A stretch of 64,000 bases of DNA from positions 310,001 to 374,000 of the forward strand of contig DATCTN010000031.1 in NCBI GenBank assembly GCA_036567965.1, given 5' to 3'. Under the pieces are notes generated by a model. It did not search any database and had not been told where the DNA came from. It saw only the letters and a list, made by a program, of their open reading frames with translations. Each line of letters opens with the position of its first letter. The stretch's first letter is position 1. This DNA comes from Candidatus Kryptoniota bacterium (GTDB lineage Bacteria; Bacteroidota; Ignavibacteria; Kryptoniales; JAKASW01). Below, one piece after another: positions 1 through 64,000 of the stretch. A program made the position numbers and the translations under genes.

Positions 1-504
1 TTTCAAGGCGATAGGTTCATGTTTGGTTCAGTTTTGATTTAATAATCGGCGTAAAGGTGTTAAACAGACATAATACTCAAAGCTCGGATTCTCATCCTGT
101 CCGTCTCCGGCGGATGATTGTTCTCGAAGCTTGGCTTATGTCGCTGGTCGCATTTCGCATTCCAGTTTTCAGGGATGACGCCATCCCTGTTCATCCTAAA
201 CTATTTTCCATTCCAAGTTGCGGAGTCGCTTCAGACTTCCTCCAGAGTGTTATCAGGAGTGTTAGTTATTTGCCGGCGAGTGTGGGAATCCCACTCCTCG
301 CAGCTTCATTTCTTGTCTCGGCCGAATTATTTTCGGGAGACAATACGCGAGTCAGGATATCGCCTCCGAAAGGTGGTCCACCAAATGATTCAGCAATCAT
401 ACACTCCAATCTCCTATTGAAACACAATACCGGTCAACACCGGGTCGAAATTCTGGTCGATCGCCTGAACTGTTCTCCGCGACAAAAAAACAGAGCAGGT
501 GTAT
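1..504. other. gene-free leader upstream of rng
   Basis: I recognise no gene here. Open frames in this stretch give proteins without family features and overlap each other on both strands, so I treat them as chance. One clean hairpin is visible: AGGGATG at 171-177 pairs with CATCCCT at 182-188 around a 4-base loop, without a T-run. A smaller interrupted hairpin lies near 279-297. The stretch may include the 3' end of a gene that begins left of the window and the 5' leader of rng. E. coli rne is known to be autoregulated through a long leader; whether that applies here is not shown. Confidence 0.5.
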
Positions 505-2133
505 ATGAAAAAGGAGATTGTAATCAATGAGACTGCTGACCAGGTTCGGATTGCTATTACCGAAGACGGCAGGCTCGCGGAGATTTTCGTCGATACTCCC
601 GGCAAGGAGCGTATGGTCGGGGACATTTATCTCGGCCGTGTCGCGAGAGTCATGTCCGGGATCAGGGCGGCATTCATCGATATCGGGCACAAGCAGGATG
701 CGTTTCTCCATTTCTCGGATGTAGACCCGAACATAGACGAGTACTCATCGCTGATCGGCGAAGATGATTCGGATGTCGATCACGAAGAGGATGACGAGCT
801 AGAGACAGCGCCGCCGGCAGGTCAGCCGCAGGGTCAGCAACAATCACAGCAGCATAATGCGCCGCGAGCACAGATCGCGCAACGACCATATCGTCCCGCG
901 CCGCGCGAAATCCATCTCGACCGCGGAAAGAGCATCATCGTCCAGGTCACGAAAGAGCCCGTTGGAAAGAAGGGCGTGCGTGTCACCAGTAAGGTGTCGC
1001 TGCCCGGAAGATATGTGGTCCTCCTCCCGTTCGACGGCCGCATCGGAGTCTCGAAGAAGCTTTACAATTTTCGGGAAAAGAAAAGACTCAGAAGGATAAT
1101 CAGAAGCATGCTCCCCGAGGGCTTCGGCGTCATTATAAGAACTGTGGCCGAAGGAAAAGAGGAAGAGCTCCTGAAGAACGATCTCGAACAGTTGATCAAG
1201 ACATGGCGTGAGATAGAAAAGAGCGTGAAGTCTGAACAGCCTCCGATCCTTCTCTATAAAGACCTGTCGACAGTTTCGAGTGTCATTCGGGACCTCTTCA
1301 ACAATGAGGTCCAGAGAGTCGTCGTCGATTCGAGGCGCTTGTACAAAGAGATCACTACTTACGTGAAATGGTTTGCGCCGACGCTTGTCGACAAGATTGA
1401 GTTTTATCGCGGGAAGCAGCCGATCTTCGATGTGTTCGGCGTCGGGAAGGACATGCAGGACTCGCTCGGACGCAGGGTGGCCCTTAAGACAGGCGGCTAT
1501 ATCGTAATCGACGTCACCGAAGCCATGACAGTCATCGATGTCAACAGCGGCCGCTACGCGGCGAACAAGGAGCAGGAACAGAATTCACTCCGGACAAACC
1601 TCGAAGCATCGCGTGAGATCGTCAGGCAGCTCAGACTCCGTGATATCGGAGGAATTATTGTGGTCGATTTCATCGACCTTGACGACGAGCGCAACAAGCG
1701 CAAGGTGTACGAAGAACTCCGCAGAGAATTCCGGAGGGACAGGGCGAAAGCAACAATACTTCCCATGACCGAATTCGGTCTCGTGCAGATCACGAGGCAG
1801 CGCATAAGGCAGAGTATCATGCAGTCTTTCAGCGAGGCATGCCCCATATGTGCCGGAACGGGAATCGTTCAAAGCCGGGCGACAGTCTTCTCTGAGATTG
1901 CAGGAAGACTCGGCAGGTACAAGGGCGAGGGCCATGGCAATACCGCGAAATTGACGGTCCATCCATATCTTGCTTCGTATCTTAAAGAAGGGAAACCGAA
2001 TAATCTTATAAAATTGATGTGGAAGAATAAAATTTACATCAAACTCGAGTCCGATTCCAAGATTCCCGTCAATTCTTATAAGCTCTACTCCTTCTCCGAG
2101 AAGAAAGACGTGACGGAAGAATTCAAATCGTAG
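505..2133 (+). CDS. rng: Ribonuclease G/E family endoribonuclease (RNase G type)
   Basis: This is a single-strand-specific endoribonuclease for rRNA maturation and mRNA decay in the cytoplasm. ATG at 505 is preferred over the GTG at 499 because GAGCAGG lies 5 bases upstream of it. The protein is 542 residues, the RNase G size, with no C-terminal degradosome scaffold. The N-terminal S1 domain (about residues 35-160) is split by an acidic then Gln-rich insert at about 80-125. The DNase-I-like catalytic core has metal-binding Asp345 (VIDVNSG) and Asp388 (VVDFIDL), spaced 43 residues as in E. coli RNase E D303/D346. The Zn-link cysteines follow at 446 and 449 (CPIC), again with the E. coli spacing. 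No partner gene lies close by. The family call is firm; RNase G versus a truncated RNase E is by length only. Confidence 0.96.
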   Translation: MKKEIVINETADQVRIAITEDGRLAEIFVDTPGKERMVGDIYLGRVARVMSGIRAAFIDIGHKQDAFLHFSDVDPNIDEYSSLIGEDDSDVDHEEDDELETAPPAGQPQGQQQSQQHNAPRAQIAQRPYRPAPREIHLDRGKSIIVQVTKEPVGKKGVRVTSKVSLPGRYVVLLPFDGRIGVSKKLYNFREKKRLRRIIRSMLPEGFGVIIRTVAEGKEEELLKNDLEQLIKTWREIEKSVKSEQPPILLYKDLSTVSSVIRDLFNNEVQRVVVDSRRLYKEITTYVKWFAPTLVDKIEFYRGKQPIFDVFGVGKDMQDSLGRRVALKTGGYIVIDVTEAMTVIDVNSGRYAANKEQEQNSLRTNLEASREIVRQLRLRDIGGIIVVDFIDLDDERNKRKVYEELRREFRRDRAKATILPMTEFGLVQITRQRIRQSIMQSFSEACPICAGTGIVQSRATVFSEIAGRLGRYKGEGHGNTAKLTVHPYLASYLKEGKPNNLIKLMWKNKIYIKLESDSKIPVNSYKLYSFSEKKDVTEEFKS

Positions 2134-2338
2134 CATCGGAAGAGAGAATGTTGTTGCTGAATCACGTCGATTATTTTTCTGCAATTGAAATCGCGGCGGA
2201 GGAACGCTTTCGCTCTCGTGACCGGCGTGAATCCCGAATCGGTGCTTAGGGCTCGACCTTCAGCCTGGGAGTCAGGGTTGAAACAGCTTGCTTGAGTTCG
2301 AAGATTTTGAAATGCACTCCAGAAGTCGGAGGATGACG

Positions 2339-2776
2339 ATGAAAAAAGAAAAATTCAGGATGCACTCGAGGAAGAGAATAGCACTCGTCGCGCATGACAA
2401 CAAGAAGGAAGAGCTTCTGGAGTGGGCGAAATTCAATAAGGATGTTCTCAAGGAACATGAACTCTTTGCGACTGGGACCACTGGCAAGCTGCTCGTGGAC
2501 ACGCTCAAGCTCCGGATCAAGAGGATGCTGAGCGGACCCATTGGAGGCGATCAGGAGGTGGGCGCAAAGATCGCTGAAGGAAAAATAGACATACTGATTT
2601 TTTTCTGGGATCCCCTCGAGCCTCAACCACATGATCCGGATGTCAAAGCTCTGCTCCGCATTGCGGTGGTGTGGAACATTCCCGTGGCATCGAACAGATC
2701 CTCGGCCGATTTCCTGATCTCGTCGCCTCTTTTTCATTCGGAATATGAACGTAAGGTCGTGTTGAAGATTAGCTGA
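2339..2776 (+). CDS. mgsA: Methylglyoxal synthase
   Basis: Converts dihydroxyacetone phosphate to methylglyoxal and phosphate, a bypass of lower glycolysis that relieves sugar-phosphate stress. The product is 145 residues, close to E. coli MgsA (152). Visible family motifs in order are the ALVAHD start of the first strand, ATGTTG phosphate loop, GPIGGDQ with the catalytic Asp, [17 protein letters not shown] with the catalytic His, and WNIPVA. The start chosen is ATG 2339, six bases after GGAGG; an upstream in-frame TTG (2288) would add an unconserved extension. The gene sits 76 bases before a phosphofructokinase gene in the same direction, so the two probably share glycolytic regulation. No glyoxalase I/II is adjacent; two VOC-fold proteins of unknown substrate lie far away in the window. 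Confidence 0.96.
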
Positions 2777-2852
2777 ATCAAACCAGGGCACTATTGCGCC
2801 ATTAAAATAGACAAATACGACATGGCAATTCTTAATCAAAAGGAGTGAAAGT

Positions 2853-4010
2853 ATGAGAATTGGAATTCTCACGGGCGGTGGTGATGTACCCGGTCTGAAT
2901 CCCTGCATCAAAGCGGCGGTCTACAGAGCCGAAGATGCGGGGGTCGAAGTAATCGGAATTAGGAGAGGCTGGGCCGGGCTGCTCTATTACAACGTTGATT
3001 CAAAGAACAATGATGAATGGATCATTCCTCTCAATAAGCAGAACACAAGAACTGTCGATAGGTCGGGCGGAACATTCCTTCATACGTCGAGGACAAATCC
3101 CAGTAAGGTGAAACCGAAAGACGTTCCGGATTTTCTTAGGGATCCGAAAAATCCACCAAAGAAAGATGACGCCCGTCTCGATTTTACTCCGCACGTCTTG
3201 CAAGTGTTGGAGAAACTGAAGATCGATGCGCTTCTCCCGATCGGTGGTGACGACACTTTGAGTTATGGCGTTCGTCTCCACAAGGAAGGATACCCGGTTG
3301 TCGCTATTCCTAAGACGATGGATAACGACGTGTTCGGAACTGACTACTGCATCGGGTTCTCCACCGCTGTGACGAGAAGCGTAAATTTCATTACTGCTCT
3401 TCGCACTCCCGCAGGTTCGCACGAGCGTATCGCGGTTGTTGAGCTTTTTGGCAGGAACTCCGGAGAAACTTCTCTCATCTCGGCCTATCTCGCCGGAGTC
3501 GATCGTGCCATAATTTCAGAAGTGGCCTTCGATCCCGAGAAACTGGCGAAACTCCTTCTGGAGGACAAGAAAAGGAATCCGAGCGACTACGCTATCATGA
3601 CGATTTCTGAAGGGGCACAAATGGTCGGTGGCAAGATCGTCGAGTACGGGCAGGCAGACGCTTACGGCCACAAAAAGCTTGGCGGCATCGGTCAAATTAC
3701 GGGTGACGCTTTGAAACAAATTACCGGCTCCGATATCATTTATCAGCAAGTTGCCTATCTCATGCGTAGCGGAGAGCCGGACGCCCTGGATAGAATGGTC
3801 GCAACAAGCTATGCGAACCTGGCGACAGATCTCGTGATTAAAAAACAATTCGGCCAAATGGTTGCGTTGAAGGAAGGAAAGTATACTCACATACCCATCG
3901 ACACCATAACGGAAGGATTGAAGCGCGTAGATGTCGGCGAGCTGTACGACACCGATCAGTATAAACCTAAAGTAGCTCACTTGCTCAACAAACCTATGTT
4001 CCTCTATTGA
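2853..4010 (+). CDS. pfp: 6-phosphofructokinase, pyrophosphate-type signature
   Basis: Phosphorylates fructose 6-phosphate to fructose 1,6-bisphosphate. The 385-residue protein has the PFK fold motifs GGGDVPGLN at residues 8-16 and an active-site PKTMDND at 153-159. Two positions that separate donor classes favour pyrophosphate: GGDDT at 131-135 has Asp where ATP enzymes have Gly, and Lys154 stands where ATP enzymes have Gly. In characterised PFKs this Asp/Lys pair blocks ATP and binds PPi. The enzyme would then be reversible and serve both glycolysis and gluconeogenesis. The start has a strong Shine-Dalgarno sequence (AAAAGGAGTG). The gene follows mgsA and is closed by a terminator at 4031. 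Donor specificity is inferred from residues, so ATP or mixed use is not excluded. Confidence 0.9.
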
Positions 4011-4030
4011 GTTGAAATTCTGAGATCAAT

Positions 4031-4066
4031 AAAAGCAGGATGGAATTATCCGTCCTGCTTTTTTAT
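4031..4066 (+). terminator. Rho-independent terminator after pfp
   Basis: AAAAGCAGGA (4031-4040) pairs perfectly with TCCTGCTTTT (4053-4062) around a 12-base loop and runs into a T-rich tract. It begins 20 bases after the pfp stop codon. Confidence 0.9.
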
Positions 4067-4069
4067 TTG

Positions 4070-4510
4070 CGGCCAGCCAAGCAACAAAAATTGGTTCCGC
4101 AATCCAATCGGCCGTTTCAACTTCTCTCGCTTTGCGATACTTCTAGGACGGGATTCAGATAGCGTTCAATCGGGCAGTGGTATCTGAATCGAAGGGAGAA
4201 CCCTTCCGGTGAAATGGCAGTGAGTTTCACTATGAGATCTTTGATCATTTAGCTACCGTAAATCTTGCCATCTCAGTTGACATCAGGGCTCGTAGCGTAG
4301 AGGGACCAACGCCCGCCAGTTCAACACTTGGGTGGAAGCCACCTGCCGGCCTGTTTTGGGGCCCTACAGGCTTGATTCAAAAATACCCGGGATTCAACTT
4401 CTTTCATGAGGCATGTTAGAGAGCGCCGATCAGGACCAGCCATCTGTCCAAAAATGCCCTGTGGTGGGTGTAGGTTAGTGGTGCTGTTGAGCATTTCAAC
4501 GCCACGACGA
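4070..4510. other. Hairpin-dense intergenic region, candidate structured RNA
   Basis: No protein gene is convincing here; a minus-strand 89-codon frame (4321-4590) has no recognisable features. Instead, successive perfect stems are visible: CGGCC 4070-4074 with GGCCG 4110-4114 enclosing ATTGG 4090-4094/CCAAT 4104-4108; GATTCAGATA 4152-4161 with TATCTGAATC 4181-4190; GAAGGG 4191-4196 with CCCTTC 4201-4206; GTGAAA 4209-4214 with TTTCAC 4225-4230; GTTGA 4276-4280 with TCAAC 4322-4326 enclosing GGGC/GCCC; GGTGG 4332-4336 with CCACC 4340-4344; GCCTG 4350-4354 with CAGGC 4368-4372; GTTGA with TCAAC near 4485-4499. I do not recognise 6S RNA, RNase P RNA, tmRNA, SRP RNA or a tRNA. The strand of any transcript is unknown. 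From 4511 to 4648 I see only the cytochrome gene leader. Confidence 0.4.
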
Positions 4511-4648
4511 ATGGAATAATTCGTTTTTTCATCGTTTTGGGTGCGATCACGGGAGTCGCTCTTGGCATTATCCTTGCTTTCTTTTGTCATGACATTATTT
4601 GAGAATTCTTAATTACTGCCAAAAGCACAAGAAAAGGAGATTTAAGCT

Positions 4649-6748
4649 ATGAGGAAAAGCTTGCTAACTGTTTCAGCGATGATCTTCCTCTCAGCTGGAT
4701 TGGCTTACTCGCAAACGACACCGAAGGCTGGCATTCAGATAGTCGGGATGTCCCCCTACATGCTAACGCAACATTATGGTTCCAGTGGTAGCTCAATGTA
4801 TGCGACTACCGGGCTCAATACTATCGGGGAGAAGACCATAGTTTACCTTCAGGCGATCGATTCTGCGGGAGGCACGATCCAGACTGTAACATGGTCTGTC
4901 GATAATCCTGCTGGCGGACACGCCGCTGTAGACAGCCCTTCCGTTCCATTTACTACAATTACCCTTGACACTACTGGCGCGTATACGATTAATCTCACCA
5001 TAAACACCGCCGGTGGCAACTCACAAACATCGACTGTTATTACTTCTGCAAATTATGTCGGTGTTGGTTCAATGGGCATTGTCACCAATGACAGTGCGAC
5101 GGCGACCGTCCCCCAGTGCGGAACATGCCATCAGGGTGCGCTTACGGGCTTAGGGTTGGATCCGAATGCGTCTTATTCAAACTGGATGCAAACAGAACAT
5201 GCCTCGATGTTTAAATTGGGTGTGAACGGGCACATAAGCTCGCACTATGGACAGAGTTGTTTGAAATGTCATACAACCGGTTACAACTCCAATGCGAAGA
5301 ACGGAAATTTCGCGGACGTAAAGGCTCAGTCCGGATGGACCTTCCCGTCCACATTGGGTGACAGTAACTTTGCACATCTCTATCACACGTCTGCCCAGCT
5401 TGCACAACTGGGGACGATCGGGTGCGAAAGCTGCCACGGCCCGGGCGATCAGCACTGGGGAGATGCTTCGAAGATTTCCGTTTCTCTGAACGCATCCGTC
5501 TGTTTGCAGTGTCACGATTCTCCTCCGAACGAGATCGAGGGGAGAATGTGGCTGAACAGTCCGCACGACAGTGCGTACACCCAGATCCAAATCGATGATG
5601 CGCCCTCGCCGAATTCGGCCTCGTGTGCACAATGCCATAACGGCGCTGGTTTTGCTGACTATGCAATGAATGGCAAAGTAACTCAGTCTAGCTATGCTGG
5701 AGTTCCTCTGGCTTGCGCTGCGTGCCACGACCCGCATGACGCGTCCAAGCCTTATCAGCTCAGGAAGGTCACGGCTGATACTTTAACGAACGGGTTTGAA
5801 ATAACCGGCGGTGGGAACGGACAACTCTGCATGAATTGTCACAGATCGCGCTCGTCGGTCACGTCGACTGTTGCTGCAGGCTATAAGTCGCACTTCGGTC
5901 CTCACAACGGTCCTCAGACCGATATGTTCTGGGGACAGAACGGGTATCAATTCGGAGACAACTCAATCACCGGGCTCAACACGCACACTCAGGTTTCTGA
6001 TGCGTGCGTGACATGCCACATGTCAAGCGTTGGCGTCGATCCGAAGGCTGTCAACATGCTCGGCGGTCACACCTGGAAGATGAGCGGTCCCGACAGCACG
6101 GGAGCTATGGTCGACAATACCACGGCTTGCCAGTCGTGCCACGGACCCATAACCGACTTTGATCAGATTCCTGCTCCTTATGACTACGCCGGGATTGCCG
6201 GCAGTGGACAGGTTCCGGGAGTTCAGACTGAAGTCGATTCGCTGATGAGCAAGCTGGGCTCCAAACTTCCCGACTCTCTGGTCGCAGGAACGATAAGCAC
6301 GAGCGGTGCCAAGAAACTCACGAAGGACCAGCTGGGCGCATACTGGAATTATATGCTGGTGCTCAAAGATGGAAGTCACGGTGTTCATAACGCCAAATAC
6401 ACTTTCGCCCTTCTCACGAGAGCCCTTGGCCTACTCACAGGAGTGAAAGTTGTAAGCGACAAGGTTCCTAACACCTATTCGCTGGAACAAAACTATCCGA
6501 ACCCGTTCAATCCTACCACGACCATCAACTTTTCGGTACCGAAGACCGGAATTGTAAACGTCGCAGTTTACAATTCGATCGGACAGCTTGTGAAAGTCCT
6601 GACGAACAACAATTATGTTCCGGGAACGTACCAGATTACCTGGAATGGATTGAACCAGTCAGGAACCTCCGTTGCTAGCGGAGTGTATTTCTACAAACTT
6701 GCTACTAAAGATTATACTAGCTCGATGAAGATGGTACTGTTGAAGTAA
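4649..6748 (+). CDS. Secreted nine-heme cytochrome c with T9SS type A sorting domain
   Basis: A predicted extracellular or surface electron carrier. Residues 1-21 form a signal peptide ending in AYSQ. An Ig/PKD-like beta domain covers about 25-135. Nine CXXCH heme-binding motifs follow between residues 157 and 498 (CGTCH, CLKCH, CESCH, CLQCH, CAQCH, CAACH, CMNCH, CVTCH, CQSCH); the spacing and GCESCHGPG resemble cytochrome c554-like multiheme proteins. Residues about 608-699 are a FlgD-like T9SS C-terminal sorting domain (NYPNPFNP, then GVYFYKL). The protein should therefore pass the outer membrane through SprA, encoded at 44.7-51.8 kb, and be attached or released outside. The redox partner and electron acceptor are unknown. 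The gene is monocistronic, with a strong AAAAGGAG ribosome site and its own terminator. Confidence 0.93.
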   Translation: MRKSLLTVSAMIFLSAGLAYSQTTPKAGIQIVGMSPYMLTQHYGSSGSSMYATTGLNTIGEKTIVYLQAIDSAGGTIQTVTWSVDNPAGGHAAVDSPSVPFTTITLDTTGAYTINLTINTAGGNSQTSTVITSANYVGVGSMGIVTNDSATATVPQCGTCHQGALTGLGLDPNASYSNWMQTEHASMFKLGVNGHISSHYGQSCLKCHTTGYNSNAKNGNFADVKAQSGWTFPSTLGDSNFAHLYHTSAQLAQLGTIGCESCHGPGDQHWGDASKISVSLNASVCLQCHDSPPNEIEGRMWLNSPHDSAYTQIQIDDAPSPNSASCAQCHNGAGFADYAMNGKVTQSSYAGVPLACAACHDPHDASKPYQLRKVTADTLTNGFEITGGGNGQLCMNCHRSRSSVTSTVAAGYKSHFGPHNGPQTDMFWGQNGYQFGDNSITGLNTHTQVSDACVTCHMSSVGVDPKAVNMLGGHTWKMSGPDSTGAMVDNTTACQSCHGPITDFDQIPAPYDYAGIAGSGQVPGVQTEVDSLMSKLGSKLPDSLVAGTISTSGAKKLTKDQLGAYWNYMLVLKDGSHGVHNAKYTFALLTRALGLLTGVKVVSDKVPNTYSLEQNYPNPFNPTTTINFSVPKTGIVNVAVYNSIGQLVKVLTNNNYVPGTYQITWNGLNQSGTSVASGVYFYKLATKDYTSSMKMVLLK

Positions 6749-6769
6749 CCAGGAATAGATTCGATGAAA

Positions 6770-6805
6770 AGAGTCCGTCGTGAGAATATCGTGACGGACT
6801 TTTTT
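6770..6805 (+). terminator. Rho-independent terminator after the cytochrome gene
   Basis: AGTCCGTC (6772-6779) pairs with GACGGACT (6793-6800) and is followed by a run of T. It lies between the cytochrome gene and the convergent yraN gene. Confidence 0.85.
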
Positions 6806-6837
6806 ATTTCTATGACCGCACTCGCGGAGATAGGAAT

Positions 6838-7188
6838 TCAGTGAAAAGCATCTTCGATAAGACGAATCTTTGTCGTTTTACCGCTTTGTTCCACGACTAT
6901 CACGTCGAACCTGTAATCAAAATCTCCAGGCTCTCTTGATGAGATAAATCCTTCCGCGACTTTTCTTATTTGACCTTGTTTCCTCGAATCCACCGCTTCC
7001 TCACCGCCTCCGTAGGTTTTGCTTCGTCTCGTCTTCACCTCGCAGAAGACAATCAGGTCATCCTTTTTCGCTATAAGGTCTATTTCTCCGCGGTCATATT
7101 TAAAATTTCTTTCCAGGATTTCGTAACCCCTCCTTTGGAGAAATTCGGAAGCGAGTTTCTCACCTCTGGCTCCTACGACTTTATTCAC
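6838..7188 (-). CDS. yraN: YraN/UPF0102 family nuclease-like protein
   Basis: A small protein of the YraN (UPF0102) family with a restriction-endonuclease-like fold; its cellular role is unresolved, though DNA processing is suspected from its usual company with RNase HII. Family features are GARGEKLASEFL near the N-terminus, RGEIDLIA with the acidic metal ligands, and VFCEVKTR with the E-x-K of the nuclease core. I place the start at GTG 7188, preceded by GGAG at a 6-base distance and overlapping the rnhB stop by 8 bases. This gives 116 residues, the family's usual length. A longer frame reaching back to 7263 would overlap rnhB by 83 bases and adds an unconserved leader. Translational coupling to rnhB is likely. 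Confidence 0.9.
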   Translation of the reverse strand: MNKVVGARGEKLASEFLQRRGYEILERNFKYDRGEIDLIAKKDDLIVFCEVKTRRSKTYGGGEEAVDSRKQGQIRKVAEGFISSREPGDFDYRFDVIVVEQSGKTTKIRLIEDAFH

Positions 7189-7801
7189 CTGCAGCTCCGA
7201 ACGACGGAATCGTGAAGCTCCTCCTGTGTATCGGTGAATAGCCGTGACTGCGAATGGCCTCAAGATGTTGTGACGTAAGGTATCCCTTGTTCTTTTCGAA
7301 CGAATACTCCGGGTATTCGTTCGCGTACTGTAGCATCAGCCTGTCCCGCGACGTCTTCGCGAGAATTGAGGCAGCAGCGATTGAATACACGGTCGCATCT
7401 CCTTTGACCACAGAGATGCAGGTACGACCGCTTACGTTCAGGAATTTCCCGTCTATCAGGATGACCTGCGGAACCGTGTTCAGAAATTCTATTACCTTCC
7501 TCACGGCAAGGCGGGTGGCGTTCAATATGTTGATTGAATCGATTATGTCGTTGGGGATGTGAACGATGGAGAATGCGAGTGCAGTCTCTTTAATACATTC
7601 CGCTGCAGCCTCACGCCGGTTTGCCGGGAGTGATTTCGAATCGCGGATATCGGTCAAGAACTTATCAACAGGTAGGATGACAGCTGCCGCCGTGACCGGT
7701 CCCGCAACCGGGCCCCTCCCGGCTTCGTCCACGCCCGCGATGTACTTGATGCCATGATGGTACAGGAGCTTTTCAATGTCCTGGGTGGGGGATCTCTTCA
7801 T
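7181..7801 (-). CDS. rnhB: Ribonuclease HII
   Basis: Removes ribonucleotides and RNA primers from RNA-DNA hybrids. The 206-residue protein shows the RNase HII signature AGVDEAGRGPVAGPV near residue 20 with the first Asp-Glu pair, an IRDSKSL motif, VILIDG with the third acidic residue, and VVKGDATVYSIAAASILAK covering the fourth, followed by KTSRDRLM and HRRSF near the end. It is first in a two-gene unit with yraN. No Shine-Dalgarno sequence precedes the ATG; a TAAATT -10-like hexamer lies 9 bases upstream (7816-7811), so the mRNA may be leaderless or nearly so. Confidence 0.97.
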   Translation of the reverse strand: MKRSPTQDIEKLLYHHGIKYIAGVDEAGRGPVAGPVTAAAVILPVDKFLTDIRDSKSLPANRREAAAECIKETALAFSIVHIPNDIIDSINILNATRLAVRKVIEFLNTVPQVILIDGKFLNVSGRTCISVVKGDATVYSIAAASILAKTSRDRLMLQYANEYPEYSFEKNKGYLTSQHLEAIRSHGYSPIHRRSFTIPSFGAAGE

Positions 7802-7862
7802 TTCACGGGTAATTTAGACAATCTGACTCGAAATATCGCAACGGCGGCAGCCGTTTCCTAGA

Positions 7863-7891
7863 TTGATAATTGACGGTTCGTTTGTTAAGAT
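7863..7891 (+). promoter_or_regulatory. Candidate promoter of the nfeD-slipin operon
   Basis: TTGATA (7863-7868), a 17-base spacer and TAAGAT (7886-7891) lie in the divergent gap to rnhB. The GTG start codon begins six bases after the -10 hexamer, so transcription would start at or next to the start codon. Confidence 0.45.
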
Positions 7892-7897
7892 TACAAA

Positions 7898-9178
7898 GTG
7901 AAGACGATAGCAGCGCTTGTAATTCTTCTTGTGGGATTGGGCAAAGCAGATTCTCGTGAAAAAGTAGTCATGATGATTCGCGTCGATGCAGCGATTACTC
8001 CGGCGGCGGCGGAATACATCGTGAACTCGATCTCCGACGCGGAAAAAGGGAACGTTTCGGCTCTGGTGATTGAATTGAATACGCCGGGCGGGCTGCTGGA
8101 ATCCACCAGGAAAATAGTCCAGGGAATCCTGGGATCATCAGTGCCCGTGATTGTGTATGTTGCTCCGAGCGGCTCACGGGCGGGTTCGGCAGGTGTGTTT
8201 ATTACTCTGTCTGCAAATATTGCAGCCATGGCGCCTGGAACAAACATTGGCGCCGCTCACCCCGTCGGCACCGGGAGCGAAGACACGTCATCGGTGATGT
8301 TCGAGAAGATCACGAACGACGCGGCAGCTTTTGTCCGGGCGATTGCCGAAAAAAGACACCGGAATGTCTCCTGGGCTGAGAATGCGGTAAGGCGGAGCAT
8401 CTCGAATTCTGAGACTGAGGCGCTCAAAGATGGCGTTATCGATCTTGTCTCCCCGAATCTCGATTCCCTTCTCCATGAGATCAACGGCGAGACGGTGGAG
8501 ACAAGCGCGGGAAAAGTCGTCCTCTCCACAGAGAATGCCAGAATCCAATTTGTGCCCATGAACTGGCGCGAGCAGTTTCTGGGGATCATCAGCGACCCGA
8601 ATATCACGTATATCCTGATGATGGTCGGGATTTTCGGGATAATGTTCGAACTCTTCAATCCCGGATCGATACTCCCCGGTGTCGTCGGCGCGATCTCGCT
8701 CATACTGGCGTTCTACGCTTTTCAAACCCTCCCAATTAATTTTGCCGGTCTTGCCCTGATTGTTCTCTCGATTATCCTTTTCGTCGCGGAAATAAAAATA
8801 GTGACTCACGGCTTGCTGGCAATCGGCGGGGTCATCTCGCTCTTCCTGGGCTCGATCATGCTCATAAGTTCGCCGTTCGAACTGGTCAGCATCTCGCTGA
8901 CGGTGATTATCACAACTGTCGTTGTAGCTGCAGCTTTCTTCCTGGGTATTGTTGGTGTCGGATTAAAAGCTCAGAGACGCAAGCCGACAACTGGAGTTGA
9001 GGGGTTGGTAGGAGAGAAAGGCCTCGCTATGACCGACTTGAGTCCTGGAACCGTCGGACAGGTCAGTGTTCACGGAGAGATATGGAAAGCTACGTCGGAT
9101 GAAAACGTGAAATCAGGGGAGTCAATCATCGTAGAATCCTGCGTCGAACTGGTTCTGAAAGTCAAACAATCAAAGTAG
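7898..9178 (+). CDS. NfeD-family membrane-bound serine protease (ClpP-class)
   Basis: A membrane protease of the NfeD1b / stomatin-operon-partner type. Residues 1-18 form a hydrophobic signal or anchor. A ClpP/SppA-like protease domain (about 22-210) has the oxyanion loop NTPGG and nucleophile Ser97 in SGSRAGSAG; Lys137 in FEKITND is the likely base, matching the Ser97/Lys138 pair of archaeal PH1510. Four to five membrane spans follow (about 225-350), then a C-terminal NfeD OB-fold domain starting with a GLVGEKG motif. The next gene, 8 bases downstream, encodes a stomatin-like SPFH protein, the substrate and partner of such proteases in characterised pairs. Start is GTG 7898; there is no Shine-Dalgarno sequence. 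The inferred role is membrane protein quality control. Confidence 0.92.
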
Positions 9179-9186
9179 AGGATTAT

Positions 9187-9948
9187 ATGGCTACACCGAT
9201 CTTGACCATTATAGTAATTTTCGCGGTGTTCTTTCTCGCCAGCGCAATACGCGTCTTGAGAGAGTATGAACGCGCAGTCATCTTCAGACTTGGACGACTC
9301 ATCGGGGCGAAAGGCCCGGGTCTGATTATACTTGTTCCCATTGTCGACAGGATGGTACGTGTGAGCCTGAGGACGATTGCAATGGACGTCCCGCCGCAAG
9401 ATATCATTACACGCGACAACGTCAGCATCAAAGTAAGCGCGGTGATCTACTTCAGGGTTCTGGACGCCAACAAGGCGGTCGTCGAAGTGGAGGACTATTT
9501 ATTTGCCACGAGCCAGATGTCTCAGACCACACTGAGAAGTATTCTGGGACAATCTGAGTTGGACGAGCTTCTTGCGGAGCGCGATAAGATCAACAAGGAA
9601 CTTCAGGGAATCATTGACAGTCATACCGAGCCTTGGGGCATAAAGGTGTCGAATGTAGAGGTGAAACAAATCGACCTTCCGCAGGAAATGCAAAGAGCTA
9701 TGGCGAAGCAGGCGGAGGCTGAGAGGGAACGCCGTTCAAAAGTTATAGCCGCAGAAGGAGAATTCCAGGCGTCTCAGCGTTTGGCGGATGCAGCAAAGAT
9801 ACTGAGCGAACAGCCGAGCGCTCTTACGTTGCGATATCTCCAGACCCTCCGTGAAATTGCGACTGAGAACAATTCAACGACAATATTCCCGGTCCCAATT
9901 GATTTGTTGACGCCATTCTTGGAAAAGGGTCTCGGAGTGAAGAAGTAG
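9187..9948 (+). CDS. Stomatin-like SPFH-domain protein (slipin)
   Basis: A 253-residue membrane-anchored scaffold of the stomatin/slipin family. An N-terminal membrane segment (residues about 5-24) is followed by an SPFH/Band-7 domain with the slipin signature [13 protein letters not shown] and the [11 protein letters not shown] strand, then a helical heptad region rich in Ala, Glu and Arg (about 170-215) that promotes oligomerisation. It forms an operon with the NfeD-type protease 8 bases upstream. In studied systems slipins form large membrane rings, and the partner protease cleaves the C-terminal hydrophobic segment; here that segment is [12 protein letters not shown] followed by FPVPIDLL. 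A bidirectional terminator follows. Confidence 0.95.
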
Positions 9949-9982
9949 TCGGACGAGCTGACTTGCTCTGATCTGCGAAAAG

Positions 9983-10010
9983 AAAAAGCCCCGCACGAGC
10001 GGGGCTTTTT
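9983..10010. terminator. Bidirectional terminator between slipin and lipoprotein genes
   Basis: GCCCCGC (9988-9994) pairs with GCGGGGC (9999-10005) around ACGA. A-tract 9983-9987 and T-tract 10006-10010 give a U-run on both strands, suiting the convergent genes. Confidence 0.92.
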
Positions 10011-10039
10011 GTTCATCCACCGATTTCAAAACCTAACTA

Positions 10040-10774
10040 TCAGCTCCAGCTTCCTGAGTTTGTCTCGCCAGTGGTGGGATCAAAGGACGTCCATGTGCCT
10101 GATCCAGTTGAGGTCCATTTTACGTCTAGCACCTGAACAGCTCCTGATGCCGGGCCTTCGTATACCACCAGTTCTCCGCTCTTGTCCGTATTGTTAGTGA
10201 ACACTTGCTTGGCGACCTGAGCGCCGGTGGTGTCGTTGACAATGATGGTCCCGGTCAGGGTCCCAGTGGAACCTGTCGACCAGGTCACCGCGTATGCCGC
10301 TATGGTGGAATTGACATAGTAGAGTGTCCAGCTCCCTGATTTGCCGTCAGTGGTCTCAGACCCGTTCAGAACAGTCCAGTTGCTGAACGTTTCGCTCGAC
10401 CCACTGCTGGTGAGGGTTCCATTGTAAACAAGCTTCCAATCGTACCCGTTACTACTCGAAGTGGCGGACCAGGTAGCCGTGAATCCTTGAATCGCCGCGT
10501 ACGTCCAGGTCCAGGTATTGCCGGATTGAGTTCCGCCGTTGGCTGTGTAAAATCCAAGGTATCCGGTTACGTATGCATTGAATAAGCTGGCATAACTTTT
10601 TGCTGTTACGGCTCCTTGGCTCGTGTCTGCACTTGCGGAAGTTGAGGTCGGGCCGGCGAATGTGGGTGCCTTTAGGACCGGCGCAGTTCCGGAAGGGCTG
10701 GTACTCTTTGAGCAACCTACCAGAAGAAGGCCGGCTATAATTGCCGTGCCGACTCCCGCTACGAATTTTGACAT
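10040..10774 (-). CDS. Hypothetical Ser/Thr-rich lipoprotein
   Basis: No family is recognised. The N-terminus is a lipoprotein signal with lipobox LLVGC, so Cys21 is probably lipidated and the protein anchored to a membrane. A Ser/Thr/Ala-rich linker (about 22-60) leads to a domain dominated by short beta strands with repeated WTWTY, WTLYY and GSWTL-like elements, suggesting a beta-sheet or beta-barrel-like lipocalin-type fold. It has 244 residues, a good ribosome site (AGGAGG) and no operon partner. It could be an outer-membrane or surface lipoprotein; substrate and role cannot be told. Confidence 0.8.
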   Translation of the reverse strand: MSKFVAGVGTAIIAGLLLVGCSKSTSPSGTAPVLKAPTFAGPTSTSASADTSQGAVTAKSYASLFNAYVTGYLGFYTANGGTQSGNTWTWTYAAIQGFTATWSATSSSNGYDWKLVYNGTLTSSGSSETFSNWTVLNGSETTDGKSGSWTLYYVNSTIAAYAVTWSTGSTGTLTGTIIVNDTTGAQVAKQVFTNNTDKSGELVVYEGPASGAVQVLDVKWTSTGSGTWTSFDPTTGETNSGSWS

Positions 10775-10915
10775 TTAATTACCTCCTCTTATTTTGAATG
10801 TGTTATTAGTTGTCCATGCCACAAATTTCCGATAAGCTAACCTGTCTTAGGGACATAGGCAAGCGGAATCTGCCACGTCCCACGATTACCACTAACAGCA
10901 AAAATCAACGAAAAG

Positions 10916-10944
10916 TTGCCTTCGATAGTGCCTTAAGCTAAATT
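10916..10944 (+). promoter_or_regulatory. Candidate promoter of the porD operon
   Basis: TTGCCT (10916-10921), a 17-base spacer and TAAATT (10939-10944) lie 18 bases before the porD start codon. The predicted transcript start is about 10951, just ahead of the GGAGG ribosome site. Confidence 0.55.
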
Positions 10945-10962
10945 CTGATCGGAGGTTAGTCT

Positions 10963-11847
10963 ATGAAATGGATGCTTTGGCTCCTCATGTTCGGGTTGTC
11001 CTGGACTGTCTCAGCCCAGGAAATCGAGAGCACTGTTACCATAAACTCAGACGCGCTGCCGAGCGGAACCGATAAAGACAACATAGCAAATCTAGCCCGC
11101 GATCTCCAGAATTACATCAACAGCTACAGGTGGACCGGCGAGGAATTCAAAGGGCCCAAGATCAAAGTCACGCTTTCAATCCAGCTCCAGACGGCCTCCA
11201 ACGGGGTATACACTGCGCAAGCATTCGTCGCAAGCCAACGTCCGATCTTCAAGTCGAACGACATGTCTCCGATGGTCAGAATTCTGGATAACGCATGGCA
11301 GTTCAATTATGCCAAAGATCAGTCGTTATATCACGATGAGTTTCATTTCAACGCGCTCACTGGATTCGTAGATTATTATATGTATGTCGTTCTCGGATTT
11401 GATTACGATTCGTATGATCCGTTGGGAGGGAGCAAGTTCTTTCAGCGCGCCTCCAACATAGTGGCACAGGGACAGAATGGCGATTATCCGACAGGCTGGC
11501 AACCCGGAGGTTCCGGAACTTACTCGCGGAATGCTCTCGCCGCCGACGTGCTGTCGGGAAAATATGAAGAGTTCAGGAAAGCATTTTGTGATTACGAATA
11601 CAACGGAATAGATCTTCTTTCCACTCAAAAGGATACGGCTCAGGCCGCATTAGCCGCGGCATTAAATAAAATCGCTGATGTTGTAATCCAGAACGGATCC
11701 CGCAGCGCACTGGCGAAAGTCTTCTTTGACGCGAAGTATTCCGAAATTGCAGATGCTTTAAGAGATTATCCGGATAAGGGAATACTTCAAAAACTTTCGG
11801 TTGCGGACCAATCACATCAGAGTACTTACCTGAAATACGTGAACTGA
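10963..11847 (+). CDS. porD: PorD-like T9SS-associated protein (DUF4835)
   Basis: A periplasmic or outer-membrane-associated protein of the DUF4835/PorD family, required in some Bacteroidetes for type IX secretion, with unknown mechanism. Residues 1-18 are a signal peptide ending in VSAQ. Family features are the TVTINSDAL start, the NYINSYRWTGEEF helix and strand, QRPIF, the FHFNALTGFVDYYMYVVLGFDYDSYDPLGGSKFF block and the ALAKVFFDAKYSEI segment near the C-terminus. The length (294) matches P. gingivalis PorD. It heads an operon with a PorV-like barrel and an HhH-barrel protein, and its own promoter and GGAGG site are visible. Identity is from remembered family pattern, hence not full confidence. 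Confidence 0.85.
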   Translation: MKWMLWLLMFGLSWTVSAQEIESTVTINSDALPSGTDKDNIANLARDLQNYINSYRWTGEEFKGPKIKVTLSIQLQTASNGVYTAQAFVASQRPIFKSNDMSPMVRILDNAWQFNYAKDQSLYHDEFHFNALTGFVDYYMYVVLGFDYDSYDPLGGSKFFQRASNIVAQGQNGDYPTGWQPGGSGTYSRNALAADVLSGKYEEFRKAFCDYEYNGIDLLSTQKDTAQAALAAALNKIADVVIQNGSRSALAKVFFDAKYSEIADALRDYPDKGILQKLSVADQSHQSTYLKYVN

Positions 11848-11915
11848 TCCGCGTCAAGGTCAAACTTTAATCTCGGTCGGCGGAATCTGCCGCCTGTCAC
11901 AAAGGGCATTGTGAT

Positions 11916-12803
11916 ATGTCAAACGCTGGTCGTGCATCGTGGGTAACTCTTTTCGTAGCTATCGTTTTGTGTCTTCCTACCGAATCGCGTGCAGGCTTTG
12001 AAAGGAGATTCGCCGGTGCGAGGTCACTTGGAACCGGCGGGGCGCTGTGTTCGGTGGGAGAAGATCCGTGGTCGTTCTATTTCAATCCGGCACGCGCTGC
12101 CCAGATCAGGGAATTGAACATCTTTTATGTCCCCTCCGTCCTTGGTGTCGAGGAAGTGAAGGCCACCGGCCTGGCCTACCGCGACTATTTAGGAAATGTT
12201 GATATCGGTGCCTCTGCGCAGACTTTCGGATTCGATCTGTACAGGGAATCTGTCTTCAGCCTTAACGTGTCAATGCCGGTTTACGAATTTTTGTTTGTGG
12301 GAATGAACCTAAATGGAAATCACCTATACATCGACGGGTACGGTACTGATTTCTCCGTCAGCGTTGACGCCGGTGCACGAATGTTCTTGTCAGACCACTT
12401 TTCCTTTGCCTTCGGCGCGACGAATGTAAATTCCGCGTCGATGACCCTGTCGAATGACAGACTGCCTCAAACTTTTTCGGCTGGAATTGCGTTCCAGTCC
12501 GGCCAGCTTAATGTCGGGATCGAGTATTTCAAAGAGCTCGGCTTTCCCTCATCTGCAAGAATAGCCGCGGAGTACTCCCCGACAAAATTCCTTATACTCC
12601 GGTGCGGCTCAGCCAGCGGGATGAATACTTTCAACGCAGGAGTCTCTCTGAAGTTTCTATCTTTCGAATTCGAGTATGGAGCCGCTTTTCATCAAGTGCT
12701 GGGGACGACTCACTCGTTCGGTTTGTCCATCAGATTGCAGGACGTCTTCGGCTCCGAATTCGAAAAGATTCTTGACCGGAGGAAGATATTAAGGGGTGAA
12801 TGA
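11916..12803 (+). CDS. PorV/PorQ-like outer-membrane protein
   Basis: A 295-residue FadL-fold outer-membrane barrel of the PorV/PorQ type. A signal peptide (about 1-26, ending SRAG) is followed by the family's ARSLGTGGALCSVGEDPWSF region, where a glycine-rich N-terminal plug precedes FNPARA. Alternating aromatic/polar beta strands fill the rest. PorV acts as a shuttle taking cargo from SprA to the attachment complex, and PorQ-type proteins are relatives of unclear role; I cannot say which this is. It lies between porD and an HhH-barrel gene, overlapping the latter by ATGA, so all three are probably one operon. Confidence 0.75.
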   Translation: MSNAGRASWVTLFVAIVLCLPTESRAGFERRFAGARSLGTGGALCSVGEDPWSFYFNPARAAQIRELNIFYVPSVLGVEEVKATGLAYRDYLGNVDIGASAQTFGFDLYRESVFSLNVSMPVYEFLFVGMNLNGNHLYIDGYGTDFSVSVDAGARMFLSDHFSFAFGATNVNSASMTLSNDRLPQTFSAGIAFQSGQLNVGIEYFKELGFPSSARIAAEYSPTKFLILRCGSASGMNTFNAGVSLKFLSFEFEYGAAFHQVLGTTHSFGLSIRLQDVFGSEFEKILDRRKILRGE

Positions 12804-14695
12804 AACGTCCGCTGGTTTTCATTCTCGTCTCTTTCCTTCAAGCTGCGGCGATCGCCCAAACAGGGGAAGACGAGATAAAGATGGAGAACTTACAAGAGTC
12901 GCTTCAATCGGCAAAGGTAGACGCGGATGAGCGAGATGAAGAGTTCAACCTAAATACTATCTCCGAGCCCGAACTTCTATCGATTCCATCCATGACCCGG
13001 CAATTTGCTCGTGCAATAATCAGCTACCGGGTAAGCAACGGTCCCATCCGGTCATTTGATGAGCTGAGGGCGCTTGAGGGTTCAACGCCGGACTTGATCT
13101 CCATGTTGCGACAACACGCTAAGATCGCTTTGTACAATGGTCCAACGACCGAGCTTTCAACGTATGCCGCTTTCTCGCCCGAAAAGATTGCGATTTATCG
13201 TGACGCGGATGGCGAGAGCGGCTTCAGAAATTTTCAGAAGTTCGGGATCAAATATGGGAACATCGAAGCGTATAGTGTCACGGACAAGGATGCGGGAGAG
13301 AGAGATTACCTCGATTTCTTCTCCGCATCGGTTCTTGTCCGGAATGTTCTCTGCTTTTCGGCGTTCGATGTGGGAGACTACACACTGAGCCTGGGAAACG
13401 GGATGCTTTTTTCCAAACCCGGGATGGCTACGAAGTCATTCGAACCGGTATCGCCGCTTTTTGAAGGAGAGCCTTACTCACTCAAGCCATACTGGTCGCG
13501 ATCGGAAAATGGTTTCCTCAGGGGCGCTGCAGTTGAAATGCCGTCAGGCGATTTTGATTTTACATGCTTTGTTTCGAGAAAAAGCCTAAGCGCCTCATTC
13601 GACACCAGCGGCAGAGTCTCGTCGATTGATTACACTGGATTGTCCACGGCCACGTCAGGAAATGGAACCGAAAGGAAACTTGGCGAATCAGTTTACGGCG
13701 GTATAGCCGGATTTAACTCGGGCTTGACATACTGTGGAATGGCAGCGGCATATTTCGATTATGATCACCCATTTCAAAACTATTACAGAGAGAGGAATCT
13801 CGACCTTGAGATGTATCTGCGGTCGCAGTTCGATAACGCAGAGATTTCAGGTGAAGTAGTATCGGCCAGGACGACATCATTCACAGCGAACCTAGACCTT
13901 GATTATCAGGACGCGGAGTTTTGCGTCGGCTTGCGGAATCTGAGAATGGAGATTGCCCCGGTCTATGCCGGTGTCATATCCGAGACTTACCCGCTGTCTC
14001 CGGAGGAGGGAATATATCTTGGGACCACGTTACGTCCCGTCAAGCATGTCAAGATCGGATTTTATTATGATCGATTCCGCCTGATTTCTCTGTCGGGCAA
14101 ACCCGATCGGAACGGCGAAGAGATACTTGCTGAATCATACATCAACCTCTCTGAAAGAGATCTTCTCGATGGCGGGACGCTCTACTTTCGCTACAGGTAC
14201 AAATCAAAGGAGGACTACTACCTGATCGTGGACGATTTACCGGCAGCTCAATCGACCATGGAGGGCTCGAATCAATCTGTCAGGATAGAAATCGCCGATA
14301 GATTCTCGGCGTCGTACTCCGCGAAGTTAAGATTTGATAAGATTTTTGTTTCATCCGGAGAATCAGGAGAAATGTTGCTTCTCACAACTGACTTTAGTTC
14401 GGCTCCACTGAAGATAACCTCTGCGATCTCGGTTTACAGGACCGACTCATACTTGTCAGGAATTTACGTTTCGGAAAAAGATTTGCCGGGTGTAAGTCAG
14501 CTGGTGGTTCTATATGGAGACGGCGCCAGGATGTCTCTTCTTGCATTGTATTCTGTGTCGAGAGCTGTTTCGGTCAGCTGCAAACTTTCAAGGGACGTCT
14601 TCAACGCGAAGCGTGAAGTCTCTCTCGGCAAAATTTCCAATTTCTTCCCGGCCCTGACGTATGTGGGCTTCGAGTTAAGCTTCAAGTTCCGCTGA
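12800..14695 (+). CDS. Helix-hairpin-helix plus outer-membrane beta-barrel protein
   Basis: A 631-residue protein combining a signal peptide (about 1-20), a ComEA-like helix-hairpin-helix segment (about 49-110; NLNTISEPELLSIPSM, then FDELRALEG) and a long region of amphipathic beta strands (about 130-631) ending in LSFKFR, a typical C-terminal barrel strand with a terminal aromatic and basic residue. Proteins of this layout are common in Ignavibacteria and Bacteroidota and lack a studied function. The HhH could bind DNA or serve as a periplasmic plug or protein contact. It shares an ATGA overlap with the PorV-like gene, placing it in the porD operon. It could be an uncharacterised envelope or DNA-uptake component. 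Confidence 0.75.
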   Translation: MKRPLVFILVSFLQAAAIAQTGEDEIKMENLQESLQSAKVDADERDEEFNLNTISEPELLSIPSMTRQFARAIISYRVSNGPIRSFDELRALEGSTPDLISMLRQHAKIALYNGPTTELSTYAAFSPEKIAIYRDADGESGFRNFQKFGIKYGNIEAYSVTDKDAGERDYLDFFSASVLVRNVLCFSAFDVGDYTLSLGNGMLFSKPGMATKSFEPVSPLFEGEPYSLKPYWSRSENGFLRGAAVEMPSGDFDFTCFVSRKSLSASFDTSGRVSSIDYTGLSTATSGNGTERKLGESVYGGIAGFNSGLTYCGMAAAYFDYDHPFQNYYRERNLDLEMYLRSQFDNAEISGEVVSARTTSFTANLDLDYQDAEFCVGLRNLRMEIAPVYAGVISETYPLSPEEGIYLGTTLRPVKHVKIGFYYDRFRLISLSGKPDRNGEEILAESYINLSERDLLDGGTLYFRYRYKSKEDYYLIVDDLPAAQSTMEGSNQSVRIEIADRFSASYSAKLRFDKIFVSSGESGEMLLLTTDFSSAPLKITSAISVYRTDSYLSGIYVSEKDLPGVSQLVVLYGDGARMSLLALYSVSRAVSVSCKLSRDVFNAKREVSLGKISNFFPALTYVGFELSFKFR

Positions 14696-14920
14696 GACAA
14701 ATCCAGAGGGGTGAACCCGCCTTTCTTTGGGTCAATCTCATTTCACCAGGTGCCTCCCATGCGGTCGGAATTGCATTCTGGTCTTACGAATTGTTTTCAT
14801 CTTTCGGCGGAAATTTCTATTATTAATAAATTGTGTTTTGAATTTATCACAAAGTCTGCTGATCGGCTCGAATAGCGTGATCGAAGCGGAAAAATTTCAT
14901 CTATTCATGAGTACGCATAA

Positions 14921-15535
14921 GTGAAACCTACATATTCTGCATTGGTATTTGATCTTGGGAATGTGCTTCTCCCATTTAATTATGAGATAATCCTTTCTGG
15001 TCTGGATAGGATTGAGATTGGACTCGGGGAAAAATTCAAGCGTTTCTACAGAACCAATTACGAATTGCACAGAGAACTCGAGTGCGGAAAGCTGTCCGAG
15101 GGGAAATTCCTTGAGATCGTACTCGGTGCACTCGACAACAAATTATCGAAAGAAGATTTCTGCGAATTGTATTCGAATATCTTTACGGTAAACAATGAGC
15201 TTGTGCGCATTTTGCCTGCACTGAAGAAGAACTACAAACTGGTTCTGATGTCGAACACGAATGGAATCCACCAGCGGTACGGATGGGGGAAGTATGAGTT
15301 TCTCAAAGTCTTCGACAAGCTTGTTCTTTCGCATGAAGCGGGCGCCGTCAAGCCTGAGCCGGCAATCTATAAGGCAGTTGAGGCGTATACCTCGGCTCAG
15401 CCTGAGGAACATTTCTATACGGACGACATTGCGGAATACATTGCTGGTGCCAGACTTCTCGGCTGGGACGCAGTCCAGTTCACGGGCAACGGGGAACTGT
15501 TCACTGAAATGGATAAGCGTGGAATTCGTTATTGA
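14921..15535 (+). CDS. HAD-superfamily hydrolase (subfamily IA, YihX-like)
   Basis: A cytosolic phosphatase-like protein of 204 residues. Motif I is VFDLGNVLLPF with nucleophile Asp12; motif II is LMSNTNG; motif III Lys lies in GAVKPEPAIY; motif IV is the acidic pair in FYTDDIAEYIAGA. The DLGN start and the cap domain of roughly 80 residues suit the YihX/epoxide-hydrolase-N-like group, some of which dephosphorylate alpha-D-glucose 1-phosphate; the substrate here is not determinable. Start is GTG 14921 without a Shine-Dalgarno sequence. The gene stands alone and converges with the amidase gene 20 bases further on. The 225 bases before it contain no recognised element. Confidence 0.9.
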   Translation: MKPTYSALVFDLGNVLLPFNYEIILSGLDRIEIGLGEKFKRFYRTNYELHRELECGKLSEGKFLEIVLGALDNKLSKEDFCELYSNIFTVNNELVRILPALKKNYKLVLMSNTNGIHQRYGWGKYEFLKVFDKLVLSHEAGAVKPEPAIYKAVEAYTSAQPEEHFYTDDIAEYIAGARLLGWDAVQFTGNGELFTEMDKRGIRY

Positions 15536-15555
15536 CTGCCGCTATCCAGCGCGAG

Positions 15556-16116
15556 TTATCGGTATCCACGGAGCAACGAGTTAAATTTATTCCAATCGAA
15601 CAACCAGGGATCCGTTTTCCTTCCGGGAGCGATATCGCTGTGACCCAAAATGAATTTAATAGTGTATTCCGCTTTGAGATGAGATACAAGTTTCGCGAGT
15701 GACGAGTACTGGCCTTCGGTGGGACCGTCGGTTTCGGTATTTATGATTTCTATTCCTATCGAAACCTGATTGACGTTGGTGACGCCGTCCGGAAGGCGGC
15801 TCTTTCCCGCGTGGTAGGCTACATCTTCCTCTTTAACGAGTCTGTGAATACCTCCTTCTCGATCGATGATAAAATGCGGTGAGACGTTTATCTCCTTATA
15901 CTCGTCGAGTATGCCGTTGAGGCTGAACGAATCGGGTGTGAGCGCGTTGAATGAAGAATGGATAATAATTGCTTCGACCTTGCGCGGCCAATCGGACTTT
16001 TTGTGGCCCCAGTCGATCAGATGGTCGATGATCATCAAATGCATGGACTTCGTAGAGTCCGCCGAAACGGTTTGCTGCTGCGGGGTAAGAAGTAGAAACA
16101 TGATCAGCGATAACAT
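15556..16116 (-). CDS. N-acetylmuramoyl-L-alanine amidase (Amidase_2)
   Basis: A predicted zinc amidase that cuts the bond between N-acetylmuramic acid and L-alanine in peptidoglycan or its fragments. The 186-residue protein starts with a hydrophobic stretch (about 1-20) that looks like a signal peptide. The Amidase_2 (AmpD-like) domain shows AIIIHSSF with the first Zn His, SPHFIIDREGGIHRLV, AYHAGKS, VSIGIEIIN with the catalytic-region Glu, and ILGHSDIAPGRKTDPW with the second Zn His and the Asp. It is monocistronic and could act in wall turnover or in feeding on other cells' peptidoglycan. Confidence 0.92.
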   Translation of the reverse strand: MLSLIMFLLLTPQQQTVSADSTKSMHLMIIDHLIDWGHKKSDWPRKVEAIIIHSSFNALTPDSFSLNGILDEYKEINVSPHFIIDREGGIHRLVKEEDVAYHAGKSRLPDGVTNVNQVSIGIEIINTETDGPTEGQYSSLAKLVSHLKAEYTIKFILGHSDIAPGRKTDPWLFDWNKFNSLLRGYR

Positions 16117-16146
16117 ATCAGCGGACAGTATATGACAAGAGAAAAA

Positions 16147-16181
16147 AATAAAAAAGCCGCCGGAAGGGATTTACCGGCGGC
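16147..16181 (-). terminator. Terminator after nrdJ
   Basis: Read on the minus strand, GCCGCCGG (plus 16174-16181 and its partner 16156-16163) forms an 8-bp stem with a 10-base loop, followed by a long U-run (A-tract 16147-16155 on plus). Confidence 0.88.
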
Positions 16182-16203
16182 CTGAGGTAAGAACAACCTA
16201 CTA

Positions 16204-18948
16204 TCAGGAGCAACCGCTTGTGGAGCCACAGTTGAGGCATTTGTAGCATGAACCGCTCCGGATCATAATGGAACCACATTCATGACACGGAGGTGCGTCT
16301 GCCTGTTCCTGGAAGACCTTCTTCTCAGTTTGTTCCAGCGATATCTTGAATTCCTTTTTTCCTTCCGTCTTTGGCTCGGCAACGATCGAGTCGACGACGA
16401 CAGAAGCGGGCTGTTCTTCCCGGGGGAGGAATTTCAGTCCCATCCACCTGAAGATATAATCGAGTACCGACTTTGCGATCGGGACATCCTTGCTGTTTGT
16501 GAAGCCGGACGGCTCGAAGCGCATATGGCTGAACTTGTCGACCAATACCTTCAGAGGCACGCCGTATTGAAGGGCGAGCGATATTCCAGTGGCGAATCCA
16601 TCCATCAGACCGCTGATCGTCGACCCCTCTTTTGACATCGTGATGAAGAGCTCGCCAGGAGTTCCATCCTCGTAAAGGCCGACCGTTATGTAACCCTCAT
16701 GTCCGCTGATGCTGAACTTATGAGTTACTGCGTTGCGCTCATCCGGCAATCGACGGCGTATGACTCGTGTCGGGGCCTTCTCGTCCTTAGCCTGGGGGAC
16801 CGGCTCCGATTTTCCGGTATCTTTCTTCGTGCTCAAGGGCTGAGTTCTCTTGGATCCGTCCCGATAAACGGCAATCGCCTTCAGGCCGAGCTTCCATGCT
16901 TCGATATATGCCTGCTCGATATCATCGACGGTGGCCTCGGCTGGAAGGTTGACAGTCTTTGAAATAGCTCCCGAGAGGAACGGCTGAACCGCGGACATCA
17001 TCTTTATGTGACCCATATAATGTATTGATCGGGTTCCGTTCACAGCCTTGAACGCGCAGTCGAAGATGGGAAGGTGTTTATCCTTCAGATGCGGGGCACC
17101 TTCAATAGTGGCGTTCGCATCGATGTACTTCACTATTTCGTCTATCTGCTGTTCATTGTATCCGAGTGTGCTCAGTGCCAGAGGGACCGTGTTGTTAACG
17201 ATCTTCAGATATCCGCCGCCGACGAGTTTTTTGTATTTCACCAGTGCAATGTCCGGTTCGACTCCGGTCGTGTCGCAATCCATCATGAATCCGATCGTTC
17301 CGGTCGGGGCGAGTACCGATATTTGCGAATTTCTATAGCCATACTCCTTGCCGATGGTGAGTGCATCGTCCCACACTTGCTTTGCGGAGTCGACCAAATA
17401 TTCCGGAATAATGTCATGATTGATCTTGTCTACATGAGCTCTGTGTTTTCTGATAACTCCAAGCATAGGTTCGCGATTTGTTTCGAACCCTTCAAAGGGT
17501 CGAATATTCTGGGCGATGAGAGCGCTCTGCCTGTAGCCCTCGCCGGTCATGATCGCGGTTAGCGCGCCGGCATATGCTCTTCCTGCATCGCTGTCATATG
17601 GCAATCCCAGTGACATTAGCAGCGCGCCAAGATTCGCGTACCCGATTCCGAGTGGTCGAAACGCGAAACTGTTTTTCTCAATAGACTTCGTGGGATAGCT
17701 TGCGTTCCCGACAATGATTTCCTGAGCAGTAATGGTAATATCGACCGAGTGAATATACGCCTCGACGTCGAACGAACCGTCGTCTCTCCTGTACTTCATC
17801 AGGTTCAAAGAAGCCAGGTTGCATGCGCTGTCGTCCAGAAACATATACTCGCTGCAAGGATTCGAGGCGTTAATCGGAGCTGTGTTGGAGGATGTATGCC
17901 AGCTGTTGACTGTGGTGTGGAACTGCATTCCCGGATCACCACTAATCCAGGCAGCGGTAGCAATCTCTCTCATTAGCTCGCGAGCCCGATACGTTCCTGC
18001 CGGTTTGCCGTCTCTCACATTCTTTGTTGACCATTCCTTATCTTCAAGCACCGCCCGCATGAAGTCGTCTGTCGCCCTGACGCTGTGGTTGGCGTTTTGA
18101 AATTGGACAGAATCGTAAGCACCGCCTGGGACATTGAAGCCGGAATCGTAACCCGCGTCAATCAATGCCCAGGCTTTCTTTTCTTCCTCTGCTTTGCTCC
18201 TGATGAAGTCCAATACGTCGGGATGCTCTGCGTTCAAAATCACCATCTTTGCGGCGCGGCGCGTTTTCCCGCCGGACTTGATCACTCCCGCGAAGGAATC
18301 GAAGCCTCGCAGAAATGAGACAGGACCAGAAGCTGTACCACCACCTGATAATCTCTCCTTTGAAGAGCGGAGTGATGAAAAATTCGTCCCGGTTCCGCTC
18401 CCCCACTTGAAAAGCATACCTTCCGTCTTGGCTAGGTCGAGTATCGATTCCATCGTATCTTTGACGGAGTTGATGAAACACGCCGAACATTGGGGTTTGT
18501 CTTCCACACCCACATTGAACCAAACCGGGCTGTTGAAAGAGACATACTGGTTCACCAAGAGGTATGCCAGTTCGTCGTAAAAAGCAGAAGCGTCGTCATG
18601 GGAAGCGAAGTAGCCGCCCTTGATTCCCCATGTGGTGAAAGTCCTTGCAACGCGGTCGACAATCTGCTTAACGCTGCTCTCTCGCTCAGGTGTGCCAAGC
18701 TGGCCGTGAAAATACTTCGAGACCACTACGTTGGTCGCAGTCATGCTCCAGAACTCAGGAACTTCCACGTCATCCTGCTGGAATATTACCTCGCCCTTTT
18801 CGTTTGAGATCGAAGCGGTTCGTTTCTCCCATTTTATTTCGTCAAACGGATGGAGTCCCTTCTTTGTGAAGTGACGCCGAACAGACAGCCCGCCCCACGC
18901 GGACCGAGCCAGTGTATCATCAGAAACGAACGCATCGGTGTATCCCAT
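16204..18948 (-). CDS. nrdJ: Adenosylcobalamin-dependent (class II) ribonucleotide reductase
   Basis: Reduces ribonucleotides to deoxyribonucleotides using adenosylcobalamin as radical source, independent of oxygen. The 914-residue protein has the core with the substrate-site cysteine in QCSACFINSV, NPCSEYMFLDDSACNLASLNL carrying the radical Cys and catalytic residues, and the barrel-end APTGTIGFMMDCDTTGVEPD. A linker (about 745-790) and a C-terminal domain with Zn-ribbon cysteines (CHEC and CYKCLNC, then SGCS) that re-reduce the active site follow, as in Thermotoga-type NrdJ. No class I or III reductase is in the window. The ribosome site AAAGGAG lies close to the ATG. A structured leader and a promoter are recorded separately upstream. 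Confidence 0.97.
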   Translation of the reverse strand: MGYTDAFVSDDTLARSAWGGLSVRRHFTKKGLHPFDEIKWEKRTASISNEKGEVIFQQDDVEVPEFWSMTATNVVVSKYFHGQLGTPERESSVKQIVDRVARTFTTWGIKGGYFASHDDASAFYDELAYLLVNQYVSFNSPVWFNVGVEDKPQCSACFINSVKDTMESILDLAKTEGMLFKWGSGTGTNFSSLRSSKERLSGGGTASGPVSFLRGFDSFAGVIKSGGKTRRAAKMVILNAEHPDVLDFIRSKAEEEKKAWALIDAGYDSGFNVPGGAYDSVQFQNANHSVRATDDFMRAVLEDKEWSTKNVRDGKPAGTYRARELMREIATAAWISGDPGMQFHTTVNSWHTSSNTAPINASNPCSEYMFLDDSACNLASLNLMKYRRDDGSFDVEAYIHSVDITITAQEIIVGNASYPTKSIEKNSFAFRPLGIGYANLGALLMSLGLPYDSDAGRAYAGALTAIMTGEGYRQSALIAQNIRPFEGFETNREPMLGVIRKHRAHVDKINHDIIPEYLVDSAKQVWDDALTIGKEYGYRNSQISVLAPTGTIGFMMDCDTTGVEPDIALVKYKKLVGGGYLKIVNNTVPLALSTLGYNEQQIDEIVKYIDANATIEGAPHLKDKHLPIFDCAFKAVNGTRSIHYMGHIKMMSAVQPFLSGAISKTVNLPAEATVDDIEQAYIEAWKLGLKAIAVYRDGSKRTQPLSTKKDTGKSEPVPQAKDEKAPTRVIRRRLPDERNAVTHKFSISGHEGYITVGLYEDGTPGELFITMSKEGSTISGLMDGFATGISLALQYGVPLKVLVDKFSHMRFEPSGFTNSKDVPIAKSVLDYIFRWMGLKFLPREEQPASVVVDSIVAEPKTEGKKEFKISLEQTEKKVFQEQADAPPCHECGSIMIRSGSCYKCLNCGSTSGCS

Positions 18949-18978
18949 CTAGACTTCTCCTTTTATATTGAAGAAAAT

Positions 18979-19057
18979 GCCGTCTCGTACTGCAGACTGA
19001 ATTGGTTTGAGCCCGCCCTGAGGCTGGCCTCGAGGGTATCCTGCTGTGCCAGACGGC
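18979..19057 (-). promoter_or_regulatory. Structured 5' leader of nrdJ, candidate riboswitch-like element
   Basis: On the minus strand a 79-base unit is bounded by GCCGTCT (19057-19051) and AGACGGC (18985-18979), a perfect 7-bp closing stem. Inside it CCCT and GAGG pair with CCTC and AGGG around a CCAG loop (bulged C on the 5' side), and a GCAG/CTGC pairing is possible. The element ends 30 bases before the nrdJ start codon and about 14 before the ribosome site, so folding could affect translation. I do not see a B12-box of the classical cobalamin riboswitch. An nrdJ-associated RNA motif is known in other bacteria; I cannot verify a match. Confidence 0.5.
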
Positions 19058-19105
19058 AATCAATTTCAAATTTCCAGCGCTCAACTTAGCTGAGAATCGG
19101 TGTCC

Positions 19106-19134
19106 AAATTATCCCTGAAATCGAGCAAAGTCAA
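19106..19134 (-). promoter_or_regulatory. Candidate nrdJ promoter
   Basis: On the minus strand TTGACT (19134-19129), 17 bases, and TAATTT (19111-19106). The predicted start near 19099 gives a leader of about 150 bases that contains the structured element. Confidence 0.6.
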
Positions 19135-19139
19135 GAGAT

Positions 19140-19457
19140 TAAGCCCGAGAATTGACTTCAACGCAAAGTTTGTTTGGTGTTTTATTGGTCTCAAAACTCC
19201 AGTAACTCCAGTCCCCGAGAAATTACTTTAAATGATAAATTGATTGAGTCCTTTCCCTAAAAATCGTGTGCTTGGGCATGGCAGTTGCGTTTATATCTGA
19301 CTATGCCATGTATTCGCAGGTATGGGCTGGCGGCACGAACAAATGGAGTCTGCAATCTTCTGGCGGCTCGATGCCTGAACGGACGATTTTGAGCAAGCAT
19401 ATTTATCTGTACCATGATACAGATGTTTCTGATTCGGACATAAGATCGGTCGAGTCG
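19140..19457. other. Gene-free stretch between nrdJ promoter and response regulator
   Basis: No convincing gene. Two inverted repeats are visible: CATGGCA 19277-19283 with TGCCATG 19304-19310, and ATCTGTA 19405-19411 with TACAGAT 19418-19424. A short direct repeat, TGGCGGC followed by CGA within five bases, occurs near 19330 and 19363. The second inverted repeat lies just downstream of the response regulator gene and could be a weak terminator, but it lacks a strong U-run. Confidence 0.4.
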
Positions 19458-19820
19458 TCAGATAAGTTTGTTCACGGCTTCGAGAAGCTCCCCGGTCGTG
19501 TAGGGTTTTTGAAGGAGCCCATCCGCGTAATTCTCCAAAACATCTTCGAGGTCCGATAGCTGACTGTAACCTGTAGATATAAGCACCTTCGACGGTCGGG
19601 CTCTCTTCTTCAACTCCACACATGTTTCTCTACCGCCCATGACAGGCATGATCATGTCGAGCACAACCAGATCTACATCTCCTGACTCGTCGAGGCGATC
19701 TATAGCAAGCTTGCCATTTGCCGCCGTCACGACGTCAAACCCATTCCCGCCAAGAATCTCAAGCCCAAGCTGCCGAACATCTTCCTCATCGTCAACGATC
19801 ATTATCCGCAGTCTCTTCAC
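19458..19820 (-). CDS. Stand-alone response regulator receiver protein (CheY-like)
   Basis: A single receiver domain of 120 residues with no output domain. The acidic pocket is Asp10-Asp11 (MIVDDEED), the phospho-acceptor Asp55 (VVLDMIMP), the switch Thr83 (LISTGYS) and Lys105 (LLQKPY). The sequence LISTGYS and QKPYTTGELL resembles receiver domains attached to hybrid histidine kinases. It starts at GTG 19820 with a GAGG ribosome site. No kinase lies nearby, so the partner is unknown; it probably signals through protein contacts. Confidence 0.93.
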   Translation of the reverse strand: MKRLRIMIVDDEEDVRQLGLEILGGNGFDVVTAANGKLAIDRLDESGDVDLVVLDMIMPVMGGRETCVELKKRARPSKVLISTGYSQLSDLEDVLENYADGLLQKPYTTGELLEAVNKLI

Positions 19821-19907
19821 TATTTCCTCACCGTCGACTGCACGGGCGGCACATCATTCTAAGTTGCCAGCGAACTGAGAACTTCCGAAAACGCTCGTTA
19901 TTTCCAC

Positions 19908-19963
19908 TTGACATAAAGGACTCTCGAGGTTATATTTCGGACATAACCATCTGATATATGTCC
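19908..19963 (+). promoter_or_regulatory. rrf2 promoter with overlapping palindromic operator
   Basis: A near-consensus promoter: TTGACA 19908-19913, exactly 17 bases, TATATT 19931-19936. Immediately downstream GGACATA (19939-19945) and TATGTCC (19957-19963) form a perfect inverted repeat with an 11-base centre. It covers the expected transcription start (about 19943) and the ATG start codon at 19958. Binding of a regulator here would block initiation, so autorepression by the encoded Rrf2 protein is likely. Confidence 0.65.
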
Positions 19964-20407
19964 TTAATATTTAGCAGGCAATGTGAATACGCTCTTCAGG
20001 CTGTGCTGTACATGTCCGCACAGCCTGACAAGAGATTTACAAACATAATCGAGATGAGTGATCGACTTGGAATCCCGATGCCTTTTCTCGGCAAGACTCT
20101 GCAGTTGCTCGTGCAGGGCAAAATACTTTCCTCGCAGAAAGGCCCGAAGGGCGGATTCAGGCTGGAAAGGGACCCGGAAGAAATAGCTCTGTTCCATATC
20201 GTTGATGCAATCGATGGAACCGATTTCCTCACCTCATGTGTCCTTGGTTTCCCGGAATGTTCGACAAGAAATCCCTGTCCGATGCATTCAGAATGGGGAG
20301 TACTTCGGGACAAAGTTTATCAAATGCTGGCTAACAAGACGATTTCCCAGATCTCCAGAGAGATCAAAGCGAGCAAACAGATGCGGACAAAACTGAGACT
20401 CACGTGA
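19958..20407 (+). CDS. Rrf2-family regulator with Fe-S cysteine triad (NsrR/IscR-like)
   Basis: A 149-residue winged-helix repressor of the Rrf2 family. The DNA-binding part has the recognition region PMPFLGKTLQLLVQGKILSSQKGPKGGF, and three cysteines at 94, 101 and 107 (C-x6-C-x5-C) occupy the position that holds an Fe-S cluster in NsrR and IscR (NsrR has 93/99/106). This suggests sensing of nitric oxide, iron-sulfur status or redox state. Next come a broken Fe-S membrane gene, a hemerythrin and ywiC, which favours an NsrR-like NO response over IscR, as no isc or suf gene is near. It starts at ATG 19958 inside its own putative operator. Confidence 0.9.
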   Translation: MSLIFSRQCEYALQAVLYMSAQPDKRFTNIIEMSDRLGIPMPFLGKTLQLLVQGKILSSQKGPKGGFRLERDPEEIALFHIVDAIDGTDFLTSCVLGFPECSTRNPCPMHSEWGVLRDKVYQMLANKTISQISREIKASKQMRTKLRLT

Positions 20408-20414
20408 TTTTTAT

Positions 20415-20450
20415 GGACATATTTAGGATAAAAACATCTGAAATATTTCG
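20415..20450 (+). promoter_or_regulatory. Second candidate Rrf2 operator
   Basis: CATCTGAAATAT at 20435-20446 differs in one base from CATCTGATATAT at 19948-19959 inside the rrf2 operator, and both sites also carry GGACATA (here 20415-20421). It precedes the Fe-S remnant and the hemerythrin/ywiC genes, so the regulator may control them too. Confidence 0.45.
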
Positions 20451-20526
20451 TGAGACGCCCGTGGGAATCGGCGGGACCGATAACTGTAAGATCGTGAAAA
20501 AAACTTCCGGCCGCTCGTATCTAAAC

Positions 20527-20772
20527 ATGACACGAGCAGATATCCGAAGTTACGTCCGGCTTTCCTTCTTACCGATGACTCCCTGGATCGGAACAGAGTT
20601 TTATCTTTTCAAAAGAAAATTGGAGCACGGAGAAGTTGCCACAATCAATCACCTGCCAGGCGTCGAGGGCCTTCTCCCAGTAAGTGCACTTGTCGGTTTA
20701 CGCTGCTTGCTCCTCACTGGAATAGTGTACCATATTTTCGATGATATTGATTCCGCCGGCCATGTATTATAG
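20527..20772 (+). pseudogene. Truncated remnant of a 4Fe-4S membrane protein (NapH/CcoG-like N-terminus)
   Basis: The frame from ATG 20527 begins with ADIRSYVRLSF and runs through IGTEFYLF, LPGVEGLLPVSALVGL and LLTGIVYHIF, which is the order of motifs at the N-terminus of polyferredoxin-type 4Fe-4S membrane proteins (typical form VEGFLPISAL, then LLTG and HPAG). It breaks at DSAGHVL with TAG, just where the family continues into its membrane helices and ferredoxin cysteines. None of the cluster cysteines follow in any frame. About 80 of roughly 300 residues remain. The ancestor probably belonged to the Rrf2 regulon. The family match is from memory of the motif pattern. Confidence 0.6.
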
Positions 20773-20776
20773 CAGG

Positions 20777-21232
20777 ATGCCCTCACAACCGATTGACGTT
20801 CTGAAGTGGGAACATGAGTTGATCCTGAGCAGGCTTGATGATCTCCTCTCCAGGGCGAGTGAAGCGCCGTGCGTCAAGACATTTATGATTCGATCGCAGA
20901 CTGGAAGGCTGCTGAAGCTGCAGGAGCTTCACCAGGAGGCCGAGGAACGCTTTCTCTTTCCGTTAATGTCCGAAGTGGACGAATCTCTCATTTCATCTTT
21001 GAGAGTTGAGCACGCATCTCTTTTCCGGAGTTCTGATGTGATACAATCGACCGCCACAACTCATGAAATCAAAGAGCTCGTGCCTGTGCTCATGAGTCTC
21101 AAAGACGAACTCAAGAAGCACTTCGAAAAGGAAGAATCGAAGATCTTTGAAAACGCCCAGATTATTTTAACGCCGGCGAAATCCGATATTCTGAAGATAA
21201 AATTTGCCACCAGGAACCTGGCGATCATATGA
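20777..21232 (+). CDS. Hemerythrin-domain (HHE) protein
   Basis: A small four-helix-bundle di-iron protein of about 151 residues. Candidate iron ligands in order are His in KWEHELI, His in LQELHQEAEERFLFP with its Glu, His in RVEHASLF, and His and Glu in KKHFEKEESKIF. Single-domain HHE proteins bind O2 or NO or help repair damaged iron centres (RIC/YtfE-like). The start is uncertain: ATG 20777 fits the family alignment, whereas 20762 or 20741 would extend into the preceding remnant. The stop overlaps the ywiC start by ATGA, so the two are co-translated. Position behind an NsrR-like regulator favours a nitrosative or oxidative stress role. Confidence 0.88.
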   Translation: MPSQPIDVLKWEHELILSRLDDLLSRASEAPCVKTFMIRSQTGRLLKLQELHQEAEERFLFPLMSEVDESLISSLRVEHASLFRSSDVIQSTATTHEIKELVPVLMSLKDELKKHFEKEESKIFENAQIILTPAKSDILKIKFATRNLAII

Positions 21233-22011
21233 AGATGAGAGAGGTGGTGCCCCGCGAACATGGAGCATGGGCGATGTGGATCGTGCCGATGATTACGGCT
21301 GCTCTCGTCTCGCAATTCCGCTTGAGTCTGCTGCTGCTGTTTGTGTCATTTGGCCTTTTGTATCTCGTTCATCATCCCGTTGTCAGGTTGATAAAGACGG
21401 GAAAATTCTCCAATCGGGATGAGAAGAAGTTTGTCCTGCTAGCGGGAATTCCGGCGCTGATAATTGCTTTGTCCCTTGTGCTATTTTTTGAACTTTACTG
21501 GTTGATTTGCTTCGGCATGATTGAACTGGCTCTTTTCGTTCTGAGTGTGAAAGCGTTCGTAGCCCGTGAGCAGAGGACGTATCTGAATGAATTCACTGTC
21601 GCTGCTGCACTTACTTTCACCGGGCCCGCCGCCTACTATGCCATCACGGGAACAGTCGACATCAATGCGGTCCAGCTCTATATCCTGAACTTCCTGTTCT
21701 TCGGCAGCAGCATTTTCTATGTCAGGACGAGGATAGAATTCCTGAAAGCAAAGGGGGTTTCGACTCGAGATACCAGACTCTCCGGATTTGTGACAGTAAT
21801 CTATCACATAGTCCTCGTCGTCGTGGTGCTACTTCTGAGCATCTGCGGATCGACAAGTATCCTCATGCTTCTCGCATTCGCACCAATGATAGCTCAAGCA
21901 ACATTTGGGCTCCTATTCAAGAAGGGGAAGCTTGACTTCAGCCGGCTAGGAATAGCGTTGGTGTTGCAATCCCTTTTCTTCCTGGCAGCAGTGCGGGTAT
22001 TCTGGAAGTAG
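21229..22011 (+). CDS. ywiC: YwiC-like integral membrane protein
   Basis: A polytopic membrane protein of 260 residues with about eight hydrophobic spans. It begins with the family hallmark VPREHGAWAMWIVPMI, and a second conserved stretch is LTFTGPAAYYA; charged loops carry RTRIEFLKAKG. In Bacillus subtilis ywiC lies in the narK-fnr anaerobic nitrate region, but its biochemical function is not established. Here it overlaps the hemerythrin gene by ATGA and follows an Rrf2 regulator, again in an anaerobic or NO-linked setting. A palindrome between its stop and the convergent beta-galactosidase gene may end transcription. Confidence 0.88.
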   Translation: MKMREVVPREHGAWAMWIVPMITAALVSQFRLSLLLLFVSFGLLYLVHHPVVRLIKTGKFSNRDEKKFVLLAGIPALIIALSLVLFFELYWLICFGMIELALFVLSVKAFVAREQRTYLNEFTVAAALTFTGPAAYYAITGTVDINAVQLYILNFLFFGSSIFYVRTRIEFLKAKGVSTRDTRLSGFVTVIYHIVLVVVVLLLSICGSTSILMLLAFAPMIAQATFGLLFKKGKLDFSRLGIALVLQSLFFLAAVRVFWK

Positions 22012-22015
22012 GGAT

Positions 22016-22043
22016 GGGCCGCTGTTGAGGACAGAAGCGGCCC
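22016..22043. terminator. Hairpin between convergent ywiC and GH35 genes
   Basis: GGGCCGCT (22016-22023) pairs with AGCGGCCC (22036-22043) around a 12-base loop. There is no U-run, so termination is uncertain. Confidence 0.45.
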
Positions 22044-22051
22044 TCCAGGTT

Positions 22052-25000
22052 TCATTTCAGAAAAATGACCATCTTGTGTTTCCGGACGGCGTAGTCGCGG
22101 TAGGATGCGACATATACGCTTTTGATAACCGGAGCCGGTTGTCCGGCTCCTGACGGCCTCATGACCAGAACGAGGAAATTCTTTGCGTCACTTCGGATCC
22201 AGCCTGGTGGGAGATAAAAGTCCTGCTGCGGTCCTTCCGCGAAGAAACGGCCGAGGAGCATTCCGTTCAGCCAAATCTGGATGTCGCCCGTCGATTCGAT
22301 GTGAAGATAGCGGGGGATTACCAGGTCTCTTTCTACGGGTAGAATGAACTGCCCCCTGTACCACAATATGCCGTTCCATGATGGAACAGTTTCCCAGTGA
22401 GGGCTACTCATCCATTTCGAGTCGTCATATTGAACGCTTTGCCAACCATCGAGTTCGCCAACGAGCGACCGATGAAATGACAACGACATGGGCACTGACT
22501 CGGGTGTACCCCATTCAAGTCTGACAGGCTTGTAAATGCCGCCCTGGCCACCGTTATTCTGCACATACACGGCAACAACGTTGTCACCGGGCTTCGCGCA
22601 GCTTGAGAGGGTGAATGAGAAGCGAGAGTCCCACCCATGATGTTCAACGACGAGTTTGCCGTTTACATAAACGACAGCATTGTCATCAACTCCATAGAAT
22701 AACAGCTCGGGATTCTGTTTCAGCTCTTCATCGTTCATCTTGATAATGGTCCTGAACCACCGGCCTTCATTTTCTGCCATGAATTTCTGCGGTGCATTTC
22801 CTACAAGGGTCTCCTCCCAGTTGGAATCGTCAAAAGAGAGAGAAGCTTCTTGCGGATTGCTGCCCGGAAATGGTGCAGCTGAAGGAGCGTATTTCCATTT
22901 ATTCAGATAGACGCGCTCTCCATCTTTCAGAACGGTGATCGATTTTACGCCTTTATTCTGTTCCATGAAACTTCCGTTTGGTCTCCCCTGGTTTTCGTAC
23001 ACGACTGTCAGCTTGTGTGTCCCAAGGGGAATGTTCACGTGTGCGATGTCCTCTTCGGCGTTCCCCGTCAGACCGGGTATTTGCCTGCCGTCGATGAAGA
23101 CGGAATGCCAATCGTCATCGTAATAAGTCATTTTCAAAAGCTTATCGCCGCCTGTGGTCAAAGTGCCGGAGTAAATTGTATAGCCGCTCTGAAAGTCGCC
23201 CTCGCTTTCAAGCGGCGCGAATTCATCTCCCGCCTTCTTGACTTCAGATACACCAGAGGTGAACTCGGGATCGGCACTCATGCGGACATCCGTGATCGGG
23301 ACACTCGGCATCTTCATCTGCGGGGTGTTGATCGCAAAGGTGATCATACCCGATTTTGGATCTGAAGATGTTTTCGTCGGTGTGCCGTCAATTGTCACGC
23401 CGCGCACGGGCGACTTTGCGAGTAGAGAAAAGGCATCATTACCGGGACGTGTCTGAAAGTCGACAGAAACCGTCTTGCCCTCTTGTGAGTGAGAAATTGC
23501 AAGATAGGAATCAGAAATAAGAGATCCCAGCGCTCGATTTCCGCCCAGCTCACAGGCCCGTGCAGCTCTTTCTTTCGATGTAAGAAGGAAATAGACGCCT
23601 TCCCAATTAAAAAGCTGGTCGGTGTTCTTCACCGTTACAATGTTCATGGACCCTTCGAGGCTTATGAACGCCTCGTCGCCCGGAATGCCGTATGCGATAA
23701 CAAGAGGTTTGCCATTGAATTCTGAAATGTCTTCTATCTGCACGTTCGTGTATTTCAAACTCGTGCCGCCAGGAAGCGGGTAATTTACGGGAAGCATATA
23801 AGCATCCATCCCGCGCATCGGAATAGTCAGCGAGAACTGTGAGCTCCGGGGCGCATTGACCTGTACATGCGCTTCGACGGATTTATTGGTAGTATTCCAG
23901 ACGTAGAGGAAGCTGACATATCCATCCGATCGAAGAAGAGCCTCGACCCCTTTCGTCTCGCAGAGGCAACCGCCTTTCACTTCTCGCGCCCGGGCGAGCT
24001 GTTCTCCACCGAGTCTGATGAAATCACCGATGAGTTTCACCGATCTGTATTTGCTCCAAAGACCGCCTGGTTCCGAGATCGGTGCGGTGTAATCGTAGCT
24101 TGTTGTTCTCCCCTTCGATCCCCAGTAGCCGAAGTTCGTGCCGCCGTAAAGCATATAATAGTTGAGCGCCTTCACTCCGTGACCGATTACGAACTTCGTG
24201 AGATCATCGATCTGATCGGACCCGTACTTGTCCACAACCCTCACGCTTGAGTCTCCCACACTTGAGAACCAACCTCCTTGCAGCTCGTTGATCATCGGTG
24301 GCGCGTCCGGCTGATCAGACTTGACTTTTTCAATGGCGGGCAGCGTGCCCTCGATGTTCCATGCGGGATAGAAGTTGCAGGCGTCCAGAATCTGAGAGAA
24401 GATAGAGTCAGCTTTGTCACGAGATTGTCTTGTCCAGCACGTAATTATAGGCACGTCTATCCCGTTCCTCACCGCACTTTCGTACAATGACTTGAGATAA
24501 ATCACCTTCTCGCTGTCGGGGAGGTCATAGTAGTCGTATTCATTTTCGATCTGCATCATTATCACGCCGCCTCCGTTTGAAATCAGATGACGACGGATAA
24601 CAGGGAGAACCTCGTCGTACCAGTATCTCGACCATTTGATATCGTCGGATGAAGCGCCCCTGAATCCGATGCCTTTGCCGGCAAGCCATTGGGGAAATCC
24701 GCCGACGTCCCATTCCGCGCAGATGTAAGGACCGGGCCTCACAATTATATAGAAGCCAAGCCCCTCGCATTTCGTCAGGAAATTGTCGAGCTCGCTCAAG
24801 TCTGCTTTGCCTTGTTCGCGTTCATGCCAGTTCCAGGCGACATACGTTTCAATCGTATTGAAGCCCGCCGCTTTGATTTTTTCGAGCCGGTCGATCCAGT
24901 CAGACGTATCGCACCTGAAGTAGTGGAAGCTTCCGCTGTAAATGAGAACGTTTTTTCCCCCGATGGTGAATCCGTCACGGTCGTAACGGACAAGGTCAGG

Positions 25001-25108
25001 CCTGGAGAATCTCACGGGGATCGGTTTTTTGGAAGGGGGAATTCCATCGAACGACAGGGTTGAAACCAGTATAAACGCGAATGCAATTATACTTGATGAT
25101 CGGTGCAT
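22052..25108 (-). CDS. Secreted GH35 beta-galactosidase
   Basis: Hydrolyses terminal beta-galactosides from oligo- or polysaccharides. The 1018-residue protein has a signal peptide (about 1-20) and a GH35 TIM barrel (about 45-365) with the N-terminal GGKNVLIYSGSFHYFR motif, RPGPYICAEWDVGGFPQWL, acid/base Glu190 in QIENEYDYY and nucleophile Glu275 in INELQGGW. Downstream are beta-sandwich jelly-roll domains (about 650-1000) of the kind that bind galactosides, with paired WFRTI and WYRGQF modules. The signal peptide places it in the periplasm or outside. It is monocistronic with a GGAGG ribosome site. With the PL10 lyase and esterase at 33-36 kb it points to growth on plant or algal polysaccharides such as galactan side chains of pectin. 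Confidence 0.95.
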   Translation of the reverse strand: MHRSSSIIAFAFILVSTLSFDGIPPSKKPIPVRFSRPDLVRYDRDGFTIGGKNVLIYSGSFHYFRCDTSDWIDRLEKIKAAGFNTIETYVAWNWHEREQGKADLSELDNFLTKCEGLGFYIIVRPGPYICAEWDVGGFPQWLAGKGIGFRGASSDDIKWSRYWYDEVLPVIRRHLISNGGGVIMMQIENEYDYYDLPDSEKVIYLKSLYESAVRNGIDVPIITCWTRQSRDKADSIFSQILDACNFYPAWNIEGTLPAIEKVKSDQPDAPPMINELQGGWFSSVGDSSVRVVDKYGSDQIDDLTKFVIGHGVKALNYYMLYGGTNFGYWGSKGRTTSYDYTAPISEPGGLWSKYRSVKLIGDFIRLGGEQLARAREVKGGCLCETKGVEALLRSDGYVSFLYVWNTTNKSVEAHVQVNAPRSSQFSLTIPMRGMDAYMLPVNYPLPGGTSLKYTNVQIEDISEFNGKPLVIAYGIPGDEAFISLEGSMNIVTVKNTDQLFNWEGVYFLLTSKERAARACELGGNRALGSLISDSYLAISHSQEGKTVSVDFQTRPGNDAFSLLAKSPVRGVTIDGTPTKTSSDPKSGMITFAINTPQMKMPSVPITDVRMSADPEFTSGVSEVKKAGDEFAPLESEGDFQSGYTIYSGTLTTGGDKLLKMTYYDDDWHSVFIDGRQIPGLTGNAEEDIAHVNIPLGTHKLTVVYENQGRPNGSFMEQNKGVKSITVLKDGERVYLNKWKYAPSAAPFPGSNPQEASLSFDDSNWEETLVGNAPQKFMAENEGRWFRTIIKMNDEELKQNPELLFYGVDDNAVVYVNGKLVVEHHGWDSRFSFTLSSCAKPGDNVVAVYVQNNGGQGGIYKPVRLEWGTPESVPMSLSFHRSLVGELDGWQSVQYDDSKWMSSPHWETVPSWNGILWYRGQFILPVERDLVIPRYLHIESTGDIQIWLNGMLLGRFFAEGPQQDFYLPPGWIRSDAKNFLVLVMRPSGAGQPAPVIKSVYVASYRDYAVRKHKMVIFLK

Positions 25109-25135
25109 AACATCCTCCGCTGTCTGGTACTAATT

Positions 25136-25164
25136 AGGTTAACTGACGACGCGGTGCTATTCAA
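25136..25164 (-). promoter_or_regulatory. Possible promoter of the GH35 gene
   Basis: On the minus strand TTGAAT (25164-25159), 17 bases, TAACCT (25141-25136); the start codon is at 25108 with a GGAGG site between. The -10 is weak. Confidence 0.35.
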
Positions 25165-25200
25165 GAGAAATCCAAAGACGCCGCAAACCACATCTCATCT

Positions 25201-25228
25201 TTGAACTTCCTGTCATCATTGTTAAATT
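25201..25228 (+). promoter_or_regulatory. Candidate promoter of the pfkB-mtnA operon
   Basis: TTGAAC (25201-25206), 16 bases, TAAATT (25223-25228). The predicted start is about 25235, before the AGGAAG ribosome site. Confidence 0.5.
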
Positions 25229-25262
25229 GATTTCCGCGATTCAAATTCAAGGAAGTAGAGGG

Positions 25263-26177
25263 ATGAGTTTACTAGTGGTAGGGTCGCTTGCGCTCGACAC
25301 GATCGAGACGCCATTCGGGCGGGCTGACATGGTCGCCGGTGGAAGTGCCGTCTACATCTCGATGGCTGCGTCATATTTTTCCGCCCCGATCAGGCTTGTC
25401 GGAGTGGTCGGGAGCGATTTTCCCAAATCTCAAATCGAACTGCTCCAATCTCGAGGAATCAACCTCGAGGGTCTCCAGATAATTGAAGGGGGGAAGACCT
25501 TTCACTGGAGCGGGCGTTACCATTACGATTTGAACGAACGCGATACGCTGGATACGCAGTTGAATGTGTTCGAGAAATTCAACCCGGTCCTCCCGCAGTC
25601 GTACAGGAAGAGTGACTACGTGGTTCTGGGAAACATTGATCCGGTATTGCAGCGGCGCGTCATCGAGTCGCTGGAAAAGAAGCCCGAGCTGGTCGTGTGC
25701 GACACGATGAACTTCTGGATAAAAGGGATGCCCGAGGAGCTGCACAGTACCCTCGCGATGGTCGACGTCCTGATCGTTAACGACTCGGAGGCGCGGCTGC
25801 TGGTTTCAGAACCGAATCTCATAAAGGCAGCGAAGAAGATTATGGGCATGGGTCCGCGGATCGTGATCATCAAGAAAGGGGAACACGGCGCACTTCTCTT
25901 CACGCCAACCACGGTATTTTCCGCGCCGGCGTTTCCGCTCGAATTCATATTTGATCCCACAGGCGCGGGCGACTCGTTTGCCGGCGGATTCATAGGGCAT
26001 ATCGCAAGGACTGAAGATCTTTCCGACGAAAACCTCAAGCGCGCAGTCGTATACGGAAGCGTGATGGCGTCATTCTGTGTGGGAAAATTCGGTGTCGATG
26101 CGCTGAAAGACCTTTCCGACCTGCAAATCCTGGATCGTTACCGCGACTTCATCAGGCTCTCCAAATTCGATGAGTGA
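25263..26177 (+). CDS. PfkB-family carbohydrate or nucleoside kinase
   Basis: A ribokinase-fold kinase of 304 residues. It starts LLVVGSLALDTIETPFG with the GGSAVYIS substrate loop, and its anion hole and catalytic base lie in DPTGAGDSFAGGF near the C-terminus, the second PfkB signature. Start ATG 25263 follows AGGAAG; an upstream in-frame start at 25227 adds an unconserved leader. Its last 8 bases overlap the start of mtnA, so the two are translationally coupled. That pairing suggests a substrate in methylthioribose, 5-deoxyribose or nucleoside salvage, since MtnA acts on aldose 1-phosphates, but sequence alone does not fix the sugar. The classical MTR kinase MtnK is from an unrelated family. 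Confidence 0.88.
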   Translation: MSLLVVGSLALDTIETPFGRADMVAGGSAVYISMAASYFSAPIRLVGVVGSDFPKSQIELLQSRGINLEGLQIIEGGKTFHWSGRYHYDLNERDTLDTQLNVFEKFNPVLPQSYRKSDYVVLGNIDPVLQRRVIESLEKKPELVVCDTMNFWIKGMPEELHSTLAMVDVLIVNDSEARLLVSEPNLIKAAKKIMGMGPRIVIIKKGEHGALLFTPTTVFSAPAFPLEFIFDPTGAGDSFAGGFIGHIARTEDLSDENLKRAVVYGSVMASFCVGKFGVDALKDLSDLQILDRYRDFIRLSKFDE

Positions 26178-27201
26178 TATTCCCGATCCTATCAGCTGGG
26201 ATAACGGGAACGTAAAGATCCTCGATCAGACCCGGCTTCCTCACGAAGAAAGATTCATTTCATCTAAAGACTACAGGGACGTCTGTGAGTGGATAAAGAC
26301 TCTCAAGATCCGCGGGGCGCCGGCAATCGGTATTGCGGCGGCCTATGCGGCTGTACTCGCGGCGGTCGAGTTTGATTCTTCCGACAAGATAGACTCTCAA
26401 CTTGATTCCGCCATCGTCGAAATAAGATCGACACGACCGACGGCTGTAAATCTCTCAAATGTTTTAAACCGGCTGAGGGCAACGGACATTCGCGGAAGGA
26501 AAGTCAGTGATGTTTTCCTTTCCGAGGCACATGCGATACTCGCACAAGAGATAGACGCCTGCAAGAGGATTGGGCAATTCGGTCTCGGGTTGGTTCCGGA
26601 CAAAGCGGTGATATTGACGCACTGCCACACGGGGGGGCTCGCGACAGGCGGCTATGGCACCGCGCTCGGAGTGATTCGAGCCGCGCATGAAGCAGGCAAA
26701 GACGTCATGGTAATTGTAGACGAAACGAGGCCGTTGCTCCAGGGTGCGAGACTTACTACTTACGAGCTCCAGAAACTCGGTATAAAATTCAAATTGATAG
26801 TAGACGGTGCGTCCGGAATCGCTATTAAGAAATTTAAAGTTGATCTAGCTATCGTCGGTGCCGACAGGATCGCTTCGAATGGCGATACCGCGAACAAAAT
26901 CGGAACGTACAACCTATCAGCTGTCTGCAAAGAAAACGGAGTGCCGTTTTATGTCGCCGCTCCTTCATCGAGTTTCGATTTAACAGCGGAATCGGGCGAG
27001 GACATTCCGATAGAAGAACGCGGCGCCGGAGAAGTCACCGGTTTCCAAAATTGCAGGACTGCTCCCGAGAATACGGATGTCTACTCACCCGCATTCGACG
27101 TAACTCCCTCCGACAACATCGCAGCGTTCGTGACTGAGAAGGGCATTATCGGGAAGCCGTTTGGGACGAACATTTCCAAGACACTAGGAACAGATCTCTG
27201 A
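26170..27201 (+). CDS. mtnA: S-methyl-5-thioribose-1-phosphate isomerase (MtnA) or paralogue
   Basis: Isomerises methylthioribose 1-phosphate to methylthioribulose 1-phosphate in methionine salvage. The 343-residue protein has IRGAPAIGIAAAYA, the catalytic Cys152 in ILTHCHTGGLATGGYGTALGVI, VDETRPLLQGARLTTYEL, the catalytic Asp232 in VGADRIASNGDTANKIGTY, and a C-terminal FDVTPSDNIAAFVTEKG. The usual HCN after the Cys reads HCH here, a small deviation that also occurs in relatives. No mtnB, mtnC, mtnD or mtnP is near. The PfkB-type kinase directly upstream, overlapping by 8 bases, leaves open that the pair salvages 5-deoxyribose or another 5-modified ribose. Confidence 0.93.
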   Translation: MSDIPDPISWDNGNVKILDQTRLPHEERFISSKDYRDVCEWIKTLKIRGAPAIGIAAAYAAVLAAVEFDSSDKIDSQLDSAIVEIRSTRPTAVNLSNVLNRLRATDIRGRKVSDVFLSEAHAILAQEIDACKRIGQFGLGLVPDKAVILTHCHTGGLATGGYGTALGVIRAAHEAGKDVMVIVDETRPLLQGARLTTYELQKLGIKFKLIVDGASGIAIKKFKVDLAIVGADRIASNGDTANKIGTYNLSAVCKENGVPFYVAAPSSSFDLTAESGEDIPIEERGAGEVTGFQNCRTAPENTDVYSPAFDVTPSDNIAAFVTEKGIIGKPFGTNISKTLGTDL

Positions 27202-27339
27202 GAACTTAATTACCGAGAACCGCCCGAACAGGGCGTCTGTTCTATTCAGAATCGACGTGGGCTGTTTCTGTTTTTTTCCTCTTGACATGAACCGCGCTAA
27301 CCGGTATGTTTCTGTGCAGGGCATATTCGGGAGGAGGGC

Positions 27340-29463
27340 ATGGCGAGTCAGGGCAAAGCACAAAGGTTATTTCCTTTTATTGTCGGCCTACTTGTGGTGT
27401 GGCCGGTTAGTGGAGCTATGTGTCAGGTACATATACACGAACACGTGGTTATATTGCCTGCGGAGAGATTTCATGGATCGGCCGTGCATAATCTTCGTTT
27501 CGTCTTTGCATGGGACACGCACAGTATGAGCAGGCTGTACGTCCCGATCGCACCTTGCGATGCCGGACCGTCAGACAATCCTCGTTACGGGAGTGACAGC
27601 ATTGTGGTCGATGTACCCGGGGGATATTCGGGTCAATATGCCTTCGACCCGCAGGTCGGGATAGGGTTCGTTCCGAATGGCGAGACGATCCACGCGAAGT
27701 TCTCGATATACATCGATACAAACATTGTATACCAGCGGTCTGCTGCATTAGTCGGCTCCGGCGATGGAGTATATGCAGTGTGGCCGAGCGGATGGATCTA
27801 CTATACACCGCCCTGGAATAGCGGATTCAATTTCAACCTGGACCCCAAATCAATACCATATTTGACAGATTCACACCCAACTATATCAGGGATAAACGAC
27901 TGCAGCGGAGGATCGTGGATGCCTGCTGACTCGGTGACACTCACAATAATTTCGGGCACGGAATACGCGTCATTTTACGGATACGACATATCCAACGGGA
28001 CATACGACATAGAGTTCGGGAGCGAAGTAAAAGGAACGCCGGCAGACATCACTGGGAATATACTGCTATCGGCTCAGCGAGCGGTGCCAGGGTCTCAGGG
28101 AGAGTGGGTCGTAGTGCAAGCATCGAGCGATGGGATGGGGAAAATCGATTCCGTGCTCGTTACAGCGCCTCCGGAACTCGATCATTTCACAGTGCAGCTT
28201 GAGCCAGATACGATAGCGTACTCAGAGGCCTCGAAGATAATCGTGCAGGCGAAAGACGCAGACAACCAGGATTTCTTCCTGGGTGGGGATATACTCATAA
28301 GCGCAGAACCGGGAGGATACGGTGAGATGACTTATGAGATACCCGGTAGAGCAGGAGATATCAAACCAAAGACACCGGTACATGCCGTTCAAAGCCTCGG
28401 GTCGACACATCGAGTTTCTGATGATGGAATCGATGTACCTTATTTCGCCGCGAACTACGGGTATGTGAGCTTCATAAGCGACGGCACGAAGCCGGCAGAT
28501 GAAGTCGCAATAACGTTCACGGTCACGTCTGTCGATGAGCCGGCAAAGAAGGGGACGGGGAATCTCGTGATAAAAGGAAGCGAGCCTGAACTGGTAGTGA
28601 TTTATCCCATGGATGAGCAGCTGGACCGGAAGGACATAACCGCCGAACCGAAGATGCCCGAGATTACAGCTAAAGCTAAACTGGAAAACTACAGCGGTGG
28701 GACGGTTAATTTTCAATGGAACCTGCGGATCCAGTATCAAGGAGAAGACGGGAGACAATTTGACGATGAGTTTCCAGGAAACACGACGGCAGAGAATTCC
28801 GATGTGAGTTTGTGGCACATCGATTGGCAAAAGATGATCAGTGGCGGCGACGAGATCACTCTTGATGTAACTGCGACTGCCGGAGGCAAGGTATATGACA
28901 AGACAGTCAATCATCCGTTCAAGGTAGTAGGTATCAATCCTACGAAGGATCAGATCAAGAGTGGAATGAGTATTGAGGAACAGGTAATAGCTTACATGGA
29001 AAGCAAACCGAGGTGGCACCATTTCAAGAAGGACCACGATTTTCCAATTTGGGGAAGGCAGCATGGATACGGCTTGATGCAATTGGACAATCCGCGCGCA
29101 ACAGACGAGCAGGTGTGGAATTGGGTGGAAAATAGAAAAGAAGGGCAGAGACGGTTTGCCGGGAAGAAGGAGCTGGCCACCGCACATCCTGAGACGGTTA
29201 GGAACTGGGGAGGTAAGTATCGCTATGCGTTAGAATATACTCAGGAAGAAGAATTAACGGATGCGTTTCAATTGTATAATGGATATCATTATTGGATTTG
29301 GGCTCCCATTGTTAAAACAGTGCCGTCGTTAGGTGGTCATTGGATAAAGGATCCTAACTTAGGAAAGCCCAAAGCAGAAGGCGGCTATGGAAGAGATTAC
29401 GGTGGGCCCGCGATGCAAGTGTATGATGACGTAGTCAACGGCAATCCGCCGGCAGCCTGGTGA
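27340..29463 (+). CDS. Secreted Ig-like protein with C-terminal lysozyme-like domain
   Basis: I know no named family for the full protein. Residues 1-28 are a signal peptide. Residues about 35-530 form several beta-rich, Ig-like modules with an extended linker. The C-terminal part (about 545-640) resembles a lytic-transglycosylase/lysozyme-like domain: Glu554 in AYMESKPRWHHF could be the catalytic acid, followed 20-30 residues later by GYGLMQLDNP (576-585), the equivalent of the G-x-MQ motif of SLT enzymes, and by VWNWVENRKEG. This fits a wall- or glycan-cleaving effector or a phage-lysin-like exoprotein. It has a GGAGG site, and 26 bases after it comes another secreted protein gene. Function remains inferred. 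Confidence 0.75.
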   Translation: MASQGKAQRLFPFIVGLLVVWPVSGAMCQVHIHEHVVILPAERFHGSAVHNLRFVFAWDTHSMSRLYVPIAPCDAGPSDNPRYGSDSIVVDVPGGYSGQYAFDPQVGIGFVPNGETIHAKFSIYIDTNIVYQRSAALVGSGDGVYAVWPSGWIYYTPPWNSGFNFNLDPKSIPYLTDSHPTISGINDCSGGSWMPADSVTLTIISGTEYASFYGYDISNGTYDIEFGSEVKGTPADITGNILLSAQRAVPGSQGEWVVVQASSDGMGKIDSVLVTAPPELDHFTVQLEPDTIAYSEASKIIVQAKDADNQDFFLGGDILISAEPGGYGEMTYEIPGRAGDIKPKTPVHAVQSLGSTHRVSDDGIDVPYFAANYGYVSFISDGTKPADEVAITFTVTSVDEPAKKGTGNLVIKGSEPELVVIYPMDEQLDRKDITAEPKMPEITAKAKLENYSGGTVNFQWNLRIQYQGEDGRQFDDEFPGNTTAENSDVSLWHIDWQKMISGGDEITLDVTATAGGKVYDKTVNHPFKVVGINPTKDQIKSGMSIEEQVIAYMESKPRWHHFKKDHDFPIWGRQHGYGLMQLDNPRATDEQVWNWVENRKEGQRRFAGKKELATAHPETVRNWGGKYRYALEYTQEEELTDAFQLYNGYHYWIWAPIVKTVPSLGGHWIKDPNLGKPKAEGGYGRDYGGPAMQVYDDVVNGNPPAAW

Positions 29464-29489
29464 TTCAAATTCATTAGGAGATAATTATC

Positions 29490-31052
29490 ATGAAAGCAAT
29501 AGTGTTTCTGATGGTAGTGGTGGCTTCTGCAGCGTACTCACAGCCGTACTATTACTACTTCAAGTATAACGCTGCCTACAATGTACCAGGGTATAGCGGC
29601 GATATTTACCGAGTAAATTTAGCGACAAATGGAAACGAACTTTTTGCCAGGGATGCGGGTCGCGTTAACGGACCAATTCTCCGCAATTCAGATCAATCTA
29701 GAATATTTTTTCAGGTAAGATTCTCGCTCGCAACAATTGAGGTAAATGACCCATCTCATAATACTAAATATGTTCTCGATGGTATGAACGAAGTCGTTCA
29801 CATAATGGACTCACCTAAAACGAATCGGTATTACGTTTCATTTATGGATATGCGAGACAATACCACAACAGTTGCCGTGAATCGCATGACGCTGGAGCCG
29901 ATTGACACAATTTTTGATCAGAATACCGCTTATGATTCATTTTCGTCTTATGACCAGAATGGTCTTTATCGGCTTGAAGACGATTCCACAGGGATTTTCT
30001 TTTCGGAATATTATATAGATCAGAAACAGCAAGGAAAACCCCGGCGCTGCGGAAATGTGGGTCCCTTCGCGGGAAGTCCGGCGCAGGAGGACACTCGGTC
30101 GGGATATGCACTCGTAAGTTATACGGATAGCTTAAACATGAATCTGGCATCACAAGATTTATCATATGCATTCTCAAATCAAAAGTATGTGCTATGTAAT
30201 GTGGATCAGAATGCAATCTACACGCCGATAGGAATTCCATTCCGTTCTGATGGTTTCCTGACAGTTGACACCAGACATGTAGTAATTGAGCAAGCGAATT
30301 TCGATACAACTCGCACAGGTGGCGAATACCGGCCGGGCAATGTCTATGTGTTCGATGCACACGCAGGAACGTTGCTGGAGCGATTGAAGCTTCCGCCCGA
30401 AGGGAAAATCTTGTTGTTCGATAATTATCCGAATATGCTGTATTACTACCTTGAGGCGAAACGGAAATCCATTAACATCGATCTCACCAAACTTGCAACC
30501 ATCGGGACTATCAGCCCGCAGAACGTTCTTGTGGGCAGCGGATCATTTACTCTTTCCGTCCCAGGCAAGAATTTCACAACCGCCTCCAAAGTCCAGCTGA
30601 ACGGCACAAACCGGGCGACAGCATTTGTTTCTGATACACTTTTGCAAGCGACTGTCCGTGCTGGAGATATCGATACTGTGACCGTGGCATACATAGCCGT
30701 GAGAGACAGCATTGCCCCTTCATCTCATGCAGCGACAGATTCTTCGGCACTTAATGTTGTTTCTCTGCCGCAACAATCGCTTCAGCCGATTTTGGACTGT
30801 GTAACACGGGTCAACGACTCTACTTACACTGCATGGTTCGGATATGAGAATGATGATACGACATCGATTTTCGTTCCAGTTGGTGCGCAGAACAAATTCT
30901 CTCCGGTGCCAAACGACAGGACTCAACCCACGCTCTTCGAACCCGGGAAAAAGGACAGGGTGTTCAGTGTGGTTTTCAACGGGAAGAATCTGACATGGAA
31001 ATTGAACGGGAACGAAGTGACAGCATCGAGGAAATCATCAGCGTGTAATTGA
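29490..31052 (+). CDS. Secreted protein with propeller-like and IPT/TIG domains
   Basis: A 520-residue exported protein of unknown function. Residues 1-17 are a signal peptide (SAAYSQ). About 18-330 contain repeated short beta modules in a WD/PQQ-like spacing, probably a beta-propeller; then an IPT/TIG-type Ig domain (about 335-425; ISPQNVLVGSGSFTLSVPGKNF), and a C-terminal module (about 430-515; YTAWFGYENDD, VPVGAQNKFSP, QPTLFEPGKKDRVFSVVF) that recurs in exported proteins of many environmental bacteria. Cysteines at 433 and 519 could form a disulfide. It probably forms a unit with the preceding lysozyme-like gene. No T9SS sorting domain is visible. Confidence 0.75.
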   Translation: MKAIVFLMVVVASAAYSQPYYYYFKYNAAYNVPGYSGDIYRVNLATNGNELFARDAGRVNGPILRNSDQSRIFFQVRFSLATIEVNDPSHNTKYVLDGMNEVVHIMDSPKTNRYYVSFMDMRDNTTTVAVNRMTLEPIDTIFDQNTAYDSFSSYDQNGLYRLEDDSTGIFFSEYYIDQKQQGKPRRCGNVGPFAGSPAQEDTRSGYALVSYTDSLNMNLASQDLSYAFSNQKYVLCNVDQNAIYTPIGIPFRSDGFLTVDTRHVVIEQANFDTTRTGGEYRPGNVYVFDAHAGTLLERLKLPPEGKILLFDNYPNMLYYYLEAKRKSINIDLTKLATIGTISPQNVLVGSGSFTLSVPGKNFTTASKVQLNGTNRATAFVSDTLLQATVRAGDIDTVTVAYIAVRDSIAPSSHAATDSSALNVVSLPQQSLQPILDCVTRVNDSTYTAWFGYENDDTTSIFVPVGAQNKFSPVPNDRTQPTLFEPGKKDRVFSVVFNGKNLTWKLNGNEVTASRKSSACN

Positions 31053-31150
31053 TTATCGAATATGAAGAGACACACCATCAAAGACTAACTCAATCGCGCT
31101 CGGTCCCGAGACCTTTTTATCCGGTCGCAACTTGAACTTTGAGTTCGCTT

Positions 31151-31179
31151 TTGTCTCCTCCTCTCCTTGGTGTTAAATT
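31151..31179 (+). promoter_or_regulatory. Candidate promoter of recO-htrA
   Basis: TTGTCT (31151-31156), 17 bases, TAAATT (31174-31179). The GTG start of recO lies five bases later, suggesting a leaderless message. Confidence 0.5.
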
Positions 31180-31184
31180 AGTCC

Positions 31185-31952
31185 GTGTCAATCGAAAAAT
31201 CTGAAGCGATCGTGTTGAGGGCGGTTAATTTTCGCGACACGAGCAAGGTCGTGACATTTTACACACGGCGTTACGGCAAAATGAGCGCGATTGCCAAAGG
31301 CGTGCGCAATCCCAAGAGTAAGTACGGCTCGCTTTTCCAGCCAACGAATTATCTTCAGATTGTTTTCTACCGCCGCGAAAACCGCGAAATGCAGTACGTC
31401 TCCTCCAGTGAGTTTGTCAAGTACTTCAAGAAGCTCGGAACCAGTATTGAGCGGCTTGCAATTGCGATGTCGCTTGTCGAGATCGTCGACCGGCTCATGC
31501 ACGACGAGGAAGAAAACGAGCGAGTGTTTACGCTTCTCGTCGAGTCCTTAAACATGTTGGACACAAAGGACGTCCAACCACAGAATGTTTTCGCTCACTT
31601 CGGACTGCATCTTTCCGTAAACCTGGGATTCGAGCCGGGATTTGACAACTGCCTCATCTGCGGGAAGAGGATCGACCTTGAGAAGGAGAAGCGGATTACA
31701 TATGTTGTCCGGAAGGGAAACGCGCTATGCGAGAATTGTTCAGCCAATGTAAATGAAGGCTACATAGTTTCTGCGGCAGCTATGGCGATTCTGCGACATT
31801 TCATTCGAATGAGTTCGGAAGAAGCGGGATCGATGGTTATCGAGCAGAGACTTCAAAATGAACTTTCGAATTTCGTTTTTGTTTATTTAAGAAAGCACTC
31901 GGAGAATTTGAGAGAACTGAAGTCGTTGAAATTCCTCTCGGCTTCTAAATGA
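31185..31952 (+). CDS. recO: DNA repair protein RecO
   Basis: A recombination mediator that loads RecA on SSB-coated DNA together with RecR. The 255-residue protein has the N-terminal OB fold (about 1-80; EAIVLRAVNFRDTSKVVTFYT, GKMSAIAKGVRNPKSK), a helical core, and a four-cysteine zinc site (CLICGKRI, then LCENC), which is present in many but not all RecO proteins. Start is GTG 31185, as no upstream alternative exists and the family begins here. No Shine-Dalgarno sequence is present. The HtrA-type protease gene begins 13 bases after the stop. Confidence 0.95.
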   Translation: MSIEKSEAIVLRAVNFRDTSKVVTFYTRRYGKMSAIAKGVRNPKSKYGSLFQPTNYLQIVFYRRENREMQYVSSSEFVKYFKKLGTSIERLAIAMSLVEIVDRLMHDEEENERVFTLLVESLNMLDTKDVQPQNVFAHFGLHLSVNLGFEPGFDNCLICGKRIDLEKEKRITYVVRKGNALCENCSANVNEGYIVSAAAMAILRHFIRMSSEEAGSMVIEQRLQNELSNFVFVYLRKHSENLRELKSLKFLSASK

Positions 31953-31965
31953 ATTGGAGGAAAGC

Positions 31966-33486
31966 ATGAGGAGCAGGACATTAATCGGGGCGGCGCTTTT
32001 GGTTGCGGTCGGAGTTGTCTTCGGTGCGTTGTTGGTCACGAGCTTCAACGGCGTCGGACCCAGTTTCGGATTTTCGGGCGAGAAGGTGAGACTCGGCGGT
32101 CCCGCACCTCTCGGAAAGACCGACATGAACCTGATGGCGACCCAGGAAGCGTTCGTGAAGATCGCGAAAGCTGTCACCCCGACGGTCGTTAGTGTTACGG
32201 TGATTTCGACTCCTAAATCGAAGATGCCCGACATACCGTTCTTTCACGATTTTCAATTTAAGATGCCGGATCAGCAGCCAGAGAAAGGGATGGGTTCCGG
32301 AGTGATCGTGACGCAGGATGGTTACATCATAACGAACAATCATGTTGTCGACGGCGCCGACAAGAACGGCATCAAAGTGAAATTGTATGACAAGCGCGAA
32401 TTCGATGGGAAGCTGATCGGGACAGATCCCACCACGGACGTCGCAGTGATAAAGATAAGCGCGTCGGACCTGCCGGTGGCGGCGCTCGGAAACTCGGACA
32501 GTGTGGAAGTCGGTCAGTGGGTCCTCGCGATAGGCAATCCGCTCGGGCTGAATTCAACCGTCACTGCCGGGATCATCAGCGCGCAGGGAAGAGACATAGA
32601 TGTTTCTCTCGACAGGTGGGGGATTAGGAATTTCATTCAGACTGACGCGGCGATAAATCCGGGTAACAGCGGCGGCGCTCTCGTAAACATTCGCGGCGAA
32701 GTAATCGGGATAAATTCTGCGATCGCAACGCGGACAGGTTACTTCCAGGGATATGGATTCGCCATCCCAATGAATCTCGTCAGGAAGACTGCTGAGGACC
32801 TGATCTCATTCGGAAGGGTAAAGCGTCCGATGCTTGGAGTGCAGCTCAAATCGGGTATCGACGAGACAGACGCGCACGCGCTCGGACTCCCGAAGCCCGA
32901 AGGTGTCTGGGTCCAGGATGTGATCGGTGGAAGTCCGGCCGAAGCTGCAGGTGTGAAAGCGGGAGACGTGATACTCTCCGTTGACGGCAAAGACGTCAAC
33001 GCTGCAAATGAACTACAGGTGCTCATCGCGGAACACAAGCCTGGTGACGTTGTGGTACTTAAGATCTTCAGAGACGGGAAATCGATCACGAAGGAGGTTA
33101 CGCTGACCGAGCTTTCCCAGACTGATCTCGCAAGTTCGGCGCAATCTAACGAAAAGGAAGACAAAGAGCCGAGCGAAACGGGACAGGTAAATGTGCCCAA
33201 GCTTGGCATAACAATTCAACCGCTCGACAAGAATACAAAGAAGGACGCGAAGGTCGATGGCGGGGTCCTCGTCTCTGAAGTTGCTCCCAACGGGCCGGCT
33301 GCCGACAGAACACTCCTTCCGAACGACATTATCACCGAAGTGGACCATCACGCTGTCGGTTCAGTGAAGGAATTGACCGACATTTTGAAATCGAAGAACA
33401 GCGGTGATTACGTAATGTTGAGAGTCCTAACCAAGCAGGGCAGCTCCTATTCGTCAAGATTTATCGCGGTCGAAATCGGCGGGTAA
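31966..33486 (+). CDS. degQ: HtrA/Deg-type periplasmic serine protease
   Basis: A protein-quality-control protease and chaperone of the cell envelope, 506 residues. An N-terminal hydrophobic segment (about 5-27) serves as signal or anchor. The trypsin-like domain (about 55-260) has the triad His126 (TNNHVVDG), Asp158 (TTDVAVIKI) and Ser235 (NPGNSGGAL). Two PDZ domains follow (about 285-375, LGVQLKSG; and about 410-500, LGITIQPL), joined by a charged Glu/Lys/Ser linker. Start ATG 31966 is chosen because GGAGG lies 5 bases upstream; a TTG at 31954 would add four residues. It is in an operon with recO and ends at a strong terminator. Confidence 0.95.
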   Translation: MRSRTLIGAALLVAVGVVFGALLVTSFNGVGPSFGFSGEKVRLGGPAPLGKTDMNLMATQEAFVKIAKAVTPTVVSVTVISTPKSKMPDIPFFHDFQFKMPDQQPEKGMGSGVIVTQDGYIITNNHVVDGADKNGIKVKLYDKREFDGKLIGTDPTTDVAVIKISASDLPVAALGNSDSVEVGQWVLAIGNPLGLNSTVTAGIISAQGRDIDVSLDRWGIRNFIQTDAAINPGNSGGALVNIRGEVIGINSAIATRTGYFQGYGFAIPMNLVRKTAEDLISFGRVKRPMLGVQLKSGIDETDAHALGLPKPEGVWVQDVIGGSPAEAAGVKAGDVILSVDGKDVNAANELQVLIAEHKPGDVVVLKIFRDGKSITKEVTLTELSQTDLASSAQSNEKEDKEPSETGQVNVPKLGITIQPLDKNTKKDAKVDGGVLVSEVAPNGPAADRTLLPNDIITEVDHHAVGSVKELTDILKSKNSGDYVMLRVLTKQGSSYSSRFIAVEIGG

Positions 33487-33512
33487 GAGTCGAGTAAAGT
33501 CACATCGGATTA

Positions 33513-33540
33513 AAGTCCCGCCAAGTGCGGGACTTTTTTT
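33513..33540 (+). terminator. Rho-independent terminator after htrA
   Basis: AAGTCCCGC (33513-33521) pairs with GCGGGACTT (33527-33535) around CAAGT and is followed by a U-run. Confidence 0.93.
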
Positions 33541-33642
33541 GTCTGTCAATACATTAAAGCGAATACCAATCCCGAATTCATAAATGTCGAGTGAGCAATT
33601 GCGGATAAGAGTATAGCCGGGTAAATTTCAGTTGGTTTGGGA

Positions 33643-34839
33643 ATGAAGTCAGGGTTAATCTATCTCGCAATTGTCTCCACAACTATTTTTGTGGCGGCTA
33701 TCTCGACTATGCAACGGTCGGGAGTGGGAAAGGAATATCCTCCTATCGATGTGTCCGGATTCTTCGATAGCGCGCACCACTGGTACGACATCCGGGACGA
33801 AACTCACGTTATTTATCCTCTTAAGGATCAGAAGAGATATTCTCCCGCTGACGTAAAGGAGATAGCCGACAACATACTTCTCTTCCAGAAAGACAACGGC
33901 GGATGGCCGAAGAATTATGACATGCTTGCTGTTCTGTCAAAGATGCAGAAGAAGAAGCTGGCTGCGTCGAGGCACGATAAGAACACGACATTTGATAACG
34001 GTGCCACGCATTCGCAGGTTGAATACCTCGCTGCGGCATATACGGAGACCCAGGACGAGAGATACAAAAGCGCATGCCTTAGGGGAATTGATTTTGTTCT
34101 TTCCGCCCAATATCCGAACGGAGGTTGGCCCCAGTTTTTTCCGGATACAATTGGATACGCGAAGGAAATAACATTCAACGACGATGCGATGATCGGCGTG
34201 CTGGAAATGCTCCAGCACGTGATCGCAGGTGAAAAGAAGTACGTATTTATAGATCATGCCCAGAAGTCGAGGATAAAGGAAGCTTTCAGGAAAGGACTCG
34301 ACTGCATTTTGAAGTGCCAGATCAAGGAGGGAGGCAAACTGACGGCGTGGTGCCAACAGCATGACAATGTAACGCTCAAGCCAGTGTGGGCGCGGACGTT
34401 TGAACCTCCATCGGTTTGCAGCTTTGAAAGTGCGGATATGGTTATGATGCTAATGAAGGTCGATAATCCGGACGAGAACATCAGACGATCGATTCAGGCA
34501 GCGGTAAAATGGATTTATGATTCGAGAATATTCGGAATCCGTGTCGACTCTGTTCCGGCGCCGGAGGCTGTGTACCAGTATCATTCCACTGGATTCGACG
34601 TTTTGGTAGTGAAAGACACTTCGGCACCGGCGATCTGGACAAGATTTTACGAGCTTGGAACTAACAGGCCTTTGTTTTGCGACAGGCACAGAAAAATCGT
34701 CTACACGCTCGCGGAAGTGAGCAGGGAGAGGAGAACCGGCTACAGGTACTATGGTTTTATCCCTGACGAAGTAATTGCTGCTTATCCGGAATGGCAAAAG
34801 AGATGGGCACCAGGCGAAAGCGTGCTTGAGCACAGATGA
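33643..34839 (+). CDS. Secreted pectate lyase, PL10 family
   Basis: Cleaves polygalacturonate (pectin backbone) by beta-elimination. The 398-residue protein has a signal peptide or anchor (about 1-22) and the alpha/alpha toroid of family PL10 with its conserved order: LFQKDNGGWPKNYD, TTFDNGATHSQVEYLAAAY, AQYPNGGWPQFFPD, ITFNDDAMIGVLEML, KPVWARTFEPPSVCSFES, and RFYELGTNRPLFCDRHRKI near the C-terminus. These carry the metal-binding Asp and catalytic Arg of the family. ATG 33643 is chosen over a TTG two codons upstream. It is followed closely by an esterase gene; the pair would remove ester groups and cut the backbone. Confidence 0.94.
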   Translation: MKSGLIYLAIVSTTIFVAAISTMQRSGVGKEYPPIDVSGFFDSAHHWYDIRDETHVIYPLKDQKRYSPADVKEIADNILLFQKDNGGWPKNYDMLAVLSKMQKKKLAASRHDKNTTFDNGATHSQVEYLAAAYTETQDERYKSACLRGIDFVLSAQYPNGGWPQFFPDTIGYAKEITFNDDAMIGVLEMLQHVIAGEKKYVFIDHAQKSRIKEAFRKGLDCILKCQIKEGGKLTAWCQQHDNVTLKPVWARTFEPPSVCSFESADMVMMLMKVDNPDENIRRSIQAAVKWIYDSRIFGIRVDSVPAPEAVYQYHSTGFDVLVVKDTSAPAIWTRFYELGTNRPLFCDRHRKIVYTLAEVSRERRTGYRYYGFIPDEVIAAYPEWQKRWAPGESVLEHR

Positions 34840-34900
34840 TTAGTTGCGACTTCTTGAATTTCGGAATCAATCGAGAATTCTCCGAAGAGAGGAAATGAAA

Positions 34901-35764
34901 ATGAGATTAAGATTCATTTGCGTGCTCTTTTGCATCGCGGGGAGTGCGGTACAACTTTTTGCCCAGCAACCTGTAACGAGAATCTGGAATGGACTCGCGC
35001 CGGGTACTGAAGACATGAAGAATGAAGAGAAGAGAGACGACGGGTCGATTTACAAAGTTTACCAGCCCGATGTCGAAATATTTCTTCCTTCTCATCCCGA
35101 CCAGCATCACCTTGCGGTCGTCGTACTGCCGGGAGGTGGATACACGCTTCTCGCGTATGTCAAAGAGGGGACTAAGATCGCCGGATGGCTGAACGACAAC
35201 GGTGTTGCTGCGTTTGTCCTGAAATACAGGCTGAATCCCGACGAAGCGTTGCAGGATGCTCAAAGAGCCGTCAGTTTTGTGAGATCGAAATCTAATGAGT
35301 ACAGTATCGATCCGAAACGTGTTGGTGTTCTCGGGTTTTCAGCGGGAGGCCAGGTCGCCGCGAATTTGTCCACGCATTTTACTCGCACTTCGATGAGAGA
35401 TGCTGTCGATTCAGTCGACTGTAGACCCGACTTCATGGTACTTGTCTACCCGGCACTCGACTGGCTTCACATGGCGGCAGGCGATACGGGGAAGAAAGAT
35501 GGGTTCGTCCAGTTTTACAAGCTGGTCAACGCAAATACGCCTCCCACATTTATCGCACACGCCGGAGACGATCAGACGGTGCCGGTGCAGCAGAGCATCG
35601 ATTTCTTTGAAGCTCTCCACGCGGGCGGAGTGCCTTGCGAGATGCACATATATGAGCAAGGTGGGCACGGGTTCGGGCTGGAGGAAGACCGCGGTGAAGT
35701 TGTCAGCTGGGGAGACCTGTGTGTGAAGTGGATGAGAGTAAGGGGGATCTTATCCGGGAAGTAG
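34901..35764 (+). CDS. Secreted alpha/beta-hydrolase esterase (acetyl-xylan/pectin esterase-like)
   Basis: An exported esterase of the BD-FAE/xylanase-associated esterase type, 287 residues. A signal peptide (about 1-22, ending LFAQQ) precedes the hydrolase domain: oxyanion-loop motif VVLPGGGYTLLA, nucleophile Ser in GFSAGGQVA, Asp in HAGDDQTVP and His in EQGGHGFGL. It sits 61 bases after the PL10 pectate lyase gene. Members of this group often deacetylate xylan or pectin; the exact substrate is unknown. The start is one of two ATGs (34895 or 34901); GAGAGG is best spaced for 34901. Confidence 0.9.
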   Translation: MRLRFICVLFCIAGSAVQLFAQQPVTRIWNGLAPGTEDMKNEEKRDDGSIYKVYQPDVEIFLPSHPDQHHLAVVVLPGGGYTLLAYVKEGTKIAGWLNDNGVAAFVLKYRLNPDEALQDAQRAVSFVRSKSNEYSIDPKRVGVLGFSAGGQVAANLSTHFTRTSMRDAVDSVDCRPDFMVLVYPALDWLHMAAGDTGKKDGFVQFYKLVNANTPPTFIAHAGDDQTVPVQQSIDFFEALHAGGVPCEMHIYEQGGHGFGLEEDRGEVVSWGDLCVKWMRVRGILSGK

Positions 35765-35970
35765 TCCCCGTATTTCCATTTCCCAACCCCAGCAGCAACC
35801 CGCATCATCATCGATACCACAGTTAAGATCATTGATAAAGATATTTGTGTCATTTACAATTCAACAGATGCTGAACCGGATCGTCAGCAACTGTCTCCTG
35901 CGATCTATTTTCGGGAGAAGTAAGCTTCTCGTTGCAGGTGACCACATGAGTATTCAATTAAGAGGAGCAT

Positions 35971-36399
35971 ATGAGCAAAGATTTCGTGGCGAAAAAATCG
36001 ATCACCATAAATGTTCCGATCTCGAGGGTGTGGGACGCGCTCGTGAATCCAAAACTCATCAAGCAATACATGTTCGGAACGGATGTCGTTTCAGATTGGA
36101 AGCAGGGAAGTCCGATAGTGTGGAAAGGCGAATGGCAGGGAAAATCTTACGAGGACAGGGGAATCATCTTGAGGATAGAGCCTGAGCGACTCATCGAGTA
36201 TACTCATTTCAGTCCGCTCTCGGGTGTCCCAGATGTGCCTGAGAACTATCATACGGTTACCGTTGAATTGTCTCCTGCTGCGGGCGGCGTGCGGTTATCG
36301 CTCTCTCAGGCCAATAATCCCACGGATGAAGCCCGAAAGCATTCGGAGAGTAACTGGGAAATGATGCTGAAAGGAATGAGAAGCTTTTTAGAAGGCTGA
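35971..36399 (+). CDS. AHSA1/SRPBCC-domain protein
   Basis: A 142-residue START-like fold protein. It starts with VAKKSITINVPISRVWDALVNPKLIKQYMFG, the conserved first strand and helices of the AHSA1 group, then GEWQGKSYEDRGIIL and LIEYTHF, and ends with a long helix NWEMMLKGMRSFLEG. Such proteins bind hydrophobic ligands or act as accessory factors; none of the bacterial ones gives a firm function by sequence. It has a strong AAGAGGAG ribosome site. The 206 bases before it hold nothing recognised. Confidence 0.9.
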   Translation: MSKDFVAKKSITINVPISRVWDALVNPKLIKQYMFGTDVVSDWKQGSPIVWKGEWQGKSYEDRGIILRIEPERLIEYTHFSPLSGVPDVPENYHTVTVELSPAAGGVRLSLSQANNPTDEARKHSESNWEMMLKGMRSFLEG

Positions 36400-36472
36400 C
36401 GGGTTGACCCTCTTTTAAAGGTTGTCAATTTAAATTCACATCACATGTCAAACTGGAAAGGAGAATCATTCA

Positions 36473-37255
36473 ATGTCACGGGGCTGTGTGTCGATACTTT
36501 TGTTTATGTCTCTAGCTCTCTCGTCTTACGCGCAGGAATCACAACTCAAGGAGAATCAGATCTCAGTTCTCGGAGCGGTTGAGTTGAAGGAGGTCGCCGA
36601 CCAGGCGTCTTTCACATTCTCGGTGAAGGGCGTGGGCGAGACTCTTCGTCTTGCTGTCGAGGACGCAAATGCGAAAGTAAAAGCAGTGACCGACAAGCTC
36701 CTCAAACTTGGTGTTCCATCAAGCAAGATTGCGACATCTCAGTTCTACAGCGGCGAAAACTACGGGGACAAATCTTTCTGGTCTTCGAAGCGCGATTACC
36801 AGGCGGTACTCACTACTCTCGTCACTGTCGACAGCATCGGAATGGTCGAGTCCGTCCTGTTTGCTTTGAGTGAGGGTGAAATATCAAACGTATCGAATGT
36901 TTCTTTCGGGTTGAAGGACGAGTTGGGTATGAGAAGGAAAGCCAGGATAGCCGCCACGCTTAAAGCGAAGGAAAAAGCCCAGGATATTACCGGCGCACTG
37001 GGAGTCACTTTGGGTCGCGTGCTTTCTATCGAAGAAACTAAGCCTACAAGAGTGATTCAGCCTCAAGCCCAACAAGTCCGAAGATTTGGGTATGTTCCGA
37101 TTGATTACAACGTCTCCAGCCCGTTTAACCCTTCGTCGGTAGTGACTTTGTCCGGGGAACTCCCGCAAGTCGACGAGAGCAGCGGATCCGGTATCTTCGC
37201 GCAGACAATTTCCGTCACCAGTGAAGTCACGGTCATATTTGAAATAAAGAATTGA
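36473..37255 (+). CDS. SIMPL-domain (DUF541) periplasmic protein
   Basis: A 260-residue exported protein of the SIMPL/DUF541 family. A signal peptide (about 1-20, SSYAQE) is followed by the typical ISVLGAVELKEVADQASFTFSVKGVGET repeat start, a helix and strand region with VPSSKIATSQF, and a C-terminal ISVTSEVTVIFEIKN strand. The family forms ring-shaped oligomers and includes E. coli YggE, linked to oxidative stress; function here is not known. Start ATG follows AAAGGAG. It converges with the outer-membrane receptor gene. Confidence 0.92.
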   Translation: MSRGCVSILLFMSLALSSYAQESQLKENQISVLGAVELKEVADQASFTFSVKGVGETLRLAVEDANAKVKAVTDKLLKLGVPSSKIATSQFYSGENYGDKSFWSSKRDYQAVLTTLVTVDSIGMVESVLFALSEGEISNVSNVSFGLKDELGMRRKARIAATLKAKEKAQDITGALGVTLGRVLSIEETKPTRVIQPQAQQVRRFGYVPIDYNVSSPFNPSSVVTLSGELPQVDESSGSGIFAQTISVTSEVTVIFEIKN

Positions 37256-37269
37256 ACGCCGGTTCGGAA

Positions 37270-37302
37270 GGGGCATGTGCATCCTATCAAGTTAAATGCC
37301 CC
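37270..37302. terminator. Hairpin between convergent SIMPL and receptor genes
   Basis: GGGGCAT (37270-37276) pairs with ATGCCCC (37296-37302) with a 19-base loop and no clear U-run on either side. Confidence 0.4.
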
Positions 37303-37310
37303 GATCTAAT

Positions 37311-40118
37311 TCACCTGAGTGTGTAGGAGAAACTGACCAGGACATACCGCGTCAGCACTTCGTTGCGCGTGTCGTCAATGTAAGTGTCGGTGATGGACCT
37401 GTTCACGCTCTTGTTCTCCCCGAGGAGGTCGTTGACCGCGATCCTCAGCTCCCCGCTTTCATTGGCGAAGAATTTTTTCGCCACACCGAGATTCCAGAGT
37501 ATTATGTTTTGGTCGTATCCAGCCGAGAGGCCATTTGTCAGAGCGTTGCTCAACTGGTTGTCGAGGACTATGCCGCTCCAGAATTCCCACACCCACTTCA
37601 CAGAAGCAGTGTGCGAATAGTAATTGCTGTTTGAGATGGGCTGAATCGAATTGCGTGCGAAATTATAACTCCCCATGTATGAAATCGTGAAATCGAAATT
37701 CTGACTGATGTTGCTTCCGATTACGAACCCGGCAGTGGGTCCGATAGAGTTTGTTTTGCTGACGACGTCATTCAATTGTCCGGGCGTCCGAGTAAATGTC
37801 AGGCCCGCGTTCAGGTTGAGTGCGCTGCTTATCAGATCGAATGGTAAACCGTAGGTGAAGAAGGATCTTACATTCCAATAACCGTCAAGATTAACCGGAT
37901 AGGTTAACTGGGTGCCGGGTGTTAGTGAAGTCCCGTTGGAAAGAACCGTGTCGCGTGACGGGATGACAGTTGCGTCAGCGACGTAAGCGTTCGTGTAATT
38001 CGCAATGAGGAACAGGAACATGCTTGAAGCTCTGCCCGGAGTCGTGATTGCGTATCGCGCGAGAAGCGAGTGTGTATATGACTGGACAAGGTTGGGATTT
38101 CCTGTCGAAAGAAGGAGCGGATTTGAATTGTCCACGACTTGCTGTAGCTGTGTTACCGCCGGTGCGACAGTATAAGTCCTGTAGAATATCCTCAGAGTTC
38201 TGTGTTCGGGCGTCGTGTACATGAACAGCGCGCTTGGGAGAAAGTCACCGAAGCTTCGTGTAATCCTGGAATTCGTGAACGCGCTTCCATCGCCTGTTAG
38301 ATCGGCATACTGGTACGACAGGTTTCCCATGAAATTTGTGCCGGTTCCCCTCCACCTGTAGCCGATTCCCACCCGCTGCGTCATGTAATCGTCATAGTAA
38401 GAATTTGAAAGAGGTGCGTCGAATGACGAGTATGAATCTGTTCCCGGATTAAAGTCATATGTACTCTTGTCTGCCGAGTTGCGTGTAAAAGAAGGGTTGT
38501 AGATCAGCTCGAACATCGCGTTTACGTCTGTCGCCTGGGTATAGATCAGGTTCGCGCTCACAGTCTTTACGTCCGAATTGTAATTTGAAACCTGATTCAG
38601 CGAATCGTCCGGCGGAGAGTTCGTCCCGGAGTAGTCGTTCGCCGCCGACAGATTTCCGTTCGTCATCTTCTTGTTCGCGCCGCCGCCGACGTCTATCGAG
38701 AGTGTCCTCCCGGGTAAATCGAACGCGTGTCTGTAAACGACGTGACCCGTTATGTTATATCCGTCGTTCAATCCGCCGGAATTTGTCAGGGACTGTGAGC
38801 CCGATGCGTTCTGTGTTGTCACTGCGTTGAGAAGATTGTCCGCGCGGTTCGACTGGAAATAAATGACAGGGAGGACCGTAAGCTTGTTCGATTCGTCGGC
38901 GGCATAATCGATGCGGCCGCTTAACCTATTGTTGTAATTCGTGCTCGCCGCGTTGGAGTTCTGGTCGTACAGACTTGTCGAGTCACCTCCGAGAAGATAC
39001 TGCCGATGATCGAGCTGGTTATTCTGGTTCCCGACCCGGTTGAAGAAGTAGCTTCCCTGAGCGAAAAGATTGTCGGACAGACTGTCGGAAGCGTTCGTTC
39101 CGGCCATGCTCGTATTGTTGATCCCTTGCTGCTGGCCCACGAACTGATTGTTGGAACTTATTGCGCCGGAACGTCCGAACGGGTTCGCACGCCGTTGTCC
39201 GCCCCCTCTGAATCCTCCGCTCCCGGGCGTGAACGCCACACTGCGGTTCGAGATTACACCGAGAATATCCTGCGTAGAAAAGTCCTGCTGGTTAACATTG
39301 TTCGATGAGCCTAGAAATGAAAGGCGGCTGTTTCCGTCGAAGAAGTTTACATTTCCTGCTGCGTCATACCTCTGGTTGTCGCCGTATCCTGCAGTCAACT
39401 TTCCGAAATTCATCCCCTGTCTGTTTCGTCTCGTTATAATGTTAATCGCCTTCACGGATTGTCCGTCGTCGAACCCGGTGAACTGCGCCTGATCGCTCAT
39501 CTGGTCGAACACCTGGATCCGGTCGATCACTTCGGCGGGGAGAGTGCGAACGGCGACTGTCGGGTCATCACCGAAAAACGGTCTTCCATCGACCAGCACG
39601 CGCTGAACCGTCTCTCCGCCTGCAGTGATTGTCCCGTTGGACACGATAACACCCGGAAGCTTGCTCAACAGATCTTCGGCGGTTGCATCGCGGTTGATTT
39701 TTACCCCCGCCGCGACGTACTCGGTCGTGTCGCCATTTTGCACGGCCGGGGGGACTCGTCCTTCTACCGTCACTCCTCTCATCGGTATGACTGCTTCACC
39801 CATGGAGATCCGACCGACATCGAGATTTCGGTTCTCCACGGTCACCGGAACCGATGTCGTTCTCCTTCCCACCGCGCTTGCGTCGAGCCGGTAAGTGTGC
39901 GGGGGGATGTGCAACAGGGCGAAATTGCCTTCGAGGTCAGTTATGGCAATAAAAAATCTCGATGAGTCGGACCTGTCCACGAGTCGCACAAGGGCCCCCG
40001 GAAGAGAAGCGGCATTCTCGTCAATGACTTTTCCCTTGACGGTAACACCTTGACTCCGCGCTTCCTGAAAGCAGAATATCATCGATAATAGGACTGACAG
40101 CAGCAAAACATTCTTCAT
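37311..40118 (-). CDS. Outer-membrane beta-barrel receptor with carboxypeptidase-regulatory-like domain
   Basis: A TonB-receptor-like outer-membrane protein of 935 residues (OMP_b-brl family). The start is placed at ATG 40118, which gives a signal peptide (about 1-23, EARSQ); an upstream frame to 40262 lacks one. Residues about 25-110 are a CarboxypepD_reg beta-sandwich (GKVIDENAASLPGALVRLVD). A plug-like domain follows (about 145-250; DLLSKLPGVIVSNGTI, RVLVDGRPFFGDDP, IDRIQVFDQMSDQAQFTG), and a long barrel ends in LVSFSYTLR. A Gln/Asn/Gly-rich loop lies at about 300-350. The ligand is unknown; such receptors commonly take up glycans, peptides or metals. Its gene is monocistronic, so no SusD partner is seen. 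Confidence 0.9.
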   Translation of the reverse strand: MKNVLLLSVLLSMIFCFQEARSQGVTVKGKVIDENAASLPGALVRLVDRSDSSRFFIAITDLEGNFALLHIPPHTYRLDASAVGRRTTSVPVTVENRNLDVGRISMGEAVIPMRGVTVEGRVPPAVQNGDTTEYVAAGVKINRDATAEDLLSKLPGVIVSNGTITAGGETVQRVLVDGRPFFGDDPTVAVRTLPAEVIDRIQVFDQMSDQAQFTGFDDGQSVKAINIITRRNRQGMNFGKLTAGYGDNQRYDAAGNVNFFDGNSRLSFLGSSNNVNQQDFSTQDILGVISNRSVAFTPGSGGFRGGGQRRANPFGRSGAISSNNQFVGQQQGINNTSMAGTNASDSLSDNLFAQGSYFFNRVGNQNNQLDHRQYLLGGDSTSLYDQNSNAASTNYNNRLSGRIDYAADESNKLTVLPVIYFQSNRADNLLNAVTTQNASGSQSLTNSGGLNDGYNITGHVVYRHAFDLPGRTLSIDVGGGANKKMTNGNLSAANDYSGTNSPPDDSLNQVSNYNSDVKTVSANLIYTQATDVNAMFELIYNPSFTRNSADKSTYDFNPGTDSYSSFDAPLSNSYYDDYMTQRVGIGYRWRGTGTNFMGNLSYQYADLTGDGSAFTNSRITRSFGDFLPSALFMYTTPEHRTLRIFYRTYTVAPAVTQLQQVVDNSNPLLLSTGNPNLVQSYTHSLLARYAITTPGRASSMFLFLIANYTNAYVADATVIPSRDTVLSNGTSLTPGTQLTYPVNLDGYWNVRSFFTYGLPFDLISSALNLNAGLTFTRTPGQLNDVVSKTNSIGPTAGFVIGSNISQNFDFTISYMGSYNFARNSIQPISNSNYYSHTASVKWVWEFWSGIVLDNQLSNALTNGLSAGYDQNIILWNLGVAKKFFANESGELRIAVNDLLGENKSVNRSITDTYIDDTRNEVLTRYVLVSFSYTLR

Positions 40119-40187
40119 GAGTACATCAATTCTTTTGACTCGCGACACAGAGCGGTAGTTTAACAGACGGTCTGAACTGACGAAAGT

Positions 40188-40216
40188 TTGCTGTTCAGCA
40201 GGTAGTGAAATAAATT
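40188..40216 (+). promoter_or_regulatory. Candidate promoter of the 40.3-kb hypothetical gene
   Basis: TTGCTG (40188-40193), 17 bases, TAAATT (40211-40216), reading away from the receptor gene. Confidence 0.5.
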
Positions 40217-40273
40217 GATGGGAAGTAATTTCTGTTCGGACGAAGATTAATGAATCCAGCAAAGGACCCAGTC

Positions 40274-40675
40274 ATGGCCAAAGTTTCGAAGAGAAAAGTC
40301 GTAGCTTCTACAGGCGATAAACCGTACACGGTCGAGTATTATTACAAAGTTCGTTGGGGGCACGCCGATGAGTTTCTGCGCCTTTACAGGAAGAATCACC
40401 TTCCCGTTATGAAAAAAGAAATCGAGATGGGAAGAATAGTGGAGCTGACTATCGCAAGGCCTCGTTTCCACGCGACGGAGGACGCTCGCTGGGATTTCCG
40501 CGTGACGATAGTTTGGAAGAACATTCAGACGACGAATGACGGATTCAGCGAACCTGATCTTGCACGCCGACTTTTTCCCGATCAGACGAAGTTTTACGAA
40601 GAAGAAAAACGTCGGTTCGAAATCCTTGAAGCTCATTGGGACGTGCCTGTAGTTGAAGTCCCGACCGAGGGCTGA
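40274..40675 (+). CDS. Hypothetical protein, dimeric alpha-beta-barrel-like
   Basis: No named family. The 133-residue protein is rich in charged residues and has the pattern PYTVEYYYKVRWGHADEFLRLYRKNHLPVMKK, then ELTIARPRFHATED and WDFRVTIVWKN, a beta-alpha-beta arrangement reminiscent of small dimeric alpha-beta-barrel (EthD/antibiotic-monooxygenase-like) proteins that process strand-helix-strand units. It lacks a signal peptide if started at ATG 40274, which has AAAGGA seven bases upstream; ATG 40250 is the alternative. It may be a monooxygenase-like or ligand-binding protein. A TTG-17-TAAATT promoter precedes it. Confidence 0.75.
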   Translation: MAKVSKRKVVASTGDKPYTVEYYYKVRWGHADEFLRLYRKNHLPVMKKEIEMGRIVELTIARPRFHATEDARWDFRVTIVWKNIQTTNDGFSEPDLARRLFPDQTKFYEEEKRRFEILEAHWDVPVVEVPTEG

Positions 40676-40823
40676 AATCCGGCTTGCGAACAACTCTTCG
40701 CGTCAGCAGTAAAGCGAGCCGGCCTTTTCGATCGCGACCATTAACTACCACACTCTTCAACGCCGGCAATCTGCCTCGCGCCGCTTTCTACTCCAATGAC
40801 AATTTTCTTATATTGATTTCATC

Positions 40824-42008
40824 ATGTTGAGACTACTTACCGCAGGTGAATCGCACGGAAGGGCGCTCGTCGGGATTATCGAGGGCGTACCATCAAATCT
40901 CGAATTGACGGCCGACTATATAAACAAGCAGCTTCACCGCCGCCAGCAAGGATACGGCCGCGGCGGTAGGATGAAAATTGAAACCGACAAAGTGGAAATA
41001 CTGACCGGCGTGAGACACGGCAGGACACTCGGCTCGCCTATCTCTCTCGTTCTCTGGAACCGCGATTTCCAGAACTGGGGAGAGAAAATGTCGGCCGAGG
41101 CGATAGCTAAAGATATCGAAAAGGTCGTCATACCTCGTCCGGGTCATGCTGATCTTGTCGGGAAATTCAAGTATGCGCACGGCGACATAAGAAATGTAAT
41201 CGAGCGGTCGAGCGCGCGCGAGACGGCGATGCGAGTCGCATTGAGCACGATTGCGAGACGACTCCTTCAGGAAATTGGAATAAGAATCGGCGGGCACGTG
41301 TTTTCAATCGGATCTGCAGGCTACAAGAACAGGGAAGATGTCGATGCGATCATCCGGAATTTGATTGCGAAAAAACACGGTGCCGAGGAAATTGCGGATG
41401 AGTCGGACAAATCCGAAGTGAGATGTCTCGATAATGGACTCGCTGACAAGATGGTACAGCAGATAAAGCGCGCCAAGAAACTGGGCGACACGCTCGGCGG
41501 TGTTGTGGAAGCGTACGTTTCTGGCCTTCCGATCGGATTAGGGAGCTACGTCGAGTTCGACAGGAAGCTCGACGGCCAGCTTGCCCAGGCGGTCATGTCC
41601 GTTCACGCGATCAAAGGAGTTGAGATCGGCGAGGGCTTCAGGAACGCTGCGAAATTCGGCTCGGAAGTTCATGACGAGATACTCCTGAAGTCTAAGAAGA
41701 TCGTGCGACCCACCAACAGGGCGGGTGGACTTGAAGGTGGAGTCACGAACGGTCAGCCGCTGTGGGTTCGTGCCGCCATGAAACCGATCTCAACGTTAAT
41801 GAAACCGCTGAAAAGTGTAGACTTATCCGAAATGAAAACTGTGGAAGCTCGGAGGGAACGCTCGGACTTTTGTGCGGTTCCTGCCGCGGGGGTCGTGGTG
41901 GAGAACGTGATTGCACCTGTCCTGGCGAATGCCGTGCTTGAGAAATTCGGAGGTGACAGCATGGATGAGCTCGGGCGCCGCTACGATAAGGAGGCGTTCT
42001 TCGGGTAA
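40824..42008 (+). CDS. aroC: Chorismate synthase
   Basis: Catalyses the last common step of aromatic amino acid and folate precursor synthesis, 5-enolpyruvylshikimate 3-phosphate to chorismate, with reduced FMN. The 394-residue protein has the family motifs GESHGRALVGIIEGVPSNL near the N-terminus, RRQQGYGRGGRM, VIPRPGHADLVGKFKY, the RNVIERSSARETAMRVA block with flavin-contacting Arg and Ser, and a C-terminal NRAGGLEGGVTNGQPLWVRAAMKPIST plus RSDFCAVPAAGVV. No other aro gene is in the window. There is no Shine-Dalgarno sequence; TATATT ends 9 bases before the ATG, so the mRNA may be leaderless. Its stop overlaps the next start by one base. Confidence 0.97.
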   Translation: MLRLLTAGESHGRALVGIIEGVPSNLELTADYINKQLHRRQQGYGRGGRMKIETDKVEILTGVRHGRTLGSPISLVLWNRDFQNWGEKMSAEAIAKDIEKVVIPRPGHADLVGKFKYAHGDIRNVIERSSARETAMRVALSTIARRLLQEIGIRIGGHVFSIGSAGYKNREDVDAIIRNLIAKKHGAEEIADESDKSEVRCLDNGLADKMVQQIKRAKKLGDTLGGVVEAYVSGLPIGLGSYVEFDRKLDGQLAQAVMSVHAIKGVEIGEGFRNAAKFGSEVHDEILLKSKKIVRPTNRAGGLEGGVTNGQPLWVRAAMKPISTLMKPLKSVDLSEMKTVEARRERSDFCAVPAAGVVVENVIAPVLANAVLEKFGGDSMDELGRRYDKEAFFG

Positions 42009-43159
42009 TGGCCGCGCGCAGACTGGGTTTTGTCGACCAGTTCAGGGGGCTTGCGACGCTGTTCATGATCGAAACTCACGTCCTTAACGCGCTCCTCCTT
42101 GTTCCCCTCAGAGAATATTTCCCCTTCAAGGCAATCGACTTCATGAACGGCTTCGTGGCGCCGTCATTCCTTTTCGTCGCCGGATTTTCATTTACCCTGG
42201 CACTCACCAGGAAGGGAGACTCGTACCGGAAATTTTCCGTCGAGCTGGTGAGACATCTGAAGCGCCTCATGTTTATCTGGATAACCGGCTACCTCCTCCA
42301 CGTACCTTACTTTTCTCTCCGCAAAACAGTTCATGAAAGCACTCCAACAGACCTGGTGTCCTTCTCGGCGGTTGACATACTCCAGTGTATCGCGGCCACA
42401 CTCTTCCTCCTTCACATACTGCGCGTCCTCATAAAGGACGACAGGAAATTCAATTTTACAATGTACATCCTTTTCGTTTTTTTCGTGCTGATCGCGCCGG
42501 TCGCTGGCGGGATCGACTTCTTGAACGTGTTCCCGGTTTGGCTCGCGCAGTACTTCAACAGAATGCACGGATCCCTCTTCCCGCTCTTTCCATGGTCGAG
42601 TTTCCTCATCGGAGGGACAATCGCGTCGCAATTTTTAATAAAACATATAGATGCAATGTCGACCGGGAAAATCGGAAGGGACGCGCTGAAGAGGGTGGTG
42701 CGGACCGGAATAGTAATCGCGGCCGTCGGTCTCGTCTTTACGATTGTCGAAACGCAAATTCTTCACACATATCATTTCGTGGACTACTCGCCTTCGTGGT
42801 TTCTCCTTCGGTTCGGGATCCTCCTTTTGATTCTCTATGGAATCACTATCCACGAACAGTCACGCAGGTCAGATCTCTCTCCGATGAAACTTTTTGGGCG
42901 AGAGTCTTTCCTCGTCTACACTGCGCATCTCCTTGTGGTCTACGGTTCCAGCGTGAAGGTGCCATCTCTCGTCGCGAGGATCGGTCCGACGCTTGGCTAT
43001 CTCGAATGTCTCGGAATATTCGTCGCGCTTTCTGTCATCATGTATATCGCGGCGGTCGTATGGAACAATTTGAAACACAATGATCTCAGGATGTCGCGGA
43101 TAGTGCAGTACGTGTGCGTGTCCATATTCTTCTACTTGTTCATCAACAATCCGTACTGA
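42008..43159 (+). CDS. HGSNAT-like (DUF1624) multi-span acyltransferase
   Basis: A polytopic membrane protein of 383 residues with about ten hydrophobic spans. It begins RLGFVDQFRGLATLFMIETHVLNALL, close to the LDxxRG start of heparan-alpha-glucosaminide N-acetyltransferase-like and acyltransferase-3-like proteins, and has FVAPSFLFVAGFSF, LFPWSSFLIGGT and GRESFLVYTAHLLVVYG segments of that group. These enzymes move acyl groups across or onto glycans at the membrane; the acceptor here is unknown. It is joined to aroC by a TAATG overlap, although no biochemical link is evident. Confidence 0.82.
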   Translation: MAARRLGFVDQFRGLATLFMIETHVLNALLLVPLREYFPFKAIDFMNGFVAPSFLFVAGFSFTLALTRKGDSYRKFSVELVRHLKRLMFIWITGYLLHVPYFSLRKTVHESTPTDLVSFSAVDILQCIAATLFLLHILRVLIKDDRKFNFTMYILFVFFVLIAPVAGGIDFLNVFPVWLAQYFNRMHGSLFPLFPWSSFLIGGTIASQFLIKHIDAMSTGKIGRDALKRVVRTGIVIAAVGLVFTIVETQILHTYHFVDYSPSWFLLRFGILLLILYGITIHEQSRRSDLSPMKLFGRESFLVYTAHLLVVYGSSVKVPSLVARIGPTLGYLECLGIFVALSVIMYIAAVVWNNLKHNDLRMSRIVQYVCVSIFFYLFINNPY

Positions 43160-43328
43160 GGGATGAGACTAATCGAAAAAAAATTGTAAAGGAAAAAACG
43201 GGAAAGAGCTGAAGGGGTAATAGTGTAATCAGTTCATAAGTGTATCGGGGAAGAGATGAATGGGTTCAGTAGAAAATGGGATCCAGATTCAGCGGTACCG
43301 GGGGCGCGAATCGTGACTTAAATGCAGC

Positions 43329-44129
43329 CTAGAGGTTGTTTTCCGAAAGGAAGTCTACCAGAGCTGAGTTGAACCCGGGGGAATTCTCCATATTCGAGAT
43401 ATGGCCAGCTCCGTGAATCACCATGAGCTTGGAGTTTGGAATTCTTGAACGCATAAATTCCGCATCCGACGGCGGAGTCACTTTGTCCTTTTCGCCGACA
43501 AGTATCAATGTCGGTACGGAAATCTTTCCGAGATTCTCCGTCATATCCATTCTTGATGCTAGCGCGATGAGTGCTCCCACCAATCCATTTTCGTCCGTCG
43601 AGAGTATCGTCGTTCTGATTTTCTTCACTTCACTCTTCTTGTTCTCGATGCTCTCCGGGGCGAAGAGAGCTTTTACCTGTTCCTCGGCAAATTGAGATTT
43701 GTTCCCGCTTAGAATTGTTCTTATCTGGTTGACGCGATTCAGCTTCGCTGCGTTTGTGTCGGGAGTTGCTTTGGTGTCGGAGAGTACGAGCCCGGAAAAT
43801 CTTGACGGCTCACGATCGACCGCGCGAAGAGCAACATATCCACCCATCGAGAGCCCGCACAGAATCGTCTTTTTTATCTGCAAATGGTCCAACAAACGTA
43901 TCAGGTCGTCGACGAAAAACTCGATGAGATATTGCCCGTTCCCGACTTCGCTCCCGCCGTGCCCGCGCACGTCGAATGTCAGGACGAAGTGATCACCCGA
44001 GAGGAGAGCAGCCTGTTCGTCCCACATCGATTTGCTGAAGGGAAATCCGTGGATGAATGTGACCGCTTTGGTTTTATTAGAACCGTACGTCTCGTATGCG
44101 ATACTGGAATCCCGAGTTTTCAAGATCAT
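43329..44129 (-). CDS. Alpha/beta-fold hydrolase
   Basis: A cytosolic hydrolase of 266 residues in the group of 3-oxoadipate enol-lactonase and homoserine-acetyl-type hydrolases. Catalytic motifs are nucleophile Ser in CGLSMGGYVALRA, Asp in LVGEKDKVTPP and His in IHGAGHISNMENS; HGFPFSKSMWDEQ holds the oxyanion hole. The cap region (about 130-190) is helical. The substrate is not identifiable. It has a GAGGACG-type ribosome site and lies downstream of tadA in the same direction, separated by a likely terminator. The 169-base gap to the right-facing aroC operon holds nothing recognised. Confidence 0.92.
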   Translation of the reverse strand: MILKTRDSSIAYETYGSNKTKAVTFIHGFPFSKSMWDEQAALLSGDHFVLTFDVRGHGGSEVGNGQYLIEFFVDDLIRLLDHLQIKKTILCGLSMGGYVALRAVDREPSRFSGLVLSDTKATPDTNAAKLNRVNQIRTILSGNKSQFAEEQVKALFAPESIENKKSEVKKIRTTILSTDENGLVGALIALASRMDMTENLGKISVPTLILVGEKDKVTPPSDAEFMRSRIPNSKLMVIHGAGHISNMENSPGFNSALVDFLSENNL

Positions 44130-44197
44130 TTTTCGTCCTCGTTAGCGGATGAGTTGGTTCATCGAATCATTTGAATTTAGAGAAATATTTTTTGATA

Positions 44198-44220
44198 AGA
44201 AAAAAACCCGATCGAACCGG
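44198..44220 (-). terminator. Likely terminator after tadA
   Basis: On the minus strand CCGGT at 44220-44216 pairs with ATCGG at 44212-44208 (4 Watson-Crick pairs plus one G-U) around TCG and is followed by a run of U (A-tract 44198-44206 on plus). Confidence 0.5.
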
Positions 44221-44247
44221 ACAAGGGACACGATGAAGAAGTTACAG

Positions 44248-44712
44248 CTAATTACTGCCGGGCGATCTCTGCTTTTCGAAAAACGTTCGGAGAAGTGATC
44301 TCGATTCTTCGTCGCTCACACCTTCGATCAATTCGACACGGTGGTTGAGTCGTTGATCCTGGACGATGTTGAAAAGTGTCGAGCATGCTCCCATTTTCGG
44401 ATCGTGCGCGCCGAAGACAAGCCGGTCGATCCTAGAAAGTACGATCGCGCCGGCGCACATCGGGCAGGGTTCGAGCGTGACGTACAGGGTGCAGCCTTTG
44501 AGTCTCCAGCTGCCGAGGTAATTCGCTGCCGCGCCGATGGCAATGATCTCAGCGTGAGCGGTGGGGTCCTGGAGCTGCTCAACCTGGTTGTGCCCTCGCG
44601 CAATCACAACACCGTTGCGGACGATTACTGCGCCGACCGGAACTTCGTTTCTTTCGAGCGCGCGTTCCGCCTCTTCGAGAGCAAGTGACATGAACCGTTG
44701 GTGATCGGTCAT
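44248..44712 (-). CDS. tadA: tRNA-specific adenosine deaminase
   Basis: Converts adenosine 34 to inosine in tRNA-Arg(ACG) anticodons; also related to free nucleobase deaminases. The 154-residue protein has the cytidine/deoxycytidylate deaminase motifs: Zn His53 and catalytic Glu55 in DPTAHAEIIAI, and Zn Cys83 and Cys86 in EPCPMC. NEVPVGAVIV and the C-terminal helix fit TadA. Start ATG 44712 lies just after the sprA stop (TAA 44719-44717), so translation is likely coupled to the long sprA reading frame. An upstream start at 44742 would overlap sprA and adds an unconserved leader. Confidence 0.95.
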   Translation of the reverse strand: MTDHQRFMSLALEEAERALERNEVPVGAVIVRNGVVIARGHNQVEQLQDPTAHAEIIAIGAAANYLGSWRLKGCTLYVTLEPCPMCAGAIVLSRIDRLVFGAHDPKMGACSTLFNIVQDQRLNHRVELIEGVSDEESRSLLRTFFEKQRSPGSN

Positions 44713-44716
44713 CCGT

Positions 44717-47700
44717 TTATCCCGCGATTGAAACGTGGACATCGACGCCCGCTTCGTTTGTCGTCGTGCCGGGTATCGGCGATGCAGGTACCGTCGGAGT
44801 TGTTTTGGTGTTCGTGTAAAACACCGCGGCCGTAACCCTCTGGCTTATGGCGTACTTGAATCTTATCTCGATGGTAGTCTGGTTGGTGCCGTCGATCGGC
44901 GTACCGCCGGAACCGATATTATCAGAATTGTACGACGAGCGGTTCGTCAGCGAGCTTGAGATACTCACGCTTATGTCAATATCGTTTTGGAGATTTAAAC
45001 CGAAAAGGGGAATAGACATTCCTCTCTTGGAATAGTCCGCAGTGATCGTTAGCTGGCTGGTATTTGACTGCGCGATCGTTTGCGCCGACGGGCTGAGGTT
45101 GAATTGCGTGCTGGTGTTGTACAGTATCGAGCTCGTCACTGAGGCGTCTCCGAAAATTTTGTACGCGATATTCAGACCAAGGAGCGGCTGGAAACCGTAT
45201 GAGAGCGTTTGGGCGTCGGTCACTTGAGTGCCCGAAGTACTGTGCCAGTTCTGTGAGTAGGTCGATTGGTATGAGTGATCGATACTGACGCGCGAGGCGA
45301 AATTGCTGAAAAGCGGAAGCTGTTCGAGACCGTCCCAGTGAAAAGCATAATTCACACGCGGCATGTATGATCCGAAGATCTTGTCCAGTATCGGCAGCGT
45401 CTCGAATCCCTGGACGAATGCCTGAGATAATTTCTGATCGCCAGTGCGAGTGTCGGTCGGATCCGCCAGCAAGTTCTTGTAGATCGTGGCAACCTGTCCA
45501 ATACCGCTCTTGAAGGAAGAGAATATAAGGACCGGCGGAATCGTCAAGAAGCTGCGTGTGACCTGGCCGGTGACCATTACGGACTGGGGAGTGAGGTTCC
45601 CGAGCGAGTCGGTGACATAAACTGTGTTTCTCGTATATGTCCATGCCAGGTGCCATGACAGGTCGATCCTTGCGCCTTTCCACAAATCCCGTGAGGTCTT
45701 CAGGTCGACGTTGTTATTATTGGAGAAGTTGTCTGTGATACTTATTCCGTTTTGATGCAATCTTCTCCCCGGTGTCATGTCGAACACGAAGAACGGGAAA
45801 CCTTTTGTCCTGATGAGGTTCAGTTTACCGTACGGGTCGGATATGAGACCAAGCTGGTACAGTTGGGAAGGTCCGAGCTCGGGTGTGCTTTCCTGTATGA
45901 AAGGGAACCTGAAGAAATTGCCCATGCCCGGCCGGAGACTCGGCAGCCCGCCATTCTGCGATGAATTCGCCGATGAGAAGTTTATGGATATGTTATCGAA
46001 ATTCAGGAACGGTTCTTTTATTATGACGTTGAGTATTCCTCCGATGCCTCCGCCCTTCCCTGATGTGGAAGTAGTGGTATCCACGCTTGAAAATTCTTCG
46101 CGTCCATGTCCGCGTCTTGTAGGCTGTTGTGGCTGTTGCGGCTGCTGGGGCGCCGGCTGGGTTGGCTGCTGCTGCGTCGCCGCAGTTTCGCCCCCGAACC
46201 ACGAGTCCGACAACATTTTCAGTCTCACGGACGTCCCCAGTTGAAGCGACGAGTTCACGCCAGCTCCTCTGCCGAGGGCGCCCTGTTGAGGGGAATAAAT
46301 CCACTGGTATTGCGAGCTGTATCCGCTCTGTAGATCGAAATATTTCCCCATGTCGAACGGGAGTTTTGGCTGTGTCGCTATGGAAAAGCTTTCGCTGAAA
46401 TTGTTGTCCTGGCCAAAGTTTATCAGCCCATTATTCAGGAAAATCTGTCTGAACACGTAAGAATTTCTGTACGGATGATTCAAGGTGTCGGCGTCGGCAT
46501 AGAGAAGAGAACTCCCGACGTTGAACCTGTAATCGAATGTCGGGTTCAGTAGCCCGTTGTTCGTCAGCCGCCAGTTGATTCCGCCGGACCTCTGAGCTGT
46601 AAAGTTAGGCGAGATTCTCTCAGCCGACTGAACCCAGTACTGTTCGGTCGTGAGACTCCTGCTCGCGGACATGGAGAAGTTGATAGTGTTGGGGAGATAC
46701 CTGATCTGGAAATCTGATGATGGTGTTCCTTTGTTGAGTGTCTTCGACGGGAACGGCGTGAAATACGCAAGCGGATCGAGTGAGACCGAATATCCGCTGT
46801 TAAAATTCCATGCCCAGCTGTTCCCGCTTTTTCTTTGCGGGTCGCGGTAATTGGATCCGTTCCAGTTGAATCCGAAAGTGAGAGCGTCGAGAATATCTTT
46901 CACGTACCACTTTGAACTTGGGAAGGCGATCTTCATTCCTGGAATCGCCCAGGAATCGTTTACTGTGAGGGCCTGTGAGCTGACGAGGAGACTGTCGGCT
47001 GCTGCCGCTGCTGCGCTTCTGGAGTATCCTTTCTGCGTCACGAGATAATCGGCGCGCTGCGCGACTGCAGCGCTGACAAGTATATCGCTGTTCGGCAGGT
47101 ACAGCGGATTCGAGAAGTTCTCGTTGTGCGTGTACGTGAAAGGTATCGACGTGCCGACCCATTCGCGCGGAAGCAGTCTTTCAAGACTGAACGAGCCGCT
47201 GATCCCCCAGTTGCTTGTGGTGTTCCTGGAACCGAACTGGTTCGTGAGCGAATGGAAATACGGGTCGGTCTTCGAGTAATTGAAACTCAAACTACCGACG
47301 TCGGCGAAAAGAATATTCGAATCGAACCGGTACGCTCCGCCGGGTGTGTTGTCCACGTTTGTAAGGCGCAGCTCGTCGATCCAGACTGCGCCGTAGAGCG
47401 GAGATGTCGTGCCGGAATTCCTCGGATTTTCAATTCCAATTTGAAAATAAGAGATGCTCTGCAGCGATGGATTTCCCTGGAGCCAGTATGTCGACCCGAC
47501 TATGCCGTTTTCAGCAGGCGAATGTGCAAGAACCGCGGTGACTGTGTCCCGGGTCTGTTTCTTTGCGGTGAGTTTGGCGAAATCGATGCTGATATCCTGC
47601 CAGCCCTTCCTGACCGGCTGCCTGTACTCGTAGAAATTCAGCGAGTCCCCTCCGAACCTTACATATACATCCGCGTCGTAATTTGTAGAATCGATATAAT

Positions 47701-50700
47701 TAAATTTCGGGTCTCCGTGTACGAAGAACTTCATCGTGTGGTAGTTGAACATGTCGAGCGCCTGCGGAAAAGTCTTGTAAACGTACCGGTTGTCGCCATC
47801 CTTCAGACCGTTCAAGACAAGCGAGAGCGATTGCTCATTAAGAAGCACGTTCTGTGTCGGATTGGAATGGTCCACCGGTTGAAGTCCCGGAGCGGGAGGG
47901 GTGTATCCCGGATTGTCGAACACATTGACGACTGACGCCTGCATGGTCGTATCATTCTGGTCCGGAGTCCTCCAGTAATTTCCGATAAAGTTCATCTCTG
48001 CAATCCTGATCTTCATCGGTCCTGTCATTCCCGAAAACCAAACGCGGATGAATTGGACAAGATCCAAACTCGGGCTCCCGACGATTTTCTGATAGTCTTG
48101 CAACGGAATGATATACTGGTACCATCCTTTTGATCCGCCTCCCGCAATAAACTGGTTCTTCGTCGTGTCAAGCCTGACCGCATACCTGTAGTAGTTGTTT
48201 GCGACATCGAGCTGGCCATTATGGTTCAAGTCTTCCGTGTCTGGGAATTTTCCTGCCTCGTTGACGCTGTTTCCTTCTGTTCCGTTTACATGGGTGAAGT
48301 CAGAGTTTTCTGGAGGACTTTTAAGATAAAAGTAATAGTCATCACCTTCGGGATCATTCGTAATAGTCCCGTCGGGAAGCGTGATCGGACGGTCAGTGAT
48401 CCACGGATAGTTCTGTTCCTCCTGGTTGTCTTTTTGAAGATCGATTCCCAAATCAAACCCGCTCTGAAGTGTTTGATTGCCCGTGGCGTCTTCAGTGTGA
48501 AGCACATGGTCTCCAATTATGTCTTCACTGACCTGTCCCAGATCGATGTACATAGTTCCGTTTCCCGGGGCGCTGTTAATCTGCATCCATATCTCAATGT
48601 AGTTGATATTCTGAGTCGTAAGATTTGTCGCGTTACCTGAGAGCAGCGTCATCATGCCGCCCCAATCGAGAGTCCGGTCTTTCCTCATTGTCGCATCCAG
48701 ATTGACAGCCCGGTTGTACTGGCCTCTGACAGTGTCGTCAATAGAAACGTTCATTACAGTCTGGAATTGCTGATCGGCGGGAAGATTCTTCTGGGGCCAA
48801 ATGTCCTTAGCGTAAACGTCGGCAGGTGTTACGTTGTACCAGTATGTCCATGTTCTGTAGTCATTCTTGACCGAGTCGGGTATTCCGGGAAAAAGGGAAT
48901 CGAGCGGGGAAGCTGTAGGCGGACTTGCAAGGGTCCAGCTGGAATACGATATCGGCAGAGATATTATCCTCTTCGCTCCTTCGAAATCGTCTATGTATGC
49001 AATTCCCTGACCATTGTCGGAGGCAATCACGCTGGTGCGAGTGTTAGGATTGGGGAGCATATAGGCGGCCTCTCCGTGGAGCGTGAGTCTTGACGGAGCA
49101 GCGGTCTGTATAAGCGGAAGTGCGTCGAGCGCTTTCGTAACGAACGGCATGTCTATCGTAGTTCCAGCGTCGGCGCCCATGATTGTATTGCTCATCGGCT
49201 CCTCGCCGAGTCTCACTTTGTCGTTCGGCGATTGCTGTGAGAAATTCATCAATGTCAGGCCGAGGTTGGTCTGGTCGTTTATCTTCAGATCGCCCCGCAA
49301 ACCGACGAGCGATTTCGACGCGATCTGGAAAATGTCGTTTGTTTCATATTGGATCTGCACGTTGGCACCGGGTTGGAGTGCGCCTTGGTTCTTTATATTT
49401 ACATCTCCGGTTATATAATCTACCGTGTAATCCTGGTCGGGGGTGAGAGCGTTGCCGTTCAAAAGGACTTTAACACTGCCCTGCACAAGATTGAATCCGA
49501 GAGTGTAATGCGAGGAAACCGAACTGGTGTACTGTCCGGTAATTGTAAACTTATCGTGGACACCGTCGTTCTGGGCCACCTCAAGGGTCGTATCGTAGAT
49601 CGAAGTATAAGCCAGCGTGTCGCCACCTGGTATTGCAAGGTCACCACTTTGTCTGAACGCCTCATCGAAAGGCCGAAGGAAAGGGAAGATTATTTCACCG
49701 GACGTAAGATCGATATCAATGCCTGAATTTATGTCGAAGTTGCCATCCGGTCCGCCTGTACCACCTTGACCGGTCTTGTCTACTCCGAATATCTGCAGCA
49801 GGTTCAGAGTATTGCCAGTGACGGTAGTCTGGCCGGTCTGACCTGCAGCCATGTAGTTGATCTGGACTTTTTCAAGCGACGTCGGTGACAGATTGAGGCC
49901 GCCGGTAGGATAAATATTCCTGAGCTGCATCTCCCACGCTTCCTTGAAAGTTGACTGTGGGTATCCTGGCTTCACCAGTTTCAGTACCAGTCGCTGCGGT
50001 TTCGTGGAGCTTGAATCGAGGTAAGTAAATGTTCCAAAAACATCGCCGTTCTGCCTCTTGTATGCAACAGCTACTGCCTGACCTGGTTGCACCGACGTGA
50101 GTAGAGTGAGAACACCGGTTTGAGGGTCGATCAAAAACTGGTTGGAAAGAAGCTTTATGAATTTTCCGGCCTCAATGGATCCGTTGACCTGCGTGATCGT
50201 CAGCGCTCTGCGGAGAGAATCGTAAAGGCTGTAGTTGGTTATGGGAGGAAGATCCATAACCGCCACTCCATCTCTCAAATCGGTATTGCCGGGCTGCTGG
50301 GTCGGAATCTGAATCCACACTTCATATTCCGTGACGTAGAGGTTTTGGTCGAAAGGCTGTCCGGGTAGTGTGTAGTGGTTTTCATATCCGGTATTGGGCG
50401 CCGTGCCGTGAATGTAAATTGTGTCGAGGAAGAAATGGTTCTGAGCAAAATCATACGCGTGAAGAGTGAACGTCTGTGCTTGCGACCCGCCACTAACAGT
50501 TAAAGTCTTTCCCTGCGCTTTCTGCTGGCTCGCGAGCGCCGTCAGTGTCATTGGCCCGAATTGCATTTGAGACTTAATGCCGAATAGTGCCTGGCTGCTC
50601 CCGATGAATGAAGAGTTTGTGCTCATCGAAACGTTCCCGGCCTCTACGCTTTTTACAATTTCGTCGTCGTAACCTGTGTACTTTATGTGCAGCTGGTTCT

Positions 50701-51754
50701 CATAATCGAATTGATTTTGTGTGTCCCAGTTCGCACCGATCGCGAGCTTGTCGCCAACCGTGCCGTCGACGTTGATCTGCACGTCCTGCTTGAAGTCGGG
50801 CTGGTTCGTCACATTGCCGAGCGCAGACAACGTCTGTGTGTTTGTCTTTTGATTCCGCCAAGCCCCGTGTATGTCTACAGCGCCTGAAATCTTGAGGTTG
50901 ATCCTGGGGGGACCAAAAATGCTCAGGACCGGGTTGGGCGGAATGGGAATATCTATATTTGTCATACCGGCCATGAGAGAACCGAGCTGGTCGGAGGTCT
51001 TAGCAGTATAAGCATGCGCGAGATCTTCCCAATTCCTTTTGATGAATTGATTCTCTTCGAGTTTGACGTACTCATCGAGTGGCACGTCGATCGGCATCCT
51101 GATGTCTTTGCCTAGGAGGGTCTGTCGTACTTCCGCGTATTCGCCGCTGCTGTCAAAAGTGGCGGTATGCTGAATGATGTTGGAATAGAGAAAAAGCGGA
51201 TAATGGTAACCCTCAAAGGTATTCGCCTGGGGATGATCGCGTCTTATCGTTGAGAGCCATACCGAAAGCTTTAGTGAATCTAGGGAAGTCGTGTCGGTTC
51301 TCGCCGCCAGCGTGTCGGTTCTGAAATGCGCCGATAGCGAGTCGAGGTTAGAGCGACCGACCGGCAGGCGAGAAGTAGTATCGGGTGAGGCCTGCTGGAT
51401 CGCTTGCCGACCGGCTGGTTTCGAAACCGATGTGTCAGGATGCGTGCTCTGTCTCGTGGTGTTACGAGGAGCAGCGATACTTGTGTCCCTGGCCGGAAAA
51501 TCGAGCCCCGCTTCTGGATGGTATGCAACGGGGAGCGCGTAAGCGTCGCGATATTCATTGCTCACGAATCCGGTTCCGTCAGGAACGTCGTACGCTTTCT
51601 TCTCGAAATCCGAGCCCGACTTATTCTCGGCTAATCTCGGGGGACTCTTTGAGATTGATGAATCGAGAAATGACCCCGCCCCCGAGCCGATGCCCAGAAC
51701 CAGTAGCGTTGGAAACGCAATACGGCTTATGTGGTTCCTGAAACCTTCCACCAT
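44717..51754 (-). CDS. sprA: SprA, T9SS outer-membrane translocon
   Basis: The giant translocation pore of the type IX secretion system. The 2345-residue protein has a signal peptide-like N-terminus (about 1-30), a long region with repeated beta-strand motifs and a central set of domains, and ends with a terminal outer-membrane strand (VDVHVSIAG). Recognisable SprA segments include ANTFEGYHYPLFLYSNI, EVRQTLLGKDIRMPIDVPLDEYVK, and later FTYTHNENFSNPLY and GFNWNGSNYRDP. A Pro/Gln-rich low-complexity segment lies at about 1860-1885. The length is in the range of other SprA proteins (about 2300-2500). It would export cargo such as the nine-heme cytochrome at 4.6 kb. tadA follows immediately. Start ATG 51754 has no Shine-Dalgarno sequence nearby. 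Confidence 0.95.
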   Translation of the reverse strand: MVEGFRNHISRIAFPTLLVLGIGSGAGSFLDSSISKSPPRLAENKSGSDFEKKAYDVPDGTGFVSNEYRDAYALPVAYHPEAGLDFPARDTSIAAPRNTTRQSTHPDTSVSKPAGRQAIQQASPDTTSRLPVGRSNLDSLSAHFRTDTLAARTDTTSLDSLKLSVWLSTIRRDHPQANTFEGYHYPLFLYSNIIQHTATFDSSGEYAEVRQTLLGKDIRMPIDVPLDEYVKLEENQFIKRNWEDLAHAYTAKTSDQLGSLMAGMTNIDIPIPPNPVLSIFGPPRINLKISGAVDIHGAWRNQKTNTQTLSALGNVTNQPDFKQDVQINVDGTVGDKLAIGANWDTQNQFDYENQLHIKYTGYDDEIVKSVEAGNVSMSTNSSFIGSSQALFGIKSQMQFGPMTLTALASQQKAQGKTLTVSGGSQAQTFTLHAYDFAQNHFFLDTIYIHGTAPNTGYENHYTLPGQPFDQNLYVTEYEVWIQIPTQQPGNTDLRDGVAVMDLPPITNYSLYDSLRRALTITQVNGSIEAGKFIKLLSNQFLIDPQTGVLTLLTSVQPGQAVAVAYKRQNGDVFGTFTYLDSSSTKPQRLVLKLVKPGYPQSTFKEAWEMQLRNIYPTGGLNLSPTSLEKVQINYMAAGQTGQTTVTGNTLNLLQIFGVDKTGQGGTGGPDGNFDINSGIDIDLTSGEIIFPFLRPFDEAFRQSGDLAIPGGDTLAYTSIYDTTLEVAQNDGVHDKFTITGQYTSSVSSHYTLGFNLVQGSVKVLLNGNALTPDQDYTVDYITGDVNIKNQGALQPGANVQIQYETNDIFQIASKSLVGLRGDLKINDQTNLGLTLMNFSQQSPNDKVRLGEEPMSNTIMGADAGTTIDMPFVTKALDALPLIQTAAPSRLTLHGEAAYMLPNPNTRTSVIASDNGQGIAYIDDFEGAKRIISLPISYSSWTLASPPTASPLDSLFPGIPDSVKNDYRTWTYWYNVTPADVYAKDIWPQKNLPADQQFQTVMNVSIDDTVRGQYNRAVNLDATMRKDRTLDWGGMMTLLSGNATNLTTQNINYIEIWMQINSAPGNGTMYIDLGQVSEDIIGDHVLHTEDATGNQTLQSGFDLGIDLQKDNQEEQNYPWITDRPITLPDGTITNDPEGDDYYFYLKSPPENSDFTHVNGTEGNSVNEAGKFPDTEDLNHNGQLDVANNYYRYAVRLDTTKNQFIAGGGSKGWYQYIIPLQDYQKIVGSPSLDLVQFIRVWFSGMTGPMKIRIAEMNFIGNYWRTPDQNDTTMQASVVNVFDNPGYTPPAPGLQPVDHSNPTQNVLLNEQSLSLVLNGLKDGDNRYVYKTFPQALDMFNYHTMKFFVHGDPKFNYIDSTNYDADVYVRFGGDSLNFYEYRQPVRKGWQDISIDFAKLTAKKQTRDTVTAVLAHSPAENGIVGSTYWLQGNPSLQSISYFQIGIENPRNSGTTSPLYGAVWIDELRLTNVDNTPGGAYRFDSNILFADVGSLSFNYSKTDPYFHSLTNQFGSRNTTSNWGISGSFSLERLLPREWVGTSIPFTYTHNENFSNPLYLPNSDILVSAAVAQRADYLVTQKGYSRSAAAAAADSLLVSSQALTVNDSWAIPGMKIAFPSSKWYVKDILDALTFGFNWNGSNYRDPQRKSGNSWAWNFNSGYSVSLDPLAYFTPFPSKTLNKGTPSSDFQIRYLPNTINFSMSASRSLTTEQYWVQSAERISPNFTAQRSGGINWRLTNNGLLNPTFDYRFNVGSSLLYADADTLNHPYRNSYVFRQIFLNNGLINFGQDNNFSESFSIATQPKLPFDMGKYFDLQSGYSSQYQWIYSPQQGALGRGAGVNSSLQLGTSVRLKMLSDSWFGGETAATQQQPTQPAPQQPQQPQQPTRRGHGREEFSSVDTTTSTSGKGGGIGGILNVIIKEPFLNFDNISINFSSANSSQNGGLPSLRPGMGNFFRFPFIQESTPELGPSQLYQLGLISDPYGKLNLIRTKGFPFFVFDMTPGRRLHQNGISITDNFSNNNNVDLKTSRDLWKGARIDLSWHLAWTYTRNTVYVTDSLGNLTPQSVMVTGQVTRSFLTIPPVLIFSSFKSGIGQVATIYKNLLADPTDTRTGDQKLSQAFVQGFETLPILDKIFGSYMPRVNYAFHWDGLEQLPLFSNFASRVSIDHSYQSTYSQNWHSTSGTQVTDAQTLSYGFQPLLGLNIAYKIFGDASVTSSILYNTSTQFNLSPSAQTIAQSNTSQLTITADYSKRGMSIPLFGLNLQNDIDISVSISSSLTNRSSYNSDNIGSGGTPIDGTNQTTIEIRFKYAISQRVTAAVFYTNTKTTPTVPASPIPGTTTNEAGVDVHVSIAG

Positions 51755-52046
51755 GCAGAGTGCTAAGTTGATACCTCAGTGAGTTCTAGTTTCTAATTCC
51801 TTAGCAATCTGTATGTGTCCAGCTCCGTCGGTTTTGATAGAAAGTTTGTGTGAAAAAAATATCAAAGCCTGCAGTAAATATCAAGCAAACCTCTTGTGCC
51901 TCCGACGTGCGATCAGCGCGATTTGATTCCTGAGGAAATAATGACGTTATGTGATGTGACAATGCACATTATCTGGCCGCTGTGCCGATAATCCTCTAAA
52001 TCCGTTTTAAACGGCGGTACTTTCCATCCGACTTCCGGTCTGGGCC
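51755..52046. other. Spacer upstream of sprA
   Basis: No gene or confident promoter. It holds the 5' region of sprA (minus) next to the end of the minus-strand VOC gene. A-rich runs occur around 51855-51890. Confidence 0.3.
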
Positions 52047-52457
52047 TCAATCCTTCAGGCCGTTGGCCTTGCGAAACTCCATGTCGTTCGGCTCCCATAA
52101 CTCGATCTTATTGCCTTCCGGGTCAATTATCCAGGCAAACTTTCCGTAGTCGTAAGTCTCAATACCTTCGGCGATCTCCACGCCTTCGGACCTGAGCTGC
52201 TCGATAAGCGTCTCGATTTCTTCTACCCGATAGTTCAGCATGAATTCCTTTTTACCCGGAAGGAAGTACTCATTGTCCTTATCGAAAAAGGCGAGCACGC
52301 TATGGCCAATCCTGCCCGGATCTTCTTTCTCCCGCCACTCAAAAACAGTTCCAATTCCCACGGGTGATATTCCGAGATGCTTGTTGTACCATTCGAGAAC
52401 CGTAGCGGGATTCTCGCACTTGAAAAACACTCCTCCGATTCCTGTGACCCGTTTCAT
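52047..52457 (-). CDS. VOC-fold (glyoxalase/bleomycin-resistance-like) protein
   Basis: A 136-residue vicinal oxygen chelate protein. It shows ITGIGGVFFKCENPATVLEWYNKHLGI at the start, the paired metal-binding beta-alpha-beta-beta-beta units, and AWIIDPEGNKIELWEP, where the final Glu is the typical metal ligand. Such proteins include glyoxalase I-like and catechol dioxygenase-like enzymes; substrate unknown. A role against methylglyoxal, made by MgsA in this window, is possible but not shown. It has a strong GGGAGG ribosome site. Confidence 0.9.
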   Translation of the reverse strand: MKRVTGIGGVFFKCENPATVLEWYNKHLGISPVGIGTVFEWREKEDPGRIGHSVLAFFDKDNEYFLPGKKEFMLNYRVEEIETLIEQLRSEGVEIAEGIETYDYGKFAWIIDPEGNKIELWEPNDMEFRKANGLKD

Positions 52458-52492
52458 GTAGTCGCTTCCTCCCGATTCATGAGTAAACTCCT

Positions 52493-53263
52493 CTACTTCG
52501 TGGCAATAAAGAAAGTCCTTTTGAACGGGTAGAGGAGTTTCCCGTTATCCTGGATCCGATAAGCTTTAACGCATTCATTGAGAATTTGGTTTTGAAATTC
52601 GATTTTCATCTTTTCGTCAGGAATTCTTTCGAGAAATGGTCTCATCCCGGTGCCTTTATACCATTCCACGAGTCCTTTATGGAAATCGAGCAAGTGGTAA
52701 TAAGTCGTTTCCCAGAGATCGAACTTCGAAGAGATCGGTGCGAGGATATTGTAATAATAGTCTGCATCATGGTACGCGGCGAGTTTCTCCGCGCCCGCCA
52801 CGAACCGGTTCCACTCCGGTCGTGCCGAAACTTCGAGAAGAGCCAGCCGCAAAGGCGAACCAGCGTCGGAAGGAACCTGTACTGCAAATACGCCGCCACT
52901 CGAAACGGCATCCATCAGTCGTGGAAGAAGCTCATCGTGATCAGGTATCCACTGGATCGCCGCATTGGAAAATACAATATCGTGTTTCGTCGGAAAACTG
53001 TAGCTCGAAACGTCAGCCGTGATCCATTCCGATTCGGGAAAATCTTTCGAGGCACGTGCGATCATCTCGGCTGAACTGTCGAGTCCGATGATCTTCGCGG
53101 CGGGCCAGCGGCTGCGGAGGACCTGTGTGCTGTTCCCCGGGCCGCAGCCTATATCTATGATCGAGCGAGGATTCTCGATTTCAATCCTTGCGGCTAAGTC
53201 AACTGAGGGGCGCGTCCGTTCACCCGCAAACTTCAGATACTCGTGAGGATTCCATTTCAACAT
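52493..53263 (-). CDS. tam: Trans-aconitate 2-methyltransferase family SAM-dependent methyltransferase
   Basis: Transfers a methyl group from S-adenosylmethionine to a carboxylate, in E. coli to trans-aconitate, a toxic by-product of aconitase. The 256-residue protein matches Tam through its length: WNPHEYLKFAGERTRPSVDLAARI start, IDIGCGPGNSTQVLRSRWPAAKIIGLDSS (SAM-binding motif I and following acid), NAAIQWIPDHDELLPRLMD, and GGVFAVQVPSD. The C-terminal cap contains WETTYYHLL. It stands in a line of minus-strand small-molecule enzyme genes; substrate assignment rests on resemblance to E. coli Tam. Confidence 0.9.
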   Translation of the reverse strand: MLKWNPHEYLKFAGERTRPSVDLAARIEIENPRSIIDIGCGPGNSTQVLRSRWPAAKIIGLDSSAEMIARASKDFPESEWITADVSSYSFPTKHDIVFSNAAIQWIPDHDELLPRLMDAVSSGGVFAVQVPSDAGSPLRLALLEVSARPEWNRFVAGAEKLAAYHDADYYYNILAPISSKFDLWETTYYHLLDFHKGLVEWYKGTGMRPFLERIPDEKMKIEFQNQILNECVKAYRIQDNGKLLYPFKRTFFIATK

Positions 53264-53347
53264 TTTAAGATCCCAGTCCTACGAATTCTCAATCTCGCGC
53301 GCAAGGATGTCATAGAATTGTTTTGAGGCTTCCTTTTCTCTCCAGGG

Positions 53348-54091
53348 TTAGTGGCCGCATCTTTCCAGAAGATGGAATCTAAAATCGAGGAGCACCTTTG
53401 AGAGCGGTTCGCAGACGCCGGCAGCTTGATGGGGATCGTAGTCGCCGTGAATGGCTGAAACCGGACATGAGATTCTCCGCCCCATCTCGAGAAGTGTTCC
53501 GCTGTCCCTCAGCACTTCGGCTTCCGCCCAGACGGATCTGTAAACACTCGATCGGAAGTCGACATTTTCCACTCCCATCTCGGGATCGAATGAATCAGCC
53601 TTGGTCATCAGCTCGCCGAATCTTCTGAAGCTGCCTGAAATCTCAGGATCGGGGACAGGATTTGCGATTCTATCCATGAGCTCTAAGGTCTCAAGTCTTT
53701 CCTTTTGCGACAAGCGACTCAATCTCAACTTTGTCAGATTGGAACTATATTTCTTTTCGAAAGCGCCGGCGCTGACAAGGATCAGCTTGCGCACCTCCCT
53801 GGAAAATCTACCGGTGAATATAAAACTCAACCATGCTCCCCATGAGTGGCCGATTAGAATAACGGGTCGGTAATCGCATCTCTCCTGAATATGATAGGAT
53901 AGTTCCTGGACTTGTGCTTGGATGGAATCCGAGCATAGGAGTGGCTCTATAATGCCGAACCGTTCCGCCAACTTTTCCGCAAGGTCAGACATATCGCCGA
54001 CAGCACCCGGGCCGCCGTGCACTACCACCACAGTAAACGGTTTCTTCCCGTATTCCCTGCAGGTCTCAGAGATCACGGCCGCAACTGACAA
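53348..54091 (-). CDS. Alpha/beta hydrolase, reading frame cut by an in-frame stop
   Basis: A cytosolic hydrolase of 247 residues: oxyanion loop VVVHGGPGAVGD, nucleophile Ser in IGHSWGAWL, Asp in AIHGDYDPHQ, catalytic His in the last residue of LLERCGH. The frame then meets TAA at 53348-53350, but continues for another 22 sense codons to TAG at 53279, beginning PWRE and ending AREIENS. Relatives read CGHTPWRE and continue with exactly such a terminal helix, so the TAA replaces a Thr codon. All catalytic residues come before the stop; only the final helix is missing. It may be a recent nonsense mutation, a sequence error or readthrough. The start is TTG 54091. Confidence 0.8.
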   Translation of the reverse strand: MSVAAVISETCREYGKKPFTVVVVHGGPGAVGDMSDLAEKLAERFGIIEPLLCSDSIQAQVQELSYHIQERCDYRPVILIGHSWGAWLSFIFTGRFSREVRKLILVSAGAFEKKYSSNLTKLRLSRLSQKERLETLELMDRIANPVPDPEISGSFRRFGELMTKADSFDPEMGVENVDFRSSVYRSVWAEAEVLRDSGTLLEMGRRISCPVSAIHGDYDPHQAAGVCEPLSKVLLDFRFHLLERCGH

Positions 54092-54241
54092 TTGATATGT
54101 TGTGAATTACTTCAATCGTTACCACGAATGATGTTAAACATCACCTGTGGAAGAGTCAAACTTCTGGTCAATCGCATTAATAACGCACGATGGTTTCCGG
54201 GCTGTAGACGAAGCGGCGGTCGGAGAATAATCCAACGGGTT

Positions 54242-55174
54242 TTAATTAGAACCCTCTTGATTCCTTAATGTGAAGGTGTACGCGCTCTCGGTCAAACCCG
54301 ATTTCGGGATAACTCGGATAACCTGAAAAATGAGAGAGTCGCTTGAAGTAATGCACCTGACATAGTGGAAGAATTTTCCTTGATCGCTTCCTGTGTACAG
54401 ATCTTTCTCAACCGGTTTTGATCTCTCGTCTTGAAACACGCCGCCCCCTCCTCCAATGACAAGGAAGTCCTTTCCGTTTAGCTGAAAATGCTCGAACCGG
54501 TGCGCGTGGCCGGAGACGAAGAGTACCGATTTGCGCGAGCTGAAAAAAGCGGGAAGAAAATATTTTCGAACATCGTTCGAGCCGGAGACCGCGGCGCTGT
54601 TTGTGTGTGGAGGATGGTGGTCGACGCTTATTACGAATCGAATTGCCGTATCAGACTCGCACGTCTTAAGAGCGTAGGAATACCAGGATTCCTCTGCTGC
54701 AATTTCACTTTTCTTCAGCCGGTCAAAGTTTGAATTGAGAATTACTATCGCGACGGGTCCGAACTGGTGCATTGAATAATCGGAAGAACTTTCGGGGACA
54801 TATTTCTTGAAGAACTTCATAGCTTCAGAAGGGAGGAAATAGTAATCATGGTTGCCTTTTGCTGAAACGAAAGGAATTCTTCTCGAATGAAGTGTGTCAA
54901 GAAAAGGCAATACAGGAAGCCATTGTTTTCTTGAGGAGCCATATCCGGTTATGTCGCCGGCGTGAATGACTGCTTCGACGTTCTTCTCATCGAGAATATC
55001 TGCTAGGATCATCTGAGTGGCGCGTTCATTGTCCGAGTAATTGGGATACAGACGCTCGAAGGGGAGCGGTGACTGGGTGTCGGAAACAAAAATGAGCACG
55101 GACTGTGTCGAACCAGTCTGCGCCATTGAGATCGCAGGCATAACGAAGGCGAGGAGCAAAATTCTTAGTCGCAT
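54242..55174 (-). CDS. Secreted calcineurin-like metallophosphoesterase
   Basis: A 310-residue exported phosphoesterase. Signal peptide about 1-18 (ISMAQT). The two-metal site motifs appear in order: LIFVSDTQSP (first Asp), VIHAGDITGYG (second Asp), AKGNHDYYF (Asn-His), VDHHPPHT (His) and VSGHAHRFEH (last His pair). Such enzymes hydrolyse phosphomonoesters, phosphodiesters or nucleotides outside or in the periplasm. It lies 19 bases downstream of the TIR-domain gene and is probably co-transcribed with it. The substrate is unknown. Confidence 0.92.
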   Translation of the reverse strand: MRLRILLLAFVMPAISMAQTGSTQSVLIFVSDTQSPLPFERLYPNYSDNERATQMILADILDEKNVEAVIHAGDITGYGSSRKQWLPVLPFLDTLHSRRIPFVSAKGNHDYYFLPSEAMKFFKKYVPESSSDYSMHQFGPVAIVILNSNFDRLKKSEIAAEESWYSYALKTCESDTAIRFVISVDHHPPHTNSAAVSGSNDVRKYFLPAFFSSRKSVLFVSGHAHRFEHFQLNGKDFLVIGGGGGVFQDERSKPVEKDLYTGSDQGKFFHYVRCITSSDSLIFQVIRVIPKSGLTESAYTFTLRNQEGSN

Positions 55175-55193
55175 CGGGTAGTCCGGATCCCCG

Positions 55194-55844
55194 CTAAGAC
55201 CTCGTCTTCTCGTACGACCTTAACAAAGCCTCATCTGCTTTCCCACTATTCCGTTTAAGGAAAATGTCAAGTTGTCTCCGGGCGCCGAATGACCGGCGAA
55301 TCTGTGAATTATCCACCGCTGCTCTGAAGACATCGTTTACCTGCCTGCTGTTGTAACCTGCAAAATCGTTCAGGAGGGTTGCTCTTTCTTTTGCTTCTTC
55401 GAATGTGTCTGAACGCGAGAAAGAGTGTATCAGGCCATCGAGGAACCGCTTCCGAAAGCTCGTGTTCTTGTGTATGACCCTCGCAATCCCGGCGCATGAC
55501 CTGGCGATATTCTCAGTCCGGAAATTGAAAGCCTGGTATCTTGACAGGAAACCGAAAGGGTCGATGTCAACTTTAAGTGACACAATGAATGTCCCGCTTG
55601 CTACCGCAACACCGCATTCCTGGGCAGTCCACTTGGAAGTTGTGAATTTTCCGGTAAGGAGAGGAAGAAATATGTCTGTCTTTTTCAGTTCCGATAGAAT
55701 ACGGCTCTGCCATTCTTCCGCAGGCTCTATGTCCTCGTGCGCAAGAAAGACATCAAGTCCGTATTCCTTGAGGGAAGTCTTGATCTCGCCTGCAATCTTT
55801 TTGTCTGAAGAATGATAACTCAGAAATAATTTCAATCCGCTCAC
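55194..55844 (-). CDS. TIR-domain protein with C-terminal helical domain
   Basis: A cytosolic 216-residue protein with an N-terminal TIR domain (about 1-130): KLFLSYHSSDKKIAGEIKTSL (BB-loop region after it, DVFLAHEDIEPAEEW) and SKWTAQECGVAVA, in which Glu76 matches the catalytic Glu of NAD-cleaving TIR domains. The remaining 85 residues are helical and match nothing I know. Bacterial TIR proteins often act in anti-phage defence by destroying NAD or making cyclic ADP-ribose signals, usually with a sensor partner; none is obvious here. The start is GTG 55844. A secreted phosphoesterase gene follows 19 bases later. Confidence 0.88.
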   Translation of the reverse strand: MSGLKLFLSYHSSDKKIAGEIKTSLKEYGLDVFLAHEDIEPAEEWQSRILSELKKTDIFLPLLTGKFTTSKWTAQECGVAVASGTFIVSLKVDIDPFGFLSRYQAFNFRTENIARSCAGIARVIHKNTSFRKRFLDGLIHSFSRSDTFEEAKERATLLNDFAGYNSRQVNDVFRAAVDNSQIRRSFGARRQLDIFLKRNSGKADEALLRSYEKTRS

Positions 55845-55912
55845 GTGTCGCTAATCCCATTGTTCCCGCGTTACTCGCGAAGACGCTTCGCTTGCATCAC
55901 TTTTGCTGACTT

Positions 55913-56341
55913 TCATTTCTTTTCGCGCTCCATGAACATCCAGCGGTGTCCTTCGATATCCTCAACTCTATATCGACGGCCGGGGAAGTCACCTTCCGGC
56001 TCGGTGAGTATTCTCGCGCTTTCCTGTTTCGCGCGCCGGTAATGCGCGTCCACGTCTTCGACATAAACAAGAACACCGTCGACAATCCATGGTACTGTCG
56101 CCCACGTTCTCGCCGTGTCGCAATGCTCGCGATGATGACGCGGACTTTCGTAATCTCGGGTCGGTGTGGCCAACATTATTACTCCCGAGCCGGTGTCCAT
56201 CTCGCCGTGGTCCATTCTACCGTCCGGCGCGAAGTGCCGCGTTCGTTCCTTGAAACCAAATGCTCTTGCGAGCCAGTCAAGCGCGGCGGGGCCGTCCTCG
56301 TAAGCAACCATCGGGATGACTCCTGGATAATTGTCGGACAT
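55913..56341 (-). CDS. VOC-family protein (PhnB/glyoxalase-like)
   Basis: A 142-residue protein of the VOC superfamily. Start ATG 56341 follows AGGAG six bases upstream; an ATG two codons earlier also exists. Family features are VIPMVAYEDGPAALDWLARAFGFKE, HGEMDTGSGVIMLATP, VYVEDVDAHYRRAKQ and the closing FPGRRYRVEDIEGHRWMFME with the metal-binding Glu. This type is often annotated as glyoxalase- or bleomycin-resistance-like or PhnB-like without proven activity. It precedes an OsmC gene in reverse order, but no clear operon function emerges. Confidence 0.9.
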   Translation of the reverse strand: MSDNYPGVIPMVAYEDGPAALDWLARAFGFKERTRHFAPDGRMDHGEMDTGSGVIMLATPTRDYESPRHHREHCDTARTWATVPWIVDGVLVYVEDVDAHYRRAKQESARILTEPEGDFPGRRYRVEDIEGHRWMFMEREKK

Positions 56342-56365
56342 CTGCATCTCCTTTCCACCTTCGGT

Positions 56366-56785
56366 TCATTGAACCGAGACCGCCTCAAAACGACCCGGCG
56401 ACATCTGCGTTTTGGCCCGAAGTGTATTGTGTATCTCTGCCGCTGTGTCTGTGTACTTCATCAGTTCTAATATATCCTCTTCGCTCGCGTGAGCGCGTAC
56501 CTTGGCATCGTATGTAACGTTCTTCGCCGGTTCGCCCTCCGCACCGAAATCGCCGGTCACACTTACTTCCACGCCTTCGACCTTCATGCCCTTTTTTGCC
56601 GCCTCCCGGTAAATGTCGTTGCAATAGCACGTGGCAAGCGCGAGGAAAAGAAACTCGCCACCGTTTACGCTCGAGCCAAAACTGTTTGACTTCGGCGGAA
56701 CATCTAGCGCGCGCGCGTTCTCGTTTGTCTTTAAGCTGACCTCGTGGATTCCTGAGCTGTTTTTTATTTGAGCGGTCATCTTCAT
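56366..56785 (-). CDS. OsmC-family peroxiredoxin-like protein
   Basis: A 139-residue OsmC/Ohr-type protein. Start ATG 56785 follows GGGAGG; a longer frame to 56815 is not supported. The conserved NSFGSSVNGGEFLFLALATCYCNDIYREAAKKGMKVEGVEV segment holds the Cys of the second active-site position; the first, found in Ohr, is not clearly in place. The family reduces organic hydroperoxides or has an unknown role in stress. It is followed downstream on the minus strand by a VOC gene. Confidence 0.88.
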   Translation of the reverse strand: MKMTAQIKNSSGIHEVSLKTNENARALDVPPKSNSFGSSVNGGEFLFLALATCYCNDIYREAAKKGMKVEGVEVSVTGDFGAEGEPAKNVTYDAKVRAHASEEDILELMKYTDTAAEIHNTLRAKTQMSPGRFEAVSVQ

Positions 56786-56903
56786 TCGAAGGACCTCCCG
56801 AAGTTTGAAATACAAATGTAGGACGCCGTTGGAACGACCGGGCAGCCTACGCGATTAGCACGGCCTGATGTAACGTCAGGCTCGATACGATCGCGACTAC
56901 TGG

Positions 56904-58391
56904 CTAAGCGTTTTTCTCGCTGTCAGGATTCTTCCTCAAATTCTTCCAGAGATAATAAGCAGGAATTCCGCAGAGGACGATTATTACACCCGGCCACGTA
57001 TAGCGCGGTTTGAAAATGAGCAGATCGACCGCAATCGCAGCGGCAACGATAATGTACAAGCCGGGTACAACCGGGTAGCCGAAAGCTTTATACGGCCGTT
57101 CGGTATCAGGCCGCTTCTTCCTGAGTACGAATATCGCGGAGATGGTGAGTATGAAGAAAATGAGGACAGCGAAAATCACGTAGTCGAGTAGATCGCTGTA
57201 CGTGCCGGACAGACATAGAAGACTCGCCCAGATTCCCTGTACGACAAGTGCGATACCGGGCACAGACTTCGAATTAAGTCTTCCGGCTCCACTAAAGAAT
57301 ACCTTGTCTCTTGCCATCGCGTAGTAGACTCTCGGTCCGGCAAGTATCAGGCCGTTATTGCAGCCGAACGTCGAAATCATTATTAGGATCGCCATGATTA
57401 TCGCGGCCGGAGCGCCAAATACCATCGCTGCTGCTGCAGTTCCAACTCTGTCGTCCGCCGCGAACTGGATCCCCTGTGCGAGTACTCCATGACCTTCCGA
57501 TGATCCGATCAAAGGAAGTGAGAAGATATAGGCAACGTTCGCGAGGAGGTAAAGTATTGACACTGTCAGTGTACCTAAGAGGAGACTGAGTGGAATCGTC
57601 TTCTTCGGATTGACGACTTCTCCTGCAGCGTACGTAATGTCGTACCACGCGTCGCTTGAAAAGAGGGATCCCACCATCGCGACGCCGATTGCTGCGAGAA
57701 GCATGGGACCGGAGAGAGATTCGATGAGAACGATCTTTCCGCCTTCCATGTGCGTCCACGATGCACTCCAAAAGTTCGCAAGATTTTGCGCGACAGCTCC
57801 GGCGTTCCTTCCGATAAAGATGCCGAGCAAGATGAGTCCGATCAGCGCGGCGGTTTTAGTAATCGTAAAAATGTTCTGAAGAATTTTTCCCTGTCGGATA
57901 CCGTTAGCGTTGATAAACGTGAGAAGCGCTATGCTCGCTATTGCGAGGAGCTGGCCGGCTGAAATCTTCAACGAGCCGACTGCGAGAATTACGTTCGAGT
58001 CACTGAACCATGGAATGAGGACGGCCGTAAACTTTGCGAATGCGACCGCGACAGCTGCGATCGTTCCTGTCTGTATGACGAGGAAGAGCGTCCATCCGTA
58101 TAAGAATCCCGTAAGAGGATTATATGCTTCGCGAAGGTAAGCGTACTGTCCGCCGACATGCGGCATCATGCCGGCGAGCTCGCCATAACTCAGCGCACCG
58201 ATCACCGTCACGGCTCCGGTGATGATCCAGACAAGGAGCAAGTAGCCGGGAGAGCCTACCGTTCTCGCGATGTCGGCGCTCACGATGAAAATCCCCGATC
58301 CGATCATCGACCCGATCACAATCATAGTAGAGTCGAGAAGTTTCAGCTCGCGCTTAAACTCCTTCTGAGGAAGAGGATCTACCGCGCTCAT
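56904..58391 (-). CDS. APC-family amino acid permease
   Basis: An amino acid/polyamine/organocation transporter of 495 residues with about 12 membrane spans. The N-terminus MIVIGSMIGSGIFIVSADIAR contains the GSGIF motif of transmembrane helix 1, and helix 6 has SLFSSDAWYDITYAAGEV. The start ATG 58391 follows GAGG six bases upstream; ATG 58403 is the alternative. It resembles LAT-like (serine/threonine or neutral amino acid) exchangers; the substrate is not certain. It is separated from the next APC gene by a repeat-rich gap. Confidence 0.9.
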   Translation of the reverse strand: MSAVDPLPQKEFKRELKLLDSTMIVIGSMIGSGIFIVSADIARTVGSPGYLLLVWIITGAVTVIGALSYGELAGMMPHVGGQYAYLREAYNPLTGFLYGWTLFLVIQTGTIAAVAVAFAKFTAVLIPWFSDSNVILAVGSLKISAGQLLAIASIALLTFINANGIRQGKILQNIFTITKTAALIGLILLGIFIGRNAGAVAQNLANFWSASWTHMEGGKIVLIESLSGPMLLAAIGVAMVGSLFSSDAWYDITYAAGEVVNPKKTIPLSLLLGTLTVSILYLLANVAYIFSLPLIGSSEGHGVLAQGIQFAADDRVGTAAAAMVFGAPAAIIMAILIMISTFGCNNGLILAGPRVYYAMARDKVFFSGAGRLNSKSVPGIALVVQGIWASLLCLSGTYSDLLDYVIFAVLIFFILTISAIFVLRKKRPDTERPYKAFGYPVVPGLYIIVAAAIAVDLLIFKPRYTWPGVIIVLCGIPAYYLWKNLRKNPDSEKNA

Positions 58392-58439
58392 ATTACGCCT
58401 CATCGGTGATTAATTGAACGGGAAACTGAGACCAGCGAT

Positions 58440-58590
58440 TAAATACTAAATCTAAAGCGCTAAAGTCCAAACAAAATCAAAATTCAAATGACAGAAATAT
58501 GAAACGCAAGGTGTTTTGGATCTTACCGTTTAAGAATTTGAGTTTGTCTATGATTTGGAAAATCGGATTTAGAGTTTATCACTCCGAATT
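58440..58590. repeat. A/T-rich degenerate short-period element with inverted arms
   Basis: The left arm consists of CTAAA, CCAAAC, AAATCAAAATTC-type words and the right arm of TTTAAGAATTTGAG and GATTTGG-type words, so the arms are roughly complementary around a centre near 58500-58520. It forms an imperfect long palindrome in the spacer between two permease genes. No gene is present. Confidence 0.45.
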
Positions 58591-58601
58591 TCTCCCTCGC
58601 C

Positions 58602-60149
58602 TCAGTTTGATTTATGCAGCGCTGCTCTCACTTTGCTGTGGTTTCGACCATACAGGAAATATATCAGTAGACCCACAATCAGCCAGACGACGAGCCGGAT
58701 CCATGTATCGATCGGAAGGCTGAGCATCAAGAGACCCGAAACGACTATTCCCATTATCGGAACGAACGGTACCCATGGAGTTTTGAACGGCCGCGGAATT
58801 TCAGGTCTCCTCCTGCGAAGGATCCACACGCCTGCGCTAACAATTACAAAAGCGAGAAGAGTTCCGATACTTACAAGTTCACCAAGAAGATCGATCGGTA
58901 TTAACGCGGCGAATATCGCCACAAACGCGCCTACCACCATCGTAGAGATCCACGGTGTGCGAAACTTCGGGTGAACTTTACTCGCCCACTTCGGGAGAAG
59001 ACCGTCATTGGACATGGAGTAAAACACCCGCGACTGCCCGAGGAGCATGACGAGCATTACCGTCGCAAGGCCGAAGATCGCGCCAACTTTTACCAGGAGG
59101 CTTCCCCATCTTACACCTGTGGCGTCGATCCCGATCGCGACCGGATCGGAAACATTCAGGCTCGTATATGGGACGATGGCCGTCAGCAACCCGGATACGA
59201 CTATATATAGGATTGTGCAGATGATCAGAGATCCCATTATGCCGATTGGCATGTCTTTCTGAGGGTTTTTGGCTTCCTGGGCTGCGGTGGATACAGCATC
59301 AAAGCCTATATACGCGAAGAAAATTACGCTTGCCGCTCTCGCAATTCCCGACCAGCCGTATTTGCCGAACTCGCCCGCGTTTGGAGGAATGAACGGCTTC
59401 CAGTTCACTTTGATGGTCGTGTCAGGATGCTGAATAACAAACGCGCCTGCAATCGCGATGAACACCAGTACGATCGCGACTTTTACAATCACGATGGTAG
59501 TATTGAAATTTGCCGACTCTTTAATTCCGATCACGAGAATTATAGTCACACCTATAATGCCTATTGCGGCGAGAATGTTGAATTGAGCTGCAAGATGCGG
59601 AAGAGTCATCGGATCTATATGCATTGAAGCGAGACTGTCTTTCACGCGAGCAAGCCTCTCCCAGTGTCCATTGAACATTACCATCATCTCACCGTGCGCG
59701 CCGGATAATTGCGGCGGAAGAAAAATGCCAAAGTCCCCGAGCAAGCTAAGCAGATATCCGCTCCAACCGGAAGCGACAGTTGCCGCACCGAAAGCGTATT
59801 CAAGTATCAAATCCCACCCGATTATCCACGCGAATATTTCTCCGAGGGTCGCATAACCGTAAGTGTAAGCCGAGCCGGCAATCGGGATAAGGGACGCAAA
59901 TTCGGCGTAACAAAGACCCGCGAAGACGCACGCGGTTGCGGCAAGCACGAACGAAAGGACGATTGCAGGTCCGGCATACTTTGCCGCCGCTGCTCCGGTC
60001 AAAACAAATATCCCTGCGCCTATGATTGCACCAATGCCGAGAGTTGTGAGGTTGAGCGGTCCCAGGGATCGTTTCAGCCCGTGCTCGGTGTCGGTCGTCT
60101 CCTTGAGTATTTGGTCGATTGGTTTTGTGGCGAGAAGCTCTGATGCCAT
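58602..60149 (-). CDS. Cationic amino acid transporter-like APC permease
   Basis: A 515-residue, about 12-14-span APC transporter of the CAT/YfnA group. The start ATG 60149 is preceded by GGAGG at 4 bases, and its A overlaps the TAA stop of bioY (TAATG); a long upstream frame is not supported. Family features are LGPLNLTTLGIGAIIGAGIFVLTG, CYAEFASLIPIAGSAYTYGYATLGEIFAWIIGWDL, FFAYIGFDAVSTAAQEAKNPQ. Members carry basic or neutral amino acids. It is transcribed with bioY. Confidence 0.93.
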   Translation of the reverse strand: MASELLATKPIDQILKETTDTEHGLKRSLGPLNLTTLGIGAIIGAGIFVLTGAAAAKYAGPAIVLSFVLAATACVFAGLCYAEFASLIPIAGSAYTYGYATLGEIFAWIIGWDLILEYAFGAATVASGWSGYLLSLLGDFGIFLPPQLSGAHGEMMVMFNGHWERLARVKDSLASMHIDPMTLPHLAAQFNILAAIGIIGVTIILVIGIKESANFNTTIVIVKVAIVLVFIAIAGAFVIQHPDTTIKVNWKPFIPPNAGEFGKYGWSGIARAASVIFFAYIGFDAVSTAAQEAKNPQKDMPIGIMGSLIICTILYIVVSGLLTAIVPYTSLNVSDPVAIGIDATGVRWGSLLVKVGAIFGLATVMLVMLLGQSRVFYSMSNDGLLPKWASKVHPKFRTPWISTMVVGAFVAIFAALIPIDLLGELVSIGTLLAFVIVSAGVWILRRRRPEIPRPFKTPWVPFVPIMGIVVSGLLMLSLPIDTWIRLVVWLIVGLLIYFLYGRNHSKVRAALHKSN

Positions 60150-60727
60150 TATTCCTCCGGTTGAATTTGTTTGAAACGCGGACTGAGTGTGCGGTATATC
60201 GCGACAGCGGAAACAAGCTTGACTAAATCCCAGTATGAGAAAATCAGAAAGCCCTGAGTGACTGAGACCTGCCAGTTGTGAAAGACCGCAGCATTTAAAT
60301 ACACCGTGCCGCACGTGAAAATTATAAGGAACCCCGCGAACATGGAGATGACCGTCCATGCAAGCGACGGACTATAATCGATGATAACGCCAACGACGAG
60401 CGCGCTGATCACGAAACCAAAAAGGTAACCCGCGGTCGATCCAAAAAGAATCGGAAGTCCTGCGCCGGCTCCGGCGAATATCGGAATCCCCGCTGCACCG
60501 ATGAGAAGATAGAGGAGCATGCTTATCATCCCGTTGCGCCACCCGAGAAATGCACCGGACAGTACTACGAAAAGTGTCTGAAGAGTAAACGGGACCGGCT
60601 CATGTGGAATGTAAACTTTTGCGCCGATTGTCGTAAGAGCTGTGAAGAGAAGAATGCTCTTTATCTGATCCAGCTCACTGGCGACGTCCGTATCGACAGC
60701 CCTGATTGATTCAATACTGTACTTCAT
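60149..60727 (-). CDS. bioY: BioY-family biotin transporter (S component)
   Basis: The membrane-embedded biotin-binding subunit of an energy-coupling-factor transporter or a stand-alone biotin carrier. The 192-residue protein has about six membrane helices and the family patterns IPHEPVPFTLQTLFVVLSGAFLGWRNG (biotin-binding), GAAGIPIFAGAGAGLPILFGSTAGYLFGF and a long C-terminal helix. No ECF ATPase (bioM or bioN) lies nearby, and no biotin operator is evident upstream. Its stop overlaps the start of an amino acid permease. The ribosome site is GAGGAG. Confidence 0.93.
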   Translation of the reverse strand: MKYSIESIRAVDTDVASELDQIKSILLFTALTTIGAKVYIPHEPVPFTLQTLFVVLSGAFLGWRNGMISMLLYLLIGAAGIPIFAGAGAGLPILFGSTAGYLFGFVISALVVGVIIDYSPSLAWTVISMFAGFLIIFTCGTVYLNAAVFHNWQVSVTQGFLIFSYWDLVKLVSAVAIYRTLSPRFKQIQPEE

Positions 60728-61027
60728 TTTCTCCTCTGCTTTTAATCCCTTCCGGGTCTGACAGGCAGCCGCAAATTAGTACTACCGCAGGCCGTAGGAA
60801 TATTTCCCGAGTCGCACGGGAATTACGACAGTTCTTCGCATGGAGCGAGACGCTGCTGAGAGCTCTTTAGACTGGTTTGTGAGAAAACTCATCCGCGAAG
60901 GGTCTATAGTCATTAAGCAAAAAAATATAACCTCACCTGTTGAGAATCAAGATTTTGCCGACCGGCGATATGCTGGTCTTTCAGGCAAACGGTGTTTTTT
61001 TGATGCAAGACCGGAATTCGACAATTG
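60728..61027. other. Divergent spacer between bioY and the 61.1-kb gene
   Basis: No recognised gene; a short plus-strand frame (60840-61031) has no family features. No biotin operator or riboswitch was recognised. The palindromic ACAATTGT near 61021 lies just ahead of the next gene's promoter. Confidence 0.4.
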
Positions 61028-61056
61028 TTGACGCCAGAAACTTTGTTCGTTAAATT
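61028..61056 (+). promoter_or_regulatory. Candidate promoter
   Basis: TTGACG (61028-61033), 17 bases, TAAATT (61051-61056). The start codon at 61092 has an AAAGGAG site between. Confidence 0.6.
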
Positions 61057-61091
61057 GTCGCGTCGTTAGGAGAACACAAAAGGAGAAGGAT

Positions 61092-61751
61092 ATGTTCATT
61101 GGACATTTCGGAGTCGGGTTTGCCGCAAAAAGGGTTGACAGCAGACCCTCTCTCGGCACAATGTTTCTGGCCGCTCAACTCCTCGATGTCCTTTGGCCTG
61201 TATTCCTGCTTCTGGGCATAGAGCGCGTCCGGATCGCACCCGTCAACGACGCATTTCTCACATTGCATTTTACCTACTATCCATTCTCCCACAGCCTGCT
61301 CGCTTCTATTGTATGGTCGCTCCTGTTCGCTTTCGCGTACTATCTGATCAGGAAAAATATGAGGGGATCAATTGTTCTTGGGCTGCTTGTGTTTAGCCAC
61401 TGGATCCTCGATTTTCTTACTCACATTCCCGATCTCCCGCTCTATCCCGGTAGCGAAGTCAAAGTGGGACTCGGAATGTGGAACTCCACGGTTCTGACGA
61501 TCGTCGTCGAAGGATTTATTTTCGTTGCGGGTGCATGGATCTATATTGCCTCGACAAAATCGAAAAATCTCAGAGGGAAACTTGCGCTATGGGGACTCTT
61601 GCTTTTTCTCGGTCTTGCTTACGCATCGGATCTTATGAGTCCACCCCCTCCTTCAACCGAGGCGCTCGCAATTGTAGGGATCTTCATGTGGCTTCTCGTC
61701 GCGTGGGCGTATTGGATAGACAGGAATAGAATCACCAAAGTCTCATCTTGA
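61092..61751 (+). CDS. Membrane-bound metal-dependent hydrolase-like protein (DUF457/YdjM-like)
   Basis: A polytopic membrane protein of 219 residues with about six spans. Histidines and acids at the membrane surface fit the DUF457 pattern: GHFGVGF at the start (His5), AAQLLDVLWP with Asp, FTYYPFSHSLLAS, and SHWILDFLTHIPDLP. Proteins of this group are often called membrane-bound metal-dependent hydrolases, but none has a settled function in this form. It is monocistronic with its own promoter and AAAGGAG site. Confidence 0.8.
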   Translation: MFIGHFGVGFAAKRVDSRPSLGTMFLAAQLLDVLWPVFLLLGIERVRIAPVNDAFLTLHFTYYPFSHSLLASIVWSLLFAFAYYLIRKNMRGSIVLGLLVFSHWILDFLTHIPDLPLYPGSEVKVGLGMWNSTVLTIVVEGFIFVAGAWIYIASTKSKNLRGKLALWGLLLFLGLAYASDLMSPPPPSTEALAIVGIFMWLLVAWAYWIDRNRITKVSS

Positions 61752-61789
61752 CCGTTTAATCCGGCGGTTGGATATGGGAAAGGGATCTC

Positions 61790-62026
61790 GTGGCGAGGAA
61801 TAATCCGTCTTCCAGCAAAACATTCGGCGAGTCGAACGTTCTGGCGTTTCGTCTGCGGCGTCATCGCCTTCTGGGACAGCACAAGGCCGGTCTTTCCCAA
61901 GTCGTAAGCGATGCATGCGGCCTGCAGGCTCAGGTGTTGAGCTCGACTTATTTGCAGATGTCGTTAATGTCCGATCGGATGTCGAAAGTCCTCGGTTACG
62001 AAATTGATGTGGAGATTTCAAACTGA
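61790..62026 (+). pseudogene. N-terminal remnant of an AlkZ/YcaQ-type winged-helix DNA glycosylase
   Basis: The frame from GTG 61790 has 78 codons. LAFRLRRHRLLG, LSQVVSDACGLQAQVLSSTYLQMSLMSDRM closely follows the opening segment of the YcaQ/AlkZ family, which continues for roughly 300 more residues in intact proteins. Here it ends SKVLGYEIDVEISN with TGA, and no family continuation is visible in any frame. The TGA overlaps the likely CTG start of the endonuclease III gene. A deletion probably joined the two; whether a short product is made is unknown. The family match is from memory of the motif. Confidence 0.6.
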
Positions 62027-62730
62027 AGCAACGACGGAAACGGGAAGACATTGATTGGGGCAGGGCCCTTCGCCCGCTTTTCCAGAAATACTCGGGAAGG
62101 AAACACCCGCTCGATTTCAAAAACAGATACCAGTTGGTTGTTCTCGTGATTCTTTCTTCCCGAAGTGCCGACGTTTTCATAAACAAAATAGCACCCGCAC
62201 TCTTTGCGGCCTTTCCATCGATGAAGGAGTTATCCAAAGCATCTCCGGAAGATCTCTTTCCGTATGTCCACGGTATCACCAACTTCAGGCATAAATCTGA
62301 GTGGCTCGTTTCGATCGCCAGAATCCTCGGAGATGATTCGAATGTACCGGAGACAATGGAAGAGCTCGTGAAACTTCCGGGGATTGGAAGAAAATCAGCA
62401 AACGTCATCATAAGCCAATCGGGTGGAAAGCCTGAAGGAGTGATTGTCGACCTGCACGTGGCGCGAGTTGCGCCGAGAATCGGGATTGCGCGTGGCAATG
62501 CGCCGGACAAGATCGAAGCCGAGCTTATGCGATTCATCCCCCAAAAATATTGGACGGAGGCGGGCATGGGAATGACTATTCTCGGACGTGAGGTCTGCAG
62601 ACCGAAGAATCCGCATTGTAGGGAGTGTGTGGTGAGTTCTGTGTGCGGGTACTACCGGAAGAACGGCGGAGAGGGAAGAAAGGTAAGAAGGTTAAGAGGT
62701 AAAGAGGTTAATAGGTTAAGGGGCAAATAG
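62023..62730 (+). CDS. nth: Endonuclease III-type DNA glycosylase/AP lyase
   Basis: Removes oxidised pyrimidines and cuts abasic sites. The HhH-GPD protein shows LPGIGRKSANVI with catalytic Lys124, VDLHVARVAPRIG with catalytic Asp143, and the [4Fe-4S] loop CRPKNPHCRECVVSSVC with the exact C-x6-C-x2-C-x5-C spacing. Conserved sequence (PLFQKYSGRKHPLDFKNRYQL) precedes the first standard start codon (TTG 62134). In the frame above it no ATG, GTG or TTG occurs after the last stop; CTG 62023 is the only good candidate, with GGAG eight bases upstream, giving 235 residues. The last about 18 residues come from a short tandem repeat. A frameshift near the start is the alternative. Confidence 0.88.
   Translation: MKQRRKREDIDWGRALRPLFQKYSGRKHPLDFKNRYQLVVLVILSSRSADVFINKIAPALFAAFPSMKELSKASPEDLFPYVHGITNFRHKSEWLVSIARILGDDSNVPETMEELVKLPGIGRKSANVIISQSGGKPEGVIVDLHVARVAPRIGIARGNAPDKIEAELMRFIPQKYWTEAGMGMTILGREVCRPKNPHCRECVVSSVCGYYRKNGGEGRKVRRLRGKEVNRLRGK
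62680..62719 (+). repeat. Short tandem repeat at the 3' end of nth
   Basis: About five degenerate copies of the octamer AGGTTAAG (for example 62704-62711 and 62712-62719) lie in the last codons of nth and encode its basic tail. Confidence 0.6.
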
Positions 62731-63075
62731 ATTCTGGCGACTGATCTCTCCGGGCGAGCCCCGAGCTTGTTTTACCGCAAAGGCCGCAAAGAACGCGGAG
62801 TCCCGAGTGACACTTAATCCATATCGGGACGGCGCTCCGCGCCGAAAGCGCAAAAATCGCTGAGGGAAATATATTTATTCTCTGCATTCTCGGCGGATCT
62901 GGCGCCGTGCCCCATCGTATGATGTACATCGGATGTTCATGTCGGGAGGTTGCGCCCTCTGCCGTTAAAAGAAGTCAAGGCTTGCCCCAAGATTTGCAAC
63001 CGAGCCATTACCACTGAAGCCTGCAGTTTGATTCTACAGGATAGTCCGTCTATATTTTCTCCAGGAGGAAACTGT
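62731..63075. other. Gene-free spacer with CCGCAAAG-type repeat words
   Basis: No gene. A short direct repeat, CCGCAAAG (62775-62782 and 62784-62791), is followed by a similar AACGCGG word. The rest shows no clear structure. Confidence 0.4.
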
Positions 63076-63315
63076 ATGAAACTCAAAATACTCGAGCGGG
63101 TGTTCTCGGTGGCACTGGTGGGCGTGTGGATACTTCTGCTGCTTCGTGCCCACGCATTGAGACCGATCGCGTTTTATCAAATGCAACCCATCCTGTATGT
63201 GGGCGACGTCGCTGTATTGTTAGTAGCCGTCTTGTCCCTTAGCACCAAGCGTCCCCTCTTTAGCGATAAGAAGACGGAAGAAGAGGTGCCCCCCGAAATA
63301 AAGATCGAGGAATGA
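63076..63315 (+). CDS. Small membrane protein, unknown
   Basis: A 79-residue protein with two hydrophobic segments (about 8-25 and 37-57) separated by a short loop with Arg and Tyr, and an acidic C-terminal tail (KTEEEVPPEIKIEE). Start ATG 63076 has a strong CAGGAGG site; a longer in-frame extension back to 62950 lacks family or signal features. I know no family. It may be a minor membrane subunit or toxin-like peptide; nothing else is supported. Confidence 0.7.
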   Translation: MKLKILERVFSVALVGVWILLLLRAHALRPIAFYQMQPILYVGDVAVLLVAVLSLSTKRPLFSDKKTEEEVPPEIKIEE

Positions 63316-63324
63316 GCTAATCTT

Positions 63325-63583
63325 CCGTACCCTCCGTGTCTTCAGCGTGCTAGAGGTAAGGCAAAAAGACAGCACACGGGAATCACGGACGGCCACGGAT
63401 TCTCACGGAAGAGAAATAATATTGTAGAATCCCTGCTCATCCGTCCCCTCCGTGTCTTCAGCGTGCTAGAGGTAAGGCAAAAAGGCAGCACACGGATATC
63501 ACGGACGGTCACGGATTCTCACGGAAGAGAAATAATATTATGAAATTGGTGCTCATTCGTCCCATCCGTTTCATCTGTGTTCC
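63325..63583. repeat. Tandem repeat, 116-bp period, with CACGGA short-period words
   Basis: Copy 1 (63325-63423) and copy 2 (63441-63539) are 99 bases each and nearly identical, with a 17-base linker; a partial third copy begins at 63557. Inside each copy CACGGA recurs every 9-11 bases. Confidence 0.8.
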
Positions 63584-63601
63584 TTCTTTAACTCGGATTT
63601 C

Positions 63602-63630
63602 TTGAGTTCATAAACCCCTTTTCATATATT
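63602..63630 (+). promoter_or_regulatory. Candidate sucC promoter
   Basis: TTGAGT (63602-63607), 17 bases, TATATT (63625-63630), 35 bases before the sucC ATG. Confidence 0.55.
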
Positions 63631-63665
63631 GACTTACCACAATTTTGTCCTTCTGAGGTGACTTA

Positions 63666-64000
63666 ATGAAGATACACGAGTACCAGGCAAAAGAGATTCT
63701 GAAAAAATTTAATGTCGCCATTCCCAAAGGAAAGGTCGCATTCAGTGTCGATGAAGCAGTCAGGGCCGCGGTCGAGATAGGCGGAAGCGTTTGGGTTGTC
63801 AAGGCACAGATCCATGCGGGCGGTAGAGGCAAAGGCGGCGGCGTAAAGATCGCGAAGAGTATAGAAGAGGTAAAACAGCTCGCGAAGCAAATGCTCGGGA
63901 TGACTCTGGTCACCCATCAGACGGGTCCTGAAGGAAAAGTCGTGAAGCGGCTTTTGATCGAGCAGGGAATTAATATCGCGCGCGAGCTTTACGCGGGAAT
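63666..64000 (+). CDS. sucC: Succinyl-CoA synthetase beta subunit, 5' part
   Basis: The nucleotide-grasp subunit of succinyl-CoA synthetase (TCA cycle), which makes ATP or GTP from succinyl-CoA. Only the first about 111 residues are in the window; the gene runs off the right edge. The opening [22 protein letters not shown] and [20 protein letters not shown] are the family's N-terminal ATP-grasp segment, and [11 protein letters not shown] continues it. The start has a GAGGTGA ribosome site at 5 bases. sucD is expected beyond the window. Confidence 0.95.

Follow-up and report, generated by a model that had tools for sequence, protein, structure and literature searches.

How is nrdJ controlled in a genus that seems to have no other ribonucleotide reductase, and does the folded RNA that precedes the gene have a part in this? 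The locus lies in a window of 64,000 nucleotides (the whole stretch of DNA analysed here), for which an original prediction saw a TTGACT-17-TAATTT promoter, a leader of about 150 nt with a closed 79-nt element and a ribosome site, in this order before nrdJ, and held control by coenzyme or nucleotides to be plausible. Our reading of the sequence agrees with the promoter, the leader and the order of parts; for coenzyme or nucleotide sensing, we obtained no positive evidence. The gene itself is the following.

16204-18948, minus strand: nrdJ, adenosylcobalamin-dependent (class II) ribonucleotide reductase of 914 aa, from NCBIfam and Pfam matches

Its product scores over the cut-off for PRK06556 (1455.7 bits) and TIGR02504 (592.7 bits) of NCBIfam and carries the Pfam domains PF02867, PF08471 and PF12637. 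Each genome of the genus (13 species) has one copy of nrdJ, and the proteins of the 12 sister species are 86-91% identical to that encoded here. Since searches of the 13 genus genomes, with positive controls, yielded neither a class I small subunit (PF00268) nor a class III enzyme (PF13597), nrdJ appears to be the sole ribonucleotide reductase of the genus. NrdR was not found either, TIGR00244 giving matches in 0/13 genus genomes and, as a positive control, in 9/14 control genomes. Neighbours of the nrdJ region are a stand-alone response-regulator receiver (19458-19820, minus strand), an Rrf2-family regulator (19958-20407, plus strand) and a hemerythrin-domain protein (20741-21232, plus strand).

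Between the predicted transcript start and nrdJ, the fold of the leader comprises these parts.

18979-19057, minus strand: 79-nt closed element
19051-19057, minus strand: 5' arm GCCGTCT of its closing stem P1, pair probability 0.97
18979-18985, minus strand: 3' arm AGACGGC of P1, directly before the ribosome-site tail, from the fold
19016-19036, minus strand: inner hairpin CCCUCGAGG-CCAG-CCUCAGGG, pair probability about 0.8
18955-18975, minus strand: ribosome-site region, in which TTCTTC (18975-18970) can pair with the Shine-Dalgarno GGAGAA (18960-18955), pair probability 0.70

Read on the minus strand, the 79-nt element is indeed closed by seven perfect pairs (19057-19051/18985-18979, GCCGTCT/AGACGGC), which an extra T-A pair extends to 8 bp, and it folds at -32.8 kcal/mol with a z of -3.14, a value that 0/200 shuffles equalled. 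The inner hairpin with its CCAG loop likewise has the 8 pairs foreseen for it, with one bulged C (CCCU(C)GAGG-CCAG-CCUCAGGG). The leader interior alone gives a z of -2.3 (9/200 shuffles as good) and the entire leader, taken from CGATTCT, is unexceptional (z about -1, 28/200 shuffles as good). As the whole leader is thus ordinary against shuffles, the fold significance of the 79-nt element is a local one and owes something to selection by eye; the element probably belongs to a structured leader. No terminator-like hairpin was found in the nrdJ leader, hence terminator-type attenuation is rejected, and the nrdJ leaders hold no conserved upstream ORF common to the species.

Given the cofactor of the gene product, a variant of the cobalamin riboswitch, or else a member of another Rfam family, suggests itself, the more so as the genus has cobalamin riboswitches: one clear copy per genome is found in 11/13 genus genomes and this genome has, away from nrdJ, a canonical one of 92.5 bits.

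C29:41318-41530 (L115): canonical cobalamin riboswitch of the same genome, with the box AAGCCAGGAGACCTGCC, before a TonB-receptor-like reading frame (receptor judged by eye)

A terminator-like hairpin (GCCCGCC...GGCGGG plus a T run) stands between this riboswitch and the TonB-receptor-like frame. In the nrdJ leader, a B12 box as in AGCCAGGAGACCTGCC is absent when read by eye, as the original prediction had noted. Compared with 4227 Rfam families, the leader gave no match even at E<=10, nor did it match the remaining families of Rfam 15, an nrdJ-associated one among them should Rfam contain it; at gathering score, no Rfam match was obtained in the window or at the 13 genus nrdJ loci. Because this type of search finds the genome's true copy yet none here, a cobalamin riboswitch is excluded for the nrdJ leader at all sensitivities that were available. 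The suggested kinship with cobalamin riboswitches or another Rfam family is thereby refuted at this search sensitivity, and we assign it next to no probability. What the leader shares with RF00174 is its place as a cis element before a B12-related gene, whereas it lacks both the B12 box and a match to the model. A related case is known from Streptomyces, where a B12 riboswitch controls the class Ia ribonucleotide reductase operon nrdABS (Borovok 2006, as cited in PMC5962746), whose enzyme does not use B12. Both systems have a leader ahead of a ribonucleotide reductase gene; here, however, the gene is B12-dependent and the only ribonucleotide reductase found, and no riboswitch was detected.

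The strong local fold in this species, together with the function of the gene and the position of the element, might also be explained by a new ligand-binding riboswitch for nrdJ that responds to adenosylcobalamin, dNTPs or similar. However, a homologue of the 79-nt element was not found by sequence in the 12 sister species of the genus, which gave short chance matches only, and with the element lacking any sequence relative a genus-wide conserved aptamer is unlikely. Known riboswitch aptamers retain a conserved core among relatives, and the riboswitch reading suffers from the fact that these close relatives, in spite of their highly (86-91%) identical proteins, share no such core. Moreover, a B12-OFF switch would be odd where no ribonucleotide reductase other than nrdJ was found. 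So to our minds, a new riboswitch is very unlikely. The element could also be a dispersed repeat or insertion that chances to sit in the leader, as it is near-palindromic and leader content varies among clades, two of the leaders (L012, L013) being about 100 nt longer. It is, however, a single copy in its own genome and in the genus, which refutes this origin for the 79-nt element and leaves it barely any probability.

If the element itself is private to this species, what do the leaders have in common? Two further features enter here.

19091-19099, minus strand: conserved 5' arm CGATTCTCA at the predicted transcript start, from cross-species alignment
19080-19094, minus strand: 5'-terminal hairpin I, CTCAGC/GTTGAG in this species, from the fold and a cross-species pairing test

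Recurring features are a covarying 5'-terminal hairpin, complementarity between the 5' arm and the Shine-Dalgarno region and, in most species, a stem before the ribosome site. Mean pairwise identity among the 13 species is 28% in the leader interior and 53% in the tail, where TTCAAgATaAAagGGAGGAG before the ATG is kept across the genus. Folded together by RNAalifold, the 13 leaders yield almost no consensus (-0.3 kcal/mol). The two longer leaders contain a 12-17 bp imperfect stem around GTTTGGAGACG/CGTTTCTGAGC, and look-alike stretches are seen in leaders that cannot be aligned: ACCAATCAGTC (L012), ACCAATCGGC (L013) and ACCAATTCAGTC (L001).

Pairing was assessed independently of alignment, by comparing species-matched with swapped partners and with control window sets; with 13 species in 7 clades (grouped by sequence, from one genus) and several windows picked after viewing the sequences, the P values given here serve as guides only. 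For hairpin I, the 5' arm (the first 9 nt of the predicted transcript) was set against the nearby 30 nt downstream and matched pairing was stronger than swapped pairing by species (P 0.002) and by clade (P 0.025), a value reached by 0/300 control window sets. Its arms vary while pairing is kept, as in GACACTC/GAGTGTC (L010), ATTCTC/GGGAAT (L009), ATTCCT/AGGAAT (L012) and ACTCT/AGAGT (L003), so that base pairing maintained by covariation, the mark of a structured 5' leader, is present in hairpin I. The stem ahead of the ribosome site keeps its position in most species with differing sequence. For the 16 nt that precede the ribosome-site tail, set against the leader interior, matched again exceeded swapped partners (P 0.0006 by species and 0.027 by clade), and the stem surpassed 148/150 control sets in cognate advantage and 150/150 in energy. 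In the full-leader folds of L003, L008, L011, L012 and L013 it is weak or missing. With 7 clades from one genus, the clade-level values of 0.025-0.027 are modest. P1 of the 79-nt element is this species' form of the recurring stem. The condition that the original prediction set for its own refutation thus gave a mixed outcome: the part of the leader that covaries is hairpin I rather than the 79-nt element, and the 12 sisters lack the element as a sequence, with an interior at 28% identity, yet most of them have a stem of different sequence in the same place, and this stands above control windows.

These results bear on the notion that the leader interior is incidental, a fast-evolving and moderately GC-rich spacer that separates the promoter from the ribosome site. 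Its low identity is in keeping with such a spacer, as are the findings that the majority of leaders fold no better than shuffles and that L011 lost most of the L010 structure. Hairpin I and the position of the stem before the ribosome site, on the other hand, both exceed control windows, and we regard a purely incidental interior as unlikely.

A different proposal is a two-state translation switch, in which the 5' arm GAYTCTC pairs locally and leaves the ribosome site free, or else pairs with the Shine-Dalgarno and closes it, the interior deciding between the two. Shine-Dalgarno sequences are in use in this genome (9/21 long ORFs vs 11% background). The 5' arm ranks first or second among the partners of the Shine-Dalgarno region in 10/13 leaders, its mean pairing energy with the Shine-Dalgarno lies beyond that of all 300 control sets and, in 10/13 species, the energies predicted for its local and its Shine-Dalgarno pairing differ by no more than about 2.5 kcal/mol; in L010, GACACTC/GAGTGTC is perfect for both partners. 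Matched partners, however, have a marginal advantage over swapped ones (P 0.09 by species and 0.18 by clade; 0.05 against control windows), and pairing with GGAGGAG is to be expected of any 5' arm rich in pyrimidines. Nor is there a clear difference in accessibility, the predicted mean for the Shine-Dalgarno being 0.23 and thus barely lower than the 0.28 obtained with shuffled leader bodies, and the effect is negligible in the species of the window itself, where 5' arm pairing with the Shine-Dalgarno is weak and adds no stability. Hence, we consider the switch possible yet doubtful. The larger claim of a genus-specific leader class absent from Rfam, whose 5' arm would switch between hairpin and ribosome site while the diverging interior answers to cobalamin or nucleotide status, is to us improbable.

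Conservation across the genus directs attention to the DNA in front of the leader.

19106-19134, minus strand: promoter with -35 TTGACT (19134-19129), a 17-nt spacer and -10 TAATTT (19111-19106), from sequence and 13/13 conservation
19135-19183, minus strand: block upstream of the -35 (AAAACACCAAACAAACTTTGCGTTGAAGTCAATTCTCGGGCTTAATCTC), a putative operator, from cross-species conservation

A consensus promoter scan gives no site here, the pair scoring 8/12; being present with identical spacing in all 13 genus members, the promoter is nonetheless not a chance match. An alternative -10, GATAAT (19113-19108, spacer 15), overlaps TAATTT and is closer to sigma-70. The -10 consensus of Bacteroidota, TAnnTTTG (PMC6847099), was rejected for this site, as TAATTTG is one base short. 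Mean pairwise identity in the 13 species is 73% for the promoter and 73% for the 60 bp upstream of the -35 (27% when shuffled), and in the alignment of the 13 nrdJ upstream regions about 95 bp are kept rigidly and without indels from AAACACCAAACAAA via the promoter to CGAYTCT. The roughly 50 bp of 19135-19183 are kept at fixed spacing in all 13 and contain AAGTCAA...TTGACTT and AACAC/GTGTT-like inverted repeats. Near-exact copies of the block occur at nrdJ only; since it is 73% identical and confined to this gene, versus 28% for the leader interior, the strongest selective signal lies in the DNA upstream of the 79-nt element. The combination of promoter and GAYTCTC start gave scattered matches at other genes, none of which resembles a promoter before a gene, and relatives at the level of order and class (L014 onward) share neither block nor leader as judged by eye.

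NrdR boxes are conserved, partly palindromic DNA of 16 bp adjoining the promoters of nrd operons, and the block upstream of nrdJ is likewise conserved, partly palindromic and next to an nrd promoter. Unlike at such boxes, though, its spacing is ACAC-12-GTGT, and NrdR is absent in 13/13 genomes, so NrdR control of the nrdJ promoter is rejected.

The reading that we favour, at about an even chance, is control of transcription at an operator specific to the genus, combined with a structured leader that tunes translation or stability. Transcription of nrdJ would start near 19101-19097 from the conserved promoter, and the main regulated input would probably be transcriptional, through the block upstream of the -35 and by a regulator other than NrdR. 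The leader RNA is predicted to form hairpin I at its 5' end, a long but variable stem that stops just ahead of the ribosome site and a weak pairing around the Shine-Dalgarno, structures which may determine how stable the mRNA is and how readily ribosomes reach it. For some members of the genus, pairing of the 5' arm either with its hairpin partner or with the Shine-Dalgarno region is conceivable, and there a two-state translation switch may be envisaged. Some 5' UTRs carry hairpins that sequester the Shine-Dalgarno or protect the 5' end, and the 5'-terminal hairpin of the nrdJ leader with its predicted pairing to the Shine-Dalgarno region is similar to these; it differs in that its interior evolves fast and in that it is a prediction from sequence.

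For the biology of the genus this means that deoxynucleotide supply appears to depend on one B12-dependent enzyme, whose gene is preceded by no riboswitch and which has to do without NrdR. The operator block and the 5' hairpin offer two concrete sites at which control of nrdJ may be tested.
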